64,000 nucleotides of DNA from Bacteroidales bacterium (GTDB taxonomy: Bacteria; Bacteroidota; Bacteroidia; Bacteroidales; UBA3824): assembly GCA_016286055.1 (NCBI GenBank), contig JAEERW010000006.1, positions 205,939 to 269,938 on the forward strand, read 5' to 3'. The number at the start of each line of letters is the position of its first letter. Position 1 is the first letter of the stretch. Positions 1 to 64,000 of the stretch are shown piece after piece. The translations under genes and the position numbers were made by a program. Under the pieces are notes generated by a model. The model had not been told where the DNA came from, did no database searches, and saw only the letters and a program-made list of their open reading frames with translations.

Positions 1-3000
1 ATATTAGTAGCAATAACTCAGACAGTTACAGCACGAACGCTCGACGAGATACGCCGAAGTGGAGTAATCCGCGTGGCGTTTACCCAGAGTGGTTTGGAGA
101 CTGTCAACTACAACTTTGCAAAAGAATTCGCTCGGTTTCTAAATGTTGATTTAGAGATTGTTACCATATCTTGGAACGAAATTTTCTCGCACAACGGCGT
201 TATTCCACCCGACTATCAAACCAACGATTCAATTAGTTACACCCCCGACGCACTCAAACGTGCCGACTTTATCTGCGGAACAACATACATTTATGCTTGG
301 CGCGAAAAATTCTTCGACTTTGCTGGTGTGATGGATGTGTCCGACTTGTTGATCGTTAGTAAACGTAAAACAAAAAAATCTCTCTTTACCAATTTTATGT
401 TGCCCGAAACTTATCACAAATCGGGTAAAAAGCTTAACGTGAAGAGTTACAAAGATTTGAAAGGTTTGCGCATAGCATTTCTCGAAAATTCATCTTACGC
501 TACCAACATTGCCAAAATCAACGACTTGATAGGCGGTGGAATATCATTTGTAAGCACCAAGAGCGAGGAAGAATCGCAGCTTTTGGCTCGTCAGGGCAAG
601 GTTGACGGATTTATTACAGTATCTTATCTTGGTTTGCAGTTTGTTAATGATAATCAGCAGTTTAAACTTGCATTCCCTATTGCCAAGCCCGATGATGTGG
701 GTTGGGCTGTAGAAAAAGGCAACCGTTCGCTCCGCACCGCTATCGACGACTTTTTTGCCATGATTCGTGGCAGTGGCGTTTTGGACAAGATGTTTACATC
801 TAAATTTGGTGTCAACTATCAATCTTACAACGAGATTATTAATTCATATTCTGAATCTACCGAGGGAATGTCAAATTATCGCGACCTCGACGAGATTATG
901 GAATCTGGCAAGTTGATAGTTGGTCTCCGCGACCGTGAAATGGTGTATCACTCAAACGGTATCAAGCAGTTCAACCATTCGCTTGCAGGAGATTTTGCCA
1001 AATATCTCGGCCTTGACCTCGAAATTAGAATTATCCCCAACCTCTCCGATTACTTTACCGATAGCAACGACGAAATTGTCCGCGACAGCAGTTACACCCC
1101 AGAATGGTTCAACACTATTGACGTGGCTTGCGACCTTCTTGCCCCTATCGATTGGCGTTTGAAAAAAATTGATATTGTTGACGTTTTGCCTACTGCCAAT
1201 GTGGTGGTGGCTAGTAAAAATCTCGACATCAAGAATATCAACGACCTTCATAAATACCGAGGTGTTACGTCAAAAGGTTCTGTATACGAAGAGGCATTGA
1301 TCGACAACGACATAACCAATTATTATTACAAAGAGGCTAACGAATTTTTTAGCGAGATAATGAGTGGTCGTGCCGATTACTGTATCGTTAACTTCGACAT
1401 TTACAGCCTTCCTAAATATCCGCAGCTTGAGTCGAAATTTGTGCTTGGCGAAATCAGTTCAGTAGGTTGGGGTATTAAGAAAAACCAACCCAAACTTCGC
1501 CAAAAAATTCTGGAGTTCCTTGTTTACACAAGTTCCACGGGCGTTTTGGATCAAGCGTTTATGGATCAGGCCGGAATACCTTACAAGGCTGCACAAAACC
1601 ACCTTGTGGCTATGTATCAAACATATCAGACAGGCTATTTCCCATTTGTATTCTACGGAACCGACCAAGGGTTGCCGCAGGAAGACATTATGTGCATTTT
1701 CCAAGATCATGATGGATTTATGTGGTTTGGTACTCAGTCGGGAGCTGTAAAATACAACGGCCGTCAGATGACAAACTATACCAGTGCACCCGACAGGCTC
1801 AGTAGCAATGTTGTGTTCGACATTGCCCAAGATAGCAAGAACAACATCTATTTTGCAACTCTCAAGGGTGTTACATGCCTCCATCCTGATGGCACCTTTA
1901 CGCAAATGCTTTCGGATATGGCGTTTAAGCACATCTACATCGATAAAAAAGACACTAAATATTTCTTCGGCGACAAACGACTTTGTACTCTCGACGCCGA
2001 TGACAAAACGCAGCAGTTGAACAAGCGTTTCCCCACTCTGCCCGATTGCATACACTCTGTGGCGCAGAACAATTCGGGGCACAACACTTTCCTTGCCTCG
2101 CCCGATGGCCTTTTTATGATTGTGGAAAATGAGATTAGGATGCTAACCGATAAAAAATGCTACTGTGTGTTTGTAGATGAGGACGGAATTATTTGGCTCT
2201 CTACAACAGAGGGCATTTATACTGGCAATTTGTCGCAGTTTACACGCGGTGATCTCGAATCGCTCAAAATCAATCAGAAAGTTGGCATTCCTGAAAGCTG
2301 CCGCATTCACACCATCAAGCAAAATCGAGATGGTTCGGTATTCTTGGTGTCAAACTTTGAGGCGTTCCAGATATTCTCGCTGATGCAGAGTGCCATCAAG
2401 TATGACCAAAGCATTGGTTTGAAAGATCTTAAACTGCTATCGTATTACGAAGACCAAGAGGATAACTATTGGTTCGGTTTTTCGGGCGGTATTCAGAAAC
2501 TTACCAATCGTTCGCTCCGCAATCTCTATCCCGAAAACTTGGATTGCTATCTTAACAATTTTGAGGAAGATCACCTCGGACGTATTTGGATGGCATTTAA
2601 TAATAAGGTGTACTATTTCCAGCACCAATTGGTAGATTTTTCAGATAATATCGACGGACATGTGGTGCCTTACGTGGTTAAGGTGCTCAATTCCGAAGAA
2701 ATATTTATTGCCGATAGCTACGGATGGTATCTCTTTGACTGTAACACTTTGAAACTCAAACGGAAATTTACTTTTAAAAATCGTATTCACAACCTTACCA
2801 ATGTGTTTGTAACTCAAAACGGCGAAATATTCCTTTTGACGGGTATCGATGGCGTGGTTTATCATATTCAAGATTTTGACTCCAACCCTGTGCCTATCAG
2901 AAGCGTGTCTACTTCGCTTGTGTCGCAAATGATTCAGTATAAGACACTTGTGCTTGGAGGTAATAATACGGGCATCGTTAAATTCGATGGCAACGGATTT

Positions 3001-4809
3001 GAACTCCTTAAATCTACTCCGTCGTCGGTGCTTTCTCTTGCAATTTTGGGCGACAACCTGCTTGTGGGTATGGAAGAAGGTTTGGGAATATATTCGTCCG
3101 ATGGCGAATTCAAGATGATAGATATTCCTACGCTGCCATCTAACGCCATCAATTCTATATTGCCAGCACGCGACAAGGATTATCTTTGGCTTGGAACCAA
3201 CAAAGGGTTCTGCTATTATAATATTCCCGACAACCGTGTAGATTTTTCAGTGTATGCCAACGACGGATTGCCCGGAAGCGAAATCGTTACCAATGGTTTG
3301 TTGATAAATAAAAAAGGTGTGCTCTATGTGGCTACATTCCATGGCGTTTCGTCGTTCGATTTGAAAAAAGGCAGCAACGAAAAATTTGTGCCGCAGTGCC
3401 GTTTAGAGAATATTCTGCTCAATGGTATGCCATTTGACCGTACCCGCACAGTGTTTAGTCACGACGAAAACAACTTCCAGTTTGAACTTGCCGGTCTATC
3501 GTTTAAAGACGAGGCGTCGTTGGTATACGAGTTCTATATGAAAGGTCTCGACAACGACTATGTGGCTTCTCTGGGCAAGGAACACCGCGCCAATTATCAA
3601 AACCTACCTCCCGGCAAATACGATTTTGTGTACCGCGCCAAAGGCAAAGACGGTATTTGGTGTTATTCTAATTCTTATAGTTTTGAAATCAAGCGTCCGT
3701 TCTACCGTAAGTGGTGGTTTATGCTGCTTTTGGTGTTAACAGTTTCGGCAGTGGTATATTTTATCATCAAACTCCGTGAGGCTCAGCTCCGTATGCGCAA
3801 CCAGCATTTGGAGCGTATGGTAACCGAGCGTACCTCCGAAATACGCAAGCAGAAAGACGCTATTGAACAGAAAAACGCCGAACTTGAAACTCAGCGTGAG
3901 GAAATTCTCCAGCAGCGCGATGCCATCGAGGAGAAAAATCTTGCTCTCGAACAGCAGAAAAACGAGATTCTGTCGCAGCGCGACGAGCTTGAAGTGCAGA
4001 AGAATATCGCTACTCAGCAGCGCGACGAGATTGCCCATCACCAAAAGGAGATTATGGACAGTATCTACTACGCAAAACGTATTCAAACTGCCCTTCTGCC
4101 TATTTCTGCCAACATTGCCAAGGTGCTGCCCGAACACTTTATTTTGTTCAAACCTCGTGATATTGTCAGCGGCGATTTCTATTACTTTAAGCACCTCAAC
4201 CATTACGCTGTAATTGTGGCAGCCGACTGTACGGGACACGGCGTTCCGGGTGCGTTTATGAGTATGCTCGGCTCGGCTTACCTCAACGAGATTATTGTAA
4301 AATATCAAGACGAACTCAATTCTGGTCATATTCTCGACCTCTTGCGTACATATATTATCGAATCGTTGCACCAAACAGGTCGTTTCGACGAGGCAAAAGA
4401 CGGTATGGACATCGCTCTCTGTGTGCTTGATTTGGATACGCTCAAACTGCAATTCTCCGGCGCATTTAACCCGATGTTCCTTGTGCGCGACGGCGAAATC
4501 GAAGAGTACCGCGCCGACCGTATGCCAATTGGTATTCACGATTATGTTGACATTGGATTCACCACCTACGATATTGATATGCAGCGTGATGACATTGTTT
4601 ACATATTCTCCGACGGCTACGCATCGCAGTTTGGCGGCAAAACGGGCAAGAAATTTATGTCGAGCCGATTCAAGAAACTCCTTCAAGAAATTTCGCCAAA
4701 TCCCATGGCTGAGCAGCGCGAAATCCTCGATGAAAAAATCGAAACTTGGATGGGCGGAGTTTACAGCCAGGTTGACGATATTTTGGTTATTGGATTTAAG
4801 ATTTCATAA
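1..4809 (+). CDS. Giant hybrid sensor: two SBP_bac_3 domains, propeller, Y_Y_Y, SpoIIE phosphatase (5' end outside window)
   Basis: The frame is open to the window edge: before the GTG at 73 it reads a segment like the end of a signal peptide, then TLDEIRRSG, the usual start of a mature solute-binding domain. The gene therefore begins upstream. Counting from the GTG at 73, I see SBP_bac_3 domains at about residues 1-250 and 265-510, Reg_prop-type repeats at about 530-1100 (WFGTQSG, IWLSTTEG, LWLGTNKGF), a Y_Y_Y domain at about 1130-1205, one membrane helix at 1213-1232, a long coiled coil to about 1330, and a PP2C-type SpoIIE phosphatase at 1356-1578 (GDFYYF, DCTGHGVPGAFMSML, SDGYASQFGG). Ligand sensing outside the membrane is probably relayed to Ser/Thr dephosphorylation inside. 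Hybrid two-component systems use the propeller/Y_Y_Y part, but here the output is a phosphatase. The ligand is unknown. Confidence 0.88.
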   Translation: MLVAITQTVTARTLDEIRRSGVIRVAFTQSGLETVNYNFAKEFARFLNVDLEIVTISWNEIFSHNGVIPPDYQTNDSISYTPDALKRADFICGTTYIYAWREKFFDFAGVMDVSDLLIVSKRKTKKSLFTNFMLPETYHKSGKKLNVKSYKDLKGLRIAFLENSSYATNIAKINDLIGGGISFVSTKSEEESQLLARQGKVDGFITVSYLGLQFVNDNQQFKLAFPIAKPDDVGWAVEKGNRSLRTAIDDFFAMIRGSGVLDKMFTSKFGVNYQSYNEIINSYSESTEGMSNYRDLDEIMESGKLIVGLRDREMVYHSNGIKQFNHSLAGDFAKYLGLDLEIRIIPNLSDYFTDSNDEIVRDSSYTPEWFNTIDVACDLLAPIDWRLKKIDIVDVLPTANVVVASKNLDIKNINDLHKYRGVTSKGSVYEEALIDNDITNYYYKEANEFFSEIMSGRADYCIVNFDIYSLPKYPQLESKFVLGEISSVGWGIKKNQPKLRQKILEFLVYTSSTGVLDQAFMDQAGIPYKAAQNHLVAMYQTYQTGYFPFVFYGTDQGLPQEDIMCIFQDHDGFMWFGTQSGAVKYNGRQMTNYTSAPDRLSSNVVFDIAQDSKNNIYFATLKGVTCLHPDGTFTQMLSDMAFKHIYIDKKDTKYFFGDKRLCTLDADDKTQQLNKRFPTLPDCIHSVAQNNSGHNTFLASPDGLFMIVENEIRMLTDKKCYCVFVDEDGIIWLSTTEGIYTGNLSQFTRGDLESLKINQKVGIPESCRIHTIKQNRDGSVFLVSNFEAFQIFSLMQSAIKYDQSIGLKDLKLLSYYEDQEDNYWFGFSGGIQKLTNRSLRNLYPENLDCYLNNFEEDHLGRIWMAFNNKVYYFQHQLVDFSDNIDGHVVPYVVKVLNSEEIFIADSYGWYLFDCNTLKLKRKFTFKNRIHNLTNVFVTQNGEIFLLTGIDGVVYHIQDFDSNPVPIRSVSTSLVSQMIQYKTLVLGGNNTGIVKFDGNGFELLKSTPSSVLSLAILGDNLLVGMEEGLGIYSSDGEFKMIDIPTLPSNAINSILPARDKDYLWLGTNKGFCYYNIPDNRVDFSVYANDGLPGSEIVTNGLLINKKGVLYVATFHGVSSFDLKKGSNEKFVPQCRLENILLNGMPFDRTRTVFSHDENNFQFELAGLSFKDEASLVYEFYMKGLDNDYVASLGKEHRANYQNLPPGKYDFVYRAKGKDGIWCYSNSYSFEIKRPFYRKWWFMLLLVLTVSAVVYFIIKLREAQLRMRNQHLERMVTERTSEIRKQKDAIEQKNAELETQREEILQQRDAIEEKNLALEQQKNEILSQRDELEVQKNIATQQRDEIAHHQKEIMDSIYYAKRIQTALLPISANIAKVLPEHFILFKPRDIVSGDFYYFKHLNHYAVIVAADCTGHGVPGAFMSMLGSAYLNEIIVKYQDELNSGHILDLLRTYIIESLHQTGRFDEAKDGMDIALCVLDLDTLKLQFSGAFNPMFLVRDGEIEEYRADRMPIGIHDYVDIGFTTYDIDMQRDDIVYIFSDGYASQFGGKTGKKFMSSRFKKLLQEISPNPMAEQREILDEKIETWMGGVYSQVDDILVIGFKIS

Positions 4810-4853
4810 AATTAACCAATAACATAACCTACGAATGGTTATGAAAAGAACGC

Positions 4854-5765
4854 CTAATCCAAATGCTTTTTTATAAAATTCATTACTCTGTCGGTGTAAT
4901 GCTGTATCTCGGTTGAATCCATAGTTTCAAAACCGTGTTCCAGTCCGGGATAAATGTAAATATCTGTTGTATTTGGCAACGCATCGTGAAGCCATACCGA
5001 CTGACGGTAATTAACCACTTTGTCGTGGTCGCCATGAGATATAAGAATAGGTACGTGGCATAGCTTGTCGGTGTGGTGAAGCGGCGAGAAAGCTTTGGTG
5101 AGCACTTCAAATTTCTTTAAATCGCGATACCTCATGTGAAAAAATATAGTGCAGGCAAGACGTCGCAAAAAATCTGGCACTTTTGACCACATTTCTGTTA
5201 TGTCGGTGGGACCAAAATCGTCGATGATGCATTTTATGTGTTGATTTTCTCGTTCCTGTACAAAGCTCATCATTGCCACGTGTGCACCAGCTGACGAGCC
5301 CCATAGACCTATGTGCGCAGTGTCTATTTTTAGGTAATGCGAATTTTCAATACAATAATGCATTGCGTCGCGGCAGTCGTAGATGCAGTTTTCGAGAGTA
5401 TTGGCGTGACGGGCAATCAGACTGTAATCCAACGAAATCACTTCTATATGGTTGTCGAGCATAGTTTTTATAACATCATAGCGGTAAAAATCTTGTACTT
5501 TACGCTTTGTGCCACAAATCCATGAGCCTCCGTGAATGTAGAGTATAGTTTTGTGTGCCGAAAGTGTGTCTTCGGGTCGGTATACATCCATGCGGATGTT
5601 TCTATCTTCGATGGTTTTATATACAAGTTCTGTAGGATATATTGGATTTGATGGTGTTCGGTAGCCATTTTGCCAAGATGTATATAATGTTACGATGCCA
5701 TAAACAAGAACAGCTGCCCAAACGACCGCTGCCAATAACATCAGCGTTCTTTTTATTTTTTTCAT
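4854..5765 (-). CDS. Alpha/beta hydrolase (BD-FAE/lipase-like esterase), membrane-anchored or exported
   Basis: This 303-residue protein has an N-terminal hydrophobic helix (residues 8-28) that is probably a signal anchor. The oxyanion motif HGGSW is at 78-82 and the nucleophile elbow GSSAG at 156-160 (Ser158). A likely acid lies in SHGDHDKV and the catalytic His in GLEHGF near the C-terminus. These are hallmarks of the hormone-sensitive-lipase/BD-FAE branch of carboxylesterases, which often remove acetyl or feruloyl groups from glycans. The substrate cannot be told from sequence. It is monocistronic and converges with the large sensor gene. A TATTTTTG promoter element lies about 30 bp upstream. 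Confidence 0.8.
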   Translation of the reverse strand: MKKIKRTLMLLAAVVWAAVLVYGIVTLYTSWQNGYRTPSNPIYPTELVYKTIEDRNIRMDVYRPEDTLSAHKTILYIHGGSWICGTKRKVQDFYRYDVIKTMLDNHIEVISLDYSLIARHANTLENCIYDCRDAMHYCIENSHYLKIDTAHIGLWGSSAGAHVAMMSFVQERENQHIKCIIDDFGPTDITEMWSKVPDFLRRLACTIFFHMRYRDLKKFEVLTKAFSPLHHTDKLCHVPILISHGDHDKVVNYRQSVWLHDALPNTTDIYIYPGLEHGFETMDSTEIQHYTDRVMNFIKKHLD

Positions 5766-5794
5766 TACAAAAATGTTCTATTAATAACCGCTGG

Positions 5795-5802
5795 CAAAAA
5801 TA
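5795..5802 (-). promoter_or_regulatory. Bacteroidetes -7 element for the esterase gene
   Basis: On the minus strand the site reads TATTTTTG, matching TAnnTTTG, and lies 30 bp before the esterase start at 5765. No clear TTTG -33 box is visible. Confidence 0.45.
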
Positions 5803-5832
5803 GAAATTTTATTTGTAATAAAAACATCATTT

Positions 5833-6258
5833 TTATCTCTTCTCTTGTATCCGAAAAATCATTTTTTTATCTGATATGCCTATTTCGTGTATTGTAAATG
5901 AAGAAACGCCTTTCCTTACTTCTGGAACATTGTCGACAATCTTTATCATTGTTAGAGAATCTACCGCAAATGTCTTTATGTTATAATTATTTACAGTAGA
6001 ATCGTTTTTTATAATTGTTATTTGGCGGAACCCTTCGCTGCCTTCGCCGATGAGGGCGGAAAATACTTTTTTGTGGATATTGATGGTGTAACATTCTGAT
6101 TCTATGGTGTTTTCAATTTCGCCACCCGAATACGACGGGTCGATGTGCATAAACGGTGCTTTCATCAATAGGTCTTGCAGTTGCTGTCCAAACATAAACG
6201 AGCCGAGGAGCAAAAATATCGAAAGTATTGCCCAAAATTTTGCTATAAAGTTTTTCAT
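5833..6258 (-). CDS. Small exported protein of unknown function, last gene of the redox operon
   Basis: This 141-residue protein has a hydrophobic N-terminus (about residues 8-25) that looks like a signal peptide. I recognise no domain. It starts 12 bp downstream of the NapH-like ferredoxin gene and is probably the third gene of that operon (8032 to 5833). The mature part is mostly polar beta-type sequence with one cysteine (SECYTI), so it is not itself an obvious redox carrier. It may be a periplasmic accessory to the membrane redox pair; that is inference from position only. Confidence 0.65.
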   Translation of the reverse strand: MKNFIAKFWAILSIFLLLGSFMFGQQLQDLLMKAPFMHIDPSYSGGEIENTIESECYTINIHKKVFSALIGEGSEGFRQITIIKNDSTVNNYNIKTFAVDSLTMIKIVDNVPEVRKGVSSFTIHEIGISDKKMIFRIQEKR

Positions 6259-6270
6259 AGTTGTAACGAT

Positions 6271-7401
6271 TTAAAAGATTAATTTAAAGATAGTTTCAAG
6301 TCCGCCTCTTGCGCACGAACCCAAGAATATTACCATAAACGAGTAGGCAAGGTAAAGAAAAATAACACGAGCCGTGCTTGCACTCACCTTTGCCGAAGTA
6401 CCTTTGATTCTGTAATTTAGAGCCTCCGACGGACAGTTGTCGATACATCTTGCACATTTGGCGCAGGTAATCGATGGCTTATGGTCTTTGTTCATTGCCA
6501 TCAACTGACATTTTGATATACATTTATTGCATTTTATACATTTTTCTTTGTCTAATGAAATTTCAAAAATGTTGATTTTGTTAAACAGCGACATTAATGC
6601 TCCCATTGGGCAGAATGTAGCGCACTGAATCCTTTTTTTGGTGAGTATCGGCAGCACTATAACCAATGCTACAAACATTGTGTAAAAGATAATGTTTTTT
6701 ATAAGTGTTACGCCGTCAACGATTTTTTCGCCCTCGGTAACAGCCTTAAATGGACAGAGCCAATTGCAATATTGCGGCACAAGACTTTCGGCACTCCACA
6801 ATGCCATAAGTATCAGCATTGCAAAACTGAAATATTTAAACGAGGAGTTGATTTTTTTGATAATAGGGCGTTTGCCAATGCGCGAAGTCATATCGTCCCA
6901 ACCGCCGTAAAAACAGCCCCACGAACAGAATGCGCGTCCCATAAGCACTGCGGCTGCTATCACTATCACCAACATCGATGCGATGGAGGCAAACCCTTCG
7001 TTGAGATTGCCCGAAAAGATGATTGTTTGCTTAATTGCCGCCGGAATTATCACCATTGTGGTAACGATGTGGCAAAAAGGAATGTCGCAATTGTAGATGG
7101 TGTTGGTGTCGTAATTGATTGAACCTCTGATTTCTATGAGGTTTGCCATAAACCCGACTACAAACAACAGCGCCGACGCACCAAAAGCAATAGCGCGATA
7201 CTTGTCGGTTTTGCCCTTGTAGAGCATCAAGAAGAATATCAGCGTAAAAAACGCCGTAGACACTGCCCACGCAAGTGCATCGGCGGTTGATTCAAAGGCA
7301 ATGTTGCCCTGTGTAGAAAAGATAAAGATTATCAAAAACATAGGCAGTGTTGCCAAAATGCTGCGGGGTATTTTTCCCGTGGTTTTGTATCTGTTTTCCA
7401 T
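6271..7401 (-). CDS. Membrane 4Fe-4S ferredoxin-type protein (NapH/NosR-like)
   Basis: This 376-residue polytopic protein has about five or six membrane helices. NapH-type cysteine motifs sit at helix ends (CSWGCFYGG, NWLCPFK, CATFCPMGAL). A double ferredoxin domain near the C-terminus carries CIKCNKCISKCQ and CAKCARCIDNCP. A last hydrophobic helix follows. Members of this family pass electrons across or along the membrane to periplasmic reductases. The gene lies 4 bp after a CcdA/SafE-like gene, so the pair may form an electron or thiol relay. No terminal reductase is adjacent, so the acceptor is unknown. Confidence 0.82.
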   Translation of the reverse strand: MENRYKTTGKIPRSILATLPMFLIIFIFSTQGNIAFESTADALAWAVSTAFFTLIFFLMLYKGKTDKYRAIAFGASALLFVVGFMANLIEIRGSINYDTNTIYNCDIPFCHIVTTMVIIPAAIKQTIIFSGNLNEGFASIASMLVIVIAAAVLMGRAFCSWGCFYGGWDDMTSRIGKRPIIKKINSSFKYFSFAMLILMALWSAESLVPQYCNWLCPFKAVTEGEKIVDGVTLIKNIIFYTMFVALVIVLPILTKKRIQCATFCPMGALMSLFNKINIFEISLDKEKCIKCNKCISKCQLMAMNKDHKPSITCAKCARCIDNCPSEALNYRIKGTSAKVSASTARVIFLYLAYSFMVIFLGSCARGGLETIFKLIF

Positions 7402-7405
7402 ATTT

Positions 7406-8032
7406 TTATGATATTAAAAGTTTTATTGCGTTATAAAAATATACTATACACATGATGATGGCGGCGTAACGTCCTATGTGCTTGAACGCCACGTTTTTGC
7501 GGCTTAATCCCACCAAAGGAACTGGCAGAAAATAGGGGAGAGTGCCAACGAAAAACATTGAAAACAATGCAACTGTGCGCCAAAACGACTGTTCACCAGC
7601 CGTTTGCACCACCATCGACACAAATGGCGGACACAATGCCACCGAGGTTACAAAGCCCATAATCAGCGGCAGAACATATTCGTGTTTTTTTGCAAATGTG
7701 CGCAAAGCCTTGTGTTTTAATGGGTTGAAGCATCGGCTCGAAAGTTTCCCCAAGGCAAAAAGAAGCATTATTACACCGAGTATCAACTGTGTAATTATCA
7801 TAACTTTACGGTCGGAAACAATGCCGTAAACCGCTGCCGAAAGTATCGAACTTAGCACCGCCGCAAAAAGGTACGCCAACCATCGTCCCGAAAGAAAAAT
7901 GGTAACAAACTTAGCCGACTGCGCCACCGACGAACTTTGTCCGAGGAGAATCGGAACCATTCCCGGAAGGCAAATCGAAATGCAGGCAATCCCGCTACTT
8001 AAACCTAATAATAATGCTGATAAATAGTCCAT
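7406..8032 (-). CDS. CcdA/SafE-like polytopic membrane protein (sulfite exporter / thiol transporter superfamily)
   Basis: The protein has about 208 residues and six predicted membrane helices. Two half-repeats each carry a conserved cysteine beside prolines: CISICLPGMVP in the first helix and ALCPPF in the second half. This is the pattern of the DsbD/CcdA and SafE/ArsG-type families. I chose the ATG at 8032 because the first helix begins directly after it (MDYLSALLLGL); a start at 8074 would add a charged extension and overlap the promoter region. It is the first gene of the operon with the ferredoxin-type protein. Thiol or electron transfer is the likely role, but metal(loid) or sulfite export cannot be excluded. 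Confidence 0.72.
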   Translation of the reverse strand: MDYLSALLLGLSSGIACISICLPGMVPILLGQSSSVAQSAKFVTIFLSGRWLAYLFAAVLSSILSAAVYGIVSDRKVMIITQLILGVIMLLFALGKLSSRCFNPLKHKALRTFAKKHEYVLPLIMGFVTSVALCPPFVSMVVQTAGEQSFWRTVALFSMFFVGTLPYFLPVPLVGLSRKNVAFKHIGRYAAIIMCIVYFYNAIKLLIS

Positions 8033-8050
8033 CGTGTTTCGTTTTTTTTG

Positions 8051-8081
8051 CAAATTAACGATGGAAAATTTCATTATGCAA
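8051..8081 (-). promoter_or_regulatory. Promoter of the CcdA-like/ferredoxin operon
   Basis: On the minus strand a TTG box (8081-8079) is followed after 20 bp by TTAATTTG (8058-8051), close to the TAnnTTTG consensus. The start codon is about 19 bp further on. The GGGA array begins immediately upstream of the -33 box. Confidence 0.45.
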
Positions 8082-8087
8082 TACCGT

Positions 8088-8200
8088 GGGACACTCTACA
8101 CCCCTCTGTGGGATAGAATTTAGGGGTTGGGACGAATGGTTAGGTTTTTGGGACGAAATGCAGGGAGAAAAAAGATGTGAAATAATTTGGTGGGATAAAA
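8088..8200. promoter_or_regulatory. Phased array of GGGA(C/T) boxes, candidate LytTR-type operator
   Basis: TGGGA-type boxes have their first G at 8088, 8110, 8129, 8150 and 8192. The spacings are 22, 19, 21 and 42 bp, so all fall near two helical turns or a multiple. The copies at 8127-8136 and 8148-8157 are identical over 10 bp (TTGGGACGAA). LytTR regulators are known to bind paired direct repeats about 21-22 bp apart, and a LytTR gene lies 0.6 kb away. The array sits between the promoter of the membrane redox operon and that of a possible small RNA. Function is inferred. Confidence 0.5.
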
Positions 8201-8217
8201 AAAAGTGTTTATTTTTG
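8186..8217 (+). promoter_or_regulatory. Strong Bacteroidetes promoter for a possible small RNA
   Basis: TTTG (8186-8189), 20 bp, then TATTTTTG (8210-8217) is a full match to the consensus. The last box of the GGGA array (8191-8200) lies in its spacer. It points into a gene-free stretch that ends at a terminator. Confidence 0.6.
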
Positions 8218-8223
8218 CAAAGT

Positions 8224-8327
8224 CAATATAAGAGGATTTCGCAGAAAGGATGACAACCTTTATGGCTTATGCCGTTTCGAGCCTCAAAACATACAAGCCG
8301 GCTTTTTTAGTCGGCTTTGTTTTTTTG
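8224..8327 (+). ncRNA. Candidate small structured RNA
   Basis: A consensus promoter upstream and a hairpin with a T tract downstream bound a roughly 100-nt transcript. The interior can fold: GAGG (8232-8235) with CCTC (8281-8284) as an outer stem, AAAGG/CCTTT hairpin, GGC/GCC hairpin, then the terminator. I do not recognise a known family; the SRP and 6S signatures are not evident. A 34-codon frame (8250-8354) encoding a hydrophobic peptide also exists but runs through the terminator, so I favour RNA. Confidence 0.4.
8295..8327 (+). terminator. Rho-independent terminator of the candidate small RNA
   Basis: AAGCCG (8295-8300) pairs with CGGCTT (8312-8317), and the hairpin is followed by a T-rich tract to 8327. 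The 3' end of the minus-strand gene at 8307 lies inside it. Confidence 0.6.
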
Positions 8328-8719
8328 TGGTACACTTATACAATATTGCACTAAATCTTGGTTTGAACGTTGCAGCCCTATCGTTAGTTTAATATCTTTA
8401 TATTTCATAATCAATAATTTCTCAAACTGTTTTTGATTTTTTGTGTTTTTCTTGGTTGCTTTTTCGGCAGACGGAAGAGGTGCGGCATTTGCCAATATAT
8501 CGCTCAATTGCATAACGGCAAGTGTTGATTCATAGTTTCTTGATGCTTTTTCGTAGGTCTCGTTTATGGATAAGAATTTTACAAGGATGTACTGTTTAAG
8601 ATGGACATTAAAATCTTTTTTTCGGGATTTTCAGAAATCCATTTTGCATAAAAATCCTTTATTATTTTTTCACGTGTTTTGATGTCTTCCTTAGTATGTC
8701 CTGTCGGAATGTTTTCCAT
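8307..8719 (-). pseudogene. Frameshifted small gene, conserved hypothetical
   Basis: Two frames join into one coherent protein of about 137 residues. From ATG 8719 the first frame runs through ENPEKK and then stops; a -1 shift at the A7 tract (8616-8622) continues as DFNVHLKQYILVKFL into the frame that ends at 8307. On the coding strand the tract reads GAA AAA AAG, that is A_AAA_AAG, a classic -1 slippery heptamer. It could be an inactivating mutation, a homopolymer sequencing error or programmed frameshifting. The protein is charged and helical with no domain I can name. Confidence 0.55.
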
Positions 8720-8764
8720 AGTGATGGAGTTTTTGTTTGCGCAAAAATATGAATATTAATAGTG

Positions 8765-9622
8765 CTAACCCTCAAAATATTGCAGCACCGCCGAAATGTA
8801 GGTTCTTGAAACCGGTACTTCTGTGGGGTGGTTTTTGATTTTTAGGCGGTAACCGTTGGATGCCGAACCTTCAATACCCTCAACGTTGGTCATATTTACC
8901 AAAAATGCTCTGTGACAGCGCATTATGTAGCCAAATGGTTTTAGTTGGTTTTCCAAAGTGGTGAGGGTGGAACGGATAACGGTAGTGCCGCTTTCGGTGG
9001 TAATTTTGCAGTAATTTTTGTCAGATTCGATATATAGCAGAGCCTCAGGGTCAATGTCGGTGGAAGATGGTTTTGCCTGAGGTTCGGGCTTTTTGATGAT
9101 TGGAGCGGCGGGAGCGTTGCTCTTTTGCGATAGTTTTTGGTTGATTTTGTTAATGCGTTCGAGTTCGCGGCGCAGACGGGCATTGTCGAAGGCAAAGTAA
9201 ACACCCAACAACAGCACCGAAATTATGATTGTCTGCCAAATAGCCGACCATAAAAGCGGCAAAGTAGGTGAGGTCGGATTCAAAACCTTGAAATACAAAA
9301 AGTTGCCCACCATAATCATCAGCACCGACAGCATAAATGCAGCAATGTTTTTGCCGTTTGAGAATCTACCTTCCTCAATATCGGTTTTGTAGATACGGTG
9401 CATAATGGCAGTGGGCAGCATCGAACCTAAATATGTAATAATCGGAAAACCAAGTAGATAGATGTATTTGCTTGTTGGACCATCGCTAATGCCAAACGGT
9501 TGCAGCACAGCCAAAATAAGGTACACCGCCACGCCCAAAGCAATAGCCACAATGTGGTAGTTGCTGTTGACCGTATGTGCCGGAGTGGCGAGGTAGGTTT
9601 TTATATTTGAGATGAGGGACAT
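8765..9622 (-). CDS. LytTR-family DNA-binding regulator with four membrane helices
   Basis: The protein has about 285 residues. The N-terminal half holds four hydrophobic helices, then a short coiled linker (ARLRRELERINKINQ), a proline-rich hinge, and a C-terminal LytTR domain of about 95 residues (IESDKNYCKI, RSTLTTLENQL, MRCHRAFLVN, EVPVSRTYI). It lacks a receiver domain, so it probably senses through the membrane part. I chose ATG 9622 rather than the upstream TTG at 9649, because that TTG lies in a TACTTTTG promoter element (minus strand). A direct-repeat array 0.6 kb downstream is a candidate target. Confidence 0.85.
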   Translation of the reverse strand: MSLISNIKTYLATPAHTVNSNYHIVAIALGVAVYLILAVLQPFGISDGPTSKYIYLLGFPIITYLGSMLPTAIMHRIYKTDIEEGRFSNGKNIAAFMLSVLMIMVGNFLYFKVLNPTSPTLPLLWSAIWQTIIISVLLLGVYFAFDNARLRRELERINKINQKLSQKSNAPAAPIIKKPEPQAKPSSTDIDPEALLYIESDKNYCKITTESGTTVIRSTLTTLENQLKPFGYIMRCHRAFLVNMTNVEGIEGSASNGYRLKIKNHPTEVPVSRTYISAVLQYFEG

Positions 9623-9720
9623 ATTTTTATCGTTTTTTTCAATGCGCAAAAGTAGTAATAAAAGGGGAAAACGAAGAAACTTGCAATTTTTTTCTCTAAT
9701 TTTTATCTACTCATAAAATT

Positions 9721-9752
9721 TTTGGCAAATAGAAAAGCATTTCTTATTTTTG
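9721..9752 (+). promoter_or_regulatory. Promoter of the BspA-like surface protein gene
   Basis: TTTG (9721-9724), 20 bp, TATTTTTG (9745-9752). It sits about 50 bp before ATG 9805 and supports that ATG as the native start. Confidence 0.6.
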
Positions 9753-9804
9753 CGTATCGTATAATTATCTAAAATTAATTCATAACCTTTAAATCGATAT
9801 AAAA

Positions 9805-9895
9805 ATGAATAAACCAATTAAACCTTACAAAAAGTCAATAGGGGGGGGGTAAAAGTAATATTATCTTTACTCTTTTACTCACCATCCTTTTCCTA
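9805..9895 (+). other. Out-of-frame leader with a G9 homopolymer (signal-peptide region of the BspA-like gene)
   Basis: ATG 9805 starts MNKPIKPYKKSI, then a run of nine G (9841-9849) and a TAA at 9850. With eight G the frame would pass straight into GGGKSNIIFTLLLTILFLMP and the downstream protein, giving a perfect signal peptide. As read here, the gene is in an OFF phase, or the tract has a one-base sequencing error. Confidence 0.65.
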
Positions 9896-11107
9896 ATGCC
9901 TACTCTTGGCGCAATAGCACAAACAAACGAGCCCTACGTTGTGCTCAAAGACGGCACCGCCACATTTTATTACAACAGCAGCAAATCTACAGGGGCGTTG
10001 CCACTACAATCGGACTGGGACGATTCTAATTGGCCCAACGATACCCGTAATTCTGTTACCAAAGTGGTATTTGATGCTTCGTTCAAAGATTGCAAACCTA
10101 CAAGTTGCGCTTATTGGTTTTATCAGTTTAAAAATCTTATAGAAATATCAGGGATTAAGGAGAATCTTAATACTGCGAATGTTACGAATATGGGATATAT
10201 GTTCCATGGTTGCAGCAGCCTTACCACCCTTGATTTAAGCAACTTTAATACTGCGAATGTTACGAATATGGGATATATGTTCAGAGGTTGCAGCAGCCTT
10301 ACCACCCTTGATGTAAGCAACTTTAATACTGCGAATGTTAAGAATATGAGTAGTATGTTCTCCTGGTGCACCAGCCTTACCACCATTGATGTAAGCAACT
10401 TTAATACTGCGAATGTTACGACTATGGTTGATATGTTCTTCTGTTGCAGCAGCCTTAATGCTATTTTTGTAGGTGATGATTGGTCTACTGCATCTGTTAC
10501 CGAATCGTCATGTATGTTTTTCAACTGCACCAAACTATTTGGCGGCAAGGGTACAAGATGCACAGGCGCAGACTCTCATATTGATGCCACTTATGCTAAG
10601 ATTGACGGTGGAGAATCTGATCCTGGATATTTAACAAAATCAGGCGAACCTATTTTCAAAGGGATTATCTCAATCGAAATATCCACTATGCCGAAGACTG
10701 ATTATAAAGTGGGAGAGGACTTTGAAATTGCAGACGGAACACTTACTCTAACTTATAATAACGGAGAAACGGAAAACATCAATCTATCTAATGCCAAAAT
10801 TACTGGTTTCGATAAGACCAAAATCGGCGAGCAGACATTGAAAGTTGAATATCAAGGTGTTGAAACTACATTGACAACCCCTGTATCCTTTATTCCCGAC
10901 ACTCAAACTGATGTAATAGTTTGGTCATTCAACTCCACCATCTACCTCGAAACTCTCCCCGACACCAAATACACAATAATCGACTTAAACGGCAGAACCA
11001 TAAAATCTGCCACCACAAAATCATCTCACGAAGAAATATCTATCACCAAATCAGGTGTTTATATAGTTTTAGTCAATGGCGAATCTTATAAGGTTTCGAT
11101 AAACTAA
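9896..11107 (+). CDS. BspA-like surface protein with DUF285 repeats, Ig-like domain and T9SS sorting tail
   Basis: This 403-residue frame is the mature part of a secreted protein. It holds four 26-residue DUF285/BspA-like repeats (NTANVTNMGYMF..CSSLTTLDLSNF pattern) at about residues 88-195. An Ig-like domain follows at about 255-335, then a C-terminal beta domain of about 65 residues (YTIIDLNGRTIKSA, GVYIVLVNG) typical of the type IX secretion Por_Secre_tail. The annotated ATG at 9896 is in the hydrophobic core of the signal peptide; the native start is probably ATG 9805, separated by the G9 tract. Expected location is the cell surface, perhaps for adhesion. A strong terminator follows. Confidence 0.8.
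   Translation: MPTLGAIAQTNEPYVVLKDGTATFYYNSSKSTGALPLQSDWDDSNWPNDTRNSVTKVVFDASFKDCKPTSCAYWFYQFKNLIEISGIKENLNTANVTNMGYMFHGCSSLTTLDLSNFNTANVTNMGYMFRGCSSLTTLDVSNFNTANVKNMSSMFSWCTSLTTIDVSNFNTANVTTMVDMFFCCSSLNAIFVGDDWSTASVTESSCMFFNCTKLFGGKGTRCTGADSHIDATYAKIDGGESDPGYLTKSGEPIFKGIISIEISTMPKTDYKVGEDFEIADGTLTLTYNNGETENINLSNAKITGFDKTKIGEQTLKVEYQGVETTLTTPVSFIPDTQTDVIVWSFNSTIYLETLPDTKYTIIDLNGRTIKSATTKSSHEEISITKSGVYIVLVNGESYKVSIN
10169..10480 (+). repeat. Four tandem 78-bp repeats encoding DUF285 units
   Basis: Copies begin at 10169, 10247, 10325 and 10403, each with AATACTGCGAATGTTA. The first three are nearly identical; the fourth is diverged in its second half. The 78-bp period equals 26 residues, so copy changes would keep frame. 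Confidence 0.85.
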
Positions 11108-11126
11108 TTAACTATCAGGCTTTTTA

Positions 11127-11172
11127 AAACTCATACCAGTTATAAAAAAATAATCGGTATGAGTTTTTTTTT
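11127..11172 (+). terminator. Terminator after the BspA-like gene
   Basis: An 11-bp stem, AAACTCATACC (11127-11137) with GGTATGAGTTT (11156-11166), is followed by a T tract. Confidence 0.8.
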
Positions 11173-11185
11173 CAAAAATAAGTAG

Positions 11186-11193
11186 TATATTTG
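11186..11193 (+). promoter_or_regulatory. -7 element of the PIN toxin-antitoxin operon
   Basis: TATATTTG lies 30 bp before the antitoxin start and matches TAnnTTTG. The -33 region is only T-rich. Confidence 0.5.
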
Positions 11194-11222
11194 CAATAGT
11201 TATTCATTTTAAATAATCGAGT

Positions 11223-11441
11223 ATGTTGACAACACAATTGAATCCCGCTCAAATAAATGTGCTAAACTTGATGTCATATATTGATACCGAGCAAGAACAG
11301 AAGGAGTTGCAGAATATACTACTTATGTTTTACCGAAAAAAAACCGATAAATTGTTGCTTCAATTTCAAAAGGAGAACAATATTACTCAAAGTACTTTAG
11401 ACGATTGGTCTAATCAACACGTAAGAACTCCGTATAAATGA
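11223..11441 (+). CDS. Putative antitoxin of a PIN-domain toxin-antitoxin pair
   Basis: This 72-residue, helical and mostly polar protein overlaps the downstream PIN gene by ATGA. Small proteins of this size and composition, ending in a segment like DDWSNQHVRTPYK, usually precede COG1569 PIN toxins in Bacteroidetes. I see no classic DNA-binding motif. The assignment rests on the coupled arrangement and size; autoregulation would be typical but is not shown. Confidence 0.65.
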   Translation: MLTTQLNPAQINVLNLMSYIDTEQEQKELQNILLMFYRKKTDKLLLQFQKENNITQSTLDDWSNQHVRTPYK

Positions 11442-11851
11442 AGATAGTTCTTGATACCAATTGCCTAATCAGTGTTATTATGCCCGGATCGTACAATAAT
11501 GATATTTGGGAGGCATTTCGTGCGGGTAAATATACTTTATGTGTTTCTAATGAAATACTTTTTGAGTATCACGAAATTTTGGCTATGCGGTATAATAATC
11601 TTATCGCCAACACTGTATTGAAAGAATTGATAGAAACTCCTAATATTAAGCGTATCAACCCTACTTATCGTTTTAACCTTATTACAACCGACCCTGATGA
11701 TAATAAGTTTGTGGATTGTGCAATAATAGCAGGTGCCACATATATAGTAAGCAACGACCGTCATTTTAGGGAATTAGATAAATATGATTTCCCAAAAGTT
11801 GACTTACGTACCTTATCAGAATTCCTTAGTATTGTAAGAGGGCTAAACTAA
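11438..11851 (+). CDS. PIN-domain ribonuclease toxin (COG1569-like)
   Basis: This 137-residue PIN domain starts KIVLDTNCLIS (first acidic residue Asp in LDTN), has an internal conserved Glu in NEILFEYHEI, and ends with DPDDNKFVDCAI and SNDRHF, which carry the remaining acidic metal-binding residues. PIN toxins are Mg2+-dependent endoribonucleases. It is translationally coupled to the small gene upstream. Its stop overlaps the convergent outer-membrane-protein gene by 4 bp. Confidence 0.82.
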   Translation: MKIVLDTNCLISVIMPGSYNNDIWEAFRAGKYTLCVSNEILFEYHEILAMRYNNLIANTVLKELIETPNIKRINPTYRFNLITTDPDDNKFVDCAIIAGATYIVSNDRHFRELDKYDFPKVDLRTLSEFLSIVRGLN

Positions 11852-12543
11852 TAATGCCTAAAACTTTTATCTAATATTGTCAGCGACACTCCCGCGGTGA
11901 GCATCAATGCAAAGGTGTGTTTTTTCTTTGAGGTTTTGGATACGTTGAGAATGCCTTTTTCGAGACTTATTTCGCTGGTGATTACCACGTTGCCAACGCC
12001 AATTTCGCCTCCTCCTGCGGCAAGAAATCCTGCATCAGCGGTGTGATAGTAGTTTTTGGCGTCAATCGATTTAACAGGTTTGCCATTGTGCGATAGCGAG
12101 CGACTTGCTGCATAGCCGATAAATATGCCTCCACCTACATAAAACGGCGTTAAGGGAATGTAATACCGTCCTTGAGGCTTAACTTCAAAATAGTTGATTT
12201 CGCCACGTGCCTCAATATTGTCGATTTTTACTTTGGTTTCGCCCTTGGATGTGTACGACACAAAAAGGTATGCGCGAATATGCTCGTCGAGAACATTGTG
12301 GATAGAGCGTGCATTGCCTACTGTGTCGATAGGAATCAGCAATGTCTGTCCTATAAACGGCGTGTAGCCAATTCCAACTTGTGCGTTGAAACCCGGCTTT
12401 ATGCTGTGCAAAAATCTCAGCGAACTCACCGACATGCCTGCGCCTATCTCCACAAAAGTTCCTGCTTTTTGTTGAGCGTTTGCGCATAGTGCGGTCATGC
12501 AGAGCCAAAAGGCAATGGCTGTTATAATCCTGTTTTTTGGCAT
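11848..12543 (-). CDS. Exported protein, probable small outer-membrane beta-barrel
   Basis: The 231-residue product has a signal peptide (about residues 1-23, ending CANAQ). The mature part alternates hydrophobic and polar residues with many Gly and aromatic positions (FVEIGAGMSVSS, FYVGGGIFIGYAA, FALMLTAGVSLTIL), as in 8-stranded porin-like barrels. I assign no named family. Its start overlaps the 3' end of folP by 22 bp, so the two genes are probably co-transcribed, though no functional link is obvious. Confidence 0.65.
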   Translation of the reverse strand: MPKNRIITAIAFWLCMTALCANAQQKAGTFVEIGAGMSVSSLRFLHSIKPGFNAQVGIGYTPFIGQTLLIPIDTVGNARSIHNVLDEHIRAYLFVSYTSKGETKVKIDNIEARGEINYFEVKPQGRYYIPLTPFYVGGGIFIGYAASRSLSHNGKPVKSIDAKNYYHTADAGFLAAGGGEIGVGNVVITSEISLEKGILNVSKTSKKKHTFALMLTAGVSLTILDKSFRHY

Positions 12544-13370
12544 ATTTTAATTACTTCTACGGCTTGTTTTACATCGTGAACACGCAAAATGTCGGCACCT
12601 TTGGCTAAGGCTATGGTGTTGATTACCGAAGTGCCATTGAGCGAGTTTTCGGGGTCGGTTTCTAATAGTTTAAAAATCATCGACTTGCGCGAAACTCCTA
12701 CCAAAACGGGCAGATTGAAAATCTTTAAATCGTCCATACGGTTGAGCAGTTCGTAATTCTGATCGAGAGTTTTGCCAAAACCGAATCCTGGGTCTAAGAT
12801 TATATCCTTGACACCTGCCTGACGTAGCGCGTCAACTTTGGTATATAAAAACTTGATAACATCTTCCACAATATCAGTGCATTGTGCAGTTTGATGTTTT
12901 TCGAGCGGATTGCCAATTGAGTGCATAAGCACGTAGGCGGCGCGGGTTTCGGCAACTGTGCGGAACAAATCAGGGTCGAAATATCCGCCTGATATATCGT
13001 TGATTATGCCCACGCCAAACTCCTCTGCCGACATTCGTGCCACGCTGCTGCGGAATGTATCCACCGAAATCACAACATCGGGAAAATTTGTCCTAATTGC
13101 GCTCAGAGCGGTGCGTATGCGTTCAAGTTCTTCTTGCTCTGATACTTGTACGCAGCCAGGACGAGTGCTGAATGCGCCCACATCAATAATTTCTGCGCCT
13201 TCGTCAATCATTTTTTCGGCTTGTGCGGCTATGGCATCGGGCGTGTTGCACCGGCTTGCTCCGTAAAACGAGTCGGCGGTGTTGTTGATAATGCCCATGA
13301 CTTTGGGTGCCGATAGGTCTAATAATCTGCCGTTGCAGTTGATAGTTGTCTGCTTTTGTATCGTGTTCAT
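12522..13370 (-). CDS. folP: Dihydropteroate synthase
   Basis: This 282-residue TIM barrel joins p-aminobenzoate to dihydropterin pyrophosphate in folate synthesis. The pterin and phosphate motifs are present: VMGIINNTADSFYG near the N-terminus, IIDVGAFSTRPG, DPGFGFGKT, GVSRKSMI, and the final RVHDV. Length is normal. In many Bacteroidetes folP sits next to the diadenylate cyclase gene; here they are 11 kb apart. It overlaps the downstream outer-membrane gene. Confidence 0.95.
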   Translation of the reverse strand: MNTIQKQTTINCNGRLLDLSAPKVMGIINNTADSFYGASRCNTPDAIAAQAEKMIDEGAEIIDVGAFSTRPGCVQVSEQEELERIRTALSAIRTNFPDVVISVDTFRSSVARMSAEEFGVGIINDISGGYFDPDLFRTVAETRAAYVLMHSIGNPLEKHQTAQCTDIVEDVIKFLYTKVDALRQAGVKDIILDPGFGFGKTLDQNYELLNRMDDLKIFNLPVLVGVSRKSMIFKLLETDPENSLNGTSVINTIALAKGADILRVHDVKQAVEVIKICQKTGL

Positions 13371-13383
13371 TATTAAGTGTGTA

Positions 13384-14304
13384 CTACTCAGCGGTGTATA
13401 CTTCGGAGATATCGCTTACCCTTTTGCCGTTTTTGTATGCAACCACAAAAACGCCTGTTGTTACGCCTTTGGCAATGATTTCTTTGCGAGCTTTGTCGGC
13501 CTCTTCGTATGTATTGAAAAATCCTACGGAGTATCTGTAAATACCGTCAACGAGTTCGTTGTTGAGACCTTCGGTGGAGGGGTAGATTTTGCGTAGGTAT
13601 TCGATGGTGAGAGGTTTGTCGTCGGCGGCAATCTGCACTTTGTAGATAATTTTGTCGGCAGGCTTGGGTGGCTCTTGAACAATTACGGGCTGAGGTTTGG
13701 GTTCTTCTTTTTTGTCGTACCAACCGAGAATGTCGGCGTATGCCTGCACGTAGTTGTCGAGAGCGTCGTTAAACGATTTGTCTGCCTCTTCTTTCACTTT
13801 CATAATTTGTAGCGGTGTAATCTTTTTACCAGTGGGAACGCGTTTTAAGCGGTCTTCGGCGTTGGCAAAATATGTTTCAGCCTCCGAAATATGCGATTCT
13901 GCCGATGAACGTTTGTTGGCGGGGCAGGTCTCCATAAGGTTTTCGAGGTTTTGCGAATACACTGCATAAAATTCTCTATCGGCTTGTGCGTATTGAGCGT
14001 AAGCCGAGTTTTTCTGTGTAGCCACAGCATCGTCGATGGCGTCGGCTTGTTTGTTGAGTTTTTTCGCCTTGCCTTTCTTGAGTTTTGCAGCCTGCGCTTT
14101 TAGTTTGTCTGATTGGTTTTGTTTGGTAACCGCTTGCTGCATAAGGTTGTCGCCTTTGGCTTTGATGGCTTCGGCGTTTTCATATCGTGTAAGTTCGTCG
14201 CTACTGAGCTGTTTTTTAATTTCCTCAGTGGGATTAATGTTCTCCTGTGCCGTAGCCGCCATAAAAAGGCAAGCCATCACGGCGGTTGTAATAATCTTTT
14301 TCAT
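13384..14304 (-). CDS. Exported coiled-coil protein with SPOR-like C-terminal domain
   Basis: The 306-residue product has a signal peptide (about residues 1-19). A Lys/Ala/Gln-rich helical segment follows at about 25-170 (QAAKLKKGKAKKLNKQADA), then a Pro-rich linker near 205. The C-terminal domain of about 80 residues (IYKVQIAADDKPL ... YRYSVGFFNTYEEADKAR) resembles SPOR, which binds denuded peptidoglycan glycans. A periplasmic role at the cell wall is likely. It lies 13 bp upstream of folP on the same strand. Confidence 0.7.
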   Translation of the reverse strand: MKKIITTAVMACLFMAATAQENINPTEEIKKQLSSDELTRYENAEAIKAKGDNLMQQAVTKQNQSDKLKAQAAKLKKGKAKKLNKQADAIDDAVATQKNSAYAQYAQADREFYAVYSQNLENLMETCPANKRSSAESHISEAETYFANAEDRLKRVPTGKKITPLQIMKVKEEADKSFNDALDNYVQAYADILGWYDKKEEPKPQPVIVQEPPKPADKIIYKVQIAADDKPLTIEYLRKIYPSTEGLNNELVDGIYRYSVGFFNTYEEADKARKEIIAKGVTTGVFVVAYKNGKRVSDISEVYTAE

Positions 14305-14365
14305 TGTTGCGTGTTTTTGGTTTTAATTACCTACTGCAATAACGGTGCAATTATACGTTTTTTTT

Positions 14366-14406
14366 TGAAAAAATAAAAGCCACCGTGCAAAAAAACTTGT
14401 ACAGTG
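14366..14406 (-). terminator. Terminator of the GH31 gene
   Basis: On the minus strand CACTGTACAAG and GCACGGTG form the arms (14406-14381), followed by GGC and a T-rich tract to 14366. Confidence 0.65.
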
Positions 14407-14431
14407 ACCTGTGTGTTGTGTTTTGAAGCGG

Positions 14432-17400
14432 CTATAATTCTATTTCTTGTTTCTTGCCGTCGTATTTAACTGTAATTTCTTTGCCTTTGGCGTTTGCTGG
14501 TGACACTGCCACTACTGTGAATGTCCTTTGTTTCAACATACCGGGAAAATCGCCTTCGCGGTCGGATATGGTGAGTATCTGTGCCGATTCGTTGTATGAA
14601 AACTTGATTTTTGCGAAACGTCCTGCCTCGTAGCCGTAGTTAGTGCCTTCGTCTTCGTAGAGGGTGAATCCACCGTCAGAGCCCGCATAAACGTATATAC
14701 GGATATTGTCGGCAGGTTTTTGGCGCGTATACTCAATGGATGGTCCAAACGGAATGATTGAGCCGCTGCGTACAAACAGCGGAATACGATTGTAAGGAGC
14801 GGCAACTATCTTGCTTTCACCGCCTTGCGACACCACTGTACCATTGTAGAAATCGTACCATATTTCGCCTTTGGGAAAATAAACTTCACGTTCACGCTCT
14901 TTATATTTGTAAACTGGATTTACCATAATTGAGGGTCCGAACATAAACTGATAAGCGATGTTGAGCACGTTTTTGTCGGTGCCAAAATCCATTACGAGTG
15001 GACGCATTATTGTATAGTCGTTGAAATGCACCTTGGCTGCCAGCGAGTAAATGTAAGGCATTAACTGGTAACGCAAATCAAGATAATACTTTATTGATTT
15101 GTAAGTTTCGGAGTTTTCTGGTGCGATGTTCCATGGTTCGCGGAAGGGTAACTGACCGTGGCTACGATACATTGGAGCAAATGCGCCTACCTGATGCCAA
15201 CGCACGTTGAGTTCGCGCCATTCTTTTAAATCTTCGGTTTCTTTTTTTGTTTTGTTATAAGTGTTTTGAGCGGCCTCAAAACGTTTTTCAACCGAAAAAC
15301 CGCCAATGTCCTGACTCCAATACGGGATGCCTGAAATTGAAAAGTTGAGTCCTGCGGTAATTTGCGCTTTTAAATCTTCCCAACGAGTACCGATGTCGCC
15401 GCTCCAAGTGGCTGTGGAGTATCGTTGTTCGCCCAAAAATCCCGAACGGGTGAGAAGAAATACGCGGTTGTTGTTTGGCGAAAAGTTTGCTTCGTTGTCG
15501 AATCCGTTTTGATTCCAATAGGAGGCCTCTTGCAGTGCCATAGCGTCTTTTTTGTCTATTCCTTTTTTCTCGATAGCAGTTTCGTAGCCACGCTGACCGT
15601 CGTAGATTGCCTCGGCATTTACGATAGAGTAGGCGTTGAAATATTCGTCCGACGAGCCAAGTTCTGTTGGCCCGCAGAGTAGTTTGCGGTATTCCATCGG
15701 AGTGCAGTCGCGGATGTTTGGTTCAGAAGCGTCCATCCACCATGCGTCCATGCCGATAGAGCCGAGTTTGTCGTAGAGTTGACGCCAAAATATCTTGCGA
15801 GCCTCGGGCGAATATGCATCGTAAAATGCGTAGGTAAAACCTTTGTAATCGTTGAGTGGGTCGGCAAGCCAGTCGCGCAGAGAATCTTTGAGCGACTGCT
15901 GATATATAAATCCTTTGTTGTTTAGCTCTTTGAAATGCTCAACGTTTGGGTAGAATTTTGGCCAGCACGAAATCATAATTTTGGCGTTCATGGCGTGAAT
16001 GTCGTCAATCATTTTTTGAGGGTTGGAAAAACGCGCGGGGTCAAAATCGTAGCTTCCCCATTGGTTTATTACCCAATAGTTCCAGTCCATAACAATGTTG
16101 TCGATAGGTAGGTGGCGTTTGCGGAAACCTTTGAGAGCGTCCACAATCTCGTCTTGGGTTTTGTAACGTTCGCGGCTCTGCCAATATCCCAAAAGCCATT
16201 CGGGAGCGATCTGTGCTTTGCCTGTGATGGTGCGGTAACCTGAAATCACTTCGTCGGTGTTGCTGCCTGCAATAAAGTAGTAATCGAGTTGCTGGTTCAT
16301 TTCGCTCCAAAACGACAGCTGGTTTTGTTCTTTCGGGTCAACGGGTTTCAAGGCGCGGAGTCCGCAGTATGCCTCGCCGCCGTCGGGAGTCCATTCTATG
16401 CGTATCTGATATTTTTTGCCTTTTTCCATAACTGCCGAAAACTTGCGTGCGTTAGGGTTCCATGCCGTGCGCCAAATTTTGTTGTCTACGCCGAGCATGT
16501 CGTTGTTGTATACACATTTGCCGTTGATACTGATTGTTTGATAACCTGAATAGTAGTGAAGAAAACGATATTCGCCTGATTCTTTGGGTTGTAATTCACC
16601 TTCGATAACAACGGTAGCCTTGTCGAGCCCTTTTGGCAAAAGTCGGCCGACAGTCTTGAAATCTTCGTAACATAATGAATCTTCGCGTTTTACAATAGGG
16701 TCTTGCCCCTCGATGTGGTATGTGCCGGTGAGCGCGCCTTCGATGCCATCTTTGTCGTAAAGGGTAAAAAGGTCTTTGAGTACGGCGTATGGATTAGGAT
16801 TGCCAAAGCGCATAAAGGAGTAAGAGTCGAACATAACGCCGTAGTTTCTTGATGATACCACAAACGGCACCGATACTTTGGTGTTGTATTGGAAAAGTTC
16901 CTCGTTTTTGCCTTTGTAGTTCCAATCGTCGGCTTGATGCTGTCCAAGACCGTAGAAAGCCTCGTCGTCGGGACTATCGAACACTTGGCGGTAGCTCCAT
17001 CCGTTGTAGGTTTCGGGTTTTCCATTGGCGTGAACCTGCGTAACCTGATATGGCTCAAAAGTGCGTCCGTTGTCGGCTTCCGAAAGTATTACATTACCAT
17101 CCAAGTGGGTAAAGATAACTTTTCCCGATGATGTGATTAATTTGGCTATTAAATAGTTAGTAGAAATTTTTACAGTGTCGCCGTTTTGTTCGGTTTTAAA
17201 CTCTGGAATGTTTTTTATGTTTACCACGGCAAGTGACTGAGGGTCTTTAAAAGTAGCGTCCTTGGTGGCCGACACGCGGATAATTTTGTCGCCCACCACT
17301 TGCAGACGCACTTTTTGTCCTGTGCTTTTAACGTTAACTTCCACTCCGTTAGTGGTGGTGATGTATGACGAATTGTTTTCTTCGCAAGCTGTAAATAGCA

Positions 17401-17437
17401 ATGTTAGTGCTAATGTACTGATTATCTTTGTTTTCAT
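14432..17437 (-). CDS. GH31 glycoside hydrolase lipoprotein with PA14 insert (alpha-xylosidase/alpha-glucosidase)
   Basis: This 1001-residue enzyme carries a lipoprotein signal (LLFTACEE, lipidated Cys18). An N-terminal GH31 beta domain contains an inserted PA14 domain at about 240-380. The (beta/alpha)8 domain follows, with the nucleophile Asp near 568 (WWMDASEPN) and the acid/base Asp near 680 (WSGDIGTRW). A C-terminal DUF5110-like beta region ends the protein. PA14-containing GH31 enzymes of Bacteroidetes are often xyloglucan alpha-xylosidases, but alpha-glucosidase is possible. It stands alone, with no SusCD pair in the window, so the target glycan is open. Surface or periplasmic location is expected. 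Confidence 0.9.
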   Translation of the reverse strand: MKTKIISTLALTLLFTACEENNSSYITTTNGVEVNVKSTGQKVRLQVVGDKIIRVSATKDATFKDPQSLAVVNIKNIPEFKTEQNGDTVKISTNYLIAKLITSSGKVIFTHLDGNVILSEADNGRTFEPYQVTQVHANGKPETYNGWSYRQVFDSPDDEAFYGLGQHQADDWNYKGKNEELFQYNTKVSVPFVVSSRNYGVMFDSYSFMRFGNPNPYAVLKDLFTLYDKDGIEGALTGTYHIEGQDPIVKREDSLCYEDFKTVGRLLPKGLDKATVVIEGELQPKESGEYRFLHYYSGYQTISINGKCVYNNDMLGVDNKIWRTAWNPNARKFSAVMEKGKKYQIRIEWTPDGGEAYCGLRALKPVDPKEQNQLSFWSEMNQQLDYYFIAGSNTDEVISGYRTITGKAQIAPEWLLGYWQSRERYKTQDEIVDALKGFRKRHLPIDNIVMDWNYWVINQWGSYDFDPARFSNPQKMIDDIHAMNAKIMISCWPKFYPNVEHFKELNNKGFIYQQSLKDSLRDWLADPLNDYKGFTYAFYDAYSPEARKIFWRQLYDKLGSIGMDAWWMDASEPNIRDCTPMEYRKLLCGPTELGSSDEYFNAYSIVNAEAIYDGQRGYETAIEKKGIDKKDAMALQEASYWNQNGFDNEANFSPNNNRVFLLTRSGFLGEQRYSTATWSGDIGTRWEDLKAQITAGLNFSISGIPYWSQDIGGFSVEKRFEAAQNTYNKTKKETEDLKEWRELNVRWHQVGAFAPMYRSHGQLPFREPWNIAPENSETYKSIKYYLDLRYQLMPYIYSLAAKVHFNDYTIMRPLVMDFGTDKNVLNIAYQFMFGPSIMVNPVYKYKEREREVYFPKGEIWYDFYNGTVVSQGGESKIVAAPYNRIPLFVRSGSIIPFGPSIEYTRQKPADNIRIYVYAGSDGGFTLYEDEGTNYGYEAGRFAKIKFSYNESAQILTISDREGDFPGMLKQRTFTVVAVSPANAKGKEITVKYDGKKQEIEL

Positions 17438-17458
17438 AAGTTAGATGTATGTATAGTG

Positions 17459-17466
17459 CAAAGATA
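17459..17466 (-). promoter_or_regulatory. -7 element of the GH31 gene
   Basis: On the minus strand TATCTTTG lies 22 bp before the start codon at 17437. Confidence 0.5.
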
Positions 17467-17500
17467 TGAAGGATTATGGATAATATGGACTCTGTTTAGC

Positions 17501-17531
17501 AAAAAAAAACGCCATACTTAGGCATGGCGTT
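17501..17531 (-). terminator. Terminator of the zinc-ribbon gene
   Basis: AACGCCAT (minus strand, 17531-17524) pairs with ATGGCGTT (17515-17508), followed by a run of T on the minus strand (17507-17501). Confidence 0.8.
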
Positions 17532-17552
17532 GATTAGTAGGGTTGGCTAAAT

Positions 17553-18665
17553 TTATCTGAGTATAAGTACGAGGGCTGTGATTACTGCTACGATGGCTAA
17601 TATCAGTAGTGCAATCTTGCCTGCACTGTATGGACGTTCGCCAGAAACTTTGCCACTCTGACCGTTGATCATAAAGCGGTATGCTTTGCCGTTGTAGCGG
17701 TAGGTGCTCATCCAAACAGGCAAAAGAATATGCTTATAGGTGATGTCGTTGTATTGGATATTTTTAGTGGTGATTTCCTGATGGTCGCCACCGATGTCTT
17801 TTTTGATAGTTTTATCGATGGTGCTTTGCATTTTTTGCTGTGCGTCTTGGAAACCAGCCTTGATATCCACGCTATATGTTTCTGTTTTGAATCCAGTAAG
17901 GAATTTTTCGTCGTAAGGCACAAGGTCTTTGAGATTCCATGGTTCAAGATTGTCTAAATATCTGTAAGGCAGAGTTTTGCTGCCTACAACGAAAATGTCG
18001 TCAAATGAGTTTCTAACCCTTCCTTGAGCTCTGTACCAATTGGTTTTGGTAACGTTGCGTGTTTTAGTCTGACCTTGACTGTCGGTGTATGTTTCTTCCA
18101 CGGTGTAATCTTCGCCGCGGCGTCCAGTGTAATCGGTGATGGTGTTGGCATCGTATGTCCAGTAAGGAAGGTAAATGCCAGAAATCCGTTGTTCGTCGGC
18201 AAATTTTTTGAGAGCCGAGGGCGCGAACCAAAGGCTATTGATCCATTTTTTAAATTCTTCGTGGCTGTTGCGTTGCTGCACAACAAATGGAAGTATTGCT
18301 TTTGGTTTGATCATTTTTGAGGTGGATTTTTGGTCAATAGCCATAGGGCTACCGCAGAAATCGCACTGAGCCGACACGATATTGTTGTCGAATGTGGTGG
18401 TGGCACCGCAACAATTGCATTTTACGGTGTGCACTTCCTCTATTTGGTCGTCGGAAAGGTTTTCGAGCGCTGTTAAATAGTCGTTTTCTTTGATGGCTTC
18501 GGCACGTGCCGATTCGTCGATAACTATTTCGTTGACCGCTCCACAGAATTCGCACTTAAGACTGAGCGAACCAGGGGCGAAAGTAAGTTTGGCGCCGCAG
18601 TCTTTACACGAAATTGTATTCTGGTTTGTGTCGGATAATTGGGGTGGTTGAGGTTCTAATTCCAT
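17553..18665 (-). CDS. Zinc-ribbon membrane protein, YdjG-like
   Basis: This 370-residue protein begins with two zinc ribbons: CKDCGA with CEFCGA, and CNCCGA with CDFCGS. A beta-rich body follows with IYLPYWTYDA and LLPVWMSTYRYNGK motifs, and a single membrane helix closes the C-terminus (ALLILAIVAVITALVLIL). This matches the TFIIB-type zinc-ribbon family found next to SPFH proteins, such as ydjG beside ydjI in Bacillus subtilis. Here the SPFH gene lies directly upstream, though a hairpin separates them. A role in membrane stress is inferred from that association. Confidence 0.72.
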   Translation of the reverse strand: MELEPQPPQLSDTNQNTISCKDCGAKLTFAPGSLSLKCEFCGAVNEIVIDESARAEAIKENDYLTALENLSDDQIEEVHTVKCNCCGATTTFDNNIVSAQCDFCGSPMAIDQKSTSKMIKPKAILPFVVQQRNSHEEFKKWINSLWFAPSALKKFADEQRISGIYLPYWTYDANTITDYTGRRGEDYTVEETYTDSQGQTKTRNVTKTNWYRAQGRVRNSFDDIFVVGSKTLPYRYLDNLEPWNLKDLVPYDEKFLTGFKTETYSVDIKAGFQDAQQKMQSTIDKTIKKDIGGDHQEITTKNIQYNDITYKHILLPVWMSTYRYNGKAYRFMINGQSGKVSGERPYSAGKIALLILAIVAVITALVLILR

Positions 18666-18685
18666 AATTGTGATGTGTGTTTAGT

Positions 18686-18722
18686 AAAAATGGAAAAACA
18701 GGTCTTGATATTATTCAAGACC
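18686..18722 (-). terminator. Terminator or attenuator between the SPFH and zinc-ribbon genes
   Basis: GGTCTTGA (18701-18708) and TCAAGACC (18715-18722) form a perfect 8-bp stem, followed on the minus strand by TGTTTTTCC. Leaky termination would let the pair be co-expressed at unequal levels. Confidence 0.65.
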
Positions 18723-18752
18723 CGTTTTAAAGATAAAGCTCTTATTTAATTG

Positions 18753-19907
18753 TTAGACAGCAGGAGGAGGAGGAGGAGGGGGAACTGCACCGAACAATTG
18801 CGACAATTCTGCCACAGTGTTTGCTGCTGCCCATGTAGCCATACCTTGTTTCCAAACCTGAGTGTTTTGTGTGAATTGACCCTGAGCGGCCATCTGCTGC
18901 AATGTTTGGATTGGGAATGGTCCCTGCTGCTGTCCGTTGATAGCCACGTAGTATTGCGACATCATCGGGGGCGGGGGAGGAGCTGCTGGCTGTCCGTAGC
19001 CTTGTTGACCGTACGGGTTTTGCTGGTGCATCATCTGCTGGTTCATCATCTGCTGATTCTGCATCATGTTGTTCATCATCATCATGCCCATCATGCCTTC
19101 CATTCCGCCGCCTGCGCCGGGGTTGGTTGCGGCAGCCTTCATAGCGTCTGCCATGCTCATCTGCTGATATTTGTTCATATCGCCGAGCATGTTCATGCCG
19201 GTGCCTTCGTCGAGTTTCTTCTGGAGCTCTTCGGGAAGAGTGATGCTCGAGATGAGGAACTTGGTGAATGTCAAACCGTAGTCAGATTCTTGGTTGATGC
19301 GCTGCTCTACCGCCTTTGACATTTCGCTCTGAGCGGCTGCAAAGTCGAGAAGCGATTTGCCACTTTCGCCTATAGTAGATACAAAATTGGTGACGATAAT
19401 GCTGCGGAGTTCTTCGGCAATGTCTTGTGTCTTGTATTCGCCGTTTGTGCCCGAGAGTTTCTGTATTAGTTTGGCTGCGTCGGTTACCTGCATAGAGTAA
19501 GTGCCGAAGGCTCTGATTGTTACACGACCAAAATCTTGGTCTCTTACATAGAAGTTGGCAGGTGTTCCCCATTTTTGAGCGGTAAATACTTTGGTGTTTA
19601 CAAAGTAAATTTCGCACTTGAATGGAGAGTCGAAACCGTATTTCCAACTTTTGAGTTTGGTAAGTACGGGCATGTTGTTGGTAGTAAGCTCGTAACGTCC
19701 CGGTTGAAAAATGTCGCCAATTTCGCCTTCGTTGACGAATACTGCTACCTGCGATTCTCTTACGGTGAGCTGTGCGCCGTTTTTGATAGCACCGTCGTTG
19801 CGGCGGTCGAAACGGTGGACGATAGTGTCCTGCGAGTTGTCGAGCCATTCAACAACGTCGATAAGCTCGCCTTTGATTAGTTCTTTTGCTTTGTCGAATA
19901 ATCCCAT
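18753..19907 (-). CDS. SPFH/band 7 protein with C-terminal GYF_2 domain (YdjI-like)
   Basis: This 384-residue protein has an SPFH core at about residues 25-240 of the virion-core/YdjI type (PVLTKLKSWKYGFDSP, NFYVRDQDFGRVTI). A Met/Gln/Asn-rich low-complexity stretch follows at about 265-305, then a GYF_2 domain (YYVAINGQQQGPF, WKQGMATW) and a poly-proline tail. SPFH proteins scaffold membrane microdomains, and GYF_2 usually binds proline-rich peptides. It precedes the zinc-ribbon membrane protein; in Firmicutes the same pair sits with a PspA homolog, which is not seen here. Confidence 0.82.
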   Translation of the reverse strand: MGLFDKAKELIKGELIDVVEWLDNSQDTIVHRFDRRNDGAIKNGAQLTVRESQVAVFVNEGEIGDIFQPGRYELTTNNMPVLTKLKSWKYGFDSPFKCEIYFVNTKVFTAQKWGTPANFYVRDQDFGRVTIRAFGTYSMQVTDAAKLIQKLSGTNGEYKTQDIAEELRSIIVTNFVSTIGESGKSLLDFAAAQSEMSKAVEQRINQESDYGLTFTKFLISSITLPEELQKKLDEGTGMNMLGDMNKYQQMSMADAMKAAATNPGAGGGMEGMMGMMMMNNMMQNQQMMNQQMMHQQNPYGQQGYGQPAAPPPPPMMSQYYVAINGQQQGPFPIQTLQQMAAQGQFTQNTQVWKQGMATWAAANTVAELSQLFGAVPPPPPPPAV

Positions 19908-20187
19908 GTCTATTGTCTTTTAGATTTATGTTAATTATTATAGGATGCCGTTTGAACGGCTTCGGTTTTTTTCGTTTATTTTGTTGTTAAAGATAAGAAA
20001 AATTGAAATACCGTGTCAAGTTTTTTGATGAAAAAAAACATTTTTTTTTTATTTTTTTTGCTATATTTTGATTCTTAGTGTGTTACGTATATTTGCTTTC
20101 TCTTGCTTTTCATTATTTGATTTTTTATCCTACAATTTAATCAAAGTGTATTTATATTTTTATTAGATTTGCTTAAAATTTTAGCGT
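19908..20187. other. 280-bp divergent intergenic region
   Basis: It holds a short perfect inverted repeat GCCGTT-TG-AACGGC (19947-19960) in the SPFH leader. On the minus strand a TTGACA box is followed 18 bp later by TATCTTTA, a plausible SPFH promoter. For the rightward gene, TAGATTTG (20164-20171) lies 16 bp before the ATG. The centre is A/T homopolymer. I see no gene. Confidence 0.5.
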
Positions 20188-21303
20188 ATGAACGAAAAGC
20201 ACGGTTTTGCATATCTTTTTAGGAATTTCTTTTGGGACATGGTGCTGATGATTGTCCTGATTGTGAATTTCTTGTGGATTTTTTTCGACTGGTTGTTTTC
20301 TATGTCTTGGTTCCAGTCGTTTTTTATGGAGTATACGCCATCGTTTTATAGTTTTTATCTGCCTATAAATCAAAATTTCGACTTTTACGACCTTTTTTTC
20401 GTAGCGATTTATGTAGCCGACCTGTTTGTGGGGTGGATGATTTCGGTGTTTAAAAAGAAAAAGCATATGTTAGACTATCCCATATCGCACTGGTACGATA
20501 TTCTGGGTTGCATACCTTCGGGTTCGTTGCTTTTTTTCAGGTTGCTGAGGGTGTTCTCTATATTTATAAGGTTAGACAAGATGCGCATTCTCGACCTCCA
20601 GCGTATCTATTTTGTAAAGAAGATAATCAAAATAGCCAACATTATCATAGAAGAGGTGTCCGACAGGGTGGTGCTTAATGTTCTGCGTGGTGTGCGCAAC
20701 GATTTTCAGGAGGGCAGACCTATTTCCAAGGCTATTATGAGCGAAGTGGTGGAGCCTCAGAAAGATAAGGTTATTGATTTGTTTTTTACCAAGTTTGCCG
20801 ATGTATCTACCAACACTTACAACGAGTATAAAGATGATTTGAAGGTTTATATACAGCAGAAGGCGAAAGATGCCGTTAAAAACAACCGCGAGCTTGCTAA
20901 GCTTACTGCTATGCCGGTGATTGGCACATCGATACGTGGAGTTATAGAAAAGTCGGTAGCCACCACAGCATACGAAACCATTAGCGGAGTTATTGAAGAC
21001 ATTGTTTCGCAACAAGGTGCCGATGTGTTGAAAAATATCACTTCCAAGATTGCCGACATGGTGTTTAAGGATATGGAAGACCAACTTGGCGAAATTGTAA
21101 AGAATGTGGTGGTTTCGTCGCTCGACCTTATTGAAAAAGAGACAAATGTGAAACAGTGGCGCATCGATGAGATTAACGACGATATCTACCGTTTGAAATC
21201 TAAAAACAATCCTCAGCGATACGAGGAGGATATAAACAAATTAATTGAAAAACGAAATGCTTTGATTATAAGTAGATTCAGAGATTTGGACACAGATTCG
21301 TAA
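20188..21303 (+). CDS. Voltage-sensor-like membrane protein lacking a pore
   Basis: The first 150 of 371 residues form about four membrane helices. They resemble an ion-transporter voltage sensor: an acidic second/third helix region (DLFFVAIYVADLFVGW), WYDILGCIPSG, and an S4-like helix with regularly spaced arginines (RLLRVFSIFIRLDKMR). No S5-pore-S6 or selectivity filter follows; instead there are about 220 residues of soluble helical sequence ending in a coiled coil. It is monocistronic. A voltage- or membrane-responsive regulator is possible, but the function is unknown. Confidence 0.6.
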   Translation: MNEKHGFAYLFRNFFWDMVLMIVLIVNFLWIFFDWLFSMSWFQSFFMEYTPSFYSFYLPINQNFDFYDLFFVAIYVADLFVGWMISVFKKKKHMLDYPISHWYDILGCIPSGSLLFFRLLRVFSIFIRLDKMRILDLQRIYFVKKIIKIANIIIEEVSDRVVLNVLRGVRNDFQEGRPISKAIMSEVVEPQKDKVIDLFFTKFADVSTNTYNEYKDDLKVYIQQKAKDAVKNNRELAKLTAMPVIGTSIRGVIEKSVATTAYETISGVIEDIVSQQGADVLKNITSKIADMVFKDMEDQLGEIVKNVVVSSLDLIEKETNVKQWRIDEINDDIYRLKSKNNPQRYEEDINKLIEKRNALIISRFRDLDTDS

Positions 21304-21344
21304 AAAAAAATACAAAAAAATTTTTTTATTGATAATTATGTGCT

Positions 21345-21352
21345 TATCTTTG
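21345..21352 (+). promoter_or_regulatory. -7 element of the tRNA-Glu gene
   Basis: TATCTTTG lies 20 bp before the mature tRNA 5' end; a T-rich stretch occupies the -33 position. Confidence 0.55.
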
Positions 21353-21371
21353 CACCGCAAATGAGAACAAC

Positions 21372-21443
21372 GGCCCTATCTTCTAACGGTTAGGAAATCA
21401 GATTCTCAATCTGGGAATTGGAGTTCGATTCTCCATGGGGCTA
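21372..21443 (+). tRNA. tRNA-Glu (anticodon CTC)
   Basis: A 72-nt cloverleaf. The acceptor GGCCCTA (21372-21378) pairs with TGGGGCT (21436-21442) using two G-U pairs. The D arm is TTCT/GGAA. The anticodon stem TCAGA/TCTGG (21398-21402, 21410-21414) holds loop TTCTCAA with CTC at 34-36. The T arm is TGGAG-TTCGATT-CTCCA and the discriminator is A21443. The 3' CCA is not encoded. Confidence 0.92.
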
Positions 21444-21470
21444 CTGAGATTTTTTTATTGGTTAGTAATT

Positions 21471-21499
21471 AAAAAAGCCGGTTTTTAACCGGCTTTTTT
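21471..21499. terminator. Bidirectional terminator between tRNA-Glu and the HTH gene
   Basis: GCCGGTT (21477-21483) pairs with AACCGGC (21487-21493), flanked by A6 and T6, so it serves both strands. Confidence 0.85.
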
Positions 21500-21518
21500 A
21501 ATTTATCAGTGTTCGCTG

Positions 21519-22364
21519 TTAGATTTTGCTTTTGAGAATATTGAGTACGGTGTCTACTCTTTCGCCTTGTTTTTTGATTTCGGCAATCAACAAACGGTTC
21601 TGCAGCAGCAGTTCGTCAATTGGATGGAGAATGTTAACATCGCTTTCTTTTGCTTTTTTCTCAACTGCGGGAGCTGTTTTTTCTTTGATCTCTTTTTTAG
21701 GAGCTGGCTTGGCTTCTTCTTTTGCGGGGGCTTCTTCTTTCGCTTTTGGTTTGCGTCCGGGTTTGCCTTTTGCTTTTTTGTCTTTTTTTGCCTGTTTAGC
21801 GGGAGCTTTTGTCTTAATATCTTCTACGGGCTCTTCGGTGGTGTCGGGCAGTGCGTTTACTGCTTCGAGCATATTTTGAGAGTTGTTTGCATCTGCAGTA
21901 GAAGCGGGGTCGTTGAGAAGCCATTCGCCGTCGATAGTGTCGTCGATAAGCTTAAGTTTTTCTATAAAGTTTGCAGGAACTTTGTTTCTGTTGTTGGCTA
22001 TGGTAGAGAGGTATGAACTATTGTAGCCCATTTTTTTAGCGAGGTCGCTCTGGCTGCTAACAAGACCTTTTTCTCTGAGTTTTGCAATCAAAACTTTGAA
22101 TCTTCCTTGATATGTCTCTTCTGATTTTAGCAAAGGAGTTTCTTGGTTGTCTTTAAAGAGATTTCCCTTGCCGGTCATTATAAATTTGATGTTTACGTTT
22201 TTGAAAACTTTCTTTATTTCGTTAGCTTTTTTTTGTTTGAAAGTTTCTTTGATGGTGCTGACATAGCCCACAGACCATCCCACTGTGCGTTCAAATTTGG
22301 CCACCGACAGATTTAGCTGTCGAATAAGATAGATTACTCTATCTTTGATAGTTTGTAATTCCAT
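21519..22364 (-). CDS. Tandem helix-turn-helix protein with Lys/Ala-rich AT-hook-like linker
   Basis: This 281-residue protein has two HTH-like units: residues about 1-65 (LSVAKFERTVGWSVGYVSTI) and about 85-150 (SSQSDLAKKMGYNSSYLSTI, XRE-like). A low-complexity linker of about 80 residues rich in Lys, Ala and Glu includes a GKPGRKPKAK AT-hook-like motif. A short C-terminal coiled coil (about 245-281) may oligomerise it. It looks like a DNA-binding regulator or nucleoid-type protein. Its own leader carries a 19-bp palindrome that is a natural candidate operator. Confidence 0.72.
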   Translation of the reverse strand: MELQTIKDRVIYLIRQLNLSVAKFERTVGWSVGYVSTIKETFKQKKANEIKKVFKNVNIKFIMTGKGNLFKDNQETPLLKSEETYQGRFKVLIAKLREKGLVSSQSDLAKKMGYNSSYLSTIANNRNKVPANFIEKLKLIDDTIDGEWLLNDPASTADANNSQNMLEAVNALPDTTEEPVEDIKTKAPAKQAKKDKKAKGKPGRKPKAKEEAPAKEEAKPAPKKEIKEKTAPAVEKKAKESDVNILHPIDELLLQNRLLIAEIKKQGERVDTVLNILKSKI

Positions 22365-22392
22365 ATTATATAATGTTTAAACGAAAACATAT

Positions 22393-22411
22393 ACAAGAAT
22401 CAGATTCTTGT
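22393..22411. promoter_or_regulatory. 19-bp palindrome in the leader of the tandem-HTH gene
   Basis: ACAAGAATC-A-GATTCTTGT is a perfect inverted repeat, 29 bp before the start codon and about 55 bp after the -7 box. It could be an autoregulatory operator or an RNA hairpin. Confidence 0.6.
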
Positions 22412-22466
22412 TGTTATGTTGTTCTGAGTTGTTAATAAATTTTTGACTTAAAAGATATAACGACTA

Positions 22467-22497
22467 CAAAGATACGGATTATTTATTCTAAAACAAA
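22467..22497 (-). promoter_or_regulatory. Promoter of the tandem-HTH gene
   Basis: On the minus strand TTTG (22497-22494), 19 bp, TATCTTTG (22474-22467); a full consensus match. Confidence 0.65.
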
Positions 22498-22546
22498 ATA
22501 ATTATGAAAAAAAAATTGATTATTTCTGATAAAAATATCCGTTTTT

Positions 22547-22577
22547 TTTGCGGATTGCAAAATAATGCCTATTATTG
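22547..22577 (+). promoter_or_regulatory. Promoter of the DUF1599-DoxX-cdaA operon
   Basis: TTTG (22547-22550), 19 bp, TATTATTG (22570-22577). The ATG at 22600 is 22 bp downstream, which supports that start over an ATG at 22504. Confidence 0.6.
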
Positions 22578-22599
22578 CAATGTTAAATACAGCATTAAA

Positions 22600-23154
22600 A
22601 TGGATACAGATCAGCAGTTCGATGCGGTGATAGATAGGTGCCGCAAGTTGTTTGAAAAAAAGGCTTCCGACTATGGAACGGCTTGGCGCATAATGCGTCC
22701 CGAATCGGTTACCGACCAAATTTTTATAAAGGCTAACCGAATACGCGAAATTGAAATTACCAAAACCGCTTTGGTAGACGAGGGCGTGGAGTCGGAATTT
22801 GTAGGAATGATAAATTATGCTATTATGGGGCTTATCCAGTTAGAAAAGGGTTTTGCCTCCACTGCAGATTTTTCAGCTGATGAGGCTGTGAAGTATTACA
22901 ATATCTATGCAGCCAAAGCCAAAGAACTTATGATGCGAAAAAATCACGATTATGGCGAGGCATGGCGCACTATGCGGGTCTCGAGCATTACCGACCTGAT
23001 TCTTATGAAGCTGTATCGTATCAAGCAAATTGAAGACCACAACGGAAAGACTACTGTTTCGGAGGGTATTGATGCTGGATATTACGATATTATAAACTAT
23101 TCGGTGTTTAACCTTATAAAATTGAATGAAGAAAAAATAAATATAAATCAATAA
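22600..23154 (+). CDS. DUF1599 protein (nucleotide modification-associated domain 1), two copies
   Basis: The protein has about 184 residues and two repeats of one domain. Each copy has KKASDYGTAWRIMR- or KNHDYGEAWRTMR-like and SVTDQIF/SITDLIL motifs, with a later YDIINYSVFNLIKL. The family (DUF1599/Nmad1) is all-helical and conserved across Bacteroidetes; its biochemical role is not established. I chose ATG 22600 because the promoter ends just before it. It starts the operon with the DoxX-like and diadenylate cyclase genes, 11 bp before the next start. Confidence 0.8.
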   Translation: MDTDQQFDAVIDRCRKLFEKKASDYGTAWRIMRPESVTDQIFIKANRIREIEITKTALVDEGVESEFVGMINYAIMGLIQLEKGFASTADFSADEAVKYYNIYAAKAKELMMRKNHDYGEAWRTMRVSSITDLILMKLYRIKQIEDHNGKTTVSEGIDAGYYDIINYSVFNLIKLNEEKININQ

Positions 23155-23165
23155 GTTAAAACAAT

Positions 23166-24272
23166 ATGAAAGTATTAATTCTATTAGTGAGGGTCTTGGT
23201 GGGTCTGGTATTTATTCTATCAGGTTTCCTCAAAGCAATGGATCCTTATGGCACTTGCTACAAGATTCACGACTATTTGTTGGCTCTAGGATTTAATAAT
23301 TTAGACTCTCTTACTCTTCCAATGTCATTTATTTTGAATGCTTTGGAATTTACAATCGGTATAATGTTGGTTTTTAATCTAAAAGCTCGACTGGGTATTT
23401 GGCTTGCTTTTGTTTTGGAACTGATATTCACACCGTTGACTTTGTGGCTGGCTATGACAAATGCCGTTAGCGATTGCGGATGCTTCGGCGACTGCCTGCC
23501 TCTCGACAATTGGGCTACTTTTGGTAAAAACGTTGTTTTGGTGGTACTAATACTGTTTCTTGTGATTTATCGCAAACGTATCGACAATCCGCTTTCCGAC
23601 AATGTGGAACTTGCCATCTCTATTGCCACCTACGTATTGGTTTTGCTGTTCCAACTTTACTCTATACACCATCTGCCTATTATCGATTGCCGCCCCTACA
23701 AAGTGGGCACATATATTCCTGATAAGATGGTAGTTCCTGCCGACGCTCCTCGTTTTGAAAGCAAGTCATTGTTTGTAATGGAAAACAAGCTTACTGGCGA
23801 AACTAAGAAGTTTACCTATGAAGAGTATCCAAGCGACACTCTGGTTTGGAAATATCTTTCTACAGAAACCACAATTCTTCAAGATGCAACGCTTCCGCCG
23901 ATTCACGATTTTAATATGATTTCGCCTGAAGATTCAGTAGCACAAGACTATGTGCCGGTGCTTATGCAGTATGAAAAACCTGTTTTGTTAGTAATAATGC
24001 ACAAACTGGAAAAAGCCGACGAGGACGGTCTTGCAATGCTCAAAGATTTGGAAGAATACGCTCAACGCAAGGAATATTTGATTGGTGCATTAACATCGAG
24101 CAATTTGGATGTTATTACCGCTGTTAAGAACGATTACAATATTTCAATTAAGTTTTTCAACACCGATGATATTACATTGAAAACCATTGTTAGAGCTAAT
24201 CCCGGTATCGTATTGCTAAAACAAGGCACGATTCTTGGCAAATGGAATTATAGAGATTTTAAATTTGAATAG
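23166..24272 (+). CDS. BT_3928-type DoxX-like membrane protein with C-terminal thioredoxin-like domain
   Basis: The first 150 of 368 residues form four membrane helices of the DoxX/MauE type (LSGFLKAMDPYGTCYKI, AVSDCGCFGDCLPL with a cysteine cluster), with another helix near 160-180. The rest is soluble and resembles a thioredoxin-like fold without a CxxC active site. It is conserved in Bacteroidetes between DUF1599 and other housekeeping genes. A membrane redox role like MauE/DoxX is suggested by the cysteines but not proven. The stop lies 2 bp before the TTG of cdaA. Confidence 0.75.
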   Translation: MKVLILLVRVLVGLVFILSGFLKAMDPYGTCYKIHDYLLALGFNNLDSLTLPMSFILNALEFTIGIMLVFNLKARLGIWLAFVLELIFTPLTLWLAMTNAVSDCGCFGDCLPLDNWATFGKNVVLVVLILFLVIYRKRIDNPLSDNVELAISIATYVLVLLFQLYSIHHLPIIDCRPYKVGTYIPDKMVVPADAPRFESKSLFVMENKLTGETKKFTYEEYPSDTLVWKYLSTETTILQDATLPPIHDFNMISPEDSVAQDYVPVLMQYEKPVLLVIMHKLEKADEDGLAMLKDLEEYAQRKEYLIGALTSSNLDVITAVKNDYNISIKFFNTDDITLKTIVRANPGIVLLKQGTILGKWNYRDFKFE

Positions 24273-24274
24273 AT

Positions 24275-25129
24275 TTGGGCTTCTTTAATTTCGGCTTTGT
24301 CGATCTTGTTGATATTCTGATTACTGCCTATATTCTATATTTCGTATATCAGAAGTTTAAGGGCAGTACGGCAATGAATATCATAGTTGGCGTGATTATC
24401 ATCTACATTATTTGGATGGTGGTACGAGCGCTCGACATGAGCCTTATTTCCGCAATTATGAACAATGTGGCGAGCGTGGGACTTTTTGCTCTTGTGGTGG
24501 TTTTTCACCCCCAGATCAGGAAGTTCCTGCTCGATTTGGGCAACAAGTCGTCGTTGTCGAATTTATTGTCGATAGAGCGCATTTTTCATAAGGTGATAAA
24601 GCAGCCAGCCGACCAGCTCAATATTTCCGACATTGTAAAGGCGTGCGACAGTTTTGCAAAACGCAAGGTGGGTGCTCTCATTGTGCTTCCCTCACATTCC
24701 GACCTGTCTTCTATTATTGAAACTGGCGAACGGCTCGACTGCAATGTCAGCGCAAGAATTTTAGACGCTATTTTCTTTAAAAACGCACCTCTGCACGACG
24801 GTGCGGTGATAATTGTAAAGGGTAGGATAGTGGCAGCCAAATGCGTGCTGCCAGTATCTGCCAATATGGAGCTGCCTAAGAAAATCGGTCTCCGCCACCG
24901 TAGCGGCATTGGTATGAGCGAAGTGTCCGACAGCCTTGTGATTATTGTGTCGGAAGAGCGCGGTGAAATTTCGTATTCAGAATACGGCGGCATTGTGGTG
25001 GATATTACTCCCGAGCAGCTGAGCGACAAGCTTAAAGAGCGTTTCGCCGTTAACGATGCAGATATTAGTATGGTTGGCAATGGTCACCTCATTAACATGT
25101 GGAGCTTTTTGAAGAAAGAATCCGTGTGA
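24275..25129 (+). CDS. cdaA: Diadenylate cyclase (c-di-AMP synthase, CdaA type)
   Basis: This 284-residue protein has three N-terminal membrane helices and a DAC domain at about residues 100-270. The catalytic DGA motif (PLHDGAVII) and the RHR motif (LRHRSGIGMSE) are present. It makes c-di-AMP from two ATP, a signal for potassium and osmotic balance. The start must be TTG 24275, since no ATG exists before the first helix. One oddity is RHR followed by Ser-Gly, where most cyclases have Ala-Ala or Thr-Ala. It is the last gene of its operon and converges with the histidine kinase gene. Confidence 0.92.
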   Translation: MGFFNFGFVDLVDILITAYILYFVYQKFKGSTAMNIIVGVIIIYIIWMVVRALDMSLISAIMNNVASVGLFALVVVFHPQIRKFLLDLGNKSSLSNLLSIERIFHKVIKQPADQLNISDIVKACDSFAKRKVGALIVLPSHSDLSSIIETGERLDCNVSARILDAIFFKNAPLHDGAVIIVKGRIVAAKCVLPVSANMELPKKIGLRHRSGIGMSEVSDSLVIIVSEERGEISYSEYGGIVVDITPEQLSDKLKERFAVNDADISMVGNGHLINMWSFLKKESV

Positions 25130-25143
25130 TTTTTCTCTTTGTT

Positions 25144-26703
25144 CTATGCGAATGGAATAGTGAAGCAGAAAACCGAGCCAGACGGGGAGTTGTCTTCCAC
25201 CCAGATTGTTCCGCCGTTTTTTTCCACGAGGTCGCGGCAGAGTATGAGTCCAAGTCCTGTGCCTTTTTCGTTTTGGGTTCCGGCTGTGGTGCTGGGCGAG
25301 TCGATTTTAAACAGCGTTTGTTTTTGCTGTTGGGTAATACCCACACCGTTGTCGGCCACAGATATGATGGCAAAGTTTTCATCAGCGCTGTATTCGTCGG
25401 CCGAAATCTTGATAGTGCCGCCTTGAAACGAAAATTTGATGGCGTTGGTGATAAGGTTTCGTACCACAGCTTGAACGGCTCTCAGGTCGGCAAATACTTC
25501 GGTGAAATTGCCCGTTTCGCATTCAAATTTGATATCTTTGCGGGCAGCGAGAGTGTTGAATATTTCGATGTTTTGCTTGATAATGTCTTCAATGTCGATA
25601 ATCTCTTTTTTAACTTCGGCTTTAACAAATTGGCTTTTTGCCCATGCCAAGAGGTTTTCGAGAATGGCGTAGGTGTTGGTGCTGTTGTCGGAAATGATGG
25701 CGGCGTATTGCCCTATAAGCTCCATCGACGGAGTGGCGTTGTTGAGTTCGGAGTTTAGCACTGTGCTGATGTTTTTAAGGTTGCCCACACAGTTGCGTAT
25801 GTCGTGGCTTATGAGCGAAAACATCTGGTCGCGCAGGGCAACTTTTTCAGATAGGTTGCGGCTAGTGTTTTCAAGGTGGCTGAGTTTCTCTTTAAGGGTT
25901 GTGATGTCCTCTTTGAATGTTACATAGTGTGAAATATGGCCGTCTTTGCTGAACAAAGGCGACACCGACACAAGCTCCCAGTATTTTTCACCGTTTTTGG
26001 CAGTTCCCTGCCATTCGCCTTGCCAGGTGCCACCGTTTTTGACGGTGTTCCAGAGGGCGGTTTGGTTTGGGATAAGCTCCGATTCTATTTTCCTTGCCTT
26101 GTGTCCGGTGAGTTCTTGCAGAGTGTAGCCTGTTTTGCGGCATACAGCGCTGTTGGCGTGCTCGATAACGCCGTTGATGTCGGTGATGATTACCGAAGTA
26201 GACACGGCTTCGAGTATTTGCAGATAAATGTTTTTGTCGGAGTTGAGTTCTTCGCGTTTGAGCTTCACGGTTTTGATTTCGCCCATAAAGCACGTTCCAA
26301 ACCATGCGTCTTGCTTTTGCATAGCAATGTTGACGTGAATAAGGCTTTGCTCAGCGCCTATTAGCTGGGCAGCGAAACTTACAGGTTCGCCGTAATCTAC
26401 CTCAGCCGCGTATTTTTTCAACTCCATATACGATTCGGTAGATAGGTAGCACATTATAGGCGAGTTGTCGAGCGGCACGGGGTCTATTTTTAGTAGTTTT
26501 TGAAAATTGCCGCTAACATATACGAACCTTAGGTTTTGGTCTAATACAAAAAAGATGTCGTTCGACAGCGAAACCAGCCTGTCGAACAGAGCAGGTTGCA
26601 TGGCGGGCTGGGCGGGTTCGATATCGGGTCTGTTGCGGATTTGATTGTTTTGGTTGCTTGTTCGCGCATTGGCACGAGCACGTATAAACAATACCGCAAA
26701 CAC
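25144..26703 (-). CDS. PAS-domain sensor histidine kinase
   Basis: The 519-residue kinase has a short N-terminal hydrophobic segment. Two PAS domains follow at about 45-150 and 165-285, the second with NGEKYWELVSVSPLF and a PAC-like YVTFKEDITTLKEK. The HisKA region carries SLISHDIRN near 300, then the HATPase_c boxes (NLITNAIKFS, DNGVGIT, GTGLGL). No receiver or regulator is adjacent. The GTG at 26703 cuts into the membrane helix; the open frame extends upstream to a TAA with no ATG, GTG or TTG, so the true start is uncertain. It follows the amylase gene by 70 bp. Confidence 0.85.
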   Translation of the reverse strand: MFAVLFIRARANARTSNQNNQIRNRPDIEPAQPAMQPALFDRLVSLSNDIFFVLDQNLRFVYVSGNFQKLLKIDPVPLDNSPIMCYLSTESYMELKKYAAEVDYGEPVSFAAQLIGAEQSLIHVNIAMQKQDAWFGTCFMGEIKTVKLKREELNSDKNIYLQILEAVSTSVIITDINGVIEHANSAVCRKTGYTLQELTGHKARKIESELIPNQTALWNTVKNGGTWQGEWQGTAKNGEKYWELVSVSPLFSKDGHISHYVTFKEDITTLKEKLSHLENTSRNLSEKVALRDQMFSLISHDIRNCVGNLKNISTVLNSELNNATPSMELIGQYAAIISDNSTNTYAILENLLAWAKSQFVKAEVKKEIIDIEDIIKQNIEIFNTLAARKDIKFECETGNFTEVFADLRAVQAVVRNLITNAIKFSFQGGTIKISADEYSADENFAIISVADNGVGITQQQKQTLFKIDSPSTTAGTQNEKGTGLGLILCRDLVEKNGGTIWVEDNSPSGSVFCFTIPFA

Positions 26704-26773
26704 GATACTAAGCGCTGTTAGTCCGCCGGTGCAAATATGCCAAAAAGTGAGTTCCGTAGTATTAACCTGTTAG

Positions 26774-28045
26774 TTAAATTGAAACATAAATTTTAAATTC
26801 CCAAGGTCTGAGAATGAAATGCTCTCGCGATTCGAGGCTTCCCGGAGCGTTGGCAAAGTAGTTTTCAAAGTTGCCAGACATCACTTCGCTTTCGGCAATA
26901 AAGTCTACTTGGTCGGGACTGAGGTTGAAAAACGACACCACTTTGCTGCTGCCTTTTACACGTGCGAATGCAAACACTCTGCAGTTGTCGGTGGTCATTA
27001 TTTTAGTGAAGCTGCCACCGAATGAGCCGTTCCAAAGGGCAGGAGTTTGTTTTTTAAGATAGTTGAGTCTACGGTAGAAACTTTCGAGCGGGTAATCTTT
27101 CCAGTCGATTTCGATTTTTTCGAAAAGCGGTATCGACTGGTTGAAAGCTGCCTCCTGACCACTGTAAATCAACGGCATTCCGGGAATGCAGTAGGTGAGC
27201 GCCGCAAAGGTTTTGGCACCGTCGCCGAAACGGTCGTATTCTGTTCCGTTCCATGCGCTTTCGTCGTGATTTGAGGTGAAGGTCATTCTATATGCTTCGG
27301 TTTCAAAATTGCACAGCTCGTAATTGCGGTAGTGGTCGAAATCGTAAACGTTTTTTTCTTTTCTGTAGATGGCTTTCATAAGGTTGTGCATCTCCCAGCA
27401 GTAGCTCATGTCGAATGCCTCGTGTATTTTTGGGTCTTCCCACTCTGCAAGCCAGAAAAGGGGTTTTAACTTGTCTAACTGACGGCGGGCTTCTACCCAG
27501 AAATGGTTGGGAACAAGGCCTGCCATATCGCAGCGGAATCCGTCGATGTCGAATTTAGTAACCCAAAAACTCATGGCGTCGATCATGGCGTTAACGGTTT
27601 CGTTGTTAGAATAGTCGAGGTGAGCCACGTCGGTCCAGTCGTCGTTGGGTGCGAGTATGTTTCCTTGGTCGTCGCGGTGGTAGCGGTAAGGAGCCTGGGT
27701 TATCCACGGATTGTCCCAAGCGGTGTGGTTGGCAACCCAGTCGAGAATCACATGCATGCCTAATTTGTGGATTTCTTTCACTGTTTTGTCAAAGTCGTCA
27801 AAGGTGCCAAAGTCTGGGTTGACAGCCTTGTAATCTTTGATACTGTAAGCGCTTCCGAGCGAACCTTTGCGGTTTTTTTCGCCAATAGGGAAAATAGGCA
27901 TGAGCCAAATAATATCAACGCCCATCTCTTTGAGACGTTTTAGATGGTGCTGCAATCCAATAAAGTTGCCACCCTTGGTAAACTGGCGTATGTTTACCTC
28001 GTAGATATTGGAATTCTTAGTCCATTCAGGTGTCTTAAATGCCAT
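26774..28045 (-). CDS. GH13 alpha-amylase family enzyme, cytoplasmic
   Basis: The 423-residue enzyme has no signal peptide. It shows the GH13 regions: DWVANHTAWD, the nucleophile Asp in DIDGFRCDMAG, the acid/base Glu in WLAEWEDP, and the third Asp in TSNHDESAW. A short C-terminal beta domain ends it. Immediately upstream lies malQ on the same strand, so the two form a cytoplasmic glycogen or maltodextrin set. Length is on the short side for amylases, typical of intracellular Bacteroidetes members. Exact specificity is unclear. Confidence 0.9.
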   Translation of the reverse strand: MAFKTPEWTKNSNIYEVNIRQFTKGGNFIGLQHHLKRLKEMGVDIIWLMPIFPIGEKNRKGSLGSAYSIKDYKAVNPDFGTFDDFDKTVKEIHKLGMHVILDWVANHTAWDNPWITQAPYRYHRDDQGNILAPNDDWTDVAHLDYSNNETVNAMIDAMSFWVTKFDIDGFRCDMAGLVPNHFWVEARRQLDKLKPLFWLAEWEDPKIHEAFDMSYCWEMHNLMKAIYRKEKNVYDFDHYRNYELCNFETEAYRMTFTSNHDESAWNGTEYDRFGDGAKTFAALTYCIPGMPLIYSGQEAAFNQSIPLFEKIEIDWKDYPLESFYRRLNYLKKQTPALWNGSFGGSFTKIMTTDNCRVFAFARVKGSSKVVSFFNLSPDQVDFIAESEVMSGNFENYFANAPGSLESREHFILRPWEFKIYVSI

Positions 28046-28087
28046 AATAGTTAGGTTTAAAAAAATGAAAATATAAATAATTGTAGT

Positions 28088-30790
28088 CTAATAAGCTTCG
28101 TTGCGTCCCGAAATTCTGAGCATCTCTTTAAGTTGGGCGTTGAGCCCTGCTGCTGCTAAGAGTTGTTCGGTGCTGATGTGGCATCTGTAACGCCAATAGT
28201 GGTTTTCTTCGGCGGGCACGTTGATGCGCTCGTCGGTGGGGTCTTGGTATCGGAGGTTTTCGTCGATGCCGAGAATGTCTTGTATCGGGAAAACAGCCCA
28301 CATTGATGGCGAACAGAGATGAGTCATTAAAATATCTTTTACTAACCAAGCCTCGCAGTAGAACGGAGCTTGTCCGCTTTTGCCGAGTCCGTAGTTGTAG
28401 AAACGCTGCGAACGGTTGTGGTCTTCTTCCCACCATCCTCGCAAGGGCAGAGTGTCGTGACTCGATGTGGTGGCCACCGACATGTAGGGGTAGTTGGCGG
28501 GACGGCCAAATTCTGCGGCTGTTTCTTTGGGCATACGCTGGATTTCGAGGCTGAGAATGTTGAGCTTTTTCATCACTTCGGGTACGCAAGCAGGAATCAT
28601 TCCTAAGTCTTCGCCGCAGACTAACATTTCGGTTGACTGCGTGAGCCCCGGAAGTTTGATTTCGGCTTGCTGCTTCCACAGCGCCTCGTTCCTGTTGTAG
28701 AAATAATCGTTGTAGATATCGGCAACCGCCTGTTTGGTCTGCGTGTCCAAATCTTTGTAAGAGTATGTTTTGAACAGCGAGTGTCGTGGGTGGTAGGCTC
28801 CTGGGTGCTTGGTGTCGGCAAAAAACAGCACATCACTCAATAGGTAGATGAGTCCGTGCTTGATTTTTTGAAACATAAGCATGTCTTCGGTAGTGGGCAC
28901 ACCCATTTCGGCGAAAGCCTGATTGATTTTTGACTGTGTGTCGAATTCAGGCTTGAAGTGATATTCGTCGCGGTCGCCTTCCTTTTGTAAAAATGCGTGC
29001 TTAACATATCCCGCTTGGTCGTTGAAGATAAGGTTGAGCATGTATTCGCGGATGTAAGGACGGCAGAATCGGTCGTAATCAAAGTGTATTCCTCTGTCGG
29101 AAAACTCTTTGGCTTCTACTGGCACGGCAGGGTCAAACACACCCATAAGCCCGCGTGTTTGGGTTCGCGGTATCGACCATATTCTGAAAAAGCCGAGTAT
29201 GTGGTCGATACGGTAAGCGTCGAAATACTGCGCCATGTTTTTCAAGCGGTCTTTCCACCAACGGAAACCGTCTTTTGCCATCTCTTCCCAGTTGTATGTG
29301 GGGAATTTCCAGTTTTGACCATCGTCAGAGAAATCGTCTGGCGGTGCACCTGCTTGTTGGTCGAGATGGTATAGGTGGGGATTTACCCATGCGTCAACGC
29401 TGAAACGGTCTATTCCTATAGGAATGTCGCCTTTGAGCACAATACCGTTTTTGCGGGCGTACTGTGCCACTTTGCTCAGCTGCAAATGCAGATGGTATTG
29501 TATAAAAAAGTGTATTGCTATGTCGTCGTAGTCGGGATTGTCTTCTTGGCAAAGCTCGTCGATTTTTGCTTGGTTGTAAACAGCCAGTTTGCCCCATCGC
29601 GAATAGTCGGGTGTGCCGTAGAGGTCGCGCAGATATGAAAAAACTGCGTATGGTTTTAGCCACGAGCTGTTTTTTGCAAAAAATTCTTTGTAAGCTGGCT
29701 CTGTGAGAAATGCCCGTTTGTTTTCGTCGTAAATCATTTTGAAGAAACGCGACTTGGCATTCATAACAGTTTCATAATCAATCTTATGAAGACTGTTGAG
29801 CTCTTGGCGGCGTTCTTCGTAAATTTCTTCGGAAAGTTCGCTGGGCATAGCCCCCATATCCTTGATTCTCAAATATATGGGATGTAGGGCAAACACCGAC
29901 ACGCAAGAATATGGATACGAGTCGGTATAGGTGTGAGTTTTTACTGTGTCGTTAACAGGAAGTATCTGTATCATTTTTAGCCCTATAGCCTTTGCCCAGT
30001 CGATGAGTTTTATGAGGTCGGCAAATTCGCCAACGCCAAAACCTTCGTTGCTGCGGAGCGAGAAAACTGGGATGGCCACACCGGCGCCTTTCCAGGGATA
30101 ACGTGGGAATTTGAAATCCTCGTCGTTTAATATATAAAAGGTGTCGTTTTGTGCAGATGTAGGTTGAAAATATCTTGTTACATACTCTTCGAGTTCTACC
30201 TTGTTGGTTTTTTTGTCGCAGATGCAGTATTTGTATTCGGAGTATTGCTTGGGACGTTCGAGCTCAAACTCTGCCGACCAGAGTGGAAACTCGCTGTCGC
30301 TCATCGGAAATGTAACGCAGTCTTCGGGATTTGGAGCGATAAACTTAACAGCTAAATAGTGATTTTGGTTGATTCTCACCACCGGGATTGTAACTCTCAC
30401 CGGAATTTTTTTCTCGTTGCAAGATTTGATTTCGTGCACAGGCTGACGGTTGTTGCGATAAAACACCACGTCTTTAAATGCCGACGACAGCATCGCGTTT
30501 TGCACGGTATCGGTAGGTTTCCAAAAGTCGTGGACAAAAATGTTGTCGACCTTGATCCGCGGTGGTGTGAATTTTCGGATTCCGAATTCATACAGAGTAG
30601 ACGAAGCGTTGTTGTCTTTCATCAGATACTTGTATTCAAATTCTGTCAAAGATTCGCTGGCGTCGAAAGTGAGTTCCCAGTCGCCGTTGTTTTTTGGAGT
30701 CATAAGCGATTTACCTTTGCCCGGAATGCCTTCCAAAAGTATCTGTTGTCCGTAGTCGGTGCGGTAGTTTATTCTGAATGTGATTTTCAT
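28088..30790 (-). CDS. malQ: 4-alpha-glucanotransferase (amylomaltase) with N-terminal starch-binding domains
   Basis: This 900-residue protein begins with two CBM20-like beta domains (about 1-125 and 130-245; NGDWELTFDA, FPLWSAEFEL). The GH77 catalytic domain follows: AIGLKMIQILPVNDT, the nucleophile Asp in YRIDHILGFFRIW, the acid/base Glu in VCGEDLGMIP, and SSHDTLPLRGWW. It disproportionates maltodextrins, releasing glucose. The two-CBM form is common in Bacteroidetes and plant cytosolic DPE2. The downstream amylase gene starts 42 bp away and probably shares the transcript. Confidence 0.95.
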   Translation of the reverse strand: MKITFRINYRTDYGQQILLEGIPGKGKSLMTPKNNGDWELTFDASESLTEFEYKYLMKDNNASSTLYEFGIRKFTPPRIKVDNIFVHDFWKPTDTVQNAMLSSAFKDVVFYRNNRQPVHEIKSCNEKKIPVRVTIPVVRINQNHYLAVKFIAPNPEDCVTFPMSDSEFPLWSAEFELERPKQYSEYKYCICDKKTNKVELEEYVTRYFQPTSAQNDTFYILNDEDFKFPRYPWKGAGVAIPVFSLRSNEGFGVGEFADLIKLIDWAKAIGLKMIQILPVNDTVKTHTYTDSYPYSCVSVFALHPIYLRIKDMGAMPSELSEEIYEERRQELNSLHKIDYETVMNAKSRFFKMIYDENKRAFLTEPAYKEFFAKNSSWLKPYAVFSYLRDLYGTPDYSRWGKLAVYNQAKIDELCQEDNPDYDDIAIHFFIQYHLHLQLSKVAQYARKNGIVLKGDIPIGIDRFSVDAWVNPHLYHLDQQAGAPPDDFSDDGQNWKFPTYNWEEMAKDGFRWWKDRLKNMAQYFDAYRIDHILGFFRIWSIPRTQTRGLMGVFDPAVPVEAKEFSDRGIHFDYDRFCRPYIREYMLNLIFNDQAGYVKHAFLQKEGDRDEYHFKPEFDTQSKINQAFAEMGVPTTEDMLMFQKIKHGLIYLLSDVLFFADTKHPGAYHPRHSLFKTYSYKDLDTQTKQAVADIYNDYFYNRNEALWKQQAEIKLPGLTQSTEMLVCGEDLGMIPACVPEVMKKLNILSLEIQRMPKETAAEFGRPANYPYMSVATTSSHDTLPLRGWWEEDHNRSQRFYNYGLGKSGQAPFYCEAWLVKDILMTHLCSPSMWAVFPIQDILGIDENLRYQDPTDERINVPAEENHYWRYRCHISTEQLLAAAGLNAQLKEMLRISGRNEAY

Positions 30791-30814
30791 GTTCGATACG
30801 CTTTTGCCGTGTGG

Positions 30815-31291
30815 CTATTCGTCTTGATAGTTTGAATTTTGGCGTTTTTCAATTGCCTTTTTTGCCTCTTCGAGGATAAAGTTGTATGTGTATTTGTCGA
30901 GGATGAACTTAGCGGCCTCCATGAAAACAATTGGTATTGAATTTTCTTGTTTCTGCTTAAGTTCGCGTTCCTGCTTTGCTTGCTGTTTGTGCTCGGCATT
31001 GCGTTGCGACACTTCCAAACGGTGTTGCTCTCTGCGCTGTTGGGCTTCGAGACGTAGTCGCTCGTTTTCTTGGCGGTTAAAGTCTTTGATTTTGGCGCGA
31101 ATTTGACGTACCATTTCGTTGAGCATTTCCACTAATCCGCAGTATTCGCTTGTTTTTTTTGCTGCATCGGGATGGTCGGTTGTAAGTGCCGTGCGGCATT
31201 TGTTGAGTTCGTCGAGCCAATTTTTAAGAATTTCAATGTCGGTCTGCGCCGAGATATCGTCTAACGATATTTCTAAATTGTCGTATGTCAT
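30815..31291 (-). CDS. Coiled-coil protein of unknown function
   Basis: The 158-residue, highly charged protein has a central Arg/Gln/Glu-rich coiled coil (about 70-125; RLRLEAQQRREQHRLE). A more ordered C-terminal segment (FMEAAKFILDKYTYNFIL) follows. No signal peptide or membrane helix is seen. It lies 24 bp upstream of malQ on the same strand, so it may be co-transcribed. I recognise no family. Confidence 0.6.
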   Translation of the reverse strand: MTYDNLEISLDDISAQTDIEILKNWLDELNKCRTALTTDHPDAAKKTSEYCGLVEMLNEMVRQIRAKIKDFNRQENERLRLEAQQRREQHRLEVSQRNAEHKQQAKQERELKQKQENSIPIVFMEAAKFILDKYTYNFILEEAKKAIEKRQNSNYQDE

Positions 31292-31489
31292 TATTGTTGT
31301 AAACTTTTACTTCAAAATGGTAATAAGATTGCTTGGGTAATAAAACGATTGCAAAGGAAACAAATTTGCAGCAAAATACCACAATTACAGCGTTTATCAG
31401 AGTGTTTTTTTTGTGTAAAGTTTGTGTTAATATACATTTGGGATACTGAGGAGGGCAAAAAAATTTTTTTTATTTCACCAAACAATTAT

Positions 31490-31497
31490 TACATTTG
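31490..31497 (+). promoter_or_regulatory. -7 element of the bamD operon
   Basis: TACATTTG lies 55 bp before the bamD ATG. The leader holds an inverted repeat, GAATTGC (31504-31510) with GCAATTC (31523-31529), of unknown role. Confidence 0.5.
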
Positions 31498-31551
31498 CAC
31501 CCTGAATTGCCGTTTAAAAAATGCAATTCTGCTTAATTACAGACTGTTATA

Positions 31552-32367
31552 ATGAGAAATTATACATTTATAAAGCTATTGGCAGTGCTTATGGTTTCCG
31601 TTACATTGTACTCATGCACCGGATACAACAAACTGCTCAAGAGTAGCGACTACGACCTTAAATACGAAAAAGGTTTTGAGTATTACAACAAACAAAAATA
31701 CAGCAAGGCTCTGCAGATATTTGAGCAGATAACCTCCGTATACCGTGGTCTTGAAAAAGGCGAGAAACTTATGTTTTATTATGCCATGACCAATTTCAAG
31801 GTTAAGGATTACTATTCTGCTGGATATTATTTCCGCAAATTTGCTTCCACCTATCCTCACAGCGAGTACAACGAGGAGGCTATGTTTATGAGCGCTTTCT
31901 GCTATTATCTCGATTCGCCCAAGCCGTCGCTCGACCAAGAGAGCACCGATATGGCTATTGCCGAGTTTGAGCTGTTTATTTCAAAATATCCCAACACTAC
32001 CCGCAAAGATTCTTGCAATATGCTTTTAGACAAGCTGAGGCACAAGCTGCAAGTAAAATCTTACGACAATGCATACCTTTATTACAAGCTTGGATATTAT
32101 AAAGCCGCAAACGTGGCTCTCAAAAATAGTATCAACGACTATCCCGACAGCCCTTTCAAAGAGGAAATACTATACTATTCGGCTAAGTCGATGTATCTCT
32201 ATGCCGATATGAGCGTCATTGAGAAAAAACATGAGCGCTTTCGCGAAGCTCAGCGCGACCTTAATGAATATGCCAAGGTATTTCCCGAAGGAAAGTTTAT
32301 CAGAGACGTAAACAAAATGTCGGCAAACACTCAGGAACAATTAAATACATTACCGGTAATAAATTAA
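31552..32367 (+). CDS. bamD: Outer-membrane assembly lipoprotein BamD
   Basis: The 271-residue lipoprotein has a signal ending LYSCTGYNKLL. TPR-type repeats follow (GFEYYNKQKYSKALQIFEQI, AGYYFRKFASTYPHSEYNEE, YLYYKLGYYKAANVALKNSI). BamD is the essential partner of BamA in inserting outer-membrane barrels. Length and the gene order with the omega subunit downstream are normal for Bacteroidales. It opens a six-gene operon ending at smpB. Confidence 0.92.
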   Translation: MRNYTFIKLLAVLMVSVTLYSCTGYNKLLKSSDYDLKYEKGFEYYNKQKYSKALQIFEQITSVYRGLEKGEKLMFYYAMTNFKVKDYYSAGYYFRKFASTYPHSEYNEEAMFMSAFCYYLDSPKPSLDQESTDMAIAEFELFISKYPNTTRKDSCNMLLDKLRHKLQVKSYDNAYLYYKLGYYKAANVALKNSINDYPDSPFKEEILYYSAKSMYLYADMSVIEKKHERFREAQRDLNEYAKVFPEGKFIRDVNKMSANTQEQLNTLPVIN

Positions 32368-32373
32368 CATACA

Positions 32374-32934
32374 ATGGATTATAAGAAAAACAACGCGCCC
32401 ACATCGATTGTAACACGCGACTGTGGCGTACTTGAAAGCAAAACAGGAAACCTTTACGAAACCGTGGTTGTGGCATCTAAACGTGCCGACCAAATTGGCG
32501 TTGACCTCAAAACCGAACTCAACAAAAAGCTCGAAGAGTTCGCTTCCTACACCGACAACCTTGAAGAAATTTTTGAAAACCGTGAGCAGATCGAAATCTC
32601 AAAATTCTATGAGCGCCTGCCCAAACCCACTCTCCTTGCCCTCCAAGAAATATTGGAAGACAAAATCAACTTCCGCATTCCCACCGAGGAAGAGATAGCC
32701 CAAGCTCGCGAAATCGCTGCTATCAAAGAGATGGAAGAGGAAAACGCTAACAAAGCTGTGATTATCACTGACACGATTCCGGAAAAAACGTTCGACGACA
32801 TCATTGCAGAGTCTAACGACTATGGAATAAGCACCGATGACGACGACGACGACCTTGAGGACGAAGATGATGAGGCTCCTGTTGAAAAGAAAGCTTCAAA
32901 AAAATCTTCTAAAGCTAAGGCAGACGAAGATTAA
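32374..32934 (+). CDS. rpoZ: RNA polymerase omega subunit-like protein with long acidic tail
   Basis: The first 100 or so of 186 residues match the Bacteroidetes omega/Rpb6-type subunit (TRDCGVLESKTGNLYE, VVVASKRADQIG, LNKKLEEFAS). The remaining 80 residues are an extension with an acidic run (DDDDDLEDEDDEAP) and a Lys/Ser-rich end, longer than usual for the family. Omega stabilises beta-prime during polymerase assembly. The gene starts 6 bp after bamD, its usual place. Confidence 0.82.
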   Translation: MDYKKNNAPTSIVTRDCGVLESKTGNLYETVVVASKRADQIGVDLKTELNKKLEEFASYTDNLEEIFENREQIEISKFYERLPKPTLLALQEILEDKINFRIPTEEEIAQAREIAAIKEMEEENANKAVIITDTIPEKTFDDIIAESNDYGISTDDDDDDLEDEDDEAPVEKKASKKSSKAKADED

Positions 32935-32957
32935 AACATATTCAACTTACTGCTAAC

Positions 32958-34160
32958 ATGTTGGACGGGAAAAAAATACTTGTCGGCATCACCGGCGGCA
33001 TATCGGCGTATAAAACAGCATCGCTGATCAGGCTTTTGGTTAAGGCCGGCGCAGAAGTTAAGGCTGTGATGAGCAGTGCGGCAAAGGAGTTTGTTTCGCC
33101 GCTCACAATTGCCACTTTGACCAAAAATCCCGTCTATACTGATTTTTTTAATCCCGAAAATGGCGAGTGGCATAGCCATGTGAAACTCGGTATTTGGGCT
33201 GATTTGTATGTAATAGCCCCTGCCACTGCCAATACTATTGCCAAAATGGCACACGGCATTGCCGACAACCTACTGCTTACAACAGTTCTTTCGGCACGTT
33301 GCAAGGTGATGGTAGCTCCTGCTATGGACGTTGATATGTTCCAAAACCCTATTACAAGGCAGAATATTGATATTCTACGCAGTAGAGGAGTGGTGGTTGC
33401 CGAAGCGGCCGAGGGTGAATTGGCTAGCGGTCTTACGGGCAAGGGGCGTATGGCTGAACCTGACGACATTTTTGCACAAATTGAACAACAGTTGGCTGTG
33501 GTTCAGGATTTTAGTGGCAAAAACATTCTCATTACCGCAGGACCAACCCGCGAAAAAATCGACCCTGTAAGATTCGTTTCTAACTATTCTACGGGCAAGA
33601 TGGGATACGCCATAGCCGAATGTTTGGCATCGCGTGGAGCTCAGGTGGTGTTGGTGTCGGGGCCTGTTGGTTTAAAGCCTGTAAATAAGAATATTAGGCT
33701 TATACAGGTAGAATCAGCAGCCCAAATGTACAAGGCTTGTGTCGAAGAGTTTCCTCATTGCCACGCTGCTATTATGTCGGCGGCGGTGGCAGACTACACC
33801 CCTAAGGCTGCCGCTCCCGAAAAAATCAAGAAAAACGGTGAAAAGGAGTTTACTCTCACCCTTGTGCCAACACCTGATATTGCCGCTGAGCTTGGCAAAA
33901 CCAAGGGCGCAAACCAAGTGTTGGTGGGATTTGCTCTTGAAACCGAAAACGAGGCTCTTAACGCTCAGAAAAAACTGGAGTCGAAAAATTTTGACTTTAT
34001 TGTACTCAACTCGCTCAACGATAAAGGGGCTGGATTCGGCTACGACACCAATAGGGTTACCATTGTGCATCGCAACGGAAAAACCTGTCCTTTTGAGCTG
34101 AAACCAAAAACCGAGGTGGCGAACGACATCGCCAACGAATTGCTCCAACTGCTAAAATAA
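32958..34160 (+). CDS. coaBC: Bifunctional phosphopantothenoylcysteine decarboxylase/synthetase
   Basis: This 400-residue fusion makes 4'-phosphopantetheine in CoA synthesis. The N-terminal flavoprotein CoaC has GITGGISAYK, a catalytic His in WHSHVKLG, PATANT and the flap SGLTGKGRM. The C-terminal CoaB has ITAGPTREKIDPVRF, YSTGKMG and AAVADYTPK. Length is normal. Confidence 0.96.
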   Translation: MLDGKKILVGITGGISAYKTASLIRLLVKAGAEVKAVMSSAAKEFVSPLTIATLTKNPVYTDFFNPENGEWHSHVKLGIWADLYVIAPATANTIAKMAHGIADNLLLTTVLSARCKVMVAPAMDVDMFQNPITRQNIDILRSRGVVVAEAAEGELASGLTGKGRMAEPDDIFAQIEQQLAVVQDFSGKNILITAGPTREKIDPVRFVSNYSTGKMGYAIAECLASRGAQVVLVSGPVGLKPVNKNIRLIQVESAAQMYKACVEEFPHCHAAIMSAAVADYTPKAAAPEKIKKNGEKEFTLTLVPTPDIAAELGKTKGANQVLVGFALETENEALNAQKKLESKNFDFIVLNSLNDKGAGFGYDTNRVTIVHRNGKTCPFELKPKTEVANDIANELLQLLK

Positions 34161-34166
34161 CCGCTT

Positions 34167-35078
34167 ATGAAACAGACGGCCGCATTATTGCTGATTGTAT
34201 TGTTCACTATTCCGGCACTTTGGGCGCAGGAACTTAACTGCCGTGTAAATGTTAATTACACTGCCCTGTCAACTACTCCTACGCCAGTATTCCAGTCGCT
34301 GCAAAAAGATATTACAGCTTTTCTTAACGAACGCCACTGGACCAATCATCACTATGAATCCAACGAACGAATCGACTGCAACGTGCTTATCAACATTACT
34401 GAGTTCAATGGCGTTGACCGTTTTGTCGGCACTATTCAGATCAACCTCAGCCGTCCCGTTTTTATGACTTCGTATAATAGTCCTTTGTTTACTTTCAAGG
34501 AGGGCGACGGCAAGTTCTCGTTCACCTATCTCGAAGGCGAAAACCTTCAGTTTATCGAAAACACCGTTACCAGCAACCTTACACAGGTGCTTGCTTTCTA
34601 TGCCTATATAATCTTAGGGTACGACTACGACACTTTTTCGCCCCTTGGTGGCAGCGAATATTTCAAAAAAGCACTCCGTGTGGCGCTAACTGCTCAGGGT
34701 AGCGGATACGAAGGATGGAGCTCTGCCGACACCAAACAAAATTCACGCTACAATCTTGTGGATGCTCTTTTGGACAAGCGTTTTGAAAATCTTCGCTTGG
34801 GAGAATATTACTACCATCGTCAGGGACTTGATGTAATGCCCACCGACCCTGCCGGTGGCCGTCGCAAAATGCTCGACGCTTTGAAATCTATTCAACGCTC
34901 TGAACGTGCTAAGCCTAATTCGCTCATTGTATCGCTATTTTTCACTGCCAAGAGCGACGAGATTGTTAACGTGTTTTCTGAATCGCCCACCACCGAAAAA
35001 AACGAAGTGATGGAGATACTCAAAGAACTTGACGTAACCAATATGACCAAATATCAAAAAATTACAAGCAGTAATTAA
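34167..35078 (+). CDS. DUF4835 protein (type IX secretion-associated, PorD-like)
   Basis: The 303-residue exported protein has a signal peptide (about 1-20, ending LWAQ). The body matches DUF4835: LNCRVNVNYT, VFMTSYNSPLFTF, and a YIILGYDYDTFSPLGG motif. The family is conserved in Bacteroidetes at this position and has been linked to the type IX secretion system. The window contains a protein with a T9SS tail (9896-11107), which is consistent. Its precise role is not known. Confidence 0.82.
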   Translation: MKQTAALLLIVLFTIPALWAQELNCRVNVNYTALSTTPTPVFQSLQKDITAFLNERHWTNHHYESNERIDCNVLINITEFNGVDRFVGTIQINLSRPVFMTSYNSPLFTFKEGDGKFSFTYLEGENLQFIENTVTSNLTQVLAFYAYIILGYDYDTFSPLGGSEYFKKALRVALTAQGSGYEGWSSADTKQNSRYNLVDALLDKRFENLRLGEYYYHRQGLDVMPTDPAGGRRKMLDALKSIQRSERAKPNSLIVSLFFTAKSDEIVNVFSESPTTEKNEVMEILKELDVTNMTKYQKITSSN

Positions 35079-35116
35079 TAATTTTTTATATTTGCAGAAG
35101 AAAAAAATAGATTTAA

Positions 35117-36781
35117 ATGCTTTTACGTCTAAAAATATCAAACTACGCGCTGATTTCAGAATCTGAAATCAGTTTCGACAGCGGGCTTACTGTTATCACT
35201 GGCGAAACTGGTGCAGGAAAGTCAATACTGATGGGTGCGCTGTCGGTAGTGCTCGGAGCCCGTGCCGACTCGTCGGTGATTAAGCAGGGCGAGAAAAAAA
35301 CTGTGGTGGAAGCCGAATTTGACATAAAGAATTACAATCTAAAAGAGTTTTTCGACCAAAACGACCTCGACTACGACGACACTGTACTGATACGTCGCGA
35401 AGTGTTAGACTCTGGCAAGTCGCGGGCGTTTATCAACGATACCCCTGTTAATATCAACACTCTCAAAGATTTAGGCCTATTATTGACCGATATTCATTCG
35501 CAACATCAAACTTTGCTGATTTCAAATCCAGAGTTTCAAATGAGCATTGTTGACGCATTTGCTGCCAACAAAAATTTCTTGGATTCATATAAAATCCTAT
35601 ATCAGCAATACCGACAGAAAACTGCGCAACTTGAAAACCTTGAAAAAGAGGCTGAATCATCGCGCAAAGAAGCTGAATATCTGCATTTTCGTTTCGATGA
35701 ATTGGATAAGGCTAACCTTCAACCCGAAGAACAGCAGCAACTTGAAGACGAACTTGAAATACTTACTCACAACGAAGACATCAAGAACGCAATTTCACAG
35801 TCTTCAAACTTGATAATCAGCGCCGAAGATGGCACTGTGATACAAAAACTTAAAGAGGCGCAAAATGCTCTCTCTCATATATCTTCGTATTTTCCAAAAG
35901 CCGCCGAACTTAATTCACGTATAGAATCTACCTATATCGAACTCAACGATATAGGTCGCGAACTCCAAAGTTTGGACGACAACACAGAATTTTCGCCCGA
36001 ACGAATTGAAACTATTAATCAGCGGCTCACATTATTATACAACCTCCAAAAAAAGAACGGCGTAAAATCCGTAGAAGAACTTATAGCTATACGCGACGAC
36101 TTTAAACAAAAACTCAACCTTATCGACAATAGCGATGAGATTATTTCAGAACTTAAAGACGAAATCAAAGAACTGGAATGTCAACTCTCGTTAGCTGCTG
36201 ATGATCTTTCTGAGAAACGTCGCAATGCAGCGCAAGGTCTTTCAAAAGAGGTGATTTCGTTGCTTGCTTCTGTGGGTATACCTGACGCACAATTTGACGT
36301 ACAATTTTTAACCTGTGCCGAATTTCTTGCAAATGGTAACGATTTTATCAAGTTTATGTTCTCTGCCAACAAGAATGTGGCTATGCAAGATCTCTCGAAA
36401 ACTGCTTCGGGAGGCGAACTATCACGTTTGATGTTGTGCCTCAAATACATACTCTCGAAATCGGTGAAACTCCCCACCATCATTTTCGACGAGATAGATA
36501 CTGGAATCTCCGGCGACATAGCAGGCAAAACAGGCGCTATGTTTAAACGCATAGCCGAATTTATGCAGGTGATATGTATCACGCATCTGCCGCAGGTGGC
36601 AGCCAAGGGCGACCATCATTTCAAGGTGTACAAACACGAAGAAAACGGTATGGTGCGCAGCGACATAAGGCCTCTGTCGCCACAAGAACGCGTAGATGAG
36701 ATTGCAGCTATGCTAAGCGGCGAAACTGTTACCAAAGCGGCTCTAAAAAATGCTGAGGAACTTTTAAAAACGGCTAAATAA
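35117..36781 (+). CDS. recN: DNA repair protein RecN
   Basis: The 554-residue SMC-like ATPase acts in double-strand break repair. Walker A GETGAGKSILM is near residue 35, a long coiled coil covers about 155-370, the ABC signature ASGGELSRLML is near 435, and Walker B TIIFDEIDTGISG near 455. Length and order are normal. It lies 38 bp after the DUF4835 gene and 9 bp before smpB. Confidence 0.96.
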   Translation: MLLRLKISNYALISESEISFDSGLTVITGETGAGKSILMGALSVVLGARADSSVIKQGEKKTVVEAEFDIKNYNLKEFFDQNDLDYDDTVLIRREVLDSGKSRAFINDTPVNINTLKDLGLLLTDIHSQHQTLLISNPEFQMSIVDAFAANKNFLDSYKILYQQYRQKTAQLENLEKEAESSRKEAEYLHFRFDELDKANLQPEEQQQLEDELEILTHNEDIKNAISQSSNLIISAEDGTVIQKLKEAQNALSHISSYFPKAAELNSRIESTYIELNDIGRELQSLDDNTEFSPERIETINQRLTLLYNLQKKNGVKSVEELIAIRDDFKQKLNLIDNSDEIISELKDEIKELECQLSLAADDLSEKRRNAAQGLSKEVISLLASVGIPDAQFDVQFLTCAEFLANGNDFIKFMFSANKNVAMQDLSKTASGGELSRLMLCLKYILSKSVKLPTIIFDEIDTGISGDIAGKTGAMFKRIAEFMQVICITHLPQVAAKGDHHFKVYKHEENGMVRSDIRPLSPQERVDEIAAMLSGETVTKAALKNAEELLKTAK

Positions 36782-36790
36782 CAGAACATT

Positions 36791-37240
36791 ATGTCAGAAT
36801 TAAATATAAAAAACAAAAAAGCCTCGTTTCAATACGAGATTCTTGAAAAATATGTGGCAGGCATTCAGTTGCTTGGTACCGAAATCAAGTCGATACGCGA
36901 CGGTAAGGCGGCTCTTACCGACTCTTACTGCTCGTTTACAGCTCACGAACTTTATGTGAAGATGTATATCGGTGAGTATTCGCACGGTGGATATGTAAAC
37001 CACGACCCACGCCGCGAACGCAAACTGCTGCTGCAGCGCAAGGAACTCAATAAACTTGAAAAAAAAGTTGAGAACACGGGACTTACAATTGTCCCCCTAA
37101 AAATGTTCCTCAACAAAGATGGCAAGGCAAAACTTGAGATAGCCCTTTGCCGAGGCAAAAAGATGGCCGACAAGCGTGAGGATATGAAAGCACGCGACAA
37201 CGCCCGCGAACTATCCAGAATCAAGAAAATAAAAGGATAA
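36791..37240 (+). CDS. smpB: SsrA-binding protein SmpB
   Basis: The 149-residue protein binds tmRNA for ribosome rescue. Conserved features are NKKASFQYEI, GIQLLGTEIKSIRDGKA, LLLQRKELNKL, FLNKDGKAKLEIALCRGKK and a basic C-terminal tail (REDMKARDNARELSRIKK). It is the last gene of the operon and is followed by a strong bidirectional terminator. The ssrA gene itself is not in the window. Confidence 0.97.
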   Translation: MSELNIKNKKASFQYEILEKYVAGIQLLGTEIKSIRDGKAALTDSYCSFTAHELYVKMYIGEYSHGGYVNHDPRRERKLLLQRKELNKLEKKVENTGLTIVPLKMFLNKDGKAKLEIALCRGKKMADKREDMKARDNARELSRIKKIKG

Positions 37241-37242
37241 AA

Positions 37243-37270
37243 AAAAGCACGGCATTAAGCCGTGCTTTTT
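37243..37270. terminator. Bidirectional terminator between smpB and the methyltransferase gene
   Basis: AAAAGCACGGC and GCCGTGCTTTT form an 11-bp stem around ATTAA, flanked by A and T runs. Confidence 0.88.
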
Positions 37271-37290
37271 TTCTGCAAATATATGAAAGT

Positions 37291-38520
37291 TTATTCTTCG
37301 CGAACGCATTGCGGATTCAATATTCTCCAGCTCTGGTCTTCGGGATTTTCTATCAGTTTTTCAAGATAGTGGTATTTGATGCCGAACTTGTTTTTGATAG
37401 TGGTTATCTGGTTGAGAATCTTGGTGCGCTCCTCGTCGGAGGGTTTTTCGCCCTTTTCTGCGGTGATAATCACGTTTTTAGAAGTGTTGTCGTACTGAAC
37501 AAATTCAAACACTTTGGTCTTGTAACCGTTGAGATTGAGCAGCAACGCTCTTATGCCATCGGTAATGATTTCGGCTTCGCGTTCGAGCATAATGCCGTAT
37601 TTAAGAATGGGCTCAAGCACGTTGCTTTCGGTGATTTTCATCTGGCTGCGAATTTGCTTGTGGCAGCACGGCGATACAATTATAAGTTTCGCTTCTGATT
37701 TGATACCCATATAAATGGCGTCATCGGTGGCGGTATCGCAAGCGTGGAGCGCGATAAGTATGTCCACATTGTCGGCCTTGAAATCGTTGATATTGCTCTG
37801 GACGAATTTCAATCCGCTGAATTGTGATTTCTGCGCTAAGTTGTTGCCGAATTTTACAAGGTTTTCCTGAGTTTCGATACCTTGCATCATCACGTTCATC
37901 TCCCTAACGTTGGTAAGATAGTCGTAAGTGGCGAAAGTGAGATAGCCTTTGCCGCTTCCGTTGTCGATGATATTGAGAGGTTTGCAGTCTTTATAGCAAT
38001 CGTAGAACGAGTCGATAATTTCAACGAATTTCTCTACCTGTTTGTATTTTGCGCTCATGCTTGGCACAAGTTCACCCTTGTTGTCGGTGATACCCAGCGA
38101 TTTGAGATAAACGCTGTTTTTGGTGTCGATGCGGCGTTGCTTAGTGTTGTCGTGTTCGCCATCGGCTGCTTGTGTAAATGTGGGTTTCTTGGCATACAAC
38201 TTTGGCACGCGCTTATTGTTGTATTTAAGCTCGATGTCCTCTTTTGTGGTAAAAAGGTTGATGTCGAGAAAGTTGCTGCCGATAATGGCTTGAAGCTGTG
38301 TAATGGCTTCTTCCACCGAGAAGTTTTTGGTGACGTCGTTTCTGTTGTACTTGTAAACAAATTGGAGATGAGGCTGACCGTCGAGTTCAACGTACCTTAC
38401 CACTATTTTGTTCATTTCTTGGTTTTCAAGTACTCTCTTAGCTAAGATGAGTTTGACGAATGTCTTTTTGTATACGGACGAACTTACTTTGTCTGTAAAT
38501 TCTTTTACTACGTTGTCCAT
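37291..38520 (-). CDS. Class I SAM-dependent methyltransferase (Methyltransf_32-like)
   Basis: In this 409-residue protein the SAM-binding motif is near 185 (IIDNGSGKGYLTFATYDYL), followed by IETQENLVKFGN, an acidic motif IDILIALHACDTATD and a cysteine pair in VSPCCHKQIRS. HACDTATD and SPCCH are typical of the METTL25/Methyltransf_32 group, whose known members modify rRNA or ribosome-associated substrates. The N-terminal 130 residues form a separate domain. The substrate here is unknown. It is monocistronic. Confidence 0.75.
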   Translation of the reverse strand: MDNVVKEFTDKVSSSVYKKTFVKLILAKRVLENQEMNKIVVRYVELDGQPHLQFVYKYNRNDVTKNFSVEEAITQLQAIIGSNFLDINLFTTKEDIELKYNNKRVPKLYAKKPTFTQAADGEHDNTKQRRIDTKNSVYLKSLGITDNKGELVPSMSAKYKQVEKFVEIIDSFYDCYKDCKPLNIIDNGSGKGYLTFATYDYLTNVREMNVMMQGIETQENLVKFGNNLAQKSQFSGLKFVQSNINDFKADNVDILIALHACDTATDDAIYMGIKSEAKLIIVSPCCHKQIRSQMKITESNVLEPILKYGIMLEREAEIITDGIRALLLNLNGYKTKVFEFVQYDNTSKNVIITAEKGEKPSDEERTKILNQITTIKNKFGIKYHYLEKLIENPEDQSWRILNPQCVREE

Positions 38521-38615
38521 GGTTTGTCTGTGTTGTCTTTTTTAAATTAGGTTTTATAAATATGTCATTAATCTATTACGCAAAAATCAAGCCGTAGTTT
38601 CTTTTTTTTATCATT

Positions 38616-39350
38616 TTATTTGTCTTCCCACACAAATTCTGCTCTGAACATGGGTTTTTTGTCGTGATTTTGCATCTCTATTAAAGTGATGTTGCCTTCT
38701 TGTTTTGAAACGAGGGTTACTTCCTGATTGTATAGTACTTCGCTCATGTAGTTTACGTCGGCGGCCACGAGTTTTTTTGTGTCGTGGATTTCGATTCCCG
38801 CCAAATCCATTGCCATTTCGATGTATCGCATACTATAAAGGTGTCGGTTGATATCTATGTCGGAATATCTGACAGTGTGCTTGTATACAGCGTCGGGATT
38901 GTCGATGGCAAATCTCAGGTGTTTGTATTTTTCTACTTGGGCGTCGCTTGAAACAATTTCGTGTATCTGAGGTAGCACATCGGTAATAAAAGTTGGACGA
39001 CGGGTGCTGCGGTTGATGATAAGCCATTCTGTTGATACGCCAGCAATGGTTTCGCCGTTTTGCTCCACAATAAAATCGCGCTTGCAAGCAAGGCGTGACA
39101 GCTCTGTAATTTTGGTAGTTATCTTGATATTGCTGTTGATTTTCGGAAGCCGTTTTATGTCGAAATGAATTCCGGTAACCACCCATGTGAGGTTCTGCTG
39201 GTTGAGAATGTCGATGCTTGTTTTTAAATCAATGGCGTGCATTCCGGCAGTGTCGAGGATAAAATTGCCAAGCGAGGCAAGGCTTATTTCTCCGTTTATG
39301 TCTGTGTCTTTGTGAGTTACACGGTATTCGTTGCTATATGTCTGTTTCAT
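38616..39350 (-). CDS. Acyl-ACP thioesterase
   Basis: The protein has about 244 residues, with two hotdog repeats as in FatA/FatB-type bacterial acyl-ACP thioesterases. The first carries VTHKDTDINGEISLASLGN and GMHAIDL; the second, RYSDIDINRHLYSMRYIEM, holds the Asp/Asn/His catalytic set. It releases fatty acids from ACP. I chose ATG 39350 because the -7 box TATATTTG lies 23 bp before it, and an upstream extension would be low-complexity promoter sequence. Confidence 0.88.
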   Translation of the reverse strand: MKQTYSNEYRVTHKDTDINGEISLASLGNFILDTAGMHAIDLKTSIDILNQQNLTWVVTGIHFDIKRLPKINSNIKITTKITELSRLACKRDFIVEQNGETIAGVSTEWLIINRSTRRPTFITDVLPQIHEIVSSDAQVEKYKHLRFAIDNPDAVYKHTVRYSDIDINRHLYSMRYIEMAMDLAGIEIHDTKKLVAADVNYMSEVLYNQEVTLVSKQEGNITLIEMQNHDKKPMFRAEFVWEDK

Positions 39351-39372
39351 TTGTGATTTGTTAATTATGGTA

Positions 39373-39380
39373 CAAATATA
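39373..39380 (-). promoter_or_regulatory. -7 element of the thioesterase gene
   Basis: On the minus strand TATATTTG lies 23 bp before ATG 39350. Confidence 0.5.
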
Positions 39381-39444
39381 GTAATAATTTGTAAAATGCG
39401 ATATTTTAAATAATTTTGCCCGCTCAATTTTTTTTGGGCTGATT

Positions 39445-39476
39445 TTTGTTAGAAAAAAACTTTGACAATATAATTG
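39445..39476 (+). promoter_or_regulatory. Promoter of the SiaA-like phosphatase gene
   Basis: TTTG (39445-39448), 20 bp, TATAATTG (39469-39476), 44 bp before ATG 39520. Confidence 0.5.
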
Positions 39477-39519
39477 AATAAAAATTGTAAAATTGAGAAC
39501 TTGTTTTAAACATATCGGC

Positions 39520-41286
39520 ATGAGGATAGTTGTCTTGTTGGCTTTAATGACAATTCCTTTTGTGGAATGTGCCTATGCCAAGATTGACCCAGAAATTGTT
39601 AAGCTTGAAAAACAACTCTCCAAGGTTAAGAATAATAGCGAGAAGGTTAAATTGCAGATAAACATAGCCCGCAGGTATCTACTCACCAGAAACGCCAAGT
39701 GCGACGAGTATTGTCGTGCGGCTATCAAGCTTGCTGAGCGAAACAAACTTGACATCTTGAAAGCTGACGCTTTAAGCGTGCAGGGCGACTATTTTTATCG
39801 GATAAAAAAATATTCGAAAGCCGCTTCGTCGTTCCTCGCAGAATATACCTTGCGCAAAAACCACAAACAAATAAGGTTGCGAGCCAATGCAGCCTACAAT
39901 CTGGGTTTGTGTTATTCCAAATTATCGTATCCAGCAGGAGGCTACAAAAAGAGTAAGAAGTATTTAGAAGAAGCATTGTCGCTTGCTAAGAGATTGAAGG
40001 ATAAAAATTTTGAAGAAAGCATAGCGGAGCAACTCTACTTAATGGCTTACAATTTTGGCAAATACAAAGACGCCACAGAGTATATCAAAAACAATCTGCA
40101 AGGTGCCAACGCCGATTTGCGTCACGATATCAAGGAATTGCAAGATAGCGTTATAGAACTAGACTCTACTATTGTGGTAAAGGATTCTCTTATATCCGTG
40201 ATGCTTGAAGAAAACGCAAAACTCGACACCACTATCGAGAGAAACCGTCAGGAGCTCACCAATCTCACCAAAAACCAGCTAATCAGTTTGATTGAGTTAG
40301 ACCGCAAGGAAGAAGAGATATATCACAAGCAGAGCGAAATCGAACGCCGAAATCTTACGATTGCTATTATTATAACGGTGTCGGTGTCGCTGTTGCTGAT
40401 ATTGCTGTTGCTTTGGCGTCGCTATGCCGAAAAGAAAAAACTTAACTCGGCTCTCACCGAGCGCAACAAGTTAATTGCCGAACAAAATGTGGAGATCAAC
40501 TCCAACCTTAAGATTATCAACCAGAAAAATCGCGACATCACCGACAGCCTCAACTATGCTGGCAAAATTCAGAAGTCGTTGCTGCGAAACTTCGCAAACT
40601 ATTCGAGCCTTATGTCGGGATACTTTATATTGTATCTGCCCAAGGATATAGTAAGCGGCGACTTTTATTGGGGTCATCAGGTGGGCTCAAAGTTTGTGTT
40701 TACTGTGGGCGATTGTACTGGCCACAGTGTCCCTGGTGCATTTATGAGTATGCTTGGAATCTCGTTGCTAAACCAGATAGTGGGTCAGCAGCATATTATC
40801 AAGGCATCGGAAATATTGGAACAGATGCGAATTTCGGTGAAGCTCAACCTAGGGCAGAGCGGCGACAACGAGGAGGAGGCTAAAGACGGAATGGACATGG
40901 CAATGTGCGTATGGGATATGGAGCAAGGCACAATTAATTATTCCGGAGCTTACAACCCTATGTTTTGGGTTAGGGCAGGACAGCTCTCTATTTTGAATCC
41001 CGAAAAATGTCCTGTGGGCATACACGCCAAGGAGCTCGATTTTACCGACCAGTATATCGAAGTTAAGAAAGGCGACCGTATCTATCTCTTTTCCGACGGA
41101 TACGCTGACCAGTTTGGCGGACCTAAATTCGAGAAGTTTAAATTAGCCAGATTTAAGAAACTACTTGCCGACACAAGCCACTTGCCGGTGCTTCGACAAT
41201 ATGATAAATTGGAGTCTGCATTTAAGGACTGGAAGCAAGATATGGTGCAAATTGACGATGTTTGCGTATTAGGTTTGGAAATTTAG
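39520..41286 (+). CDS. SpoIIE-type phosphatase with periplasmic TPR-like domain (SiaA-like)
   Basis: About 588 residues from ATG 39520 (an upstream TTG at 39493 is less likely). The order is signal peptide, helical TPR-like region to about 220, coiled coil, membrane helix (IAIIITVSVSLLLILLLL) near 290, a second coiled coil, then a PP2C/SpoIIE phosphatase domain with DIVSGDFYW, DCTGHSVPGAFMSML, DGMDMAMCVWD and SDGYADQFGG, which supply the metal-binding aspartates. The next gene encodes SiaC, the known substrate of the SiaA phosphatase in Pseudomonas. The extracellular part differs from the HAMP/dCache sensors used there. Confidence 0.85.
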   Translation: MRIVVLLALMTIPFVECAYAKIDPEIVKLEKQLSKVKNNSEKVKLQINIARRYLLTRNAKCDEYCRAAIKLAERNKLDILKADALSVQGDYFYRIKKYSKAASSFLAEYTLRKNHKQIRLRANAAYNLGLCYSKLSYPAGGYKKSKKYLEEALSLAKRLKDKNFEESIAEQLYLMAYNFGKYKDATEYIKNNLQGANADLRHDIKELQDSVIELDSTIVVKDSLISVMLEENAKLDTTIERNRQELTNLTKNQLISLIELDRKEEEIYHKQSEIERRNLTIAIIITVSVSLLLILLLLWRRYAEKKKLNSALTERNKLIAEQNVEINSNLKIINQKNRDITDSLNYAGKIQKSLLRNFANYSSLMSGYFILYLPKDIVSGDFYWGHQVGSKFVFTVGDCTGHSVPGAFMSMLGISLLNQIVGQQHIIKASEILEQMRISVKLNLGQSGDNEEEAKDGMDMAMCVWDMEQGTINYSGAYNPMFWVRAGQLSILNPEKCPVGIHAKELDFTDQYIEVKKGDRIYLFSDGYADQFGGPKFEKFKLARFKKLLADTSHLPVLRQYDKLESAFKDWKQDMVQIDDVCVLGLEI

Positions 41287-41306
41287 AAAAAAAATGCTTT
41301 TGGCTA

Positions 41307-41337
41307 TTGATTTTTTGCTAAACTAAATTTATATTTG
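41307..41337 (+). promoter_or_regulatory. Promoter of the siaC-like gene
   Basis: TTG (41307-41309), 20 bp, TATATTTG (41330-41337). A second -7-like box, TAAATTTG, lies at 41372-41379, so siaC may have its own promoter(s) despite sitting behind the phosphatase gene. Confidence 0.45.
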
Positions 41338-41431
41338 CATTGTGAAATTTTTGTAATTCATTAAGAAAACATAAATTTGCAAAAATAATTATAGGTGAAC
41401 CTTAGAAAGCGATAAATAAATATAATAGGAC

Positions 41432-41812
41432 ATGGAAAACATTCATATTTCAGGGTCGCACGACGGCTATTTTGTTCCGACTGTGGATTTCAACTATCAG
41501 AATGGCGTATGCGAAATTTCCGGAGAATCGTTTCTTGAAGAGACGAACGTATTTTATGCGCCCTTAATCAATTGGATTAGGGAATATACGCAAACCGGTC
41601 TTCCGCTCACATTCAACTGCAAGTTGACATATTTCAACACGAGCTCCACAAAAAGCCTGCTCGATATATTTAAGATTATAAAGAAATATGACTCCGATGG
41701 CGGAAAGGTAACAGTTAACTGGTATTACGACAACGAAGATCTTGACCTCGAAGAGGCTATTCAAGATTATATTTCTGATACCGGTCTGAAAATTAATATG
41801 AAGACATTCTAA
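41432..41812 (+). CDS. SiaC family regulatory phosphoprotein (DUF1987)
   Basis: This 126-residue single-domain protein has the family motifs FNYQNGVCEISGES, NVFYAPLINWI and LTYFNTSSTKSLLDIF. In Pseudomonas aeruginosa SiaC is phosphorylated on one threonine by SiaB, dephosphorylated by SiaA, and when unphosphorylated activates a diguanylate cyclase. Thr70 in FNTSS is the likely equivalent site. The partner phosphatase gene is directly upstream (146 bp), but no SiaB-like kinase is adjacent. Confidence 0.88.
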   Translation: MENIHISGSHDGYFVPTVDFNYQNGVCEISGESFLEETNVFYAPLINWIREYTQTGLPLTFNCKLTYFNTSSTKSLLDIFKIIKKYDSDGGKVTVNWYYDNEDLDLEEAIQDYISDTGLKINMKTF

Positions 41813-41886
41813 GTCAGTGTGGCTGATTTGATTTTGCACGGTGGTGGGCGTGGCGTAGCCGTACCTATTGTCGTGTATATAGTTCG

Positions 41887-43392
41887 TTAATGACTTACAA
41901 ATTTGTTTATGCAGTCTAAGTATGCCTCTACTGTCGCCACCACCACATCGGTGTTGGCGCTGAATCCGTAGTATAGCCGTCCATCGTTTTCCACTTGTAT
42001 ATGTACCTTGCAGATGTCGTCGCTGCCTTTGTTGATGCTTTGTATGGTTAGTTCCTTCATCTGCATTTGACGATTTGATAGTATTTTCTTTATTGCGTTG
42101 ATAGAAGCATCTACAGGTCCGTTGCCTGTGGCGCAAGCTTCAAATTTTTCCCCTGCTATATTTAGTCCTATACTTGCCACGGGTTTTATGCCGAAACCCG
42201 ATGTAAATTGCAAAAACTCTAATTTTATATGATGGTTGTGCTTACGGTCGATGCCGGCAAGTATCATCAGGTCGTCGTTGTTGATCTCTTTCTTTTTGTC
42301 GGCAAGTTGCAAAAACTTCTGATAGATGTTGTCTAACTGCTCGTTTTCGTACTTGATACCGAGCGACGAAAAACGGTGCTTCAAAGCAGCCCTTCCGCTT
42401 CGTGCAGTCAGCACAATTGAGTTGTCGTCGATGCCTACATCATTGGGGTCGATAATTTCGTAGGTGCTCTTGTTTTTGAGCATTCCGTCTTGATGTATGC
42501 CCGACGAATGTGCAAACGCATTACGCCCTACGATAGCCTTGTTGGGCTGTACAGGCATATTCATCAAGCTTGAAACCATACGGCTTGTAGGGTAAATTTT
42601 CTGCGTGTTGATGTTGGTTTGCAGGTTGAGGTAGGGATGGCATTTGAGTATCATTGCAATCTCTTCCAAGGCTGTGTTTCCCGCCCTTTCGCCAATGCCG
42701 TTGATAGTTACCTCCACCTGACGAACACCATTAATGATAGCCTCCATGGTGTTGGCTGTTGCCATTCCAAGGTCGTCGTGGCAGTGGCACGATACCACCA
42801 CTTTGTCGATACCTTTCACGTTTTCAAATAGATATTTTATTTTGTCGCCAAATTGCTGAGGAAGGCAGTATCCGTTGGTGTCGGGAATGTTTACCACTGT
42901 GGCACCCGCTTTGATAGCAGCCTCAATTACACGGGCAAGATATTCGTTGTCGGTGCGTCCGGCATCTTCGGCGTAAAATTCCACATCTTCTACAAAGGTT
43001 TTAGCATATTTTACCGCACGGACAGCCGTTTCGAGAATTTCCTCGCGATTAGAATTAAATTTATACTTTATATGATTGTCGGATGTGCCAATGCCGGTAT
43101 GTATTCGCTTGTGTTTGGCGTATTTAAGAGCTTCGGCAGCTATGTTAATATCTTTTTCGACGGCACGTGTAAGTGCGCAAATTATAGGCCAAGTAACTGA
43201 TTTTGAAATCTCTACCACCGAATTGAAATCACCGGGGCTTGACACAGGAAAGCCCGCTTCGATAATATCCACGCCAAGCTGTTCAAGTTGCTGAGCCACT
43301 TGGATTTTTTCTACTGTGTTGAGTTGGCAACCCGGCACTTGTTCACCGTCGCGGAGGGTTGTGTCAAGTATGTATATTTTATTGTTGTCCAT
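41887..43392 (-). CDS. leuA: 2-isopropylmalate synthase
   Basis: This 501-residue enzyme starts leucine synthesis by joining acetyl-CoA to 2-ketoisovalerate. The N-terminal barrel has [39 protein letters not shown] and [13 protein letters not shown]. The C-terminal LeuA regulatory domain of about 120 residues is present, so leucine feedback is expected. leuB, leuC and leuD are not nearby. A TAACTTTG promoter box lies 23 bp upstream. Confidence 0.92.
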
Positions 43393-43414
43393 AATTTTGC
43401 TGTTATTATGGCTG

Positions 43415-43422
43415 CAAAGTTA
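43415..43422 (-). promoter_or_regulatory. -7 element of leuA
   Basis: On the minus strand TAACTTTG, 23 bp before the leuA start. Confidence 0.5.
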
Positions 43423-43610
43423 CGGCATTTTTTTGAAAAATCAAAACCCCACTTGTATCTGCAACTGCACCATATCGTAGTCGGGTTGGAGGTTGGGAAT
43501 TATGGTTGGAGGACCTTGTGGGTTGGGGATTATGGTGGGTTCGCCTGCCGAAAGGTTTTCTAATATGCCTCGGGTGTATTACCTCGCATATGAAAGTTTT
43601 TTAATTATTG

Positions 43611-43618
43611 TATCTTTG
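43611..43618 (+). promoter_or_regulatory. -7 element of the GNAT-isochorismatase gene
   Basis: TATCTTTG, 26 bp before the ATG at 43644. Confidence 0.5.
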
Positions 43619-43643
43619 CCATCGAAACTTAAACTAATTTAAA

Positions 43644-44654
43644 ATGCAAACCGAAAGAATCATCCTCCGTCCTTGGCAGGAATCAGACGCCGAGGCTTTA
43701 TACAAATATGCAAGCAATCCCGAAGTGGGACCCCGCGCAGGTTGGCCTCCGCACAAAAGCGTTGAGGACAGTCTCGATATCCTCCACAAATTTTTGATCA
43801 GCGAGCGCAATTGGGCTGTGGTGCTCAAAGAGACCGGCGAACCGATTGGCTGTGCAGGCTACCTCACCGCCGGAAATTCCAACCTGAAATTGGCTGACGA
43901 CGAGTGCGAAGTCGGCTATTGGATTGGTCAGCCGTATTGGAATCAAGGCATCTGCACCGAGGCTATGAAACTTGTGGTTGATTACTGTGTCAACGTCAAA
44001 GGTTTCAAGACTTTATGGGGCGGTTACTTCCCCGAAAATCCCGCCTCGGGCCGTGTGATGGAAAAAATCGGCTTCATCCCCACCGGCGAAGAAATCACCT
44101 GTGATACGCTTGCAATTGGCGTGGAAAAACGTGCAATAGTGATGAAGTTGACACCAAAAACCACCGCCAAATCACTTGTAGTCATCGACTTACAAAACGA
44201 CATCACCAAGCATTACAAAGATATAATCGACAATGTCAATGCCGCAATAGATTGGGCGCAGAATCAGGGAATGTACATTGTGTATATCCAACATCACAAC
44301 ACTACACCCCTCGTGCGCACGTTCAAAGCCGGAAGTAAAGGCGCGGAACTTGTTCCCGAAATGAAGATTGTTTCCAATAATATTTTCATCAAGACCAAGG
44401 GTAACGCCCTCACGAGCAAAGAATTCGCCGACTTTATCGCCGCCAACCACCTCAACGAGTTTTACATTGCCGGAGCCGACGCCACCGCCTGCGTAAAAGC
44501 CACCTGCTACAATATGCGCAAAGCCAACTACACCGTCCACGTAATCTCCGACTGCATAACCACTTACGCCCTCAACAAACTCCCCGAAATGATAGATTAT
44601 TACAAAAGCAAAGGCTGCGAGGTGAAGACGTTGAAGGAGTATCAGGGGGAGTGA
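43644..44654 (+). CDS. Fusion of a RimJ-type GNAT acetyltransferase and an isochorismatase-like hydrolase
   Basis: One continuous 336-residue frame. Residues about 1-170 are a GNAT_3/RimJ-like acetyltransferase (TERIILRPWQESDAEALYKY, VGYWIGQPYWNQGICTEAM, RVMEKIGF). Residues about 175-336 are a cysteine hydrolase of the isochorismatase family with its full triad: Asp in LVVIDLQND, Lys in FIKTKGNAL, Cys in GADATACVKAT. Both halves look intact with no stop or frameshift at the joint. The substrates are unknown; nicotinamidase-like or amide hydrolysis is one option for the second half. Confidence 0.85.
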   Translation: MQTERIILRPWQESDAEALYKYASNPEVGPRAGWPPHKSVEDSLDILHKFLISERNWAVVLKETGEPIGCAGYLTAGNSNLKLADDECEVGYWIGQPYWNQGICTEAMKLVVDYCVNVKGFKTLWGGYFPENPASGRVMEKIGFIPTGEEITCDTLAIGVEKRAIVMKLTPKTTAKSLVVIDLQNDITKHYKDIIDNVNAAIDWAQNQGMYIVYIQHHNTTPLVRTFKAGSKGAELVPEMKIVSNNIFIKTKGNALTSKEFADFIAANHLNEFYIAGADATACVKATCYNMRKANYTVHVISDCITTYALNKLPEMIDYYKSKGCEVKTLKEYQGE

Positions 44655-44657
44655 TAA

Positions 44658-44677
44658 TTATACCTAATCGGGTATAA
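44658..44677. promoter_or_regulatory. HipB-type operator candidate O1
   Basis: TTATACC-N6-GGTATAA is a perfect inverted repeat starting just after the preceding stop codon. It resembles the TATCC-N8-GGATA sites bound by E. coli HipB. Confidence 0.5.
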
Positions 44678-44710
44678 AGTAGTATTGAATAGGTATAATT
44701 ATATCAGATA

Positions 44711-44756
44711 GGGTATAAATTGTTTAAAAAATTATTTTTTTAGCGAATTTATACCC
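44711..44756. promoter_or_regulatory. HipB-type operator candidate pair O2/O3
   Basis: GGGTATAAATT (44711-44721) and AATTTATACCC (44746-44756) are perfect 11-bp inverted arms 24 bp apart. The second arm covers the -33 region of the promoter at 44776. A further AGGTATAATT half-site lies at 44691. Confidence 0.5.
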
Positions 44757-44775
44757 GATATAATATAAAATGTCT

Positions 44776-44783
44776 TATATTTG
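44776..44783 (+). promoter_or_regulatory. -7 element of the hipBST-like operon
   Basis: TATATTTG, 25 bp before the HipB-like ATG at 44808. Confidence 0.55.
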
Positions 44784-44807
44784 CAGTTGAAACATTTATA
44801 AAAAGAG

Positions 44808-45035
44808 ATGAAAGAACTCAGTCAACTGTCGCAATATGTAAAATCGATGCGCAAGCGATACAACCTCACGCAAGAAGATTTGTCGATGAAATCGGGTGTG
44901 GGACTGCGGTTTGTGCGCGATTTGGAGCAAGGCAAAAAGACCCTCCGTATGGACAAAGTAAACCAACTTTTGCGGCTGTTCAACACCGAATTAGGCGTGG
45001 TGCAGATGGAAAGAGAAATAATTGACGAAGAATGA
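44808..45035 (+). CDS. hipB: HipB-like XRE transcriptional regulator/antitoxin
   Basis: This 75-residue protein is one XRE helix-turn-helix: VKSMRKRYNLTQEDLSMKSG, then VGLRFVRDLEQGKKTLRMDKV. It belongs to the y4mF/HipB group found before HipA-type kinases. It overlaps the next gene by ATGA. Repeated GGTATAA half-sites in its promoter are natural operators. Confidence 0.88.
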   Translation: MKELSQLSQYVKSMRKRYNLTQEDLSMKSGVGLRFVRDLEQGKKTLRMDKVNQLLRLFNTELGVVQMEREIIDEE

Positions 45036-45352
45036 GAAAGGGAAATGTATATTTTCGCGACAAGGTTGCCGGAGAGATAATCGAAGATGATAACGGCTAC
45101 ACATTCAGATACTTAAATGAGTATTTGAATCAATCTGATGCGGAACCCATAAGTCTGACATTTCCTCTCCGTGAGACTCCTTTTGTGTCTAAAACCTTAT
45201 TCCCTTTTTTCGACGGATTAATTCCCGAAGGATGGCTGCTCAATATCGCCGTAAACAATTGGAAAATAAACGCAAACGACAGATTTTCGCTGTTGCTTAC
45301 TTGCTGCAAAGACTGTATCGGCGCTGTGGGCGTTGAGGCTACAACTAATTAA
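45032..45352 (+). CDS. hipS: HipS-like protein (detached HipA N-terminal subdomain)
   Basis: The 106-residue protein matches only the N-terminal HipA subdomain: VYFRDKVAGEIIEDD, ISLTFPLRETPF, FFDGLIPEGWLL, RFSLLLTCCKDCIGAVGVE. It ends in its own TAA, 13 bp before the kinase gene. In E. coli O127 HipBST the equivalent HipS is the antitoxin that blocks the HipT kinase. The clean ends and size argue for a real gene, not a broken hipA. Confidence 0.85.
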   Translation: MRKGNVYFRDKVAGEIIEDDNGYTFRYLNEYLNQSDAEPISLTFPLRETPFVSKTLFPFFDGLIPEGWLLNIAVNNWKINANDRFSLLLTCCKDCIGAVGVEATTN

Positions 45353-45365
45353 TAATAAATGAATT

Positions 45366-46310
45366 ATGGCAAAATGTCTGTATTGTTACCAAGAAACCGA
45401 CGGAGAAGATTTTCATCCCAAATGTGCTAAAAAAATATTTGGCACAACCAAAATTCCGATATTGCCATATACTCGGCAAAACATTGGCGACCTTGCCACA
45501 GAAATCATCAAGAGCCGGACCACAGTTACGGGTGTGCAGGCAAAACTCTCTATGGAACTGTCGAAAGGCGGAAAAAATCTGCCCGACAGATTCACAATTG
45601 TAGGGCTGTGGGGCGGATATATTTTAAAACCAAAATCCGACAAATATCCCTTTCTCCCCGAAAACGAAGACCTCACAATGCACCTTGCCGAAATTGCAAA
45701 AATAGAAACCGTACCGCATTGTCTCATAAGGTTTTCCGATGGAGAATTGTCATATCTCACCCGCAGAATCGACCGCGACCTGTCGGGCAAAAAATATCTA
45801 ATGGAGGATGCTTGTCAATTGTCGGGTCGAATGTCGTCTGACAAATACAAATCGTCGTACGAAAACATTGCAAAACTGATAAAAAAATATTCGTCAGTGC
45901 CTCTGCTTGATGTTACCAAATTTTGGGAGATAGTGGTTTTCTCTTGGATAACAGGCAACTCTGATATGCACTTAAAGAATTTTTCGCTAATTAGTTTTGA
46001 ACCAAACATTTATAACCTTTCGGCAGCGTACGACCTCCTCAACGTTCATCTTGTAATCAACGACAATGAAGAACTTGCCCTCACACTCGACGGCAAAAAG
46101 AGCAACATCAAGCGTCAAAATTTTGTTAACGCAATGACTAACACCGGATTAGATTCCAAAACTATCGACAACATATTCAATAAATTTGTCAAAATAGCAC
46201 CCAAATGGACCGCCTTTATCCAAAATAGTTTTCTACCCGACTCTATGAAACAGGCTTATATTCAAACAATTGAGGATAATCTAAAAATCTTTTCCCATCC
46301 CACCCTCTAA
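45366..46310 (+). CDS. hipT: HipT-like serine/threonine kinase toxin
   Basis: The 314-residue HipA-type kinase lacks the N-terminal subdomain. It starts with a zinc-knuckle-like segment (CLYCYQ ... HPKCAKKIFG), followed by the ATP loop TTVTGVQAKLS, ESVPHCLIRF-like sheet region, catalytic loop TGNSDMHLKNFSL (Asp and Asn) and the metal-binding AAYDLLNV. In E. coli HipT the loop carries Ser57-Ile-Ser59; here the same place (residues 53-55) is Thr-Val-Thr. HipT phosphorylates tryptophanyl-tRNA synthetase in E. coli, but the target here is unknown. Confidence 0.87.
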   Translation: MAKCLYCYQETDGEDFHPKCAKKIFGTTKIPILPYTRQNIGDLATEIIKSRTTVTGVQAKLSMELSKGGKNLPDRFTIVGLWGGYILKPKSDKYPFLPENEDLTMHLAEIAKIETVPHCLIRFSDGELSYLTRRIDRDLSGKKYLMEDACQLSGRMSSDKYKSSYENIAKLIKKYSSVPLLDVTKFWEIVVFSWITGNSDMHLKNFSLISFEPNIYNLSAAYDLLNVHLVINDNEELALTLDGKKSNIKRQNFVNAMTNTGLDSKTIDNIFNKFVKIAPKWTAFIQNSFLPDSMKQAYIQTIEDNLKIFSHPTL

Positions 46311-46325
46311 ATCCACCATTTTCCT

Positions 46326-46333
46326 TATCTTTG
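46326..46333 (+). promoter_or_regulatory. -7 element of the PNPOx-like gene
   Basis: TATCTTTG, 33 bp before the ATG at 46366. Confidence 0.5.
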
Positions 46334-46365
46334 CCAAAAACAAACAATACTAACACATTCCAATT

Positions 46366-46794
46366 ATGACCAAAAAAGAAATTTTTGAACTGATTAATTC
46401 TCACCCTGTTATGTATGTGGCTACCAACGATAACGGACAGCCGAGGGTGAGGGGGATTCTGATGTTTAAGGCGGATGAAAATGGTATCGTGTTCCATACC
46501 GGCGTTACCAAGGATTTTTACCGTCAACTTGTGGCCGACCCGCGTACCGAGGTTTGCTTTGCTTGCGGCAAGTATCAGGTGAGAGTGGAGGGTCGTTTCG
46601 ACCTCGTGGAGGATATGGCTCTCAAAGAGGAGATTGTTAACCATCCTTCGCGTAAGTTCCTCAAACCGTGGCGCGAACAGCAGGGCGACGAGGCGTTTTT
46701 CTCCTTCCTCAAAGTGTTCCGTATGCAGCACGGCAAGGCGCACGTTTGGTGTATGGAAGACAACTTTAAACCAAAGGAGTACATCACCCTCTAA
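46366..46794 (+). CDS. Pyridoxamine 5'-phosphate oxidase-like flavin-binding protein
   Basis: The 142-residue split-barrel protein of the PNPOx superfamily shows NSHPVMYVATNDNGQPRVRG, IVFHTGVTKDFYRQL and VEVCFACG-like strands. Such small members bind FMN, F420 or heme, and many are of unknown substrate. It is probably not the true PdxH, which is longer and has a distinct C-terminus. It is monocistronic. Confidence 0.82.
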   Translation: MTKKEIFELINSHPVMYVATNDNGQPRVRGILMFKADENGIVFHTGVTKDFYRQLVADPRTEVCFACGKYQVRVEGRFDLVEDMALKEEIVNHPSRKFLKPWREQQGDEAFFSFLKVFRMQHGKAHVWCMEDNFKPKEYITL

Positions 46795-46856
46795 CCGACT
46801 AAAAACTGCTTTTTTGCATTTAAATAAATGTAAAATTACATTTTTATCATAATTCT

Positions 46857-46902
46857 ATTCCCTTGTGCATTGCTACTTTTGCGGCGCACAAGGGAATTTT
46901 TA
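46857..46902 (+). terminator. Terminator after the PNPOx-like gene
   Basis: ATTCCCTTGTGC (46857-46868) and GCACAAGGGAAT (46886-46897) form a perfect 12-bp stem with a following T tract. Its loop contains TACTTTTG, a promoter-like -7 box. Confidence 0.7.
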
Positions 46903-46946
46903 ATTGGTGATGTAGAATAGATGGTTAGATTGCTAATGATATTTTC

Positions 46947-47024
46947 TATTAATATTTAATATTTAGAAAAATCTTCTGAATATTAATAAATACTTGGAAG
47001 AACATTTTGTTACCAATATCTTTG
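46947..47024 (+). promoter_or_regulatory. Promoter of the sulfur/encapsulin operon with upstream inverted repeat
   Basis: TTG (46994-46996), 20 bp, TATCTTTG (47017-47024), 30 bp before the cysK ATG. Just upstream, TATTAATATT (46947-46956) and AATATTAATA (46979-46988) form an inverted repeat that could bind a regulator. Confidence 0.5.
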
Positions 47025-47054
47025 CCTTGTGAAAAAAATTAAAAAGAAAAAGAA

Positions 47055-48005
47055 ATGAATAGAAAAACAGTAGAAAACGCAACAGAACTAATAGGAGGCA
47101 CACCGCTGCTCAGGCTCAACAGAATTGCCAAGGCAGAAAAACTTAAAGGTTCGGTGCTTGCCAAACTCGAAAGTTTTAACCCCGCACGTAGCGTAAAAGA
47201 CCGCGTGGCGCTATCTCTGATTCAAGAGGCGGAAAAACGGGGACTCGTTGATAAAAACACCGTTATTATTGAACCCACAAGCGGCAACACGGGAATTGGT
47301 CTTGCAATGGTTTGTGCTGTAAGAGGTTACAAACTTATTCTTACTATGCCCGACTCAATGACCGTGGAGCGAAGAAACATTCTCCGCGGGCTCGGAGCCG
47401 AACTTGTGCTAACTCCCGCCTACGAGGGTATGCCCGGATCGATACGCAAGGCTAACGAATTGGCTCAACAATACGGCAAAGCCTTTATCCCTCAGCAGTT
47501 TGAAAATCCTGCCAACCCCGAAGCGCACCGCCGCACCACTGCCAAGGAAATTATCGACGATACCGACGGCAAGGTTGACATTTTGGTGGCAGGCGTGGGC
47601 ACAGGCGGCACTATCACCGGCACTGGCGAGGAGTTAAAAAAATATAACCCCGAAATCAAAGTGGTGGCAGTAGAACCGTATTCAAGCGCAGTGCTTTCGG
47701 GGCAAAAACCCGGTCCTCACCGCCTGCAAGGAATTGGCGCGGGATTTATCCCTAAAATCCTCAATACCAAGGTGTACGACGAGATATTCAGGGTAAAAGA
47801 CAAAGACGCATTCCAATGGGCAAGAAATATGGCTCAGCAAGAGGGTATTTTGGTTGGAATCAGTTCAGGAGCAGCACTTTACGCCGCTGTTGAAATAGCC
47901 AAACGCCCCGAAAACAAAGGTAAAAACATTGTAGTGATTCTGCCCGACACTGGCGACAGATATTTATCTACAACATTATATGCAAAAGATCCTAAAACAG
48001 TATAA
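47055..48005 (+). CDS. cysK: Cysteine synthase (O-acetylserine sulfhydrylase family)
   Basis: This 316-residue PLP enzyme carries NPARSVKDRVAL (Lys48 binds PLP), the TSGNTG substrate loop, GTGGTITG for the PLP phosphate, and ISSGAA. It adds sulfide, or sulfur from a thiocarboxylate carrier, to an activated serine. Placement before a ThiS-like carrier and a JAMM peptidase recalls the mycobacterial cysM-cysO-mec+ set, so a CysM-like role is possible. It heads the operon with the encapsulin. Confidence 0.93.
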   Translation: MNRKTVENATELIGGTPLLRLNRIAKAEKLKGSVLAKLESFNPARSVKDRVALSLIQEAEKRGLVDKNTVIIEPTSGNTGIGLAMVCAVRGYKLILTMPDSMTVERRNILRGLGAELVLTPAYEGMPGSIRKANELAQQYGKAFIPQQFENPANPEAHRRTTAKEIIDDTDGKVDILVAGVGTGGTITGTGEELKKYNPEIKVVAVEPYSSAVLSGQKPGPHRLQGIGAGFIPKILNTKVYDEIFRVKDKDAFQWARNMAQQEGILVGISSGAALYAAVEIAKRPENKGKNIVVILPDTGDRYLSTTLYAKDPKTV

Positions 48006-48010
48006 CAAAT

Positions 48011-48220
48011 ATGGCACAAATTACAGTTAACGGCAACAATCAGGAGGTAACACTTCCCCTGACATTAGACCAACTTATTACGCTCAACCAAGTGGCTAAT
48101 CCCGAAATGGTTAGCGTGCAAATCAACGACAACTTTATTGAACGCGAAAAATTTGGCTCAACCCAAATTTACGACGGCGATATAATTGATTTTCTTTATT
48201 TTATGGGAGGAGGAAGATAA
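48011..48220 (+). CDS. ThiS/CysO/MoaD-like sulfur-carrier protein ending GGGR
   Basis: The 69-residue beta-grasp protein (ITVNGNNQEVTLPL, GDIIDFLYFMGGG) is 5 bp after cysK. The C-terminus is Gly-Gly-Gly-Arg, not a bare Gly-Gly. Carriers must end in Gly-Gly to be adenylated, so the terminal residues probably have to be trimmed; the JAMM peptidase of the same operon is an obvious candidate, as in QbsE/QbsD. Confidence 0.85.
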   Translation: MAQITVNGNNQEVTLPLTLDQLITLNQVANPEMVSVQINDNFIEREKFGSTQIYDGDIIDFLYFMGGGR

Positions 48221-48222
48221 TT

Positions 48223-49032
48223 ATGTTCGATTTTACCGAAGAAGAGTTAAACCGCTATTCGCGCCATATTCTGCTCAAAGATGTGGGCGTGGAAGGTCAG
48301 GAAAAAATCAAAAACGCCAAAGTTTTGGTTGTAGGCGCGGGCGGATTGGGTTCGCCGGTGATTCTCTACCTTGCTGCGGCTGGCATAGGCACAATAGGCA
48401 TTATCGACGGCGACGTGGTGGATATCAGCAACTTGCAGCGTCAGGTAATACACACCACTGCCGACATCAACCGCTACAAAGCCGAATCGGCAAAGGAGAA
48501 AGCCGAAAAAATTAATCCTCACGTAAAGGTGGTTATTTATAAGGATTTCTTACGTGCCGAAAACGCACTTGATATTATAAAAGATTATGACTTTGTGGTA
48601 GACGGCACAGATAATTTTCCTGTAAAATTTCTTATCAACGACGCCTGTGTAATGGCAGGAAAACCATTCAGCCACGGCGGAATCCTCAGGTTCGACGGGC
48701 AGACTTTTACCCACAAGCCGGGATGCGCCTGCTACCGCTGCATCTTCAATGCTCCGCCGCCAAAAGACTTAGTACCAACGTGTTCGCAAGCCGGAGTGCT
48801 TGGTGCAATTGCCGGAATGTTGGGCACAATTCAAGCCGCCGAAGTGCTTAAATACTTTACTGGCGCGGGCGAACTGCTCACCGACAAACTGCTGACTTTC
48901 AACGCTAAAACTATGGATTTTAGAAAAATCAACGTCCATCGTCGCGACAATTGCCCTATTTGCGGCAAAAAACCCACTATCACCGAACTTATCGACTACG
49001 AACAAGCGGCTTGCGACCTCACAAATCATTAA
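48223..49032 (+). CDS. ThiF/MoeB/HesA-type E1 adenylyltransferase
   Basis: The 269-residue enzyme starts with the family segment YSRHILLKDVGVEGQEKI. It then has the ATP-binding VVGAGGLGSPV, DGDVVDISNLQRQ, the conserved DGTDNF, and two zinc-binding cysteine pairs (CACYRC and CPICG). It should adenylate the C-terminal glycine of the ThiS-like protein encoded 3 bp upstream, so a thiocarboxylate can form. It lacks the rhodanese domain some homologs carry, so sulfur must come from another protein, perhaps TusA/DsrE or the desulfurase of this operon. Confidence 0.92.
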   Translation: MFDFTEEELNRYSRHILLKDVGVEGQEKIKNAKVLVVGAGGLGSPVILYLAAAGIGTIGIIDGDVVDISNLQRQVIHTTADINRYKAESAKEKAEKINPHVKVVIYKDFLRAENALDIIKDYDFVVDGTDNFPVKFLINDACVMAGKPFSHGGILRFDGQTFTHKPGCACYRCIFNAPPPKDLVPTCSQAGVLGAIAGMLGTIQAAEVLKYFTGAGELLTDKLLTFNAKTMDFRKINVHRRDNCPICGKKPTITELIDYEQAACDLTNH

Positions 49033-49036
49033 TACA

Positions 49037-49522
49037 ATGGAAGATACACCAAAGAAAAAACTTTCGCTCATAGCATTTTCGGGCGAATTCGACAAACTTA
49101 CCGCTGTATTCACACTTGCCACAGGAGCGGCTGCCGTGGGATACGAGGTAAACATATTTTTCACCTTTTGGGGATTGGATGCCATTAAGCAAAAACGTGG
49201 CAGAAGTTTCGTAGGCGGAAGTTTCCTCACCAAAATTTTCGGTTTTATGATGGGCGGTTTAAAAGCCACTCCCACAAGCCGTTTCAACTTTTGGGGAATA
49301 GGTCCGAGAATTTTCCGTTCGCTTATGCGCAAAAACAATGTGGCAACCCTTGAAGAACTTGTGGAGGCGGCTACTGCGCTCGGTGTCAACCTCTACGCCT
49401 GCGAAATGGCTATGCACGTGCTCGGGCTCAAACAGTCGGACTTTATTCACGAGGTTAAGGACACTCTCGGCGTGGCTTCTTTCCTCGAAATCTCCGAAGG
49501 CGGAAGAACGATGTTTATTTAA
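49037..49522 (+). CDS. DsrE/DsrF-like (DsrE2) sulfur relay protein
   Basis: The 161-residue protein has the DsrE2 pattern: KLSLIAFSGEFDKLTAVFTL, a membrane-like FGFMMGGLKA segment, and the conserved Cys in NLYACEMAMHVLGL that carries persulfide in related proteins. It is separated by 4 bp from the E1 gene. In dissimilatory sulfur oxidisers DsrE-type proteins hand sulfur to TusA; a TusA-like gene follows here. Confidence 0.85.
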   Translation: MEDTPKKKLSLIAFSGEFDKLTAVFTLATGAAAVGYEVNIFFTFWGLDAIKQKRGRSFVGGSFLTKIFGFMMGGLKATPTSRFNFWGIGPRIFRSLMRKNNVATLEELVEAATALGVNLYACEMAMHVLGLKQSDFIHEVKDTLGVASFLEISEGGRTMFI

Positions 49523-49591
49523 TGCATAATTCATAATGCATAATTCATAATTATCAATTCATAATTCGTAATTCATAATTCGTAATTAAAA
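49519..49591. repeat. Short tandem CATAATT-type repeats
   Basis: About nine units of (A/C)ATAATTC or close variants lie between the DsrE-like and TusA-like genes. A shorter relative, with CATAATG units, lies at 55495-55527, so the two mark both sides of the locus. Confidence 0.7.
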
Positions 49592-49593
49592 AA

Positions 49594-49818
49594 ATGGCAA
49601 CACACACATTAGATATAACCAAAGAACACTGCCCGATGACGTTTGTAAAAACCAAACTGAAACTTGCGCAGATAGCCGAGGGCGACATTCTTGAAGTGCT
49701 CCTTACCGAAGGCGAACCGCTCAACAATGTGCCAAAATCTGCCAAAGAGCAGGGCTACAATGTTTTGAGCGTTGAACACGTGGACGGCAATATTCACAAA
49801 GTAACTATAAAAAAATGA
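49594..49818 (+). CDS. TusA-family sulfur carrier (CPMT variant)
   Basis: The 74-residue TusA-like fold begins TLDITKEHCPMTFVKTKLKL. The persulfide Cys is kept but the motif is CPMT instead of the classical CPxP. TusA proteins carry sulfane sulfur from cysteine desulfurases to acceptors. It overlaps the JAMM gene by ATGA, so the two are made together. Confidence 0.88.
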   Translation: MATHTLDITKEHCPMTFVKTKLKLAQIAEGDILEVLLTEGEPLNNVPKSAKEQGYNVLSVEHVDGNIHKVTIKK

Positions 49819-50213
49819 TAACAATTACCCCCGAGGCATATAATTCGGTATTGGCTCAGGCACAGGGCGATGTTCCCAACGAATCGTGCGGTTATCTTTT
49901 AGGTACTGATAAAGAAACTGTTACCGAAAACTACCCGATGACCAACATCGACCATTCGCCCGAACATTTCAGTTTCGACCCCAAAGAGCAGTTTGCGGCA
50001 ATCAAATACGCCCGCAGCAAAGGTCTTGTGGTTGTGGGCAATTGGCACAGTCATCCCGCCACACCGTCGCGACCCTCGGAAGAGGACATCCGCCTTGCTT
50101 TCGACCCAAACATACTCTACTTTATACTCTCGTTGGCAGGCGAAAAACCTGTGTTTAACGCATTCAAAATTGCCGACGGAAAAGTAATAGAAAAAACAGA
50201 ATTATATCACTAA
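49815..50213 (+). CDS. JAMM/MPN+ zinc metallopeptidase (Mec+/QbsD-like)
   Basis: The 132-residue domain has the complete JAMM set: Glu in NESCGYLLG, and WHSHPATPSRPSEEDI giving H-x-H and S-x2-D for zinc. In Mycobacterium the related Mec+ frees cysteine from CysO-cysteine; in Pseudomonas QbsD trims the tail of a ThiS-like protein. Either role fits the ThiS-like protein ending GGGR in this operon. It starts in the stop codon of the TusA-like gene and is 17 bp before the encapsulin gene. Confidence 0.9.
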   Translation: MITITPEAYNSVLAQAQGDVPNESCGYLLGTDKETVTENYPMTNIDHSPEHFSFDPKEQFAAIKYARSKGLVVVGNWHSHPATPSRPSEEDIRLAFDPNILYFILSLAGEKPVFNAFKIADGKVIEKTELYH

Positions 50214-50230
50214 TTAAATCTTATAAAAAA

Positions 50231-51670
50231 ATGGCAGACAGCAACATTCAGCGCAGTATCACCACTGCTACCGCAAGAAAACTTGCAGACACAACCAAAA
50301 CCCCGCCGCAGATGGGGTCGATTACCCCGAGGATACTTTTAAAACTCCTTCCGTGGGTGCAGGTGCAGAGCGGCACATACCGCGTTAACCGCACAAAAGT
50401 AGAACTTAAAAAGGCAGAACGTATTGAAATTCAATACTTCGACGGCGTTCCAAGTTTCACGGCCAAAAACCTCCGTGCAATTCCGCTATTCGCCAACATC
50501 GACGCCGAAATTGTTTCCGACCTTGCCCGCAACTTTGTTCCCGTTGATGTTAAGCGTGGCAAAAACCTTATAAATCAGGGCAAAGACAAGCAGAAATTTT
50601 TTATCGTGGCAAAAGGTCAGGCAGAAGTTATTTCCACTGGTACTCACGGCGAGGAACTCCGCATCGCACTCCTCGGTTCGGGTGAGTATTTTGGCGAAGC
50701 CGACCTTCTAAGTGCTGCTGATTCAACAGTTTCGGTTAGGGCTGTTACCGACTCGGTTTTCCTTCAATTGGAAACTCCCGTTTTGGAAAAACTCATCAAA
50801 GAGAAACCAAATTTCCGCGAACAGTTTAACAATGCCGTTGACGACCATCTCCGCCTAAAAGCCACCGTCAACGACCACGGCGAAAAACATATCGACCTCG
50901 TTAGCGGTCACGAAGAGGACAACATTATTCCCGAAACCTACATCGACTACGAGGAGAACCCAACCGAATATTCGCTCAACACTTTGCAGACCGTGGTTCG
51001 CGTTCACACACGTGTAAGCGACCTCTACAATCTGCCTTACAACCAATTAGAAGAGCAACTCCGCCTTTCGATCGAAAGCATCAAGGAGCGTCAGGAATGG
51101 GAACTCATCAACAACAAGAAGTTCGGACTTCTTGCTCAGGCGGCTCCCGGCTACAAAATCAGCACACGTTACGGCGCACCCACTCCCGACGACCTCGACG
51201 AACTGCTCGCGCTCGTTTGGAAAGAGCCCGCATTCTTTATCGCCAACCCCCGCGCCATTGCAGCATTTGAGCGTGAGTGCACTTGGAGAGGCGTTCCCCC
51301 TGTGGCTATCGACCTCTTTGGCACTAAGGTTATCACTTGGCGTGGCGTTCCGATTATCCCCTCCGACAAGGTGGAAATCAAAGGTCAGTACCTCACCAAC
51401 CGCGGCGTAGGCACCACCGAAATTATCCTTGTGCGCACCGGCGAAAAAGAACAAGGCGTTGTGGGTCTTCATCAGTCGGGCATTCCGGGCGAAATTGCTC
51501 CTTCGCTTTCGGCTCGTTTGATGGGCTTAGACCAATACGGCGTGGCAAGTTACCTGCTCACAAAATACTTCTCGCTCGCAAGCCTCACCGACGACGCTAT
51601 CGCAGTTTTGGAAAACGTTGAGGTGGGATACTACCACGATTATCAACACAGAAACCAAATTGAAAAATAA
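50231..51670 (+). CDS. Family 2B encapsulin shell protein with cyclic-nucleotide-binding domain
   Basis: The 479-residue protein combines an N-terminal arm and HK97-type E-loop (about 1-85), a Crp-like cNMP-binding domain at about 85-205 (AIPLFANIDAEIVSDLARNF, GSGEYFGEADLLS), and the rest of the HK97 fold (about 235-479; EWELINNKKFGLLAQAAPGY, PAFFIANPRAIAAFERECTW, VGLHQSGIPGEI). This is the family 2B encapsulin layout. Such shells enclose enzymes; family 2 often packages cysteine desulfurases and stores elemental sulfur. The next gene, a desulfurase, starts within the stop (TAATG). No phage genes are nearby. Confidence 0.92.
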   Translation: MADSNIQRSITTATARKLADTTKTPPQMGSITPRILLKLLPWVQVQSGTYRVNRTKVELKKAERIEIQYFDGVPSFTAKNLRAIPLFANIDAEIVSDLARNFVPVDVKRGKNLINQGKDKQKFFIVAKGQAEVISTGTHGEELRIALLGSGEYFGEADLLSAADSTVSVRAVTDSVFLQLETPVLEKLIKEKPNFREQFNNAVDDHLRLKATVNDHGEKHIDLVSGHEEDNIIPETYIDYEENPTEYSLNTLQTVVRVHTRVSDLYNLPYNQLEEQLRLSIESIKERQEWELINNKKFGLLAQAAPGYKISTRYGAPTPDDLDELLALVWKEPAFFIANPRAIAAFERECTWRGVPPVAIDLFGTKVITWRGVPIIPSDKVEIKGQYLTNRGVGTTEIILVRTGEKEQGVVGLHQSGIPGEIAPSLSARLMGLDQYGVASYLLTKYFSLASLTDDAIAVLENVEVGYYHDYQHRNQIEK

Positions 51671-53112
51671 TGAACGGTATTGACTTGAATGCTTTTCAAT
51701 TCGGAGGACTTTCGGCCGACGACAGGGCTTTGTTCGACGGGGTGATTTCAAAATATTTCCCCGAAGACCGAGCCTCTAAGCCGTCGGCTACAAAGCCGCC
51801 CGAACGCAGAAAATGCCTTTTGAAAGACGACGGGTTTGGTATCGGAATTCCTGAAACTCAGTTGGTTAAAAACCTCCATTACGACGAGGTGGATACTCTC
51901 AACTCTGAGGAAATCCGCAAGCAATTCCCGATTCTTAATCAAAAGGTAAACGGGCACGACCTCATTTGGTTCGACAACGGTGCCACCACGCAAAAGCCTC
52001 TGCGCGTAATCGACGGATTGAGCGAGTTTTACAAAACCGACTACTCTAATATCCACCGTGGAGCGCACACCCTTGCCGCCCGTAGCACCGATAAATACGA
52101 GGAGGCTCGCCAAAAGGTAGCCGACTTTATCAACGCCCCCAACGCAGAAAACATTGTGTTTGTGCGCGGTACAACCGAAGGTATCAATCTCATTGCCAAA
52201 ACTTTTTCGGAGAAATACCTCCTTCCGGGCGACAACGTGATCGTTTCTACCCTCGACCACCACGCCAACATTGTGCCTTGGCAGCAAGAGTGTTTTAAGC
52301 ACAATGCCGAACTACGTGCAATTCCTATCGACAAGAATGGCGACCTCAATCTCACTGAGTTTGAACGCCTTATCTCTCCCAAAACCAAGTTTATATCCGT
52401 TGGTCACGTCAACAATACTTTCGGCACTATCAACGATGTAAAGTCTATAATCGACCTTGCCCACTCGCACAACATTCCCGTGCTGTTAGACGGTGCGCAG
52501 TCGGTGGCTCACACCAAGATAGACGTGCAGGAATTAGACGCTGATTTCTTTGTTTTTTCGGGACACAAGATTTACGGACCATCGGGCATAGGCGCGGTAT
52601 ACGGCAAAAAAGAGTGGCTCGAAAAACTTCCACCGTGGCAAGGCGGAGGCAATATGATTAAGGATGTTACCATCGAAAAAACCGAGTTTAACGTTCCTCC
52701 GGCGCGTTTTGAAGCAGGCACGCCAAACATTGCCGACGCTGTGGGTTTGGGCTATGCCTTAGACTTTGTAAAAAGCGTGGGCATACACAACATCGAACAT
52801 CACGAGCACGACCTCACCGAATACGCCCGCACGCAAATAGCAAGGATTCCGGGCATTACGCTCATTGGAAATCCCAAAAACCGTGTAAGCGTGGTTTCTC
52901 TCGATGTCGCCGGCATTCCCGCTCCCGAAGTGGGACAGATGCTCGACAAGGAGGGAATAGCCGTTCGTGCCGGACACCACTGCGCACAACCCGCTCTCAG
53001 GGCGTTGGGCTATGAAATGAGTGTTCGTCCCACCTTTGCAGTTTACAACACCCGCGACGAAATAGACGCACTTGTAACCGCCTTGGACAAGATTTCGCGC
53101 GGAGCAAGGTAG
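51670..53112 (+). CDS. SufS-type cysteine desulfurase, predicted encapsulin cargo
   Basis: The 480-residue protein has a normal SufS core of about 400 residues from about 75 onward: FDNGATTQKPLRVID, HANIVPW, the PLP Lys in FSGHKIYGPSG, and the active Cys in RAGHHCAQP. It is preceded by an extra 75-residue segment with a Pro/Lys/Arg-rich disordered stretch (RASKPSATKPPERRK). Such N-terminal extensions direct desulfurases into family 2 encapsulins. It turns cysteine into alanine plus persulfide sulfur. It is the last gene before the strong terminator. Confidence 0.93.
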   Translation: MNGIDLNAFQFGGLSADDRALFDGVISKYFPEDRASKPSATKPPERRKCLLKDDGFGIGIPETQLVKNLHYDEVDTLNSEEIRKQFPILNQKVNGHDLIWFDNGATTQKPLRVIDGLSEFYKTDYSNIHRGAHTLAARSTDKYEEARQKVADFINAPNAENIVFVRGTTEGINLIAKTFSEKYLLPGDNVIVSTLDHHANIVPWQQECFKHNAELRAIPIDKNGDLNLTEFERLISPKTKFISVGHVNNTFGTINDVKSIIDLAHSHNIPVLLDGAQSVAHTKIDVQELDADFFVFSGHKIYGPSGIGAVYGKKEWLEKLPPWQGGGNMIKDVTIEKTEFNVPPARFEAGTPNIADAVGLGYALDFVKSVGIHNIEHHEHDLTEYARTQIARIPGITLIGNPKNRVSVVSLDVAGIPAPEVGQMLDKEGIAVRAGHHCAQPALRALGYEMSVRPTFAVYNTRDEIDALVTALDKISRGAR

Positions 53113-53156
53113 CAAATATGTTTATTCTTTTAAAACGAGTTTTATCCACATCTTCT

Positions 53157-53210
53157 GGTAATTATATCTACAAAACCCATTCGGGTTAGATATAATTACC
53201 ATATTTTTTA
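53157..53210 (+). terminator. Very strong terminator of the encapsulin operon
   Basis: GGTAATTATATCTA (53157-53170) and TAGATATAATTACC (53187-53200) are perfect 14-bp arms. They enclose a second small stem ACCC/GGGT, and a T6 run follows. Confidence 0.85.
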
Positions 53211-53215
53211 TTCTG

Positions 53216-53247
53216 TTTGGAAATAATTTACTTCTGCCGCAATTTTG
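53216..53247 (+). promoter_or_regulatory. Promoter of the NifB-like gene
   Basis: TTTG (53216-53219), 20 bp, CAATTTTG (53240-53247), 33 bp before the ATG. The cysD gene has a similar GAATTTTG box at 54578-54585. Confidence 0.5.
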
Positions 53248-53280
53248 CACCGGTAAATAAATTAAACAAAACAGAAGAAA

Positions 53281-54144
53281 ATGAATAAAGAACTTTCAAA
53301 TAATCATCCTTGCTTTGGACCAAATGCCAACAACCTCGGACGCATTCACCTGCCGGTAAGTCCTGCGTGCAATATCGGTTGCCGATTCTGCCACAGGGTA
53401 TTAAACGACACCGAAAACCGTCCGGGCGTTACGGCTAAGGTCATCACTCCCGAACAGAGCATCGACGTACTCAAAAAAGCATTGAAACTCTGCCCTCAAA
53501 TACGTGTAGCGGGCATTGCAGGTCCGGGCGACACTCTTGCTACAAATGCAGCATTAGAGACATTCCGCCTTGTGGGGAAAGAGTTTCCGCAGTTGCTTAA
53601 ATGTATGAGTACCAATGGATTGCTCCTCAACGAAAAAGCCGACGAAGTGATTGACGCAAAGATAGATTCGCTCACCGTAACAGTCAACGCCGTTGACCCC
53701 GAAATTGAGGCACAACTCAATAAATTTGTAATCTACCACGGCAAAAAATACGACGCTCTCGAAGGTGCAAAAATCTTGATTGCCAATCAGTTGGAAGGTA
53801 TACGCAAAGTGGCAGCAAGCGGAATTACAGTAAAGGTAAACACCGTTCTTGTGCCGCGTATCAATGGCAATCACATTGGCAAAATCGCAGAAACCGTTTC
53901 AAAACTTGGAGCAACGATTTACAACATTATTCCGCTAATTCCAACTTTTGAACTCAAAGACGAAAAAGCACCGTACTGTTTTCAGATAGAACAAGCACGC
54001 AAAGATGCCGAAAAATTCATTGGAGTTTTCCGTCATTGCAACCGTTGCCGCGCCGACGCTGTGGGCGTACCCGGAAAGTCAGAATTTTCAAAAGAAGTTT
54101 ACAACCAAGTTTTTGCCGCAAATGACACATTCTCCCACGCATAA
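53281..54144 (+). CDS. NifB-like radical SAM protein
   Basis: The 287-residue protein is close to the core of NifB. It has the N-terminal HPCFGPNANN, SPACNIGCRFCHR with the radical SAM cysteines C30, C34 and C37, NRPGV, GIAGPGDTLA, MSTNGLLLN and the C-terminal HCNRCRADAVG. NifB fuses two 4Fe-4S clusters, with a carbide from SAM, into the 8Fe NifB-cofactor of nitrogenase. No nitrogenase gene is seen here, so it may make another FeS product or serve sulfur metabolism. It overlaps a NifX-like gene by 23 bp. True NifB often carries that NifX domain fused. Confidence 0.85.
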   Translation: MNKELSNNHPCFGPNANNLGRIHLPVSPACNIGCRFCHRVLNDTENRPGVTAKVITPEQSIDVLKKALKLCPQIRVAGIAGPGDTLATNAALETFRLVGKEFPQLLKCMSTNGLLLNEKADEVIDAKIDSLTVTVNAVDPEIEAQLNKFVIYHGKKYDALEGAKILIANQLEGIRKVAASGITVKVNTVLVPRINGNHIGKIAETVSKLGATIYNIIPLIPTFELKDEKAPYCFQIEQARKDAEKFIGVFRHCNRCRADAVGVPGKSEFSKEVYNQVFAANDTFSHA

Positions 54145-54496
54145 CAAGACTATTTTCAGGGTTGCAGTGGCATCTACCGACGGCTATACCGTTGATACTC
54201 ACTTTGGTAGAGCGTGCGATTTCTACATTTATCAATATTTGGTAGATGAATGGATTTTTGTGGAAAAACGCACCGTCAACCCCGTTTGTCAAGATGGTCA
54301 ACATTCCGTAGCGGCAATGCAGAAAAACGTGACACAATTCAAAGATTGTCAATACATTGTGGCATCCAAAATCGGCACGGGCGCAATGTCCACAATCCAA
54401 TCACAAGGCATTGTAGCAATGGCACTTCCGATGGACATCAACGACGCTTTGGAGAAGGTTTTCACCTATCACGAGATACAGAATTTGTTTGAATAA
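54122..54496 (+). CDS. NifX/NifB-C-terminal-like (dinitrogenase FeMo-cofactor biosynthesis) protein
   Basis: The protein has about 124 residues and the NifX/NafY-type fold: FRVAVASTDGYTVDTHFGRACDF near the start and CQYIVASKIGTGAMSTIQSQG later. I chose ATG 54122 because family homology begins there; an in-frame ATG further upstream would only encode sequence overlapping the NifB-like gene. Such proteins bind FeS or FeMo-cofactor precursors. With the NifB-like gene it forms a split NifB-NifX module. Confidence 0.85.
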   Translation: MTHSPTHNKTIFRVAVASTDGYTVDTHFGRACDFYIYQYLVDEWIFVEKRTVNPVCQDGQHSVAAMQKNVTQFKDCQYIVASKIGTGAMSTIQSQGIVAMALPMDINDALEKVFTYHEIQNLFE

Positions 54497-54606
54497 TTTC
54501 AACAAAAACTGCAAAACTCCATTTTATTTGCTGCATTATTCCACCGCCAATTATTTCTCCAAAAACAAACTAATCCCGAATTTTGCCCCATAAAAAGTTT
54601 TGAAAA

Positions 54607-55497
54607 ATGACACATCTCAACGAATTAGAAGCGGAATCAATTTATATCCTGCGCGAAGTGGCTGCGCAGTTTCAACGTCCGGCAATTTTGTTTTCGGGCG
54701 GAAAGGATTCCATTGTGGTAACATACTTGGCTTACAAGGCGTTCTATCCTGCCAAATTGCCGTTTCCGTTGGTGCATATCGACACGGGACACAATTTTCA
54801 AGAGACTCTCGACTATCGCGACGAACTTGTAAAACGTCTCAATGCCGAACTCATTGTAGGCTCGGTTCAAAAGAGCATCGACACCGGTCGCGTAAAGGAA
54901 GAAACAGGTTACAACGCATCGCGCAACGCCCTGCAAACCACCACTTTGCTCGATACTATTGAGGAATACAAATTTGACGCCTGCATAGGCGGAGCACGCC
55001 GCGACGAGGAGAAAGCCCGCGCCAAGGAACGTATTTTTTCGCACCGCGACGAATTTGGACAGTGGAACCCCAAAAATCAACGTCCCGAACTTTGGAACAT
55101 CCTCAACGGCAAGAAAAATATGGGCGAACATTTCCGCGTGTTCCCCATCTCAAATTGGACCGAAATGGATGTTTGGCAGTATATTTACCGCGAAAACATT
55201 CCGCTGCCGAGCCTCTATTACACCCACACCCGCAAATGCTTTTTCCGTGATGGACAGTGGCTTGCCGCCGAACCGTGCATCAAACGCCGTCCCGAAGAAG
55301 AGGTGGTAGAAAAGCAAGTCCGCTGCCGCACCATTGGCGACATAACTTGCACAGGCTTAACGCTTTCCACCGCTCATTCTGTTGAGGACATCATTGCCGA
55401 AACAGCCGCAACCCGCGTAACAGAGCGCGGCGGACGTGCTGACGACAAACGCAGCGAAACGGCAATGGAAGACCGCAAAATAAATGGGTATTTTTAA
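54607..55497 (+). CDS. cysD: Sulfate adenylyltransferase subunit 2 (CysD-like)
   Basis: The 296-residue ATP-pyrophosphatase of the PAPS-reductase family carries the PP-loop FSGGKDSIV near residue 30, HIDTGHNFQETLDYRD, GGARRDEEKARAKER, NWTEMDVWQYI and the C-terminal RCRTIGDITCTG, all typical of CysD. CysD joins the GTPase CysN to activate sulfate to APS. The cysN gene that normally follows is absent; a repeat and the restriction-modification region begin instead. It may work with a distant CysN or have another partner. Confidence 0.9.
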   Translation: MTHLNELEAESIYILREVAAQFQRPAILFSGGKDSIVVTYLAYKAFYPAKLPFPLVHIDTGHNFQETLDYRDELVKRLNAELIVGSVQKSIDTGRVKEETGYNASRNALQTTTLLDTIEEYKFDACIGGARRDEEKARAKERIFSHRDEFGQWNPKNQRPELWNILNGKKNMGEHFRVFPISNWTEMDVWQYIYRENIPLPSLYYTHTRKCFFRDGQWLAAEPCIKRRPEEEVVEKQVRCRTIGDITCTGLTLSTAHSVEDIIAETAATRVTERGGRADDKRSETAMEDRKINGYF

Positions 55498-55527
55498 TGC
55501 ATAATGCACAATGCATAATGCATAATT
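55495..55527. repeat. Short CATAATG/CATAATT repeats
   Basis: Four units (CATAATG, CACAATG, CATAATG, CATAATT) begin at the cysD stop codon. They resemble the array at 49519-49591. Confidence 0.6.
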
Positions 55528-55533
55528 GAAAAA

Positions 55534-55581
55534 CTCTACAAAACGCAACACTTTTTGTTATGTTTTGTAGAGATTTTTTAT
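55534..55581. repeat. 48-bp hairpin repeat, copy A (terminator-like)
   Basis: It matches copy B at 56169-56216 in 45 of 48 bases. CTCTACAAAAC and GTTTTGTAGAG pair, extended by CAACA/TGTT, and T6 follows, so it can terminate plus-strand transcripts such as cysD. The stop codon of the minus-strand gene at 55578 lies inside it. Confidence 0.75.
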
Positions 55582-56186
55582 TTGATTTGAGATTTTCCTT
55601 TCTCAGTAGTAAAATATTTTTGTGTCGGATTTTTTGGCGTCTCAGGTACTGTCATCTGCAAATAACCATACGAAACCAAATCTTTGATATATGATTTTAA
55701 ATTTTTGGTTTGATATGTTATGTCCAATTGCTCCAATATTTCGCGAGCATTTTTCGGTTCAACACACAATGCCAAAACACATCTTTGTTTGTCAGACAAA
55801 GTAACAGGGTTGGTATCAGGGTTAGTAACAGGGTTGGTAACAGTGTCAGTAACAGTGTCAGTAACAGTGTCAGTAACAGTGTCAGGGTTAGTGTCAGGGT
55901 TAGTGTCAGGGTCTGCGTATGTTATTGAAAATGAGAAATGCTGTCCGTTTTCTATTATAATTTGATAATCTTTATAATAGATAGGAGCATATTTCAAAAT
56001 GTTTCGAGTGCCTGAGCCCAAATCTTCCACCCAATCAAACTCTCGGAAAACCTTAACTATAAGCGGATTTTTGGTGTAATTACCTAATTCTTTGATATTT
56101 ACAGTTCCCTCGTTCATTGTTGGAACAAGTCGCGTTACATTTTTGGTAACAACCCTGTCTTTGAAAATCTCTACAAAATGTAACAC
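55578..56186 (-). pseudogene. C-terminal remnant of an AAA_4/AlbA_2-type putative transcriptional regulator
   Basis: The 202-residue frame corresponds to the C-terminal part of divergent-AAA (RecG-like) proteins: EIFKDRVVTKN, YTKNPLIVKVFREFDWVEDL and GSGTRNILKYAPIYYKDYQI. A repetitive Asp/Thr/Val linker and a winged-helix end (REILEQLDI) follow. The N-terminal AlbA_2 and ATPase half is missing; the frame begins at a GTG inside repeat copy B and ends inside copy A. It is likely a fragment left by recombination, though expression of a winged-helix protein cannot be ruled out. Confidence 0.6.
55801..55920. repeat. 12-bp tandem repeats in the remnant gene
   Basis: Units such as GTAACAGTGTCA and variants with GGGTTAG encode alternating DTVT and DTNP/PVTN peptides. 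The four central units are almost identical, suggesting recent slippage. Confidence 0.75.
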
Positions 56187-56216
56187 TTTCTGTTATGTTT
56201 TGTAGAGATTTTTTAT
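56169..56216. repeat. 48-bp hairpin repeat, copy B (terminator-like)
   Basis: Same orientation as copy A and 635 bp from it. The three differences keep the 17-bp stem as G-U or A-U pairs. It lies 5 bp beyond the hsdS stop codon. Confidence 0.75.
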
Positions 56217-56221
56217 TAATC

Positions 56222-57727
56222 TTATTCCTTGCCTAACCTTTCGCACATCGGCAAGAGTTTTTCTATCGCCGATACTATGCGACGTTGCTCCGCAAGCGGG
56301 GGAAGAGGAATGCAAATTCTTGAATAATGAGCATATCCAAAATTAGGTTGCATTCCTGACAATTGTCCTAATAATTGATTTTTAAAGAAATCTGATTGAA
56401 CAATATAGTATAAGAATAGATTGTCAGCCAAATCTTTAAAAAATCTCAATCTCAATGTACTTGTATTCATCATTATGGTATCGTCGAGATTGTAGATTGC
56501 AACCTTGCCCCAACTACCACCTGAACAAGAACAAACAATATCACCTTTATTAACGGTTAAATGTAAATATTTTTCCTTATATTCTGCCGTGTCAACAAAT
56601 AGTTGTTTTAATTGCAAATCAACTTTTCCGTTCAAAATGTTTGTTACACACAATAACTGTGTGCCACAATTTCTATACTGCCATTTCCTTATGCCTGCAC
56701 CTTCTTGAATCACAGATACATCTGAAAGTTGAACCCACTTCCACGAAGATGGAATATTAAATGGATACTCATCTTGTTCATAATAAGGTTTTGTAGTCGC
56801 CTTTTTATAAACAAGTTTCTTTTCTACCAAATCCTTCTTGGCTTCCGTTAAAGCATCTAATAATGCATCTGCGTTGCCGTCGGCGGCGCACTGCGGCACA
56901 AGACGGCCTTGAACGGCTTCTTGCAAGATGGCTTTTTTGGCAGTTTGACCTATCGTACTGTTTAAGGCGTTGATTACCAATTCCTTTTTGCCGTATTCGT
57001 CTATCAATGGCAATAGTTTTTCAATGGCAGAAACTATGCGGCGTTGCTCCGCGAGTGGGGGAAGTGGCAACATATAATTTCTAATTGTTTCTGTTCCCAA
57101 TTCTATTTGATTTGTACTACCCGAACAGCGTTCTTCAAGACCTATTTGAATGAACGGTGAAATCAAATAATAATACAAATACTTACCCTCAATTTGTTTG
57201 TTTCCTCGCACTACTGTAATATGAGAATCCGCAACAAATTTAGGATAAACAGAAAAAACATATTCTTCAATATATCCTGTTCTACCAACAGTTCCGCCAC
57301 CTGTCGAATTAATGATTGTATCACCGATTTGAAGATATTGTTCTTCCGAATATCGTTCAATTGTCTGTTTGTCAGCGAACAAACATTTTTCAGTATATAT
57401 TTTGTCCCATTGGTTGCATTTTTGAGCCATTATCGGCAAAATTTTATCGTCTCCGTATTTTGGAGATTTACCACGATGTAAATAATCGCACACTTCCCCC
57501 AATCTTACCCACACCCAACTCTCGGGAATGTCGAATGGGATTTCGTCGTCGGCGATGGGCGGAAGGGGTTTTGAGGATTTGGATTTTGCGGACTTCTGTT
57601 TTTCGGCGCGGATGGCGTCTAAGAGTGTGCGGGCGTTGCCGTCGGCGGCGCACTGAGGCACAAGACGGCCTTGCACAGCCTCTTGCAGAAGGGCGTTTTT
57701 GAGGTCTTTTGCGGTCATTGTTTTCAT
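56222..57727 (-). CDS. hsdS: Type I restriction-modification specificity subunit
   Basis: The 501-residue protein has two target-recognition domains (about 65-215 and 320-480), each followed by PLPPLAEQRRIVSAIEKLLP. The repeated spacer LLQEAVQGRLVPQCAADGNA occurs at about residue 12 and near 265. HsdS dictates the bipartite DNA target and anchors HsdM and HsdR. It overlaps the DUF1016 gene by ATGA. Both halves appear intact, and the near-identical spacers could recombine. Confidence 0.93.
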   Translation of the reverse strand: MKTMTAKDLKNALLQEAVQGRLVPQCAADGNARTLLDAIRAEKQKSAKSKSSKPLPPIADDEIPFDIPESWVWVRLGEVCDYLHRGKSPKYGDDKILPIMAQKCNQWDKIYTEKCLFADKQTIERYSEEQYLQIGDTIINSTGGGTVGRTGYIEEYVFSVYPKFVADSHITVVRGNKQIEGKYLYYYLISPFIQIGLEERCSGSTNQIELGTETIRNYMLPLPPLAEQRRIVSAIEKLLPLIDEYGKKELVINALNSTIGQTAKKAILQEAVQGRLVPQCAADGNADALLDALTEAKKDLVEKKLVYKKATTKPYYEQDEYPFNIPSSWKWVQLSDVSVIQEGAGIRKWQYRNCGTQLLCVTNILNGKVDLQLKQLFVDTAEYKEKYLHLTVNKGDIVCSCSGGSWGKVAIYNLDDTIMMNTSTLRLRFFKDLADNLFLYYIVQSDFFKNQLLGQLSGMQPNFGYAHYSRICIPLPPLAEQRRIVSAIEKLLPMCERLGKE

Positions 57728-58764
57728 AGTGTTTCGTTAATAAGTTGTTGTAAAGTTTTTTTGTCAGGCAGCACGGTCTGATACTTGCTTGCAAAAATCT
57801 GTGTGTTGTCTTCGGGCAGAGTAATCTCCACAAGGGCGTCATCTTTCTTTTTGCACAAAACAATGCCTATTGTTTTATTTTCGTGTGCAAGTTTTACAAA
57901 ACGGTCGTAAAAGTTAACGTACATCTGCATTTGTCCGAGGTCTTGGTGAGTGATTTCACCGATTTTCAAGTCTATCAAAACAAAGCACTGCAAAAGACGG
58001 TTGTAAAACACCAAATCTATATAAAAATGCTTTTCCGAGAGTGTAATGCGCACTTGTCGCCCCACAAATGTATAGCCCTTACCAAGTTCCAAAAGGAAAG
58101 TTTCAAGGCGGCTGATAATTTGAGTTTCGAGGTCGGATTCTGAATACACGTTTTTCTCGTCCAATCCCAAAAATTCAAGCACGTATGGATCTTTTACAAT
58201 ATCTTCGGGCGTTTGTACAGTGATACCGCTTTCTGAAAGTGTTTTTACTTTTTCTTTGTCGCGGCTAAGAGAAAGCCTTTCGTAGAGCGATGAATCAAAC
58301 TGCCGTTTCAACTCGCGCAGACTCCAATTTGAATTTTTTGATTCAATTTCATAAAACTTGCGTTCGTCTTTGTTGTCGATACCCATCAGGAAAAGGTAGT
58401 GCGACCAACTGAGGCTGAATTCCGCAGACAGTGTCTGCGAAATTGATTTGCCCGGCACTTCTGAACATACAGGATAAGAGATGTAGAATTTTCGCATCTG
58501 CTCGATGTTTCTTTCCGAAAAACCTTTGCCATAACGCTGCGTCAGGTCTTTTGAAAGGCGGGACATCAATCCCGAACCGTATTCGGCACGTTCTTTTCCG
58601 TTTTGTTCGTATTCCACAATGTATCTGCCAATTTGCCAATATGTTTGCACAAGCGTATTGTTTACCGCCGTAGCAACACTTTTACGCGCATATTCGAGCA
58701 ATTTGCCAACGCTTTCTACGAGGGCGTTGTATGTTGTGGTGGCTATACCGTTGTTCTTGTTCAT
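57724..58764 (-). CDS. DUF1016/PDDEXK-type nuclease-domain protein (YhcG-like), inside the hsd operon
   Basis: About 346 residues from ATG 58764; an upstream extension would lie antisense to no gene but in frame with hsdM overlap, and family homology starts here. The N-terminal DUF1016 region reads YWQIGRYIVEYEQNGKERAEYG and LSKDLTQRYGKGFS. The C-terminal PDDEXK-like domain has YIDLVFYNRLLQCFVLIDLKIG, containing the D and E/Q-x-K-type residues. Such proteins often accompany type I systems. It overlaps hsdM and hsdS by 4 bp each. Confidence 0.88.
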   Translation of the reverse strand: MNKNNGIATTTYNALVESVGKLLEYARKSVATAVNNTLVQTYWQIGRYIVEYEQNGKERAEYGSGLMSRLSKDLTQRYGKGFSERNIEQMRKFYISYPVCSEVPGKSISQTLSAEFSLSWSHYLFLMGIDNKDERKFYEIESKNSNWSLRELKRQFDSSLYERLSLSRDKEKVKTLSESGITVQTPEDIVKDPYVLEFLGLDEKNVYSESDLETQIISRLETFLLELGKGYTFVGRQVRITLSEKHFYIDLVFYNRLLQCFVLIDLKIGEITHQDLGQMQMYVNFYDRFVKLAHENKTIGIVLCKKKDDALVEITLPEDNTQIFASKYQTVLPDKKTLQQLINETL

Positions 58765-60311
58765 AATAGTTCTCCGTTTTGAGCCTGTTGGTGCAATGCT
58801 GTAATCTGAGCCAAAAGGTTGTCGATGTCGGCATTGAGCGCAGAGCGTTTTTCTTCGTAGTTGGCGATAGTTTCTTGAAGGCTGAGTATCACTTCTTCTT
58901 CGTGCGGATAGCCGCAGAGGTCGAGGTTGTAGCCGCCGTCGATGAGTTCCTGTGTAGAATAGCATTTTGCCTTTGGGTTGCCGTCGGCGTCGGTGATTTC
59001 GGTGCGGTGGTTCCACCATTGGATACAGTCGTCAAAATGTTTCAACTCCATCGGCTTTGTCTTGCTAAAATGCTTGCGGTCGTTTGGAATGTCCACACGG
59101 TAAAACCACGTTTTGCCTTCCGGCTCGGTGTTGTTGAAAAACAAAATATTGGTGGTAATGCTTGTGTATGGTGCAAAAACGCTCTGCGGCATACGTACCA
59201 CGGTGTGGAGGTCAAACTCGGTGAGGAGCGATTTTTTGATGTTGTTTTTTGTGTTGTCGTTGCCAAAAAGAAAACCGTCGGGGATGATTACCGCCGCGCG
59301 TCCGTTTTTTTTGAGGCGGTGGAGTATCAGAGCAAGAAACAGGTCTGCCGTTTCGCTCGATTTAAAGTCGGGCGGGAAAAAGTCTTTTACGTCGTCTTTT
59401 TCGCTGCCTCCGTATGGAGGATTCATCAATATAACATCAAAAGCGTCGTTTTGCGTGTAGTCAAGGAGTTTTTTGCTGTTGAGCGAATTGCCGTGCCTGA
59501 TGTCGGGGCTGTCTAAGTCGTGCAAAAGCATATTGGTGACGCACAGCATATATGGAAACTGCTTTTTTTCAACGGCGTGAACCGAGGTGTAAATTTGGTC
59601 AATTTCTTTGGCAGAGAGGCTTTCTTTTGACTTCTTTACGGCTTCGAGCTGTTTAATCCAACTTGTGAGGAATCCGCCCGTACCGCAGGCAAAATCTGCC
59701 ATTGATTCGCCAATCTGCGGCTTTATCATCTTTGCCATAAAGTCGGTAACGGCACGTGGCGTGTAAAATTCGCCCGCGCTGCCCGCGCTTTGCAGTTCTT
59801 TGAGAATGGTTTCGTAGATTTCGCCAAAAGCGTGTGTTTCTTCGTAAGTGTCAAAATTGAGTTCGTTGATGATATTAACAATCTGACGCATAAGCACGCC
59901 GTCTTTCATATAGTTGTTGGCGTCCTCAAATGTGGCTTGCACAATTTTTTGCCTAATCGGGGTGTCGGGTGTTACCGTTATGCCCTCGATGGTTTCTATG
60001 ATGTTGCCCTCGCCGTCGGTGATAGTGGCGTTTTTGCCTTTGAGGACAACAAACAGCACGTTGTTGACAAAATTGAGCAATTCGTTGCCTGTGAGGTCAA
60101 TATTATTGCCCCAATTGCGCCAACGCAGTTTTTCGGGGATTATGGATTTGTATTTTGGGTCGTCGAATTCCCAATCGAATTCTTTTGCGTCGTAAACTTT
60201 CAAGAAAAGCATCCACGCAATTTGTTCAATGCGTTGAGCGTCGCCGTTGATGCCGGCGTCGTTGCGCATAATGTCGCGGATACGTTTTACAAAACTTGTC
60301 AAGTTGCTCAT
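58761..60311 (-). CDS. hsdM: Type I restriction-modification methyltransferase subunit
   Basis: The 516-residue N6-adenine methyltransferase has an N-terminal HsdM_N region (AQRIEQIAWMLFLKVYDAKE), the SAM motif ADFACGTGGFL, catalytic NPPYGG near 295, and a C-terminal helical part that binds HsdS. It lies 5 bp downstream of hsdR and overlaps the DUF1016 gene. Confidence 0.95.
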   Translation of the reverse strand: MSNLTSFVKRIRDIMRNDAGINGDAQRIEQIAWMLFLKVYDAKEFDWEFDDPKYKSIIPEKLRWRNWGNNIDLTGNELLNFVNNVLFVVLKGKNATITDGEGNIIETIEGITVTPDTPIRQKIVQATFEDANNYMKDGVLMRQIVNIINELNFDTYEETHAFGEIYETILKELQSAGSAGEFYTPRAVTDFMAKMIKPQIGESMADFACGTGGFLTSWIKQLEAVKKSKESLSAKEIDQIYTSVHAVEKKQFPYMLCVTNMLLHDLDSPDIRHGNSLNSKKLLDYTQNDAFDVILMNPPYGGSEKDDVKDFFPPDFKSSETADLFLALILHRLKKNGRAAVIIPDGFLFGNDNTKNNIKKSLLTEFDLHTVVRMPQSVFAPYTSITTNILFFNNTEPEGKTWFYRVDIPNDRKHFSKTKPMELKHFDDCIQWWNHRTEITDADGNPKAKCYSTQELIDGGYNLDLCGYPHEEEVILSLQETIANYEEKRSALNADIDNLLAQITALHQQAQNGELL

Positions 60312-60316
60312 TTTTG

Positions 60317-62791
60317 TTATGCTGCTTTATATAGTTCTTTTGTAATTAGTTGCAGAGCCTCGCGGTATTGGATGTTGCCACCAAAAAACGAAGCAATGCG
60401 GCTTGGTTTTCCGTATTTGGTGAAAGGTGTTTGTTTCAAAATTTCGGTTGATTCGATGTCGTAGATACCGAGTTCGGCGTATTTGTCTAACAAAGCGTCG
60501 ATTATCTCGCGTGCAGCGGCAGAATATTTGCCAAAGACGTCGCGTTTTTTTACGTTGTTGGCTCTTTCGCGGCGGGTGAGCGGCTTTTGGTTGAATGCGA
60601 TGTGGCATATAAAATCAAAATCGTCCACGTCGTCCATATTCTGACCTTTTTTCACGAGGTCGATGTCGATGCCCTTTTCTTTGAGCATATCGCGGATAAC
60701 CTCTTTTTTCTGTTCGGCGTTCCACTTGCGGATAAAGTTTTCGAGGGTTTGATACGTGCCGAGAATGCTCTCCTTGGTGTAGTCTTCGATAGATTCTTGA
60801 CGAAGGAGTTTGCCGTCGGTATCATAGATAGAAACAAGGCGTTGAAGCACGTTTACCCTTACGCTGCCTTCGCCCACAATCTGCACAATGCGCCTATTGT
60901 CGGTGCCGGCGGGTTCATCGGTGCTGCCGTCGCCGGTGATGTTGATTTCGCCGGAGTCGGTTTGGGTGTCGTCATCGTCGTCGTCCTCACCAAAACCCTC
61001 GTCCTGCACAATCTCGCCATCCCATTCGGGGTCGGCAAAAAGTCGGCTTACACGGCGGAAATCCATTATTGTAAAATGCGTTTTGCCTTCGTTGTATCTC
61101 AGTCGTGTACCGCGTCCAATTATCTGCTTAAACTCTGTCATTGAGTTTATCAACTCGTCTAAAACAATGAGTTTCACCATCTTGCAGTCGCTGCCTGTGG
61201 AGAGTAGTTTTGATGTTGTGGCAATAACGGGATATTTTGCGCTTACGGAGATAAAATAATCGAGTTTTGATTTTCCGTAATTGTCGCTGCCCGTGATTCG
61301 CACCACATACTGCTCTTTTATGTTGCCGAGTTTGTCGCGCTGCACCATATTAGGATTGAGGTTGTTGATGGCAATTCTCATTCTTTCGGCGGCATCTTCG
61401 GTGGGGCAAAAGACGATGGTCTTAGACATCGGGTCGGTTTCTTTGAGGTATTTTGTAATTTCGGAAGCCACCTCGTTGATGCGGTCTTGGATAACGATGT
61501 TGTAGTCGTAGTCGGCGAGGTTGTAGATACGGTCTTCGATTTCGTCGCCGTTGATGTCGCGCTGTCCCTTTTTGGGTCGCCACTCGTCGTCGATGTTGGT
61601 ATGCACGTTGATTACCTTAAACGGCGCAAGAAAACCGTCCTCGATGCCTTGTTTGAGGCTGTAACGGAACACCGGCTCGCCAAAATAATCAATGTTAGAC
61701 ACATAGCGGGTTTCGCGCGGGGTTGCGGTCATACCTATCTGAAAAGCACTGCTGAAATAATCAAGTATTTTTCTCCAACGCGAATCAGCCTTAGCCGAGC
61801 CGCGATGACATTCGTCCACAATCACAAGGTCAAAAAAATCAGGGTCGAAATATTCCCTGTATCTTGCAATTTCGTTGTCGATTTCTTCATCGGTTTCGAC
61901 GTCATCGTCAGAATGGCGTTTTGCGCCGTCAAGTTGTTGATAAAGAGCAAAATAAACCTTGAAAGCCGAAATAGTGGATTTGTCGATTTTTTGGAAATTG
62001 ATTTTGTGAATCACATTTTTCAACGGTTGAAAATCTCCGCTAATCGACTGATCTACAAGATTGTTTCTATCGGCAAGGTAAAGCACCTTTTTCACCACGC
62101 CAGCCTCCAAAAGTCGCCATACAATCTGAAAAGCGGTGTAAGTTTTGCCCGTGCCGGTAGCCATTGCAATGAGGATGCGTTTTTGATTCTTGGCAATGGC
62201 TTCGAGAGTGCGGTTTACGGCATTGCGCTGATAATAACGCGGCGGATAAAAATCAGCACCTGAATAAAACGGAGTGTTCATAAGTTTTTCTTCCACAGCC
62301 GGCAAAGTGCCTCTCCAACGCGCCATAAGTTGCTCTGCCGAAGGGAAATCCGCAAGCGCAATCTCTTTTTCTAAGCCTGTAATGAAATCGTGTTCAAAAA
62401 AACTTTTGCCATTTGAAGTATATACGAAAGGCACATTGAGCAACGTGCCATAGTCGATAGCCTGCTGCAAACCAAACGATGAAGAATGGTTGCAGTCCTT
62501 GGCCTCCACGATAGCGATAGGCGTACCCTTGTTGATCCACAGGATATAGTCGCACCGTTTGCCCTTGTCGCGGCTTGGGATGTTGCCCTTGATGCGCACC
62601 TTGCCGTCGGTAAAGTTGTTGTCGGACGAAAAAGCGATTTCGAGGTTGTCGTTACGCTTTTTCACCGCCTTCCAAATCTCAGTTTCCATAGTAATCTTTT
62701 TAGGATTCCATTTGGATTCGAGAGCGGTGGTGATATACAAGTGCTTGACATCCTCCTCCGACATTTCGCTATGGTCAAAAATCTCACTCAT
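60317..62791 (-). CDS. hsdR: Type I restriction endonuclease subunit R (EcoEI-like)
   Basis: The 824-residue protein has an N-terminal PD-(D/E)xK nuclease (CDYILWINKGTPIAIVEAKD), an SF2 motor with MATGTGKTYTAFQ, VDECHRGSA (DEAD-like box) and IGRGTRLRY, and an EcoEI-type C-terminus. It translocates and cuts DNA unmodified at the HsdS site. There are no frameshifts, so restriction is probably active. Confidence 0.95.
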   Translation of the reverse strand: MSEIFDHSEMSEEDVKHLYITTALESKWNPKKITMETEIWKAVKKRNDNLEIAFSSDNNFTDGKVRIKGNIPSRDKGKRCDYILWINKGTPIAIVEAKDCNHSSSFGLQQAIDYGTLLNVPFVYTSNGKSFFEHDFITGLEKEIALADFPSAEQLMARWRGTLPAVEEKLMNTPFYSGADFYPPRYYQRNAVNRTLEAIAKNQKRILIAMATGTGKTYTAFQIVWRLLEAGVVKKVLYLADRNNLVDQSISGDFQPLKNVIHKINFQKIDKSTISAFKVYFALYQQLDGAKRHSDDDVETDEEIDNEIARYREYFDPDFFDLVIVDECHRGSAKADSRWRKILDYFSSAFQIGMTATPRETRYVSNIDYFGEPVFRYSLKQGIEDGFLAPFKVINVHTNIDDEWRPKKGQRDINGDEIEDRIYNLADYDYNIVIQDRINEVASEITKYLKETDPMSKTIVFCPTEDAAERMRIAINNLNPNMVQRDKLGNIKEQYVVRITGSDNYGKSKLDYFISVSAKYPVIATTSKLLSTGSDCKMVKLIVLDELINSMTEFKQIIGRGTRLRYNEGKTHFTIMDFRRVSRLFADPEWDGEIVQDEGFGEDDDDDDTQTDSGEINITGDGSTDEPAGTDNRRIVQIVGEGSVRVNVLQRLVSIYDTDGKLLRQESIEDYTKESILGTYQTLENFIRKWNAEQKKEVIRDMLKEKGIDIDLVKKGQNMDDVDDFDFICHIAFNQKPLTRRERANNVKKRDVFGKYSAAAREIIDALLDKYAELGIYDIESTEILKQTPFTKYGKPSRIASFFGGNIQYREALQLITKELYKAA

Positions 62792-62866
62792 AACAAACCG
62801 GTTTTTGTTGTTGGTGCAAAGATAGGGAAAATATTTGAGTTTTGGATAAGTTTTCTCTAATAATGT

Positions 62867-64000
62867 TTACATCTCCATCGCCGCCAATTTTTCCTCAATT
62901 TCCTGAATCGTCGGGATTGTGCCTTCCACCTTTTCGGGATAGAATTTTTCCAAGTCAAACTCCGAAATGCTAATAGGCTGACTACTTGATTCAAGGGCAT
63001 ATTGAGCCTGAACGCGGTCTTTCTCCTTGCAAATCAGAAGCCCGATTGTGGGATTGTCGCGCCCCTCACGGCGAAGAAGATGATTGCAGGCCACAACATA
63101 ACCGCCTAACTGTCCCGTGTCGGAAAACTCAAACCTGCCTATTTTCACCTCGATAACCACATAGCACGAAAGGTTGAGATTATAAAACAACAAATCGATA
63201 AAATTCTCACGTTCACCAACTTGAATACGGTATTCTTTGCCGACGTATGCGAAACCTGTCCCCAACTCAATCAAAAAATTGGTAATATTGTTGAGCAACG
63301 AATCTTTCAACAAACGCTCATTGTATCTGCCTGTTATACCCGTAAACGCAAAATTGTAAGGGTCTTTGGTAAGTTCCTGAGCGAGGTCGCTCGTCTCGTC
63401 GGGCAGAGTGCGCTTAAAATTTGTCAGTGCCTTACCTTGACGCTCATAAAGGTCAGTACTGATAAAATTCAACAACACATCACGGCTCCATCCGTTTTCA
63501 ACAGTCTGACGAACAAAGAATAAGGCTTTGTCGGGACAATTTTGAAATTTGTCTATTAGTATCATATGATGTCCCCACGGAACGGAAAACAAATCGTGTC
63601 TAATTTTTTCCACAACTTGTTCCGTGAATTTTTCAGCAACTTGCTGAAAAATTTCAACACTCTCATTTTCAGAACGTTCTGTATCGTGTGCAGATTTCTC
63701 CACAACTTGTGGAGAAATTTGAGGCATAGATTTCTCAGCAAGTTGCAGAGAATTTTCTGTGTACCTATGATACAACAGATAGAAGTTCTTCATATAATGG
63801 AGATTCGTCGGTGAAAAACACGTTGCATCGGGATTTTCGGCTTTGAGGTCGCGGCTGAGACATTTCATAAATCCACTGCCGTACTTGTTTTCGGCATTGC
63901 GCATTACAATGTCCCTGCCGAGGTCCCAATAGAAACGCAGCATTTCTTCATTAACCTTGATTGCCGCTTTAATCTGACTGCGACGGTATCGTGTGCCAAG
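62867..64000 (-). CDS. Second DUF1016/PDDEXK nuclease-domain protein (N-terminus outside window)
   Basis: The frame stays open beyond the ATG at 63943 to the window edge, reading IKAAIKVNEEMLRFYWDLGR, which is the conserved DUF1016 start. The gene is therefore cut by the window. The C-terminal nuclease-like part has FIDLLFYNLNLSCYVVIEVKIG. A central insert rich in EKS/QQVAEK (residues about 75-125) is unlike the copy at 57724-58764. It lies 75 bp upstream of hsdR on the same strand. Confidence 0.87.
   Translation of the reverse strand, partial: LGTRYRRSQIKAAIKVNEEMLRFYWDLGRDIVMRNAENKYGSGFMKCLSRDLKAENPDATCFSPTNLHYMKNFYLLYHRYTENSLQLAEKSMPQISPQVVEKSAHDTERSENESVEIFQQVAEKFTEQVVEKIRHDLFSVPWGHHMILIDKFQNCPDKALFFVRQTVENGWSRDVLLNFISTDLYERQGKALTNFKRTLPDETSDLAQELTKDPYNFAFTGITGRYNERLLKDSLLNNITNFLIELGTGFAYVGKEYRIQVGERENFIDLLFYNLNLSCYVVIEVKIGRFEFSDTGQLGGYVVACNHLLRREGRDNPTIGLLICKEKDRVQAQYALESSSQPISISEFDLEKFYPEKVEGTIPTIQEIEEKLAAMEM

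Follow-up and report, generated by a model that had tools for sequence, protein, structure and literature searches.

A run of eight genes in a Bacteroidales bacterium combines the shell of a family 2B encapsulin with its likely cargo, a cysteine desulfurase, and with a predicted persulfide-relay and thiocarboxylate route by which stored sulfur would be returned to cysteine or homocysteine, a reading to which we give a probability of roughly 45%. It is supported by the linkage of the eight genes among relatives, by the co-occurrence of DsrE2 with the shell, by the presence of an acceptor enzyme in every long locus and by the recurrence of the association on a plasmid of the Campylobacterota. 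The genes carry intact motifs, their linkage is conserved and the carrier operon also exists without shell or desulfurase. A family 2B shell with a desulfurase was already known and the carrier cluster belongs to an operon class described in 2006; their predicted docking appears to be new. If the reading is true, it unites two separate fields, those of encapsulins and of ubiquitin-like sulfur carriers, and demonstrates a sulfur buffer in gut bacteria. Because the operon supplies a full set of candidate acceptors and the same genes are found in dozens of relatives, the exit of sulfur from a desulfurase encapsulin becomes testable with few purified proteins.

Gene content and layout of the operon

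The window, i.e. the whole stretch of 64,000 nucleotides that was analysed, comes from a bacterium whose closest relatives are ruminant-gut dwellers. Families were assigned by Pfam and NCBIfam profile scores against curated cut-offs. Comparisons rely on 80 named loci, the best 80 of 401 relatives, which were picked by shell similarity and form a biased sample of related rows; long loci (n = 54) are those extending at least 4.5 kb before and at least 3.5 kb after the shell.

A sequence-only reading had described a single eight-gene operon at 47055-53112, and open reading frames and family matches bear out such a run on the forward strand. It opens with cysK (47055..48005; TIGR01139 at 459 bits, cut-off 351), encoding the O-acetylserine sulfhydrylase that is the candidate acceptor enzyme, followed by genes for a ThiS-type sulfur carrier with the C-terminus FMGGGR (48011..48220; TIGR01683 at 52.6, cut-off 37.5) and a MoeB/ThiF-type E1 adenylyltransferase without rhodanese domain (48223..49032; PF00899 at 278 and PRK05690 at 277.7, cut-off 266). 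Putative DsrE2-like (49037..49522; PF13686, 135.7 bits) and TusA-like (49594..49818; PF01206, 77.6 bits) persulfide relay proteins come next, then a JAMM (JAB) metallopeptidase (49815..50213; PF14464, 85.5 bits), the shell protein (50231..51670) and a SufS-type cysteine desulfurase (51670..53112; TIGR01979 at 540 bits, cut-off 475). Successive intergenic gaps are 5, 2, 4, 71, -4, 17 and -1 bp, the desulfurase start overlapping the shell stop by 1 bp.

The same-strand run is extended 3' of the desulfurase by genes for a NifB-like radical SAM protein (53281..54144; TIGR01290 at 257.8 bits, below the cut-off of 343.65) and a NifX-like protein (54122..54496, its start chosen inside ORF 54005-54496, which scores 63.6 against PF02579), both of unsure membership in the system, and by a cysD-like ORF (54607..55497; judged by eye from its translation to encode sulfate adenylyltransferase subunit 2), whose matches at 90% identity in loci L029 and L041 lie distant from the shell operon. 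Since this run continues and the strongest terminator-like hairpin is found at 56165-56211, the predicted transcript may extend past the eight genes. That the cluster supplies sulfur for a metal cofactor built by the NifB-like and NifX-like genes is very improbable: these genes do follow the desulfurase in the window, and the distant locus L111 of genome G080 has their like about 1.6-3.1 kb beyond its desulfurase, but nifB lies within 6 kb in a single one of the best 80 of 401 loci, the near-identical L020, and the nifB-nifX pair of L026 is about 8.7 kb off, behind a second cysK.

The shell protein and its inserted domain

The proposed identity of the shell as a family 2B encapsulin was confirmed by NF041163 (558 bits, cut-off 400). 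The protein joins the two features that define this family, a SrpI-like HK97 domain and an inserted cNMP-binding-like domain, in the order N-arm, inserted domain (about residues 80-200) and HK97 domain (about 223-474); PF00027 (score 59) matches residues 106-191, ahead of PF19307 (score 370, residues 209-466) and behind an N-arm shared with SrpI. The closest solved chain, 9bje (E 1.8e-112), matches over the full length including the inserted domain, and in a tree of 37 shell HK97 domains the window falls inside a clade of 24 rows (support 100/99) made of Bacteroidales and Chlorobium-family 2B shells. A structure model built with 22 close relatives was too poor for use (mean pLDDT 49.5, with 23-48 in the HK97 part). 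A family 1 encapsulin was searched for in the window's genome and gave no match.

The inserted domain had been suggested to gate the pores of the shell. At the position that we take to be that of the cassette's phosphate-binding arginine in cyclic-nucleotide domains, the shells of the best 80 of 401 loci carry Ser (78/80, as does the window) or Ala (2/80), the cassette Gly-Glu being kept in 80/80, and in an alignment with cGMP kinases the shell Ser falls at their Arg. Because this arginine is absent from 80/80 shells, and because a statement in PMC12407261 that the inserted domain was shown not to bind cyclic nucleotides agrees, cyclic-nucleotide gating was rejected as the default, and the domain may have another ligand. 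The genome also holds two class III nucleotide cyclase matches, an observation that speaks against this rejection.

The desulfurase as likely cargo

The cargo-like extension attributed to the desulfurase spans about residues 1-79 and withstood closer inspection. The family 2A cargo desulfurase model NF041166 scores 687 bits (under its cut-off of 800) over model positions 216-623 only; as this match begins at residue 68, it is the catalytic domain that matches and not the extension. Motif 1, FDGVISKYFPE (51733..51765, forward strand), is a possible shell-binding helix, and its pattern, composed after the extensions had been viewed, recurs in 67 of 79 related rows, where 0.015 are expected per shuffled set. 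Motif 2, FGIGIPE (51835..51855, same strand), has its like in 77 of 79 extensions including that of the window, and one more row reads FGLGIPE. A cargo model (mean pLDDT 68.0), consulted solely on the motif-1 helix and on the linker of low confidence, places a helix at residues 16-29 and leaves 35-74 below pLDDT 50, which suggests that residues 35-74 are disordered. The desulfurase is likely the cargo of the shell; another strong PF00266 frame elsewhere in the genome (411 aa, 485.6 bits) may have the housekeeping role.

Conservation of the neighbourhood

The eight-gene order, which the sequence-only reading had proposed to look for in other genomes, belongs to a conserved neighbourhood: in 64 of 80 Bacteroidales loci (the best 80 of 401) no member of the eight is more than 6 kb from the shell, and 34 of these loci keep the order of the window. 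Counted singly in this same best 80 of 401, within 6 kb, cysK, thiS and thiF are each found in 71, dsrE2 in 77, tusA in 76, jamm in 70 and the desulfurase gene in 79. Of the 54 long loci, 46 have the complete eight within that distance; dsrE2 and tusA are present there in 54/54 and carrier, E1 and JAMM in 51/54. In the order sample of genomes, the DsrE2 subfamily (at least 66% identity) occurs in 7/7 genomes with an over-cut-off shell, and among the other 288 it is full-length in four, plus one fragment; within the genus it occurs in 6/6 genomes with a shell gene (one shell being cut by a contig end) versus 3/12 without. Its presence in shell-less genomes too counts against the main reading.

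The order of the module varies, thiS-thiF-jamm lying upstream, downstream or inverted relative to the shell. In three of the 54 long loci, thiS, thiF and jamm are all missing from the 6 kb on either side of the shell, and in the nine Chlorobium-family loci examined shell and desulfurase stand with cysK (and cysE in seven), dsrE2, tusA and jamm giving no match in any of the nine. The carrier module is therefore separable, which argues against the main reading and favours one in which a regulon for sulfur limitation controls shell and desulfurase together with the adjacent carrier route, neither contact nor sulfur transfer taking place between the two; sulfur starvation is described as inducing the family 2A system of Synechococcus (PMC8049743), in line with such a regulon. 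We consider this unlikely, given that dsrE2 and tusA stay near the shell in every long locus and that the shell-carrier association recurs in the Campylobacterota. There, plasmid pACIB of Aliarcobacter cibarius holds together a family 2A shell, a desulfurase, a rhodanese and a MoaD/ThiS protein ending in GGI, along with a MoeB-like E1, a JAMM protein, two cysteine synthases and cysE, and this recurrence is independent. The sequences do not favour a recent move of the entire operon from one host family to another, since the median identity to the window, taken across the best 80 of 401 loci, differs between genes (shell 83%, cysK 69%, thiS 59%).

Carrier, relay and acceptor enzymes

In 71/71 carriers of the best 80 of 401 loci, GGG is followed by at least one further residue, and a tail extending past these glycines would need trimming. 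The paired CxxC of the E1 is present in 71/71 relatives (identity at least 60%), and a profile scan of the E1 gave no rhodanese match. The TusA CPx[PT] motif is kept in 76/76 relatives and the ACEMAM cysteine of the DsrE2-like protein in 76/77, the remaining match ending at that site; the DsrE2 model NF047629 gives 69 bits for this protein, under its cut-off of 210. The JAMM motif HxHx10D is intact in the window (HSHPATPSRPSEED) and in 69/70 relatives, the exception, L087, reaching its contig end. A PF02597 search of the window's genome found this carrier alone. Its sole role may be in thiamine or molybdopterin; JAMM is linked to it.

For the window acceptor, the cysM model scores 303 bits, under its cut-off of 394, and the cysK model exceeds its own. 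CysK normally takes free sulfide and CysM is the type known to use a carrier, so that an acceptor of CysK type counts against the carrier-fed reading. In 62 of the best 80 of 401 loci, a gene resembling O-acylhomoserine sulfhydrylase is found no more than 6 kb from the shell, which makes homocysteine a real alternative product. No long locus lacks an acceptor sulfhydrylase: 44 of the 54 have both kinds, five have cysK alone and five the metY-like gene alone. The closed circuit from cysteine back to cysteine put forward by the sequence-only reading needs correction, as it would be futile unless its two halves are set apart in time by storage or homocysteine is what it makes.

A route without storage would sidestep this futile loop: the shell would only isolate the desulfurase, and persulfide would pass straight to TusA/DsrE2 and the carrier and on to O-acylhomoserine, in a carrier-based transsulfuration to methionine. 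We hold it to be rather unlikely. The window operon contains no O-acylhomoserine sulfhydrylase and the closest relative found in the genome is 33% identical; cysK stands alone in five long loci; and a family 2A relative reportedly stores elemental sulfur. On its side are the 62 loci with such a gene, the five long loci without cysK and the O-acylhomoserine sulfhydrylase listed for class 4e operons (PMC1779556).

In the reading with storage, which we prefer, the desulfurase would, by analogy with family 2A work, load through its N-terminal helix motif, strip sulfur from cysteine and deposit it within the shell as persulfide or in elemental form. When sulfur is needed, it would be picked up at the shell, as sulfane sulfur, by DsrE2 and TusA. 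Family chemistry suggests that JAMM would trim the residues behind the carrier glycines, that E1 would adenylate the carrier and that a thiocarboxylate would form on the carrier as the sulfur reaches it. CysK in the window, and CysK and/or O-acylhomoserine sulfhydrylase in relatives, would then take the carrier sulfur, giving cysteine or homocysteine that JAMM would free. Both the storage and the hand-back are our inference.

Relation to known systems

Family 2B encapsulins with a desulfurase as putative cargo are described in 199 operons from nine phyla (Nat Commun 2021, PMC8346489), and the window shares with them the inserted cNMP-binding-like domain and a SufS-type desulfurase with a predicted disordered N-terminal extension. 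Their most enriched accessories are given there as serine O-acetyltransferases and rhodaneses, whereas the window pairs thiocarboxylate carrier genes with DsrE2, TusA and JAMM, a set not named in the text consulted; a rhodanese contacting the shell exterior is proposed in it as a possible sulfur acceptor. The SrpI/CyD 2A system of Synechococcus elongatus likewise has cysK near shell and desulfurase, and its cargo loads through a disordered N-terminal domain (eLife 2021, PMC8049743). Unlike the window shell, SrpI has no inserted domain, and its locus is annotated with a rhodanese and cysE in place of DsrE2/TusA and the carrier. The motif patterns of the window cargo were searched in CyD and not found.

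The claim of a complete CysO-type carrier route with relay stands as far as the relay and carrier genes go, and fails as to type: an E1 without rhodanese, the presence of TusA and a CysK acceptor point to class 4e and not to the mycobacterial CysO/CysM/Mec type. A protein-thiocarboxylate methionine route of Wolinella, reportedly the work of Krishnamoorthy and Begley in 2011, shares carrier, E1 and JAMM, and the homocysteine-forming sulfhydrylase of many relatives; the window operon differs in having CysK, no homocysteine-type sulfhydrylase, and the added shell and desulfurase. Class 4e neighbourhoods comprise ThiS/MoaD, JAB, an E1 without rhodanese, SirA (TusA), sulfite reductase and OAH sulfhydrylase (Genome Biol 2006, PMC1779556). 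Carrier, JAMM, this type of E1 and TusA are shared by the window, and sulfite reductase by its shell-less relatives, but the window adds shell, desulfurase and DsrE2 and has no sulfite reductase in the operon. The CysO-CysM-Mec route, row 4d of the same classification (PMC1779556), has in common with it a carrier, an E1, a JAMM peptidase and a cysteine-synthase-type enzyme, and differs by CysK, the E1 without rhodanese, TusA/DsrE2 and the carrier residues behind GGG.

The carrier operon thiS-moeB-dsrE2-tusA-jamm is retained in three relatives without a shell, two of which (L105 and L106) have sulfite reductase directly after jamm, the slot held in the window by shell and desulfurase. It is conceivable, if doubtful, that the shell is a sulfur bank where DsrE2/TusA dock and carry sulfane sulfur to the ubiquitin-like ThiS thiocarboxylate, and through a sulfhydrylase to cysteine or homocysteine, a sulfate-assimilation carrier operon having taken shell and desulfurase into the place of sulfite reductase. 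The only match in the genome (E 1e-20) to a sulfite reductase fused to TusA is about 45 kb away, ahead of the first position of the window; this enzyme may be what feeds the carrier, which counts against the main reading. A strict genome-level swap of sulfite reductase for the shell was not upheld by the search for this fusion (E 1e-20): among order-sample genomes with full-length DsrE2 (at least 60%), small in number and some incompletely assembled, it occurs in 3/4 without a shell (G139, G228 and G235; not G285) and 2/7 with one (G000 and G080). Genomes that have neither DsrE2 nor shell, such as G047 and G107, give matches as well. L105 further encodes a Cys/Met-metabolism PLP enzyme of the OAH-sulfhydrylase family.

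The operon and its setting

The eight genes lie on the forward strand between positions 47055 and 53112 of the window, in a draft genome of 4.18 Mb (36 contigs), and are separated by 5, 2, 4, 71, -4, 17 and -1 bp. Family scans identify them as cysK, a ThiS-type carrier, a MoeB/ThiF-type E1, a DsrE2-like protein, TusA, a JAMM peptidase, a family 2B encapsulin shell and a SufS-type desulfurase; the coordinates and names assigned to them by the sequence-only reading proved correct against ORF positions and these scans. The same-strand run continues downstream with NifB-like radical SAM, NifX-like and cysD-like genes (the last by eye), and a terminator-like hairpin of 20 pairs is found at 56165-56211. 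The NifB- and NifX-like genes occupy 53281-54496, 3' of the desulfurase, and weaker matches of both kinds occur in a distant shell locus of genome G080 (L111, 2745-4316), about 1.6-3.1 kb past its desulfurase. On the other side of the operon are HipB/HipA-like genes (44808-46310; named by eye), the HipA-like part being split over two ORFs (45032-45352 and 45366-46310), and a single ORF (43644-44654) resembling, by eye, a fusion of GNAT acetyltransferase and isochorismatase-type hydrolase.

Conservation in the Bacteroidales

An alignment of 22 shells was used to retrieve related loci, of which the best 80 of 401 were compared. By shell gene, the nearest relatives among these 80 are uncultured Bacteroidales, mostly from the ruminant gut; one shell, from yak rumen (L020), is 100% identical to that of the window. 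Within 6 kb of the shell, these best 80 of 401 loci contain the desulfurase in 79 cases, dsrE2 in 77, tusA in 76, cysK, thiS and thiF in 71 each, jamm in 70, a metY-like gene in 62, cysE in 17 and patB in 16. All eight genes fall within this distance in 64 of the 80, which bears out their earlier treatment as one neighbourhood. Their order varies: 34 of the 64 complete loci follow the window, one of them with a second cysK, and the others place thiS-thiF-jamm 3' of the desulfurase (23), before cysK (5), inverted (1) or split (1). In 54 long loci the flanks reach at least 4.5 kb before the shell and at least 3.5 kb beyond it. Of these, 46 hold all eight genes; dsrE2, tusA and the desulfurase are present in 54, thiS, thiF and jamm in 51 and cysK in 49.

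The shell and its inserted domain

The family 2B model NF041163 scores 558 bits on the shell (cut-off 400), and the best solved match, 9bje, covers its full length including the inserted domain. The shell is the sole PF19307 match in its genome, from which a one-component shell would follow. In a tree of 37 HK97 domains it groups with Bacteroidales and Chlorobium-family 2B shells (support 100/99), and 2A shells and the sampled actinobacterial 2B shells fall outside this group. Median identity to the window across the 80 relatives is 92% for the HK97 part and 68% for the inserted domain. In the inserted domain, the nucleotide cassette has its Gly-Glu in 80/80 relatives, and the cassette arginine position carries Ser in 78/80 and Ala in 2/80. 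According to the portion of PMC12407261 considered here, the inserted domain of a 2B shell sits over the two-fold pores and was shown not to bind cyclic nucleotides; the particle diameter given there for a family 2B shell is about 28 nm. Taken with the Ser or Ala at the arginine position in 80/80 relatives, the lack of binding speaks against the suggestion that cyclic nucleotides gate the pores; gating by some other ligand is possible.

The desulfurase as likely cargo

About 79 residues precede the catalytic domain of the desulfurase. Extensions were compared in 79 of 80 sequences (the window and its relatives, less L088, whose core start was not recognised) and range from 77 to 162 residues. 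A first motif (residues 22-32 in the window's protein), helical and closing with K-Y-F/C-P-E, matches 67/79 and a second (residues 56-62), FGIGIPE-like, 77/79, against means of 0.015 and 0 matches per set in shuffled extensions. Since the rows are related and the patterns were drawn up with the sequences in view, these counts express conservation and are not independent proof. A looser first pattern and the second motif matched none of six cargo desulfurases from other lineages. The structure model places a helix at residues 16-29 and gives low confidence to residues 35-74. The active-site pattern is found in 76/80 desulfurase rows of relatives, the other four being L027, L081 and L095, which are short rows, and L096. 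The genome holds another strong PF00266 frame, of 411 aa (485.6 bits).

The carrier route and the proposed sulfur flow

Motifs of the carrier set were checked in relatives: HxHx10D of JAMM is intact in 69/70, CPx[PT] of TusA in 76/76, the pair of CxxC motifs of the E1 in 71/71 rows (identity at least 60%) and the cysteine of DsrE2 ACEMAM in 76/77 (a narrower first pattern gave 68/78). The carrier ends in GGG followed by at least one more residue in 71/71 and would therefore probably have to be trimmed, JAMM being the obvious candidate for this. A CysO-type carrier route had been proposed. Carrier, E1 and JAMM are indeed present, but family model scores identify the acceptor as CysK and not CysM, and the E1 without rhodanese domain together with TusA resembles class 4e of the 2006 carrier operon classes, which also includes sulfite reductase, ATP sulfurylase and O-acetylhomoserine sulfhydrylase (PMC1779556, in the part considered).

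From genes, motifs and linkage, which are observed directly, we infer each step of a sulfur flow, to which we give a probability of roughly 45%: the desulfurase inside the shell would bank sulfur from cysteine, and DsrE2/TusA with the carrier route would release it again for making cysteine or homocysteine. Sulfur storage in encapsulins was reportedly described by Benisch in 2024. Direct donation toward homocysteine with no storage is, in our view, unlikely, though the strongest of the alternatives. As to acceptor genes, the 54 long loci hold cysK with a metY-like gene in 44, cysK only in 5 and a metY-like gene only in 5, and none is without either. The one metY-like protein scanned matched 43 models and fell under the cut-off of all 25 listed, and its reaction is left at 'metY-like'. 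Supply of a cofactor by the cluster seems very improbable. The carrier is the sole PF02597 protein found in the genome.

The portions of earlier work considered here count 199 operons that pair a family 2B shell with a desulfurase, spread over 9 phyla, where serine acetyltransferases and rhodaneses show the strongest enrichment among accessory genes (PMC8346489), and list desulfurase two-component 2B operons (PMC12407261). A search of open-licence literature, without supplements, for encapsulin together with 'sulfur carrier protein' found no paper, and encapsulin is not mentioned in the 15 papers listed out of 192 matched by a broader search; the combination may be published elsewhere.

Carrier operons without a shell

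Of 295 genomes sampled from the order, 7 have PF19307 above the cut-off; one further match is weak and contains internal stops. Within the window's genus (18 genomes), the shell is over cut-off in 5, with one more cut by a contig end, and DsrE2 occurs in 9/18; the three genus genomes with DsrE2 and no shell match (G004, G011, G017) are draft assemblies, each in 130-480 contigs. Across the order sample, 11 genomes encode full-length DsrE2 at 60% identity or more, 7 of them with the shell; the next matches are at 43% and below, and G259 holds a 72-residue fragment at 61%.

In three of the other four genomes, at loci L105 (genome G228), L106 (G139) and L104 (G235), thiS-moeB-dsrE2-tusA-jamm stand together, and neither shell nor desulfurase was matched in the fetched stretches; the carrier operon therefore exists by itself. 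Carriers of L104 and L106 also extend beyond GGG, and that of L105 stops there. In the fourth (L107, G285), near a contig start, dsrE2 alone is visible. A further alternative, that the shell-desulfurase and carrier genes are co-regulated neighbours, seems improbable to us.

The gene directly 3' of jamm is a sulfite reductase-TusA fusion in L105. In L106 it is a sulfite reductase of which only the front half is present, stopping 34 bp short of the contig end, and the second half has a match on another contig; in L104 a sulfite reductase-TusA fusion lies upstream of thiS. In the gene order of the window, the shell-desulfurase pair thus occupies the slot that a sulfur-supplying reductase fills in two relatives. 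Clean replacement was rejected, since the window's own genome retains a relative of the fusion, with C-terminal TusA, elsewhere (G000:C26:158202-160532; L161 8196-10658). Such fusions are matched in 9/295 order-sample genomes at E 1e-20 or better, some partly. The L111 locus of G080 combines cysK, thiS, dsrE2, tusA, shell and desulfurase, with sulfite reductase and MoeB-like and JAMM-like ORFs (the latter two by eye) about 16-21 kb away.

Occurrence in other lineages

On the Aliarcobacter cibarius plasmid pACIB (L103, 857-11371), a family 2A shell and cargo desulfurase neighbour a rhodanese, a MoaD/ThiS-type carrier ending in GGI, an E1 58% identical to that of the window, JAMM, two cysteine synthases and cysE, in a cluster broken up by IS110 and IS5 transposases. 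Here a desulfurase encapsulin meets a carrier route for the second time, the phylum and the shell subfamily both being different. Such carrier genes are absent from the gene tables, incomplete in PLSDB, of four other plasmid loci (Kitasatospora 2B, Azospirillum 2A, Synechococcus 2A and Methylosinus 2A).

A draw across the phylum found PF19307 above the cut-off in 61/395 genomes. A single family accounts for 54 of these, the Chlorobium family by its closest named proteins (Chlorobium or Chlorobiaceae); shells are also listed for Leptospiraceae and Planctomycetaceae. Members of the Chlorobium family are green sulfur bacteria, which are sulfur oxidisers, and their shell domain lies mostly in family 2B-sized frames. 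Nine of their loci (L149-L157) combine the shell with desulfurase and cysK (9/9) and cysE (7/9); dsrE2, tusA and jamm had no match in these nine, and thiF and thiS matches, in four and three of them, lie several kb off, those of L155 adjoining thiG- and thiH-like ORFs (named by eye). In two Chlorobium-family desulfurases that were examined, the extension is about 234 and about 328 residues long.

Close to the operon, 33/80 Bacteroidales loci have a gene for a LuxR-type response regulator, a candidate regulator, and genes of this type also occur in Chlorobium-family loci (L149 6508-7203, L151 6380-7033, L155 13067-13720). The L078 and L151 genes were identified by family scan, the L149 and L155 genes by eye.
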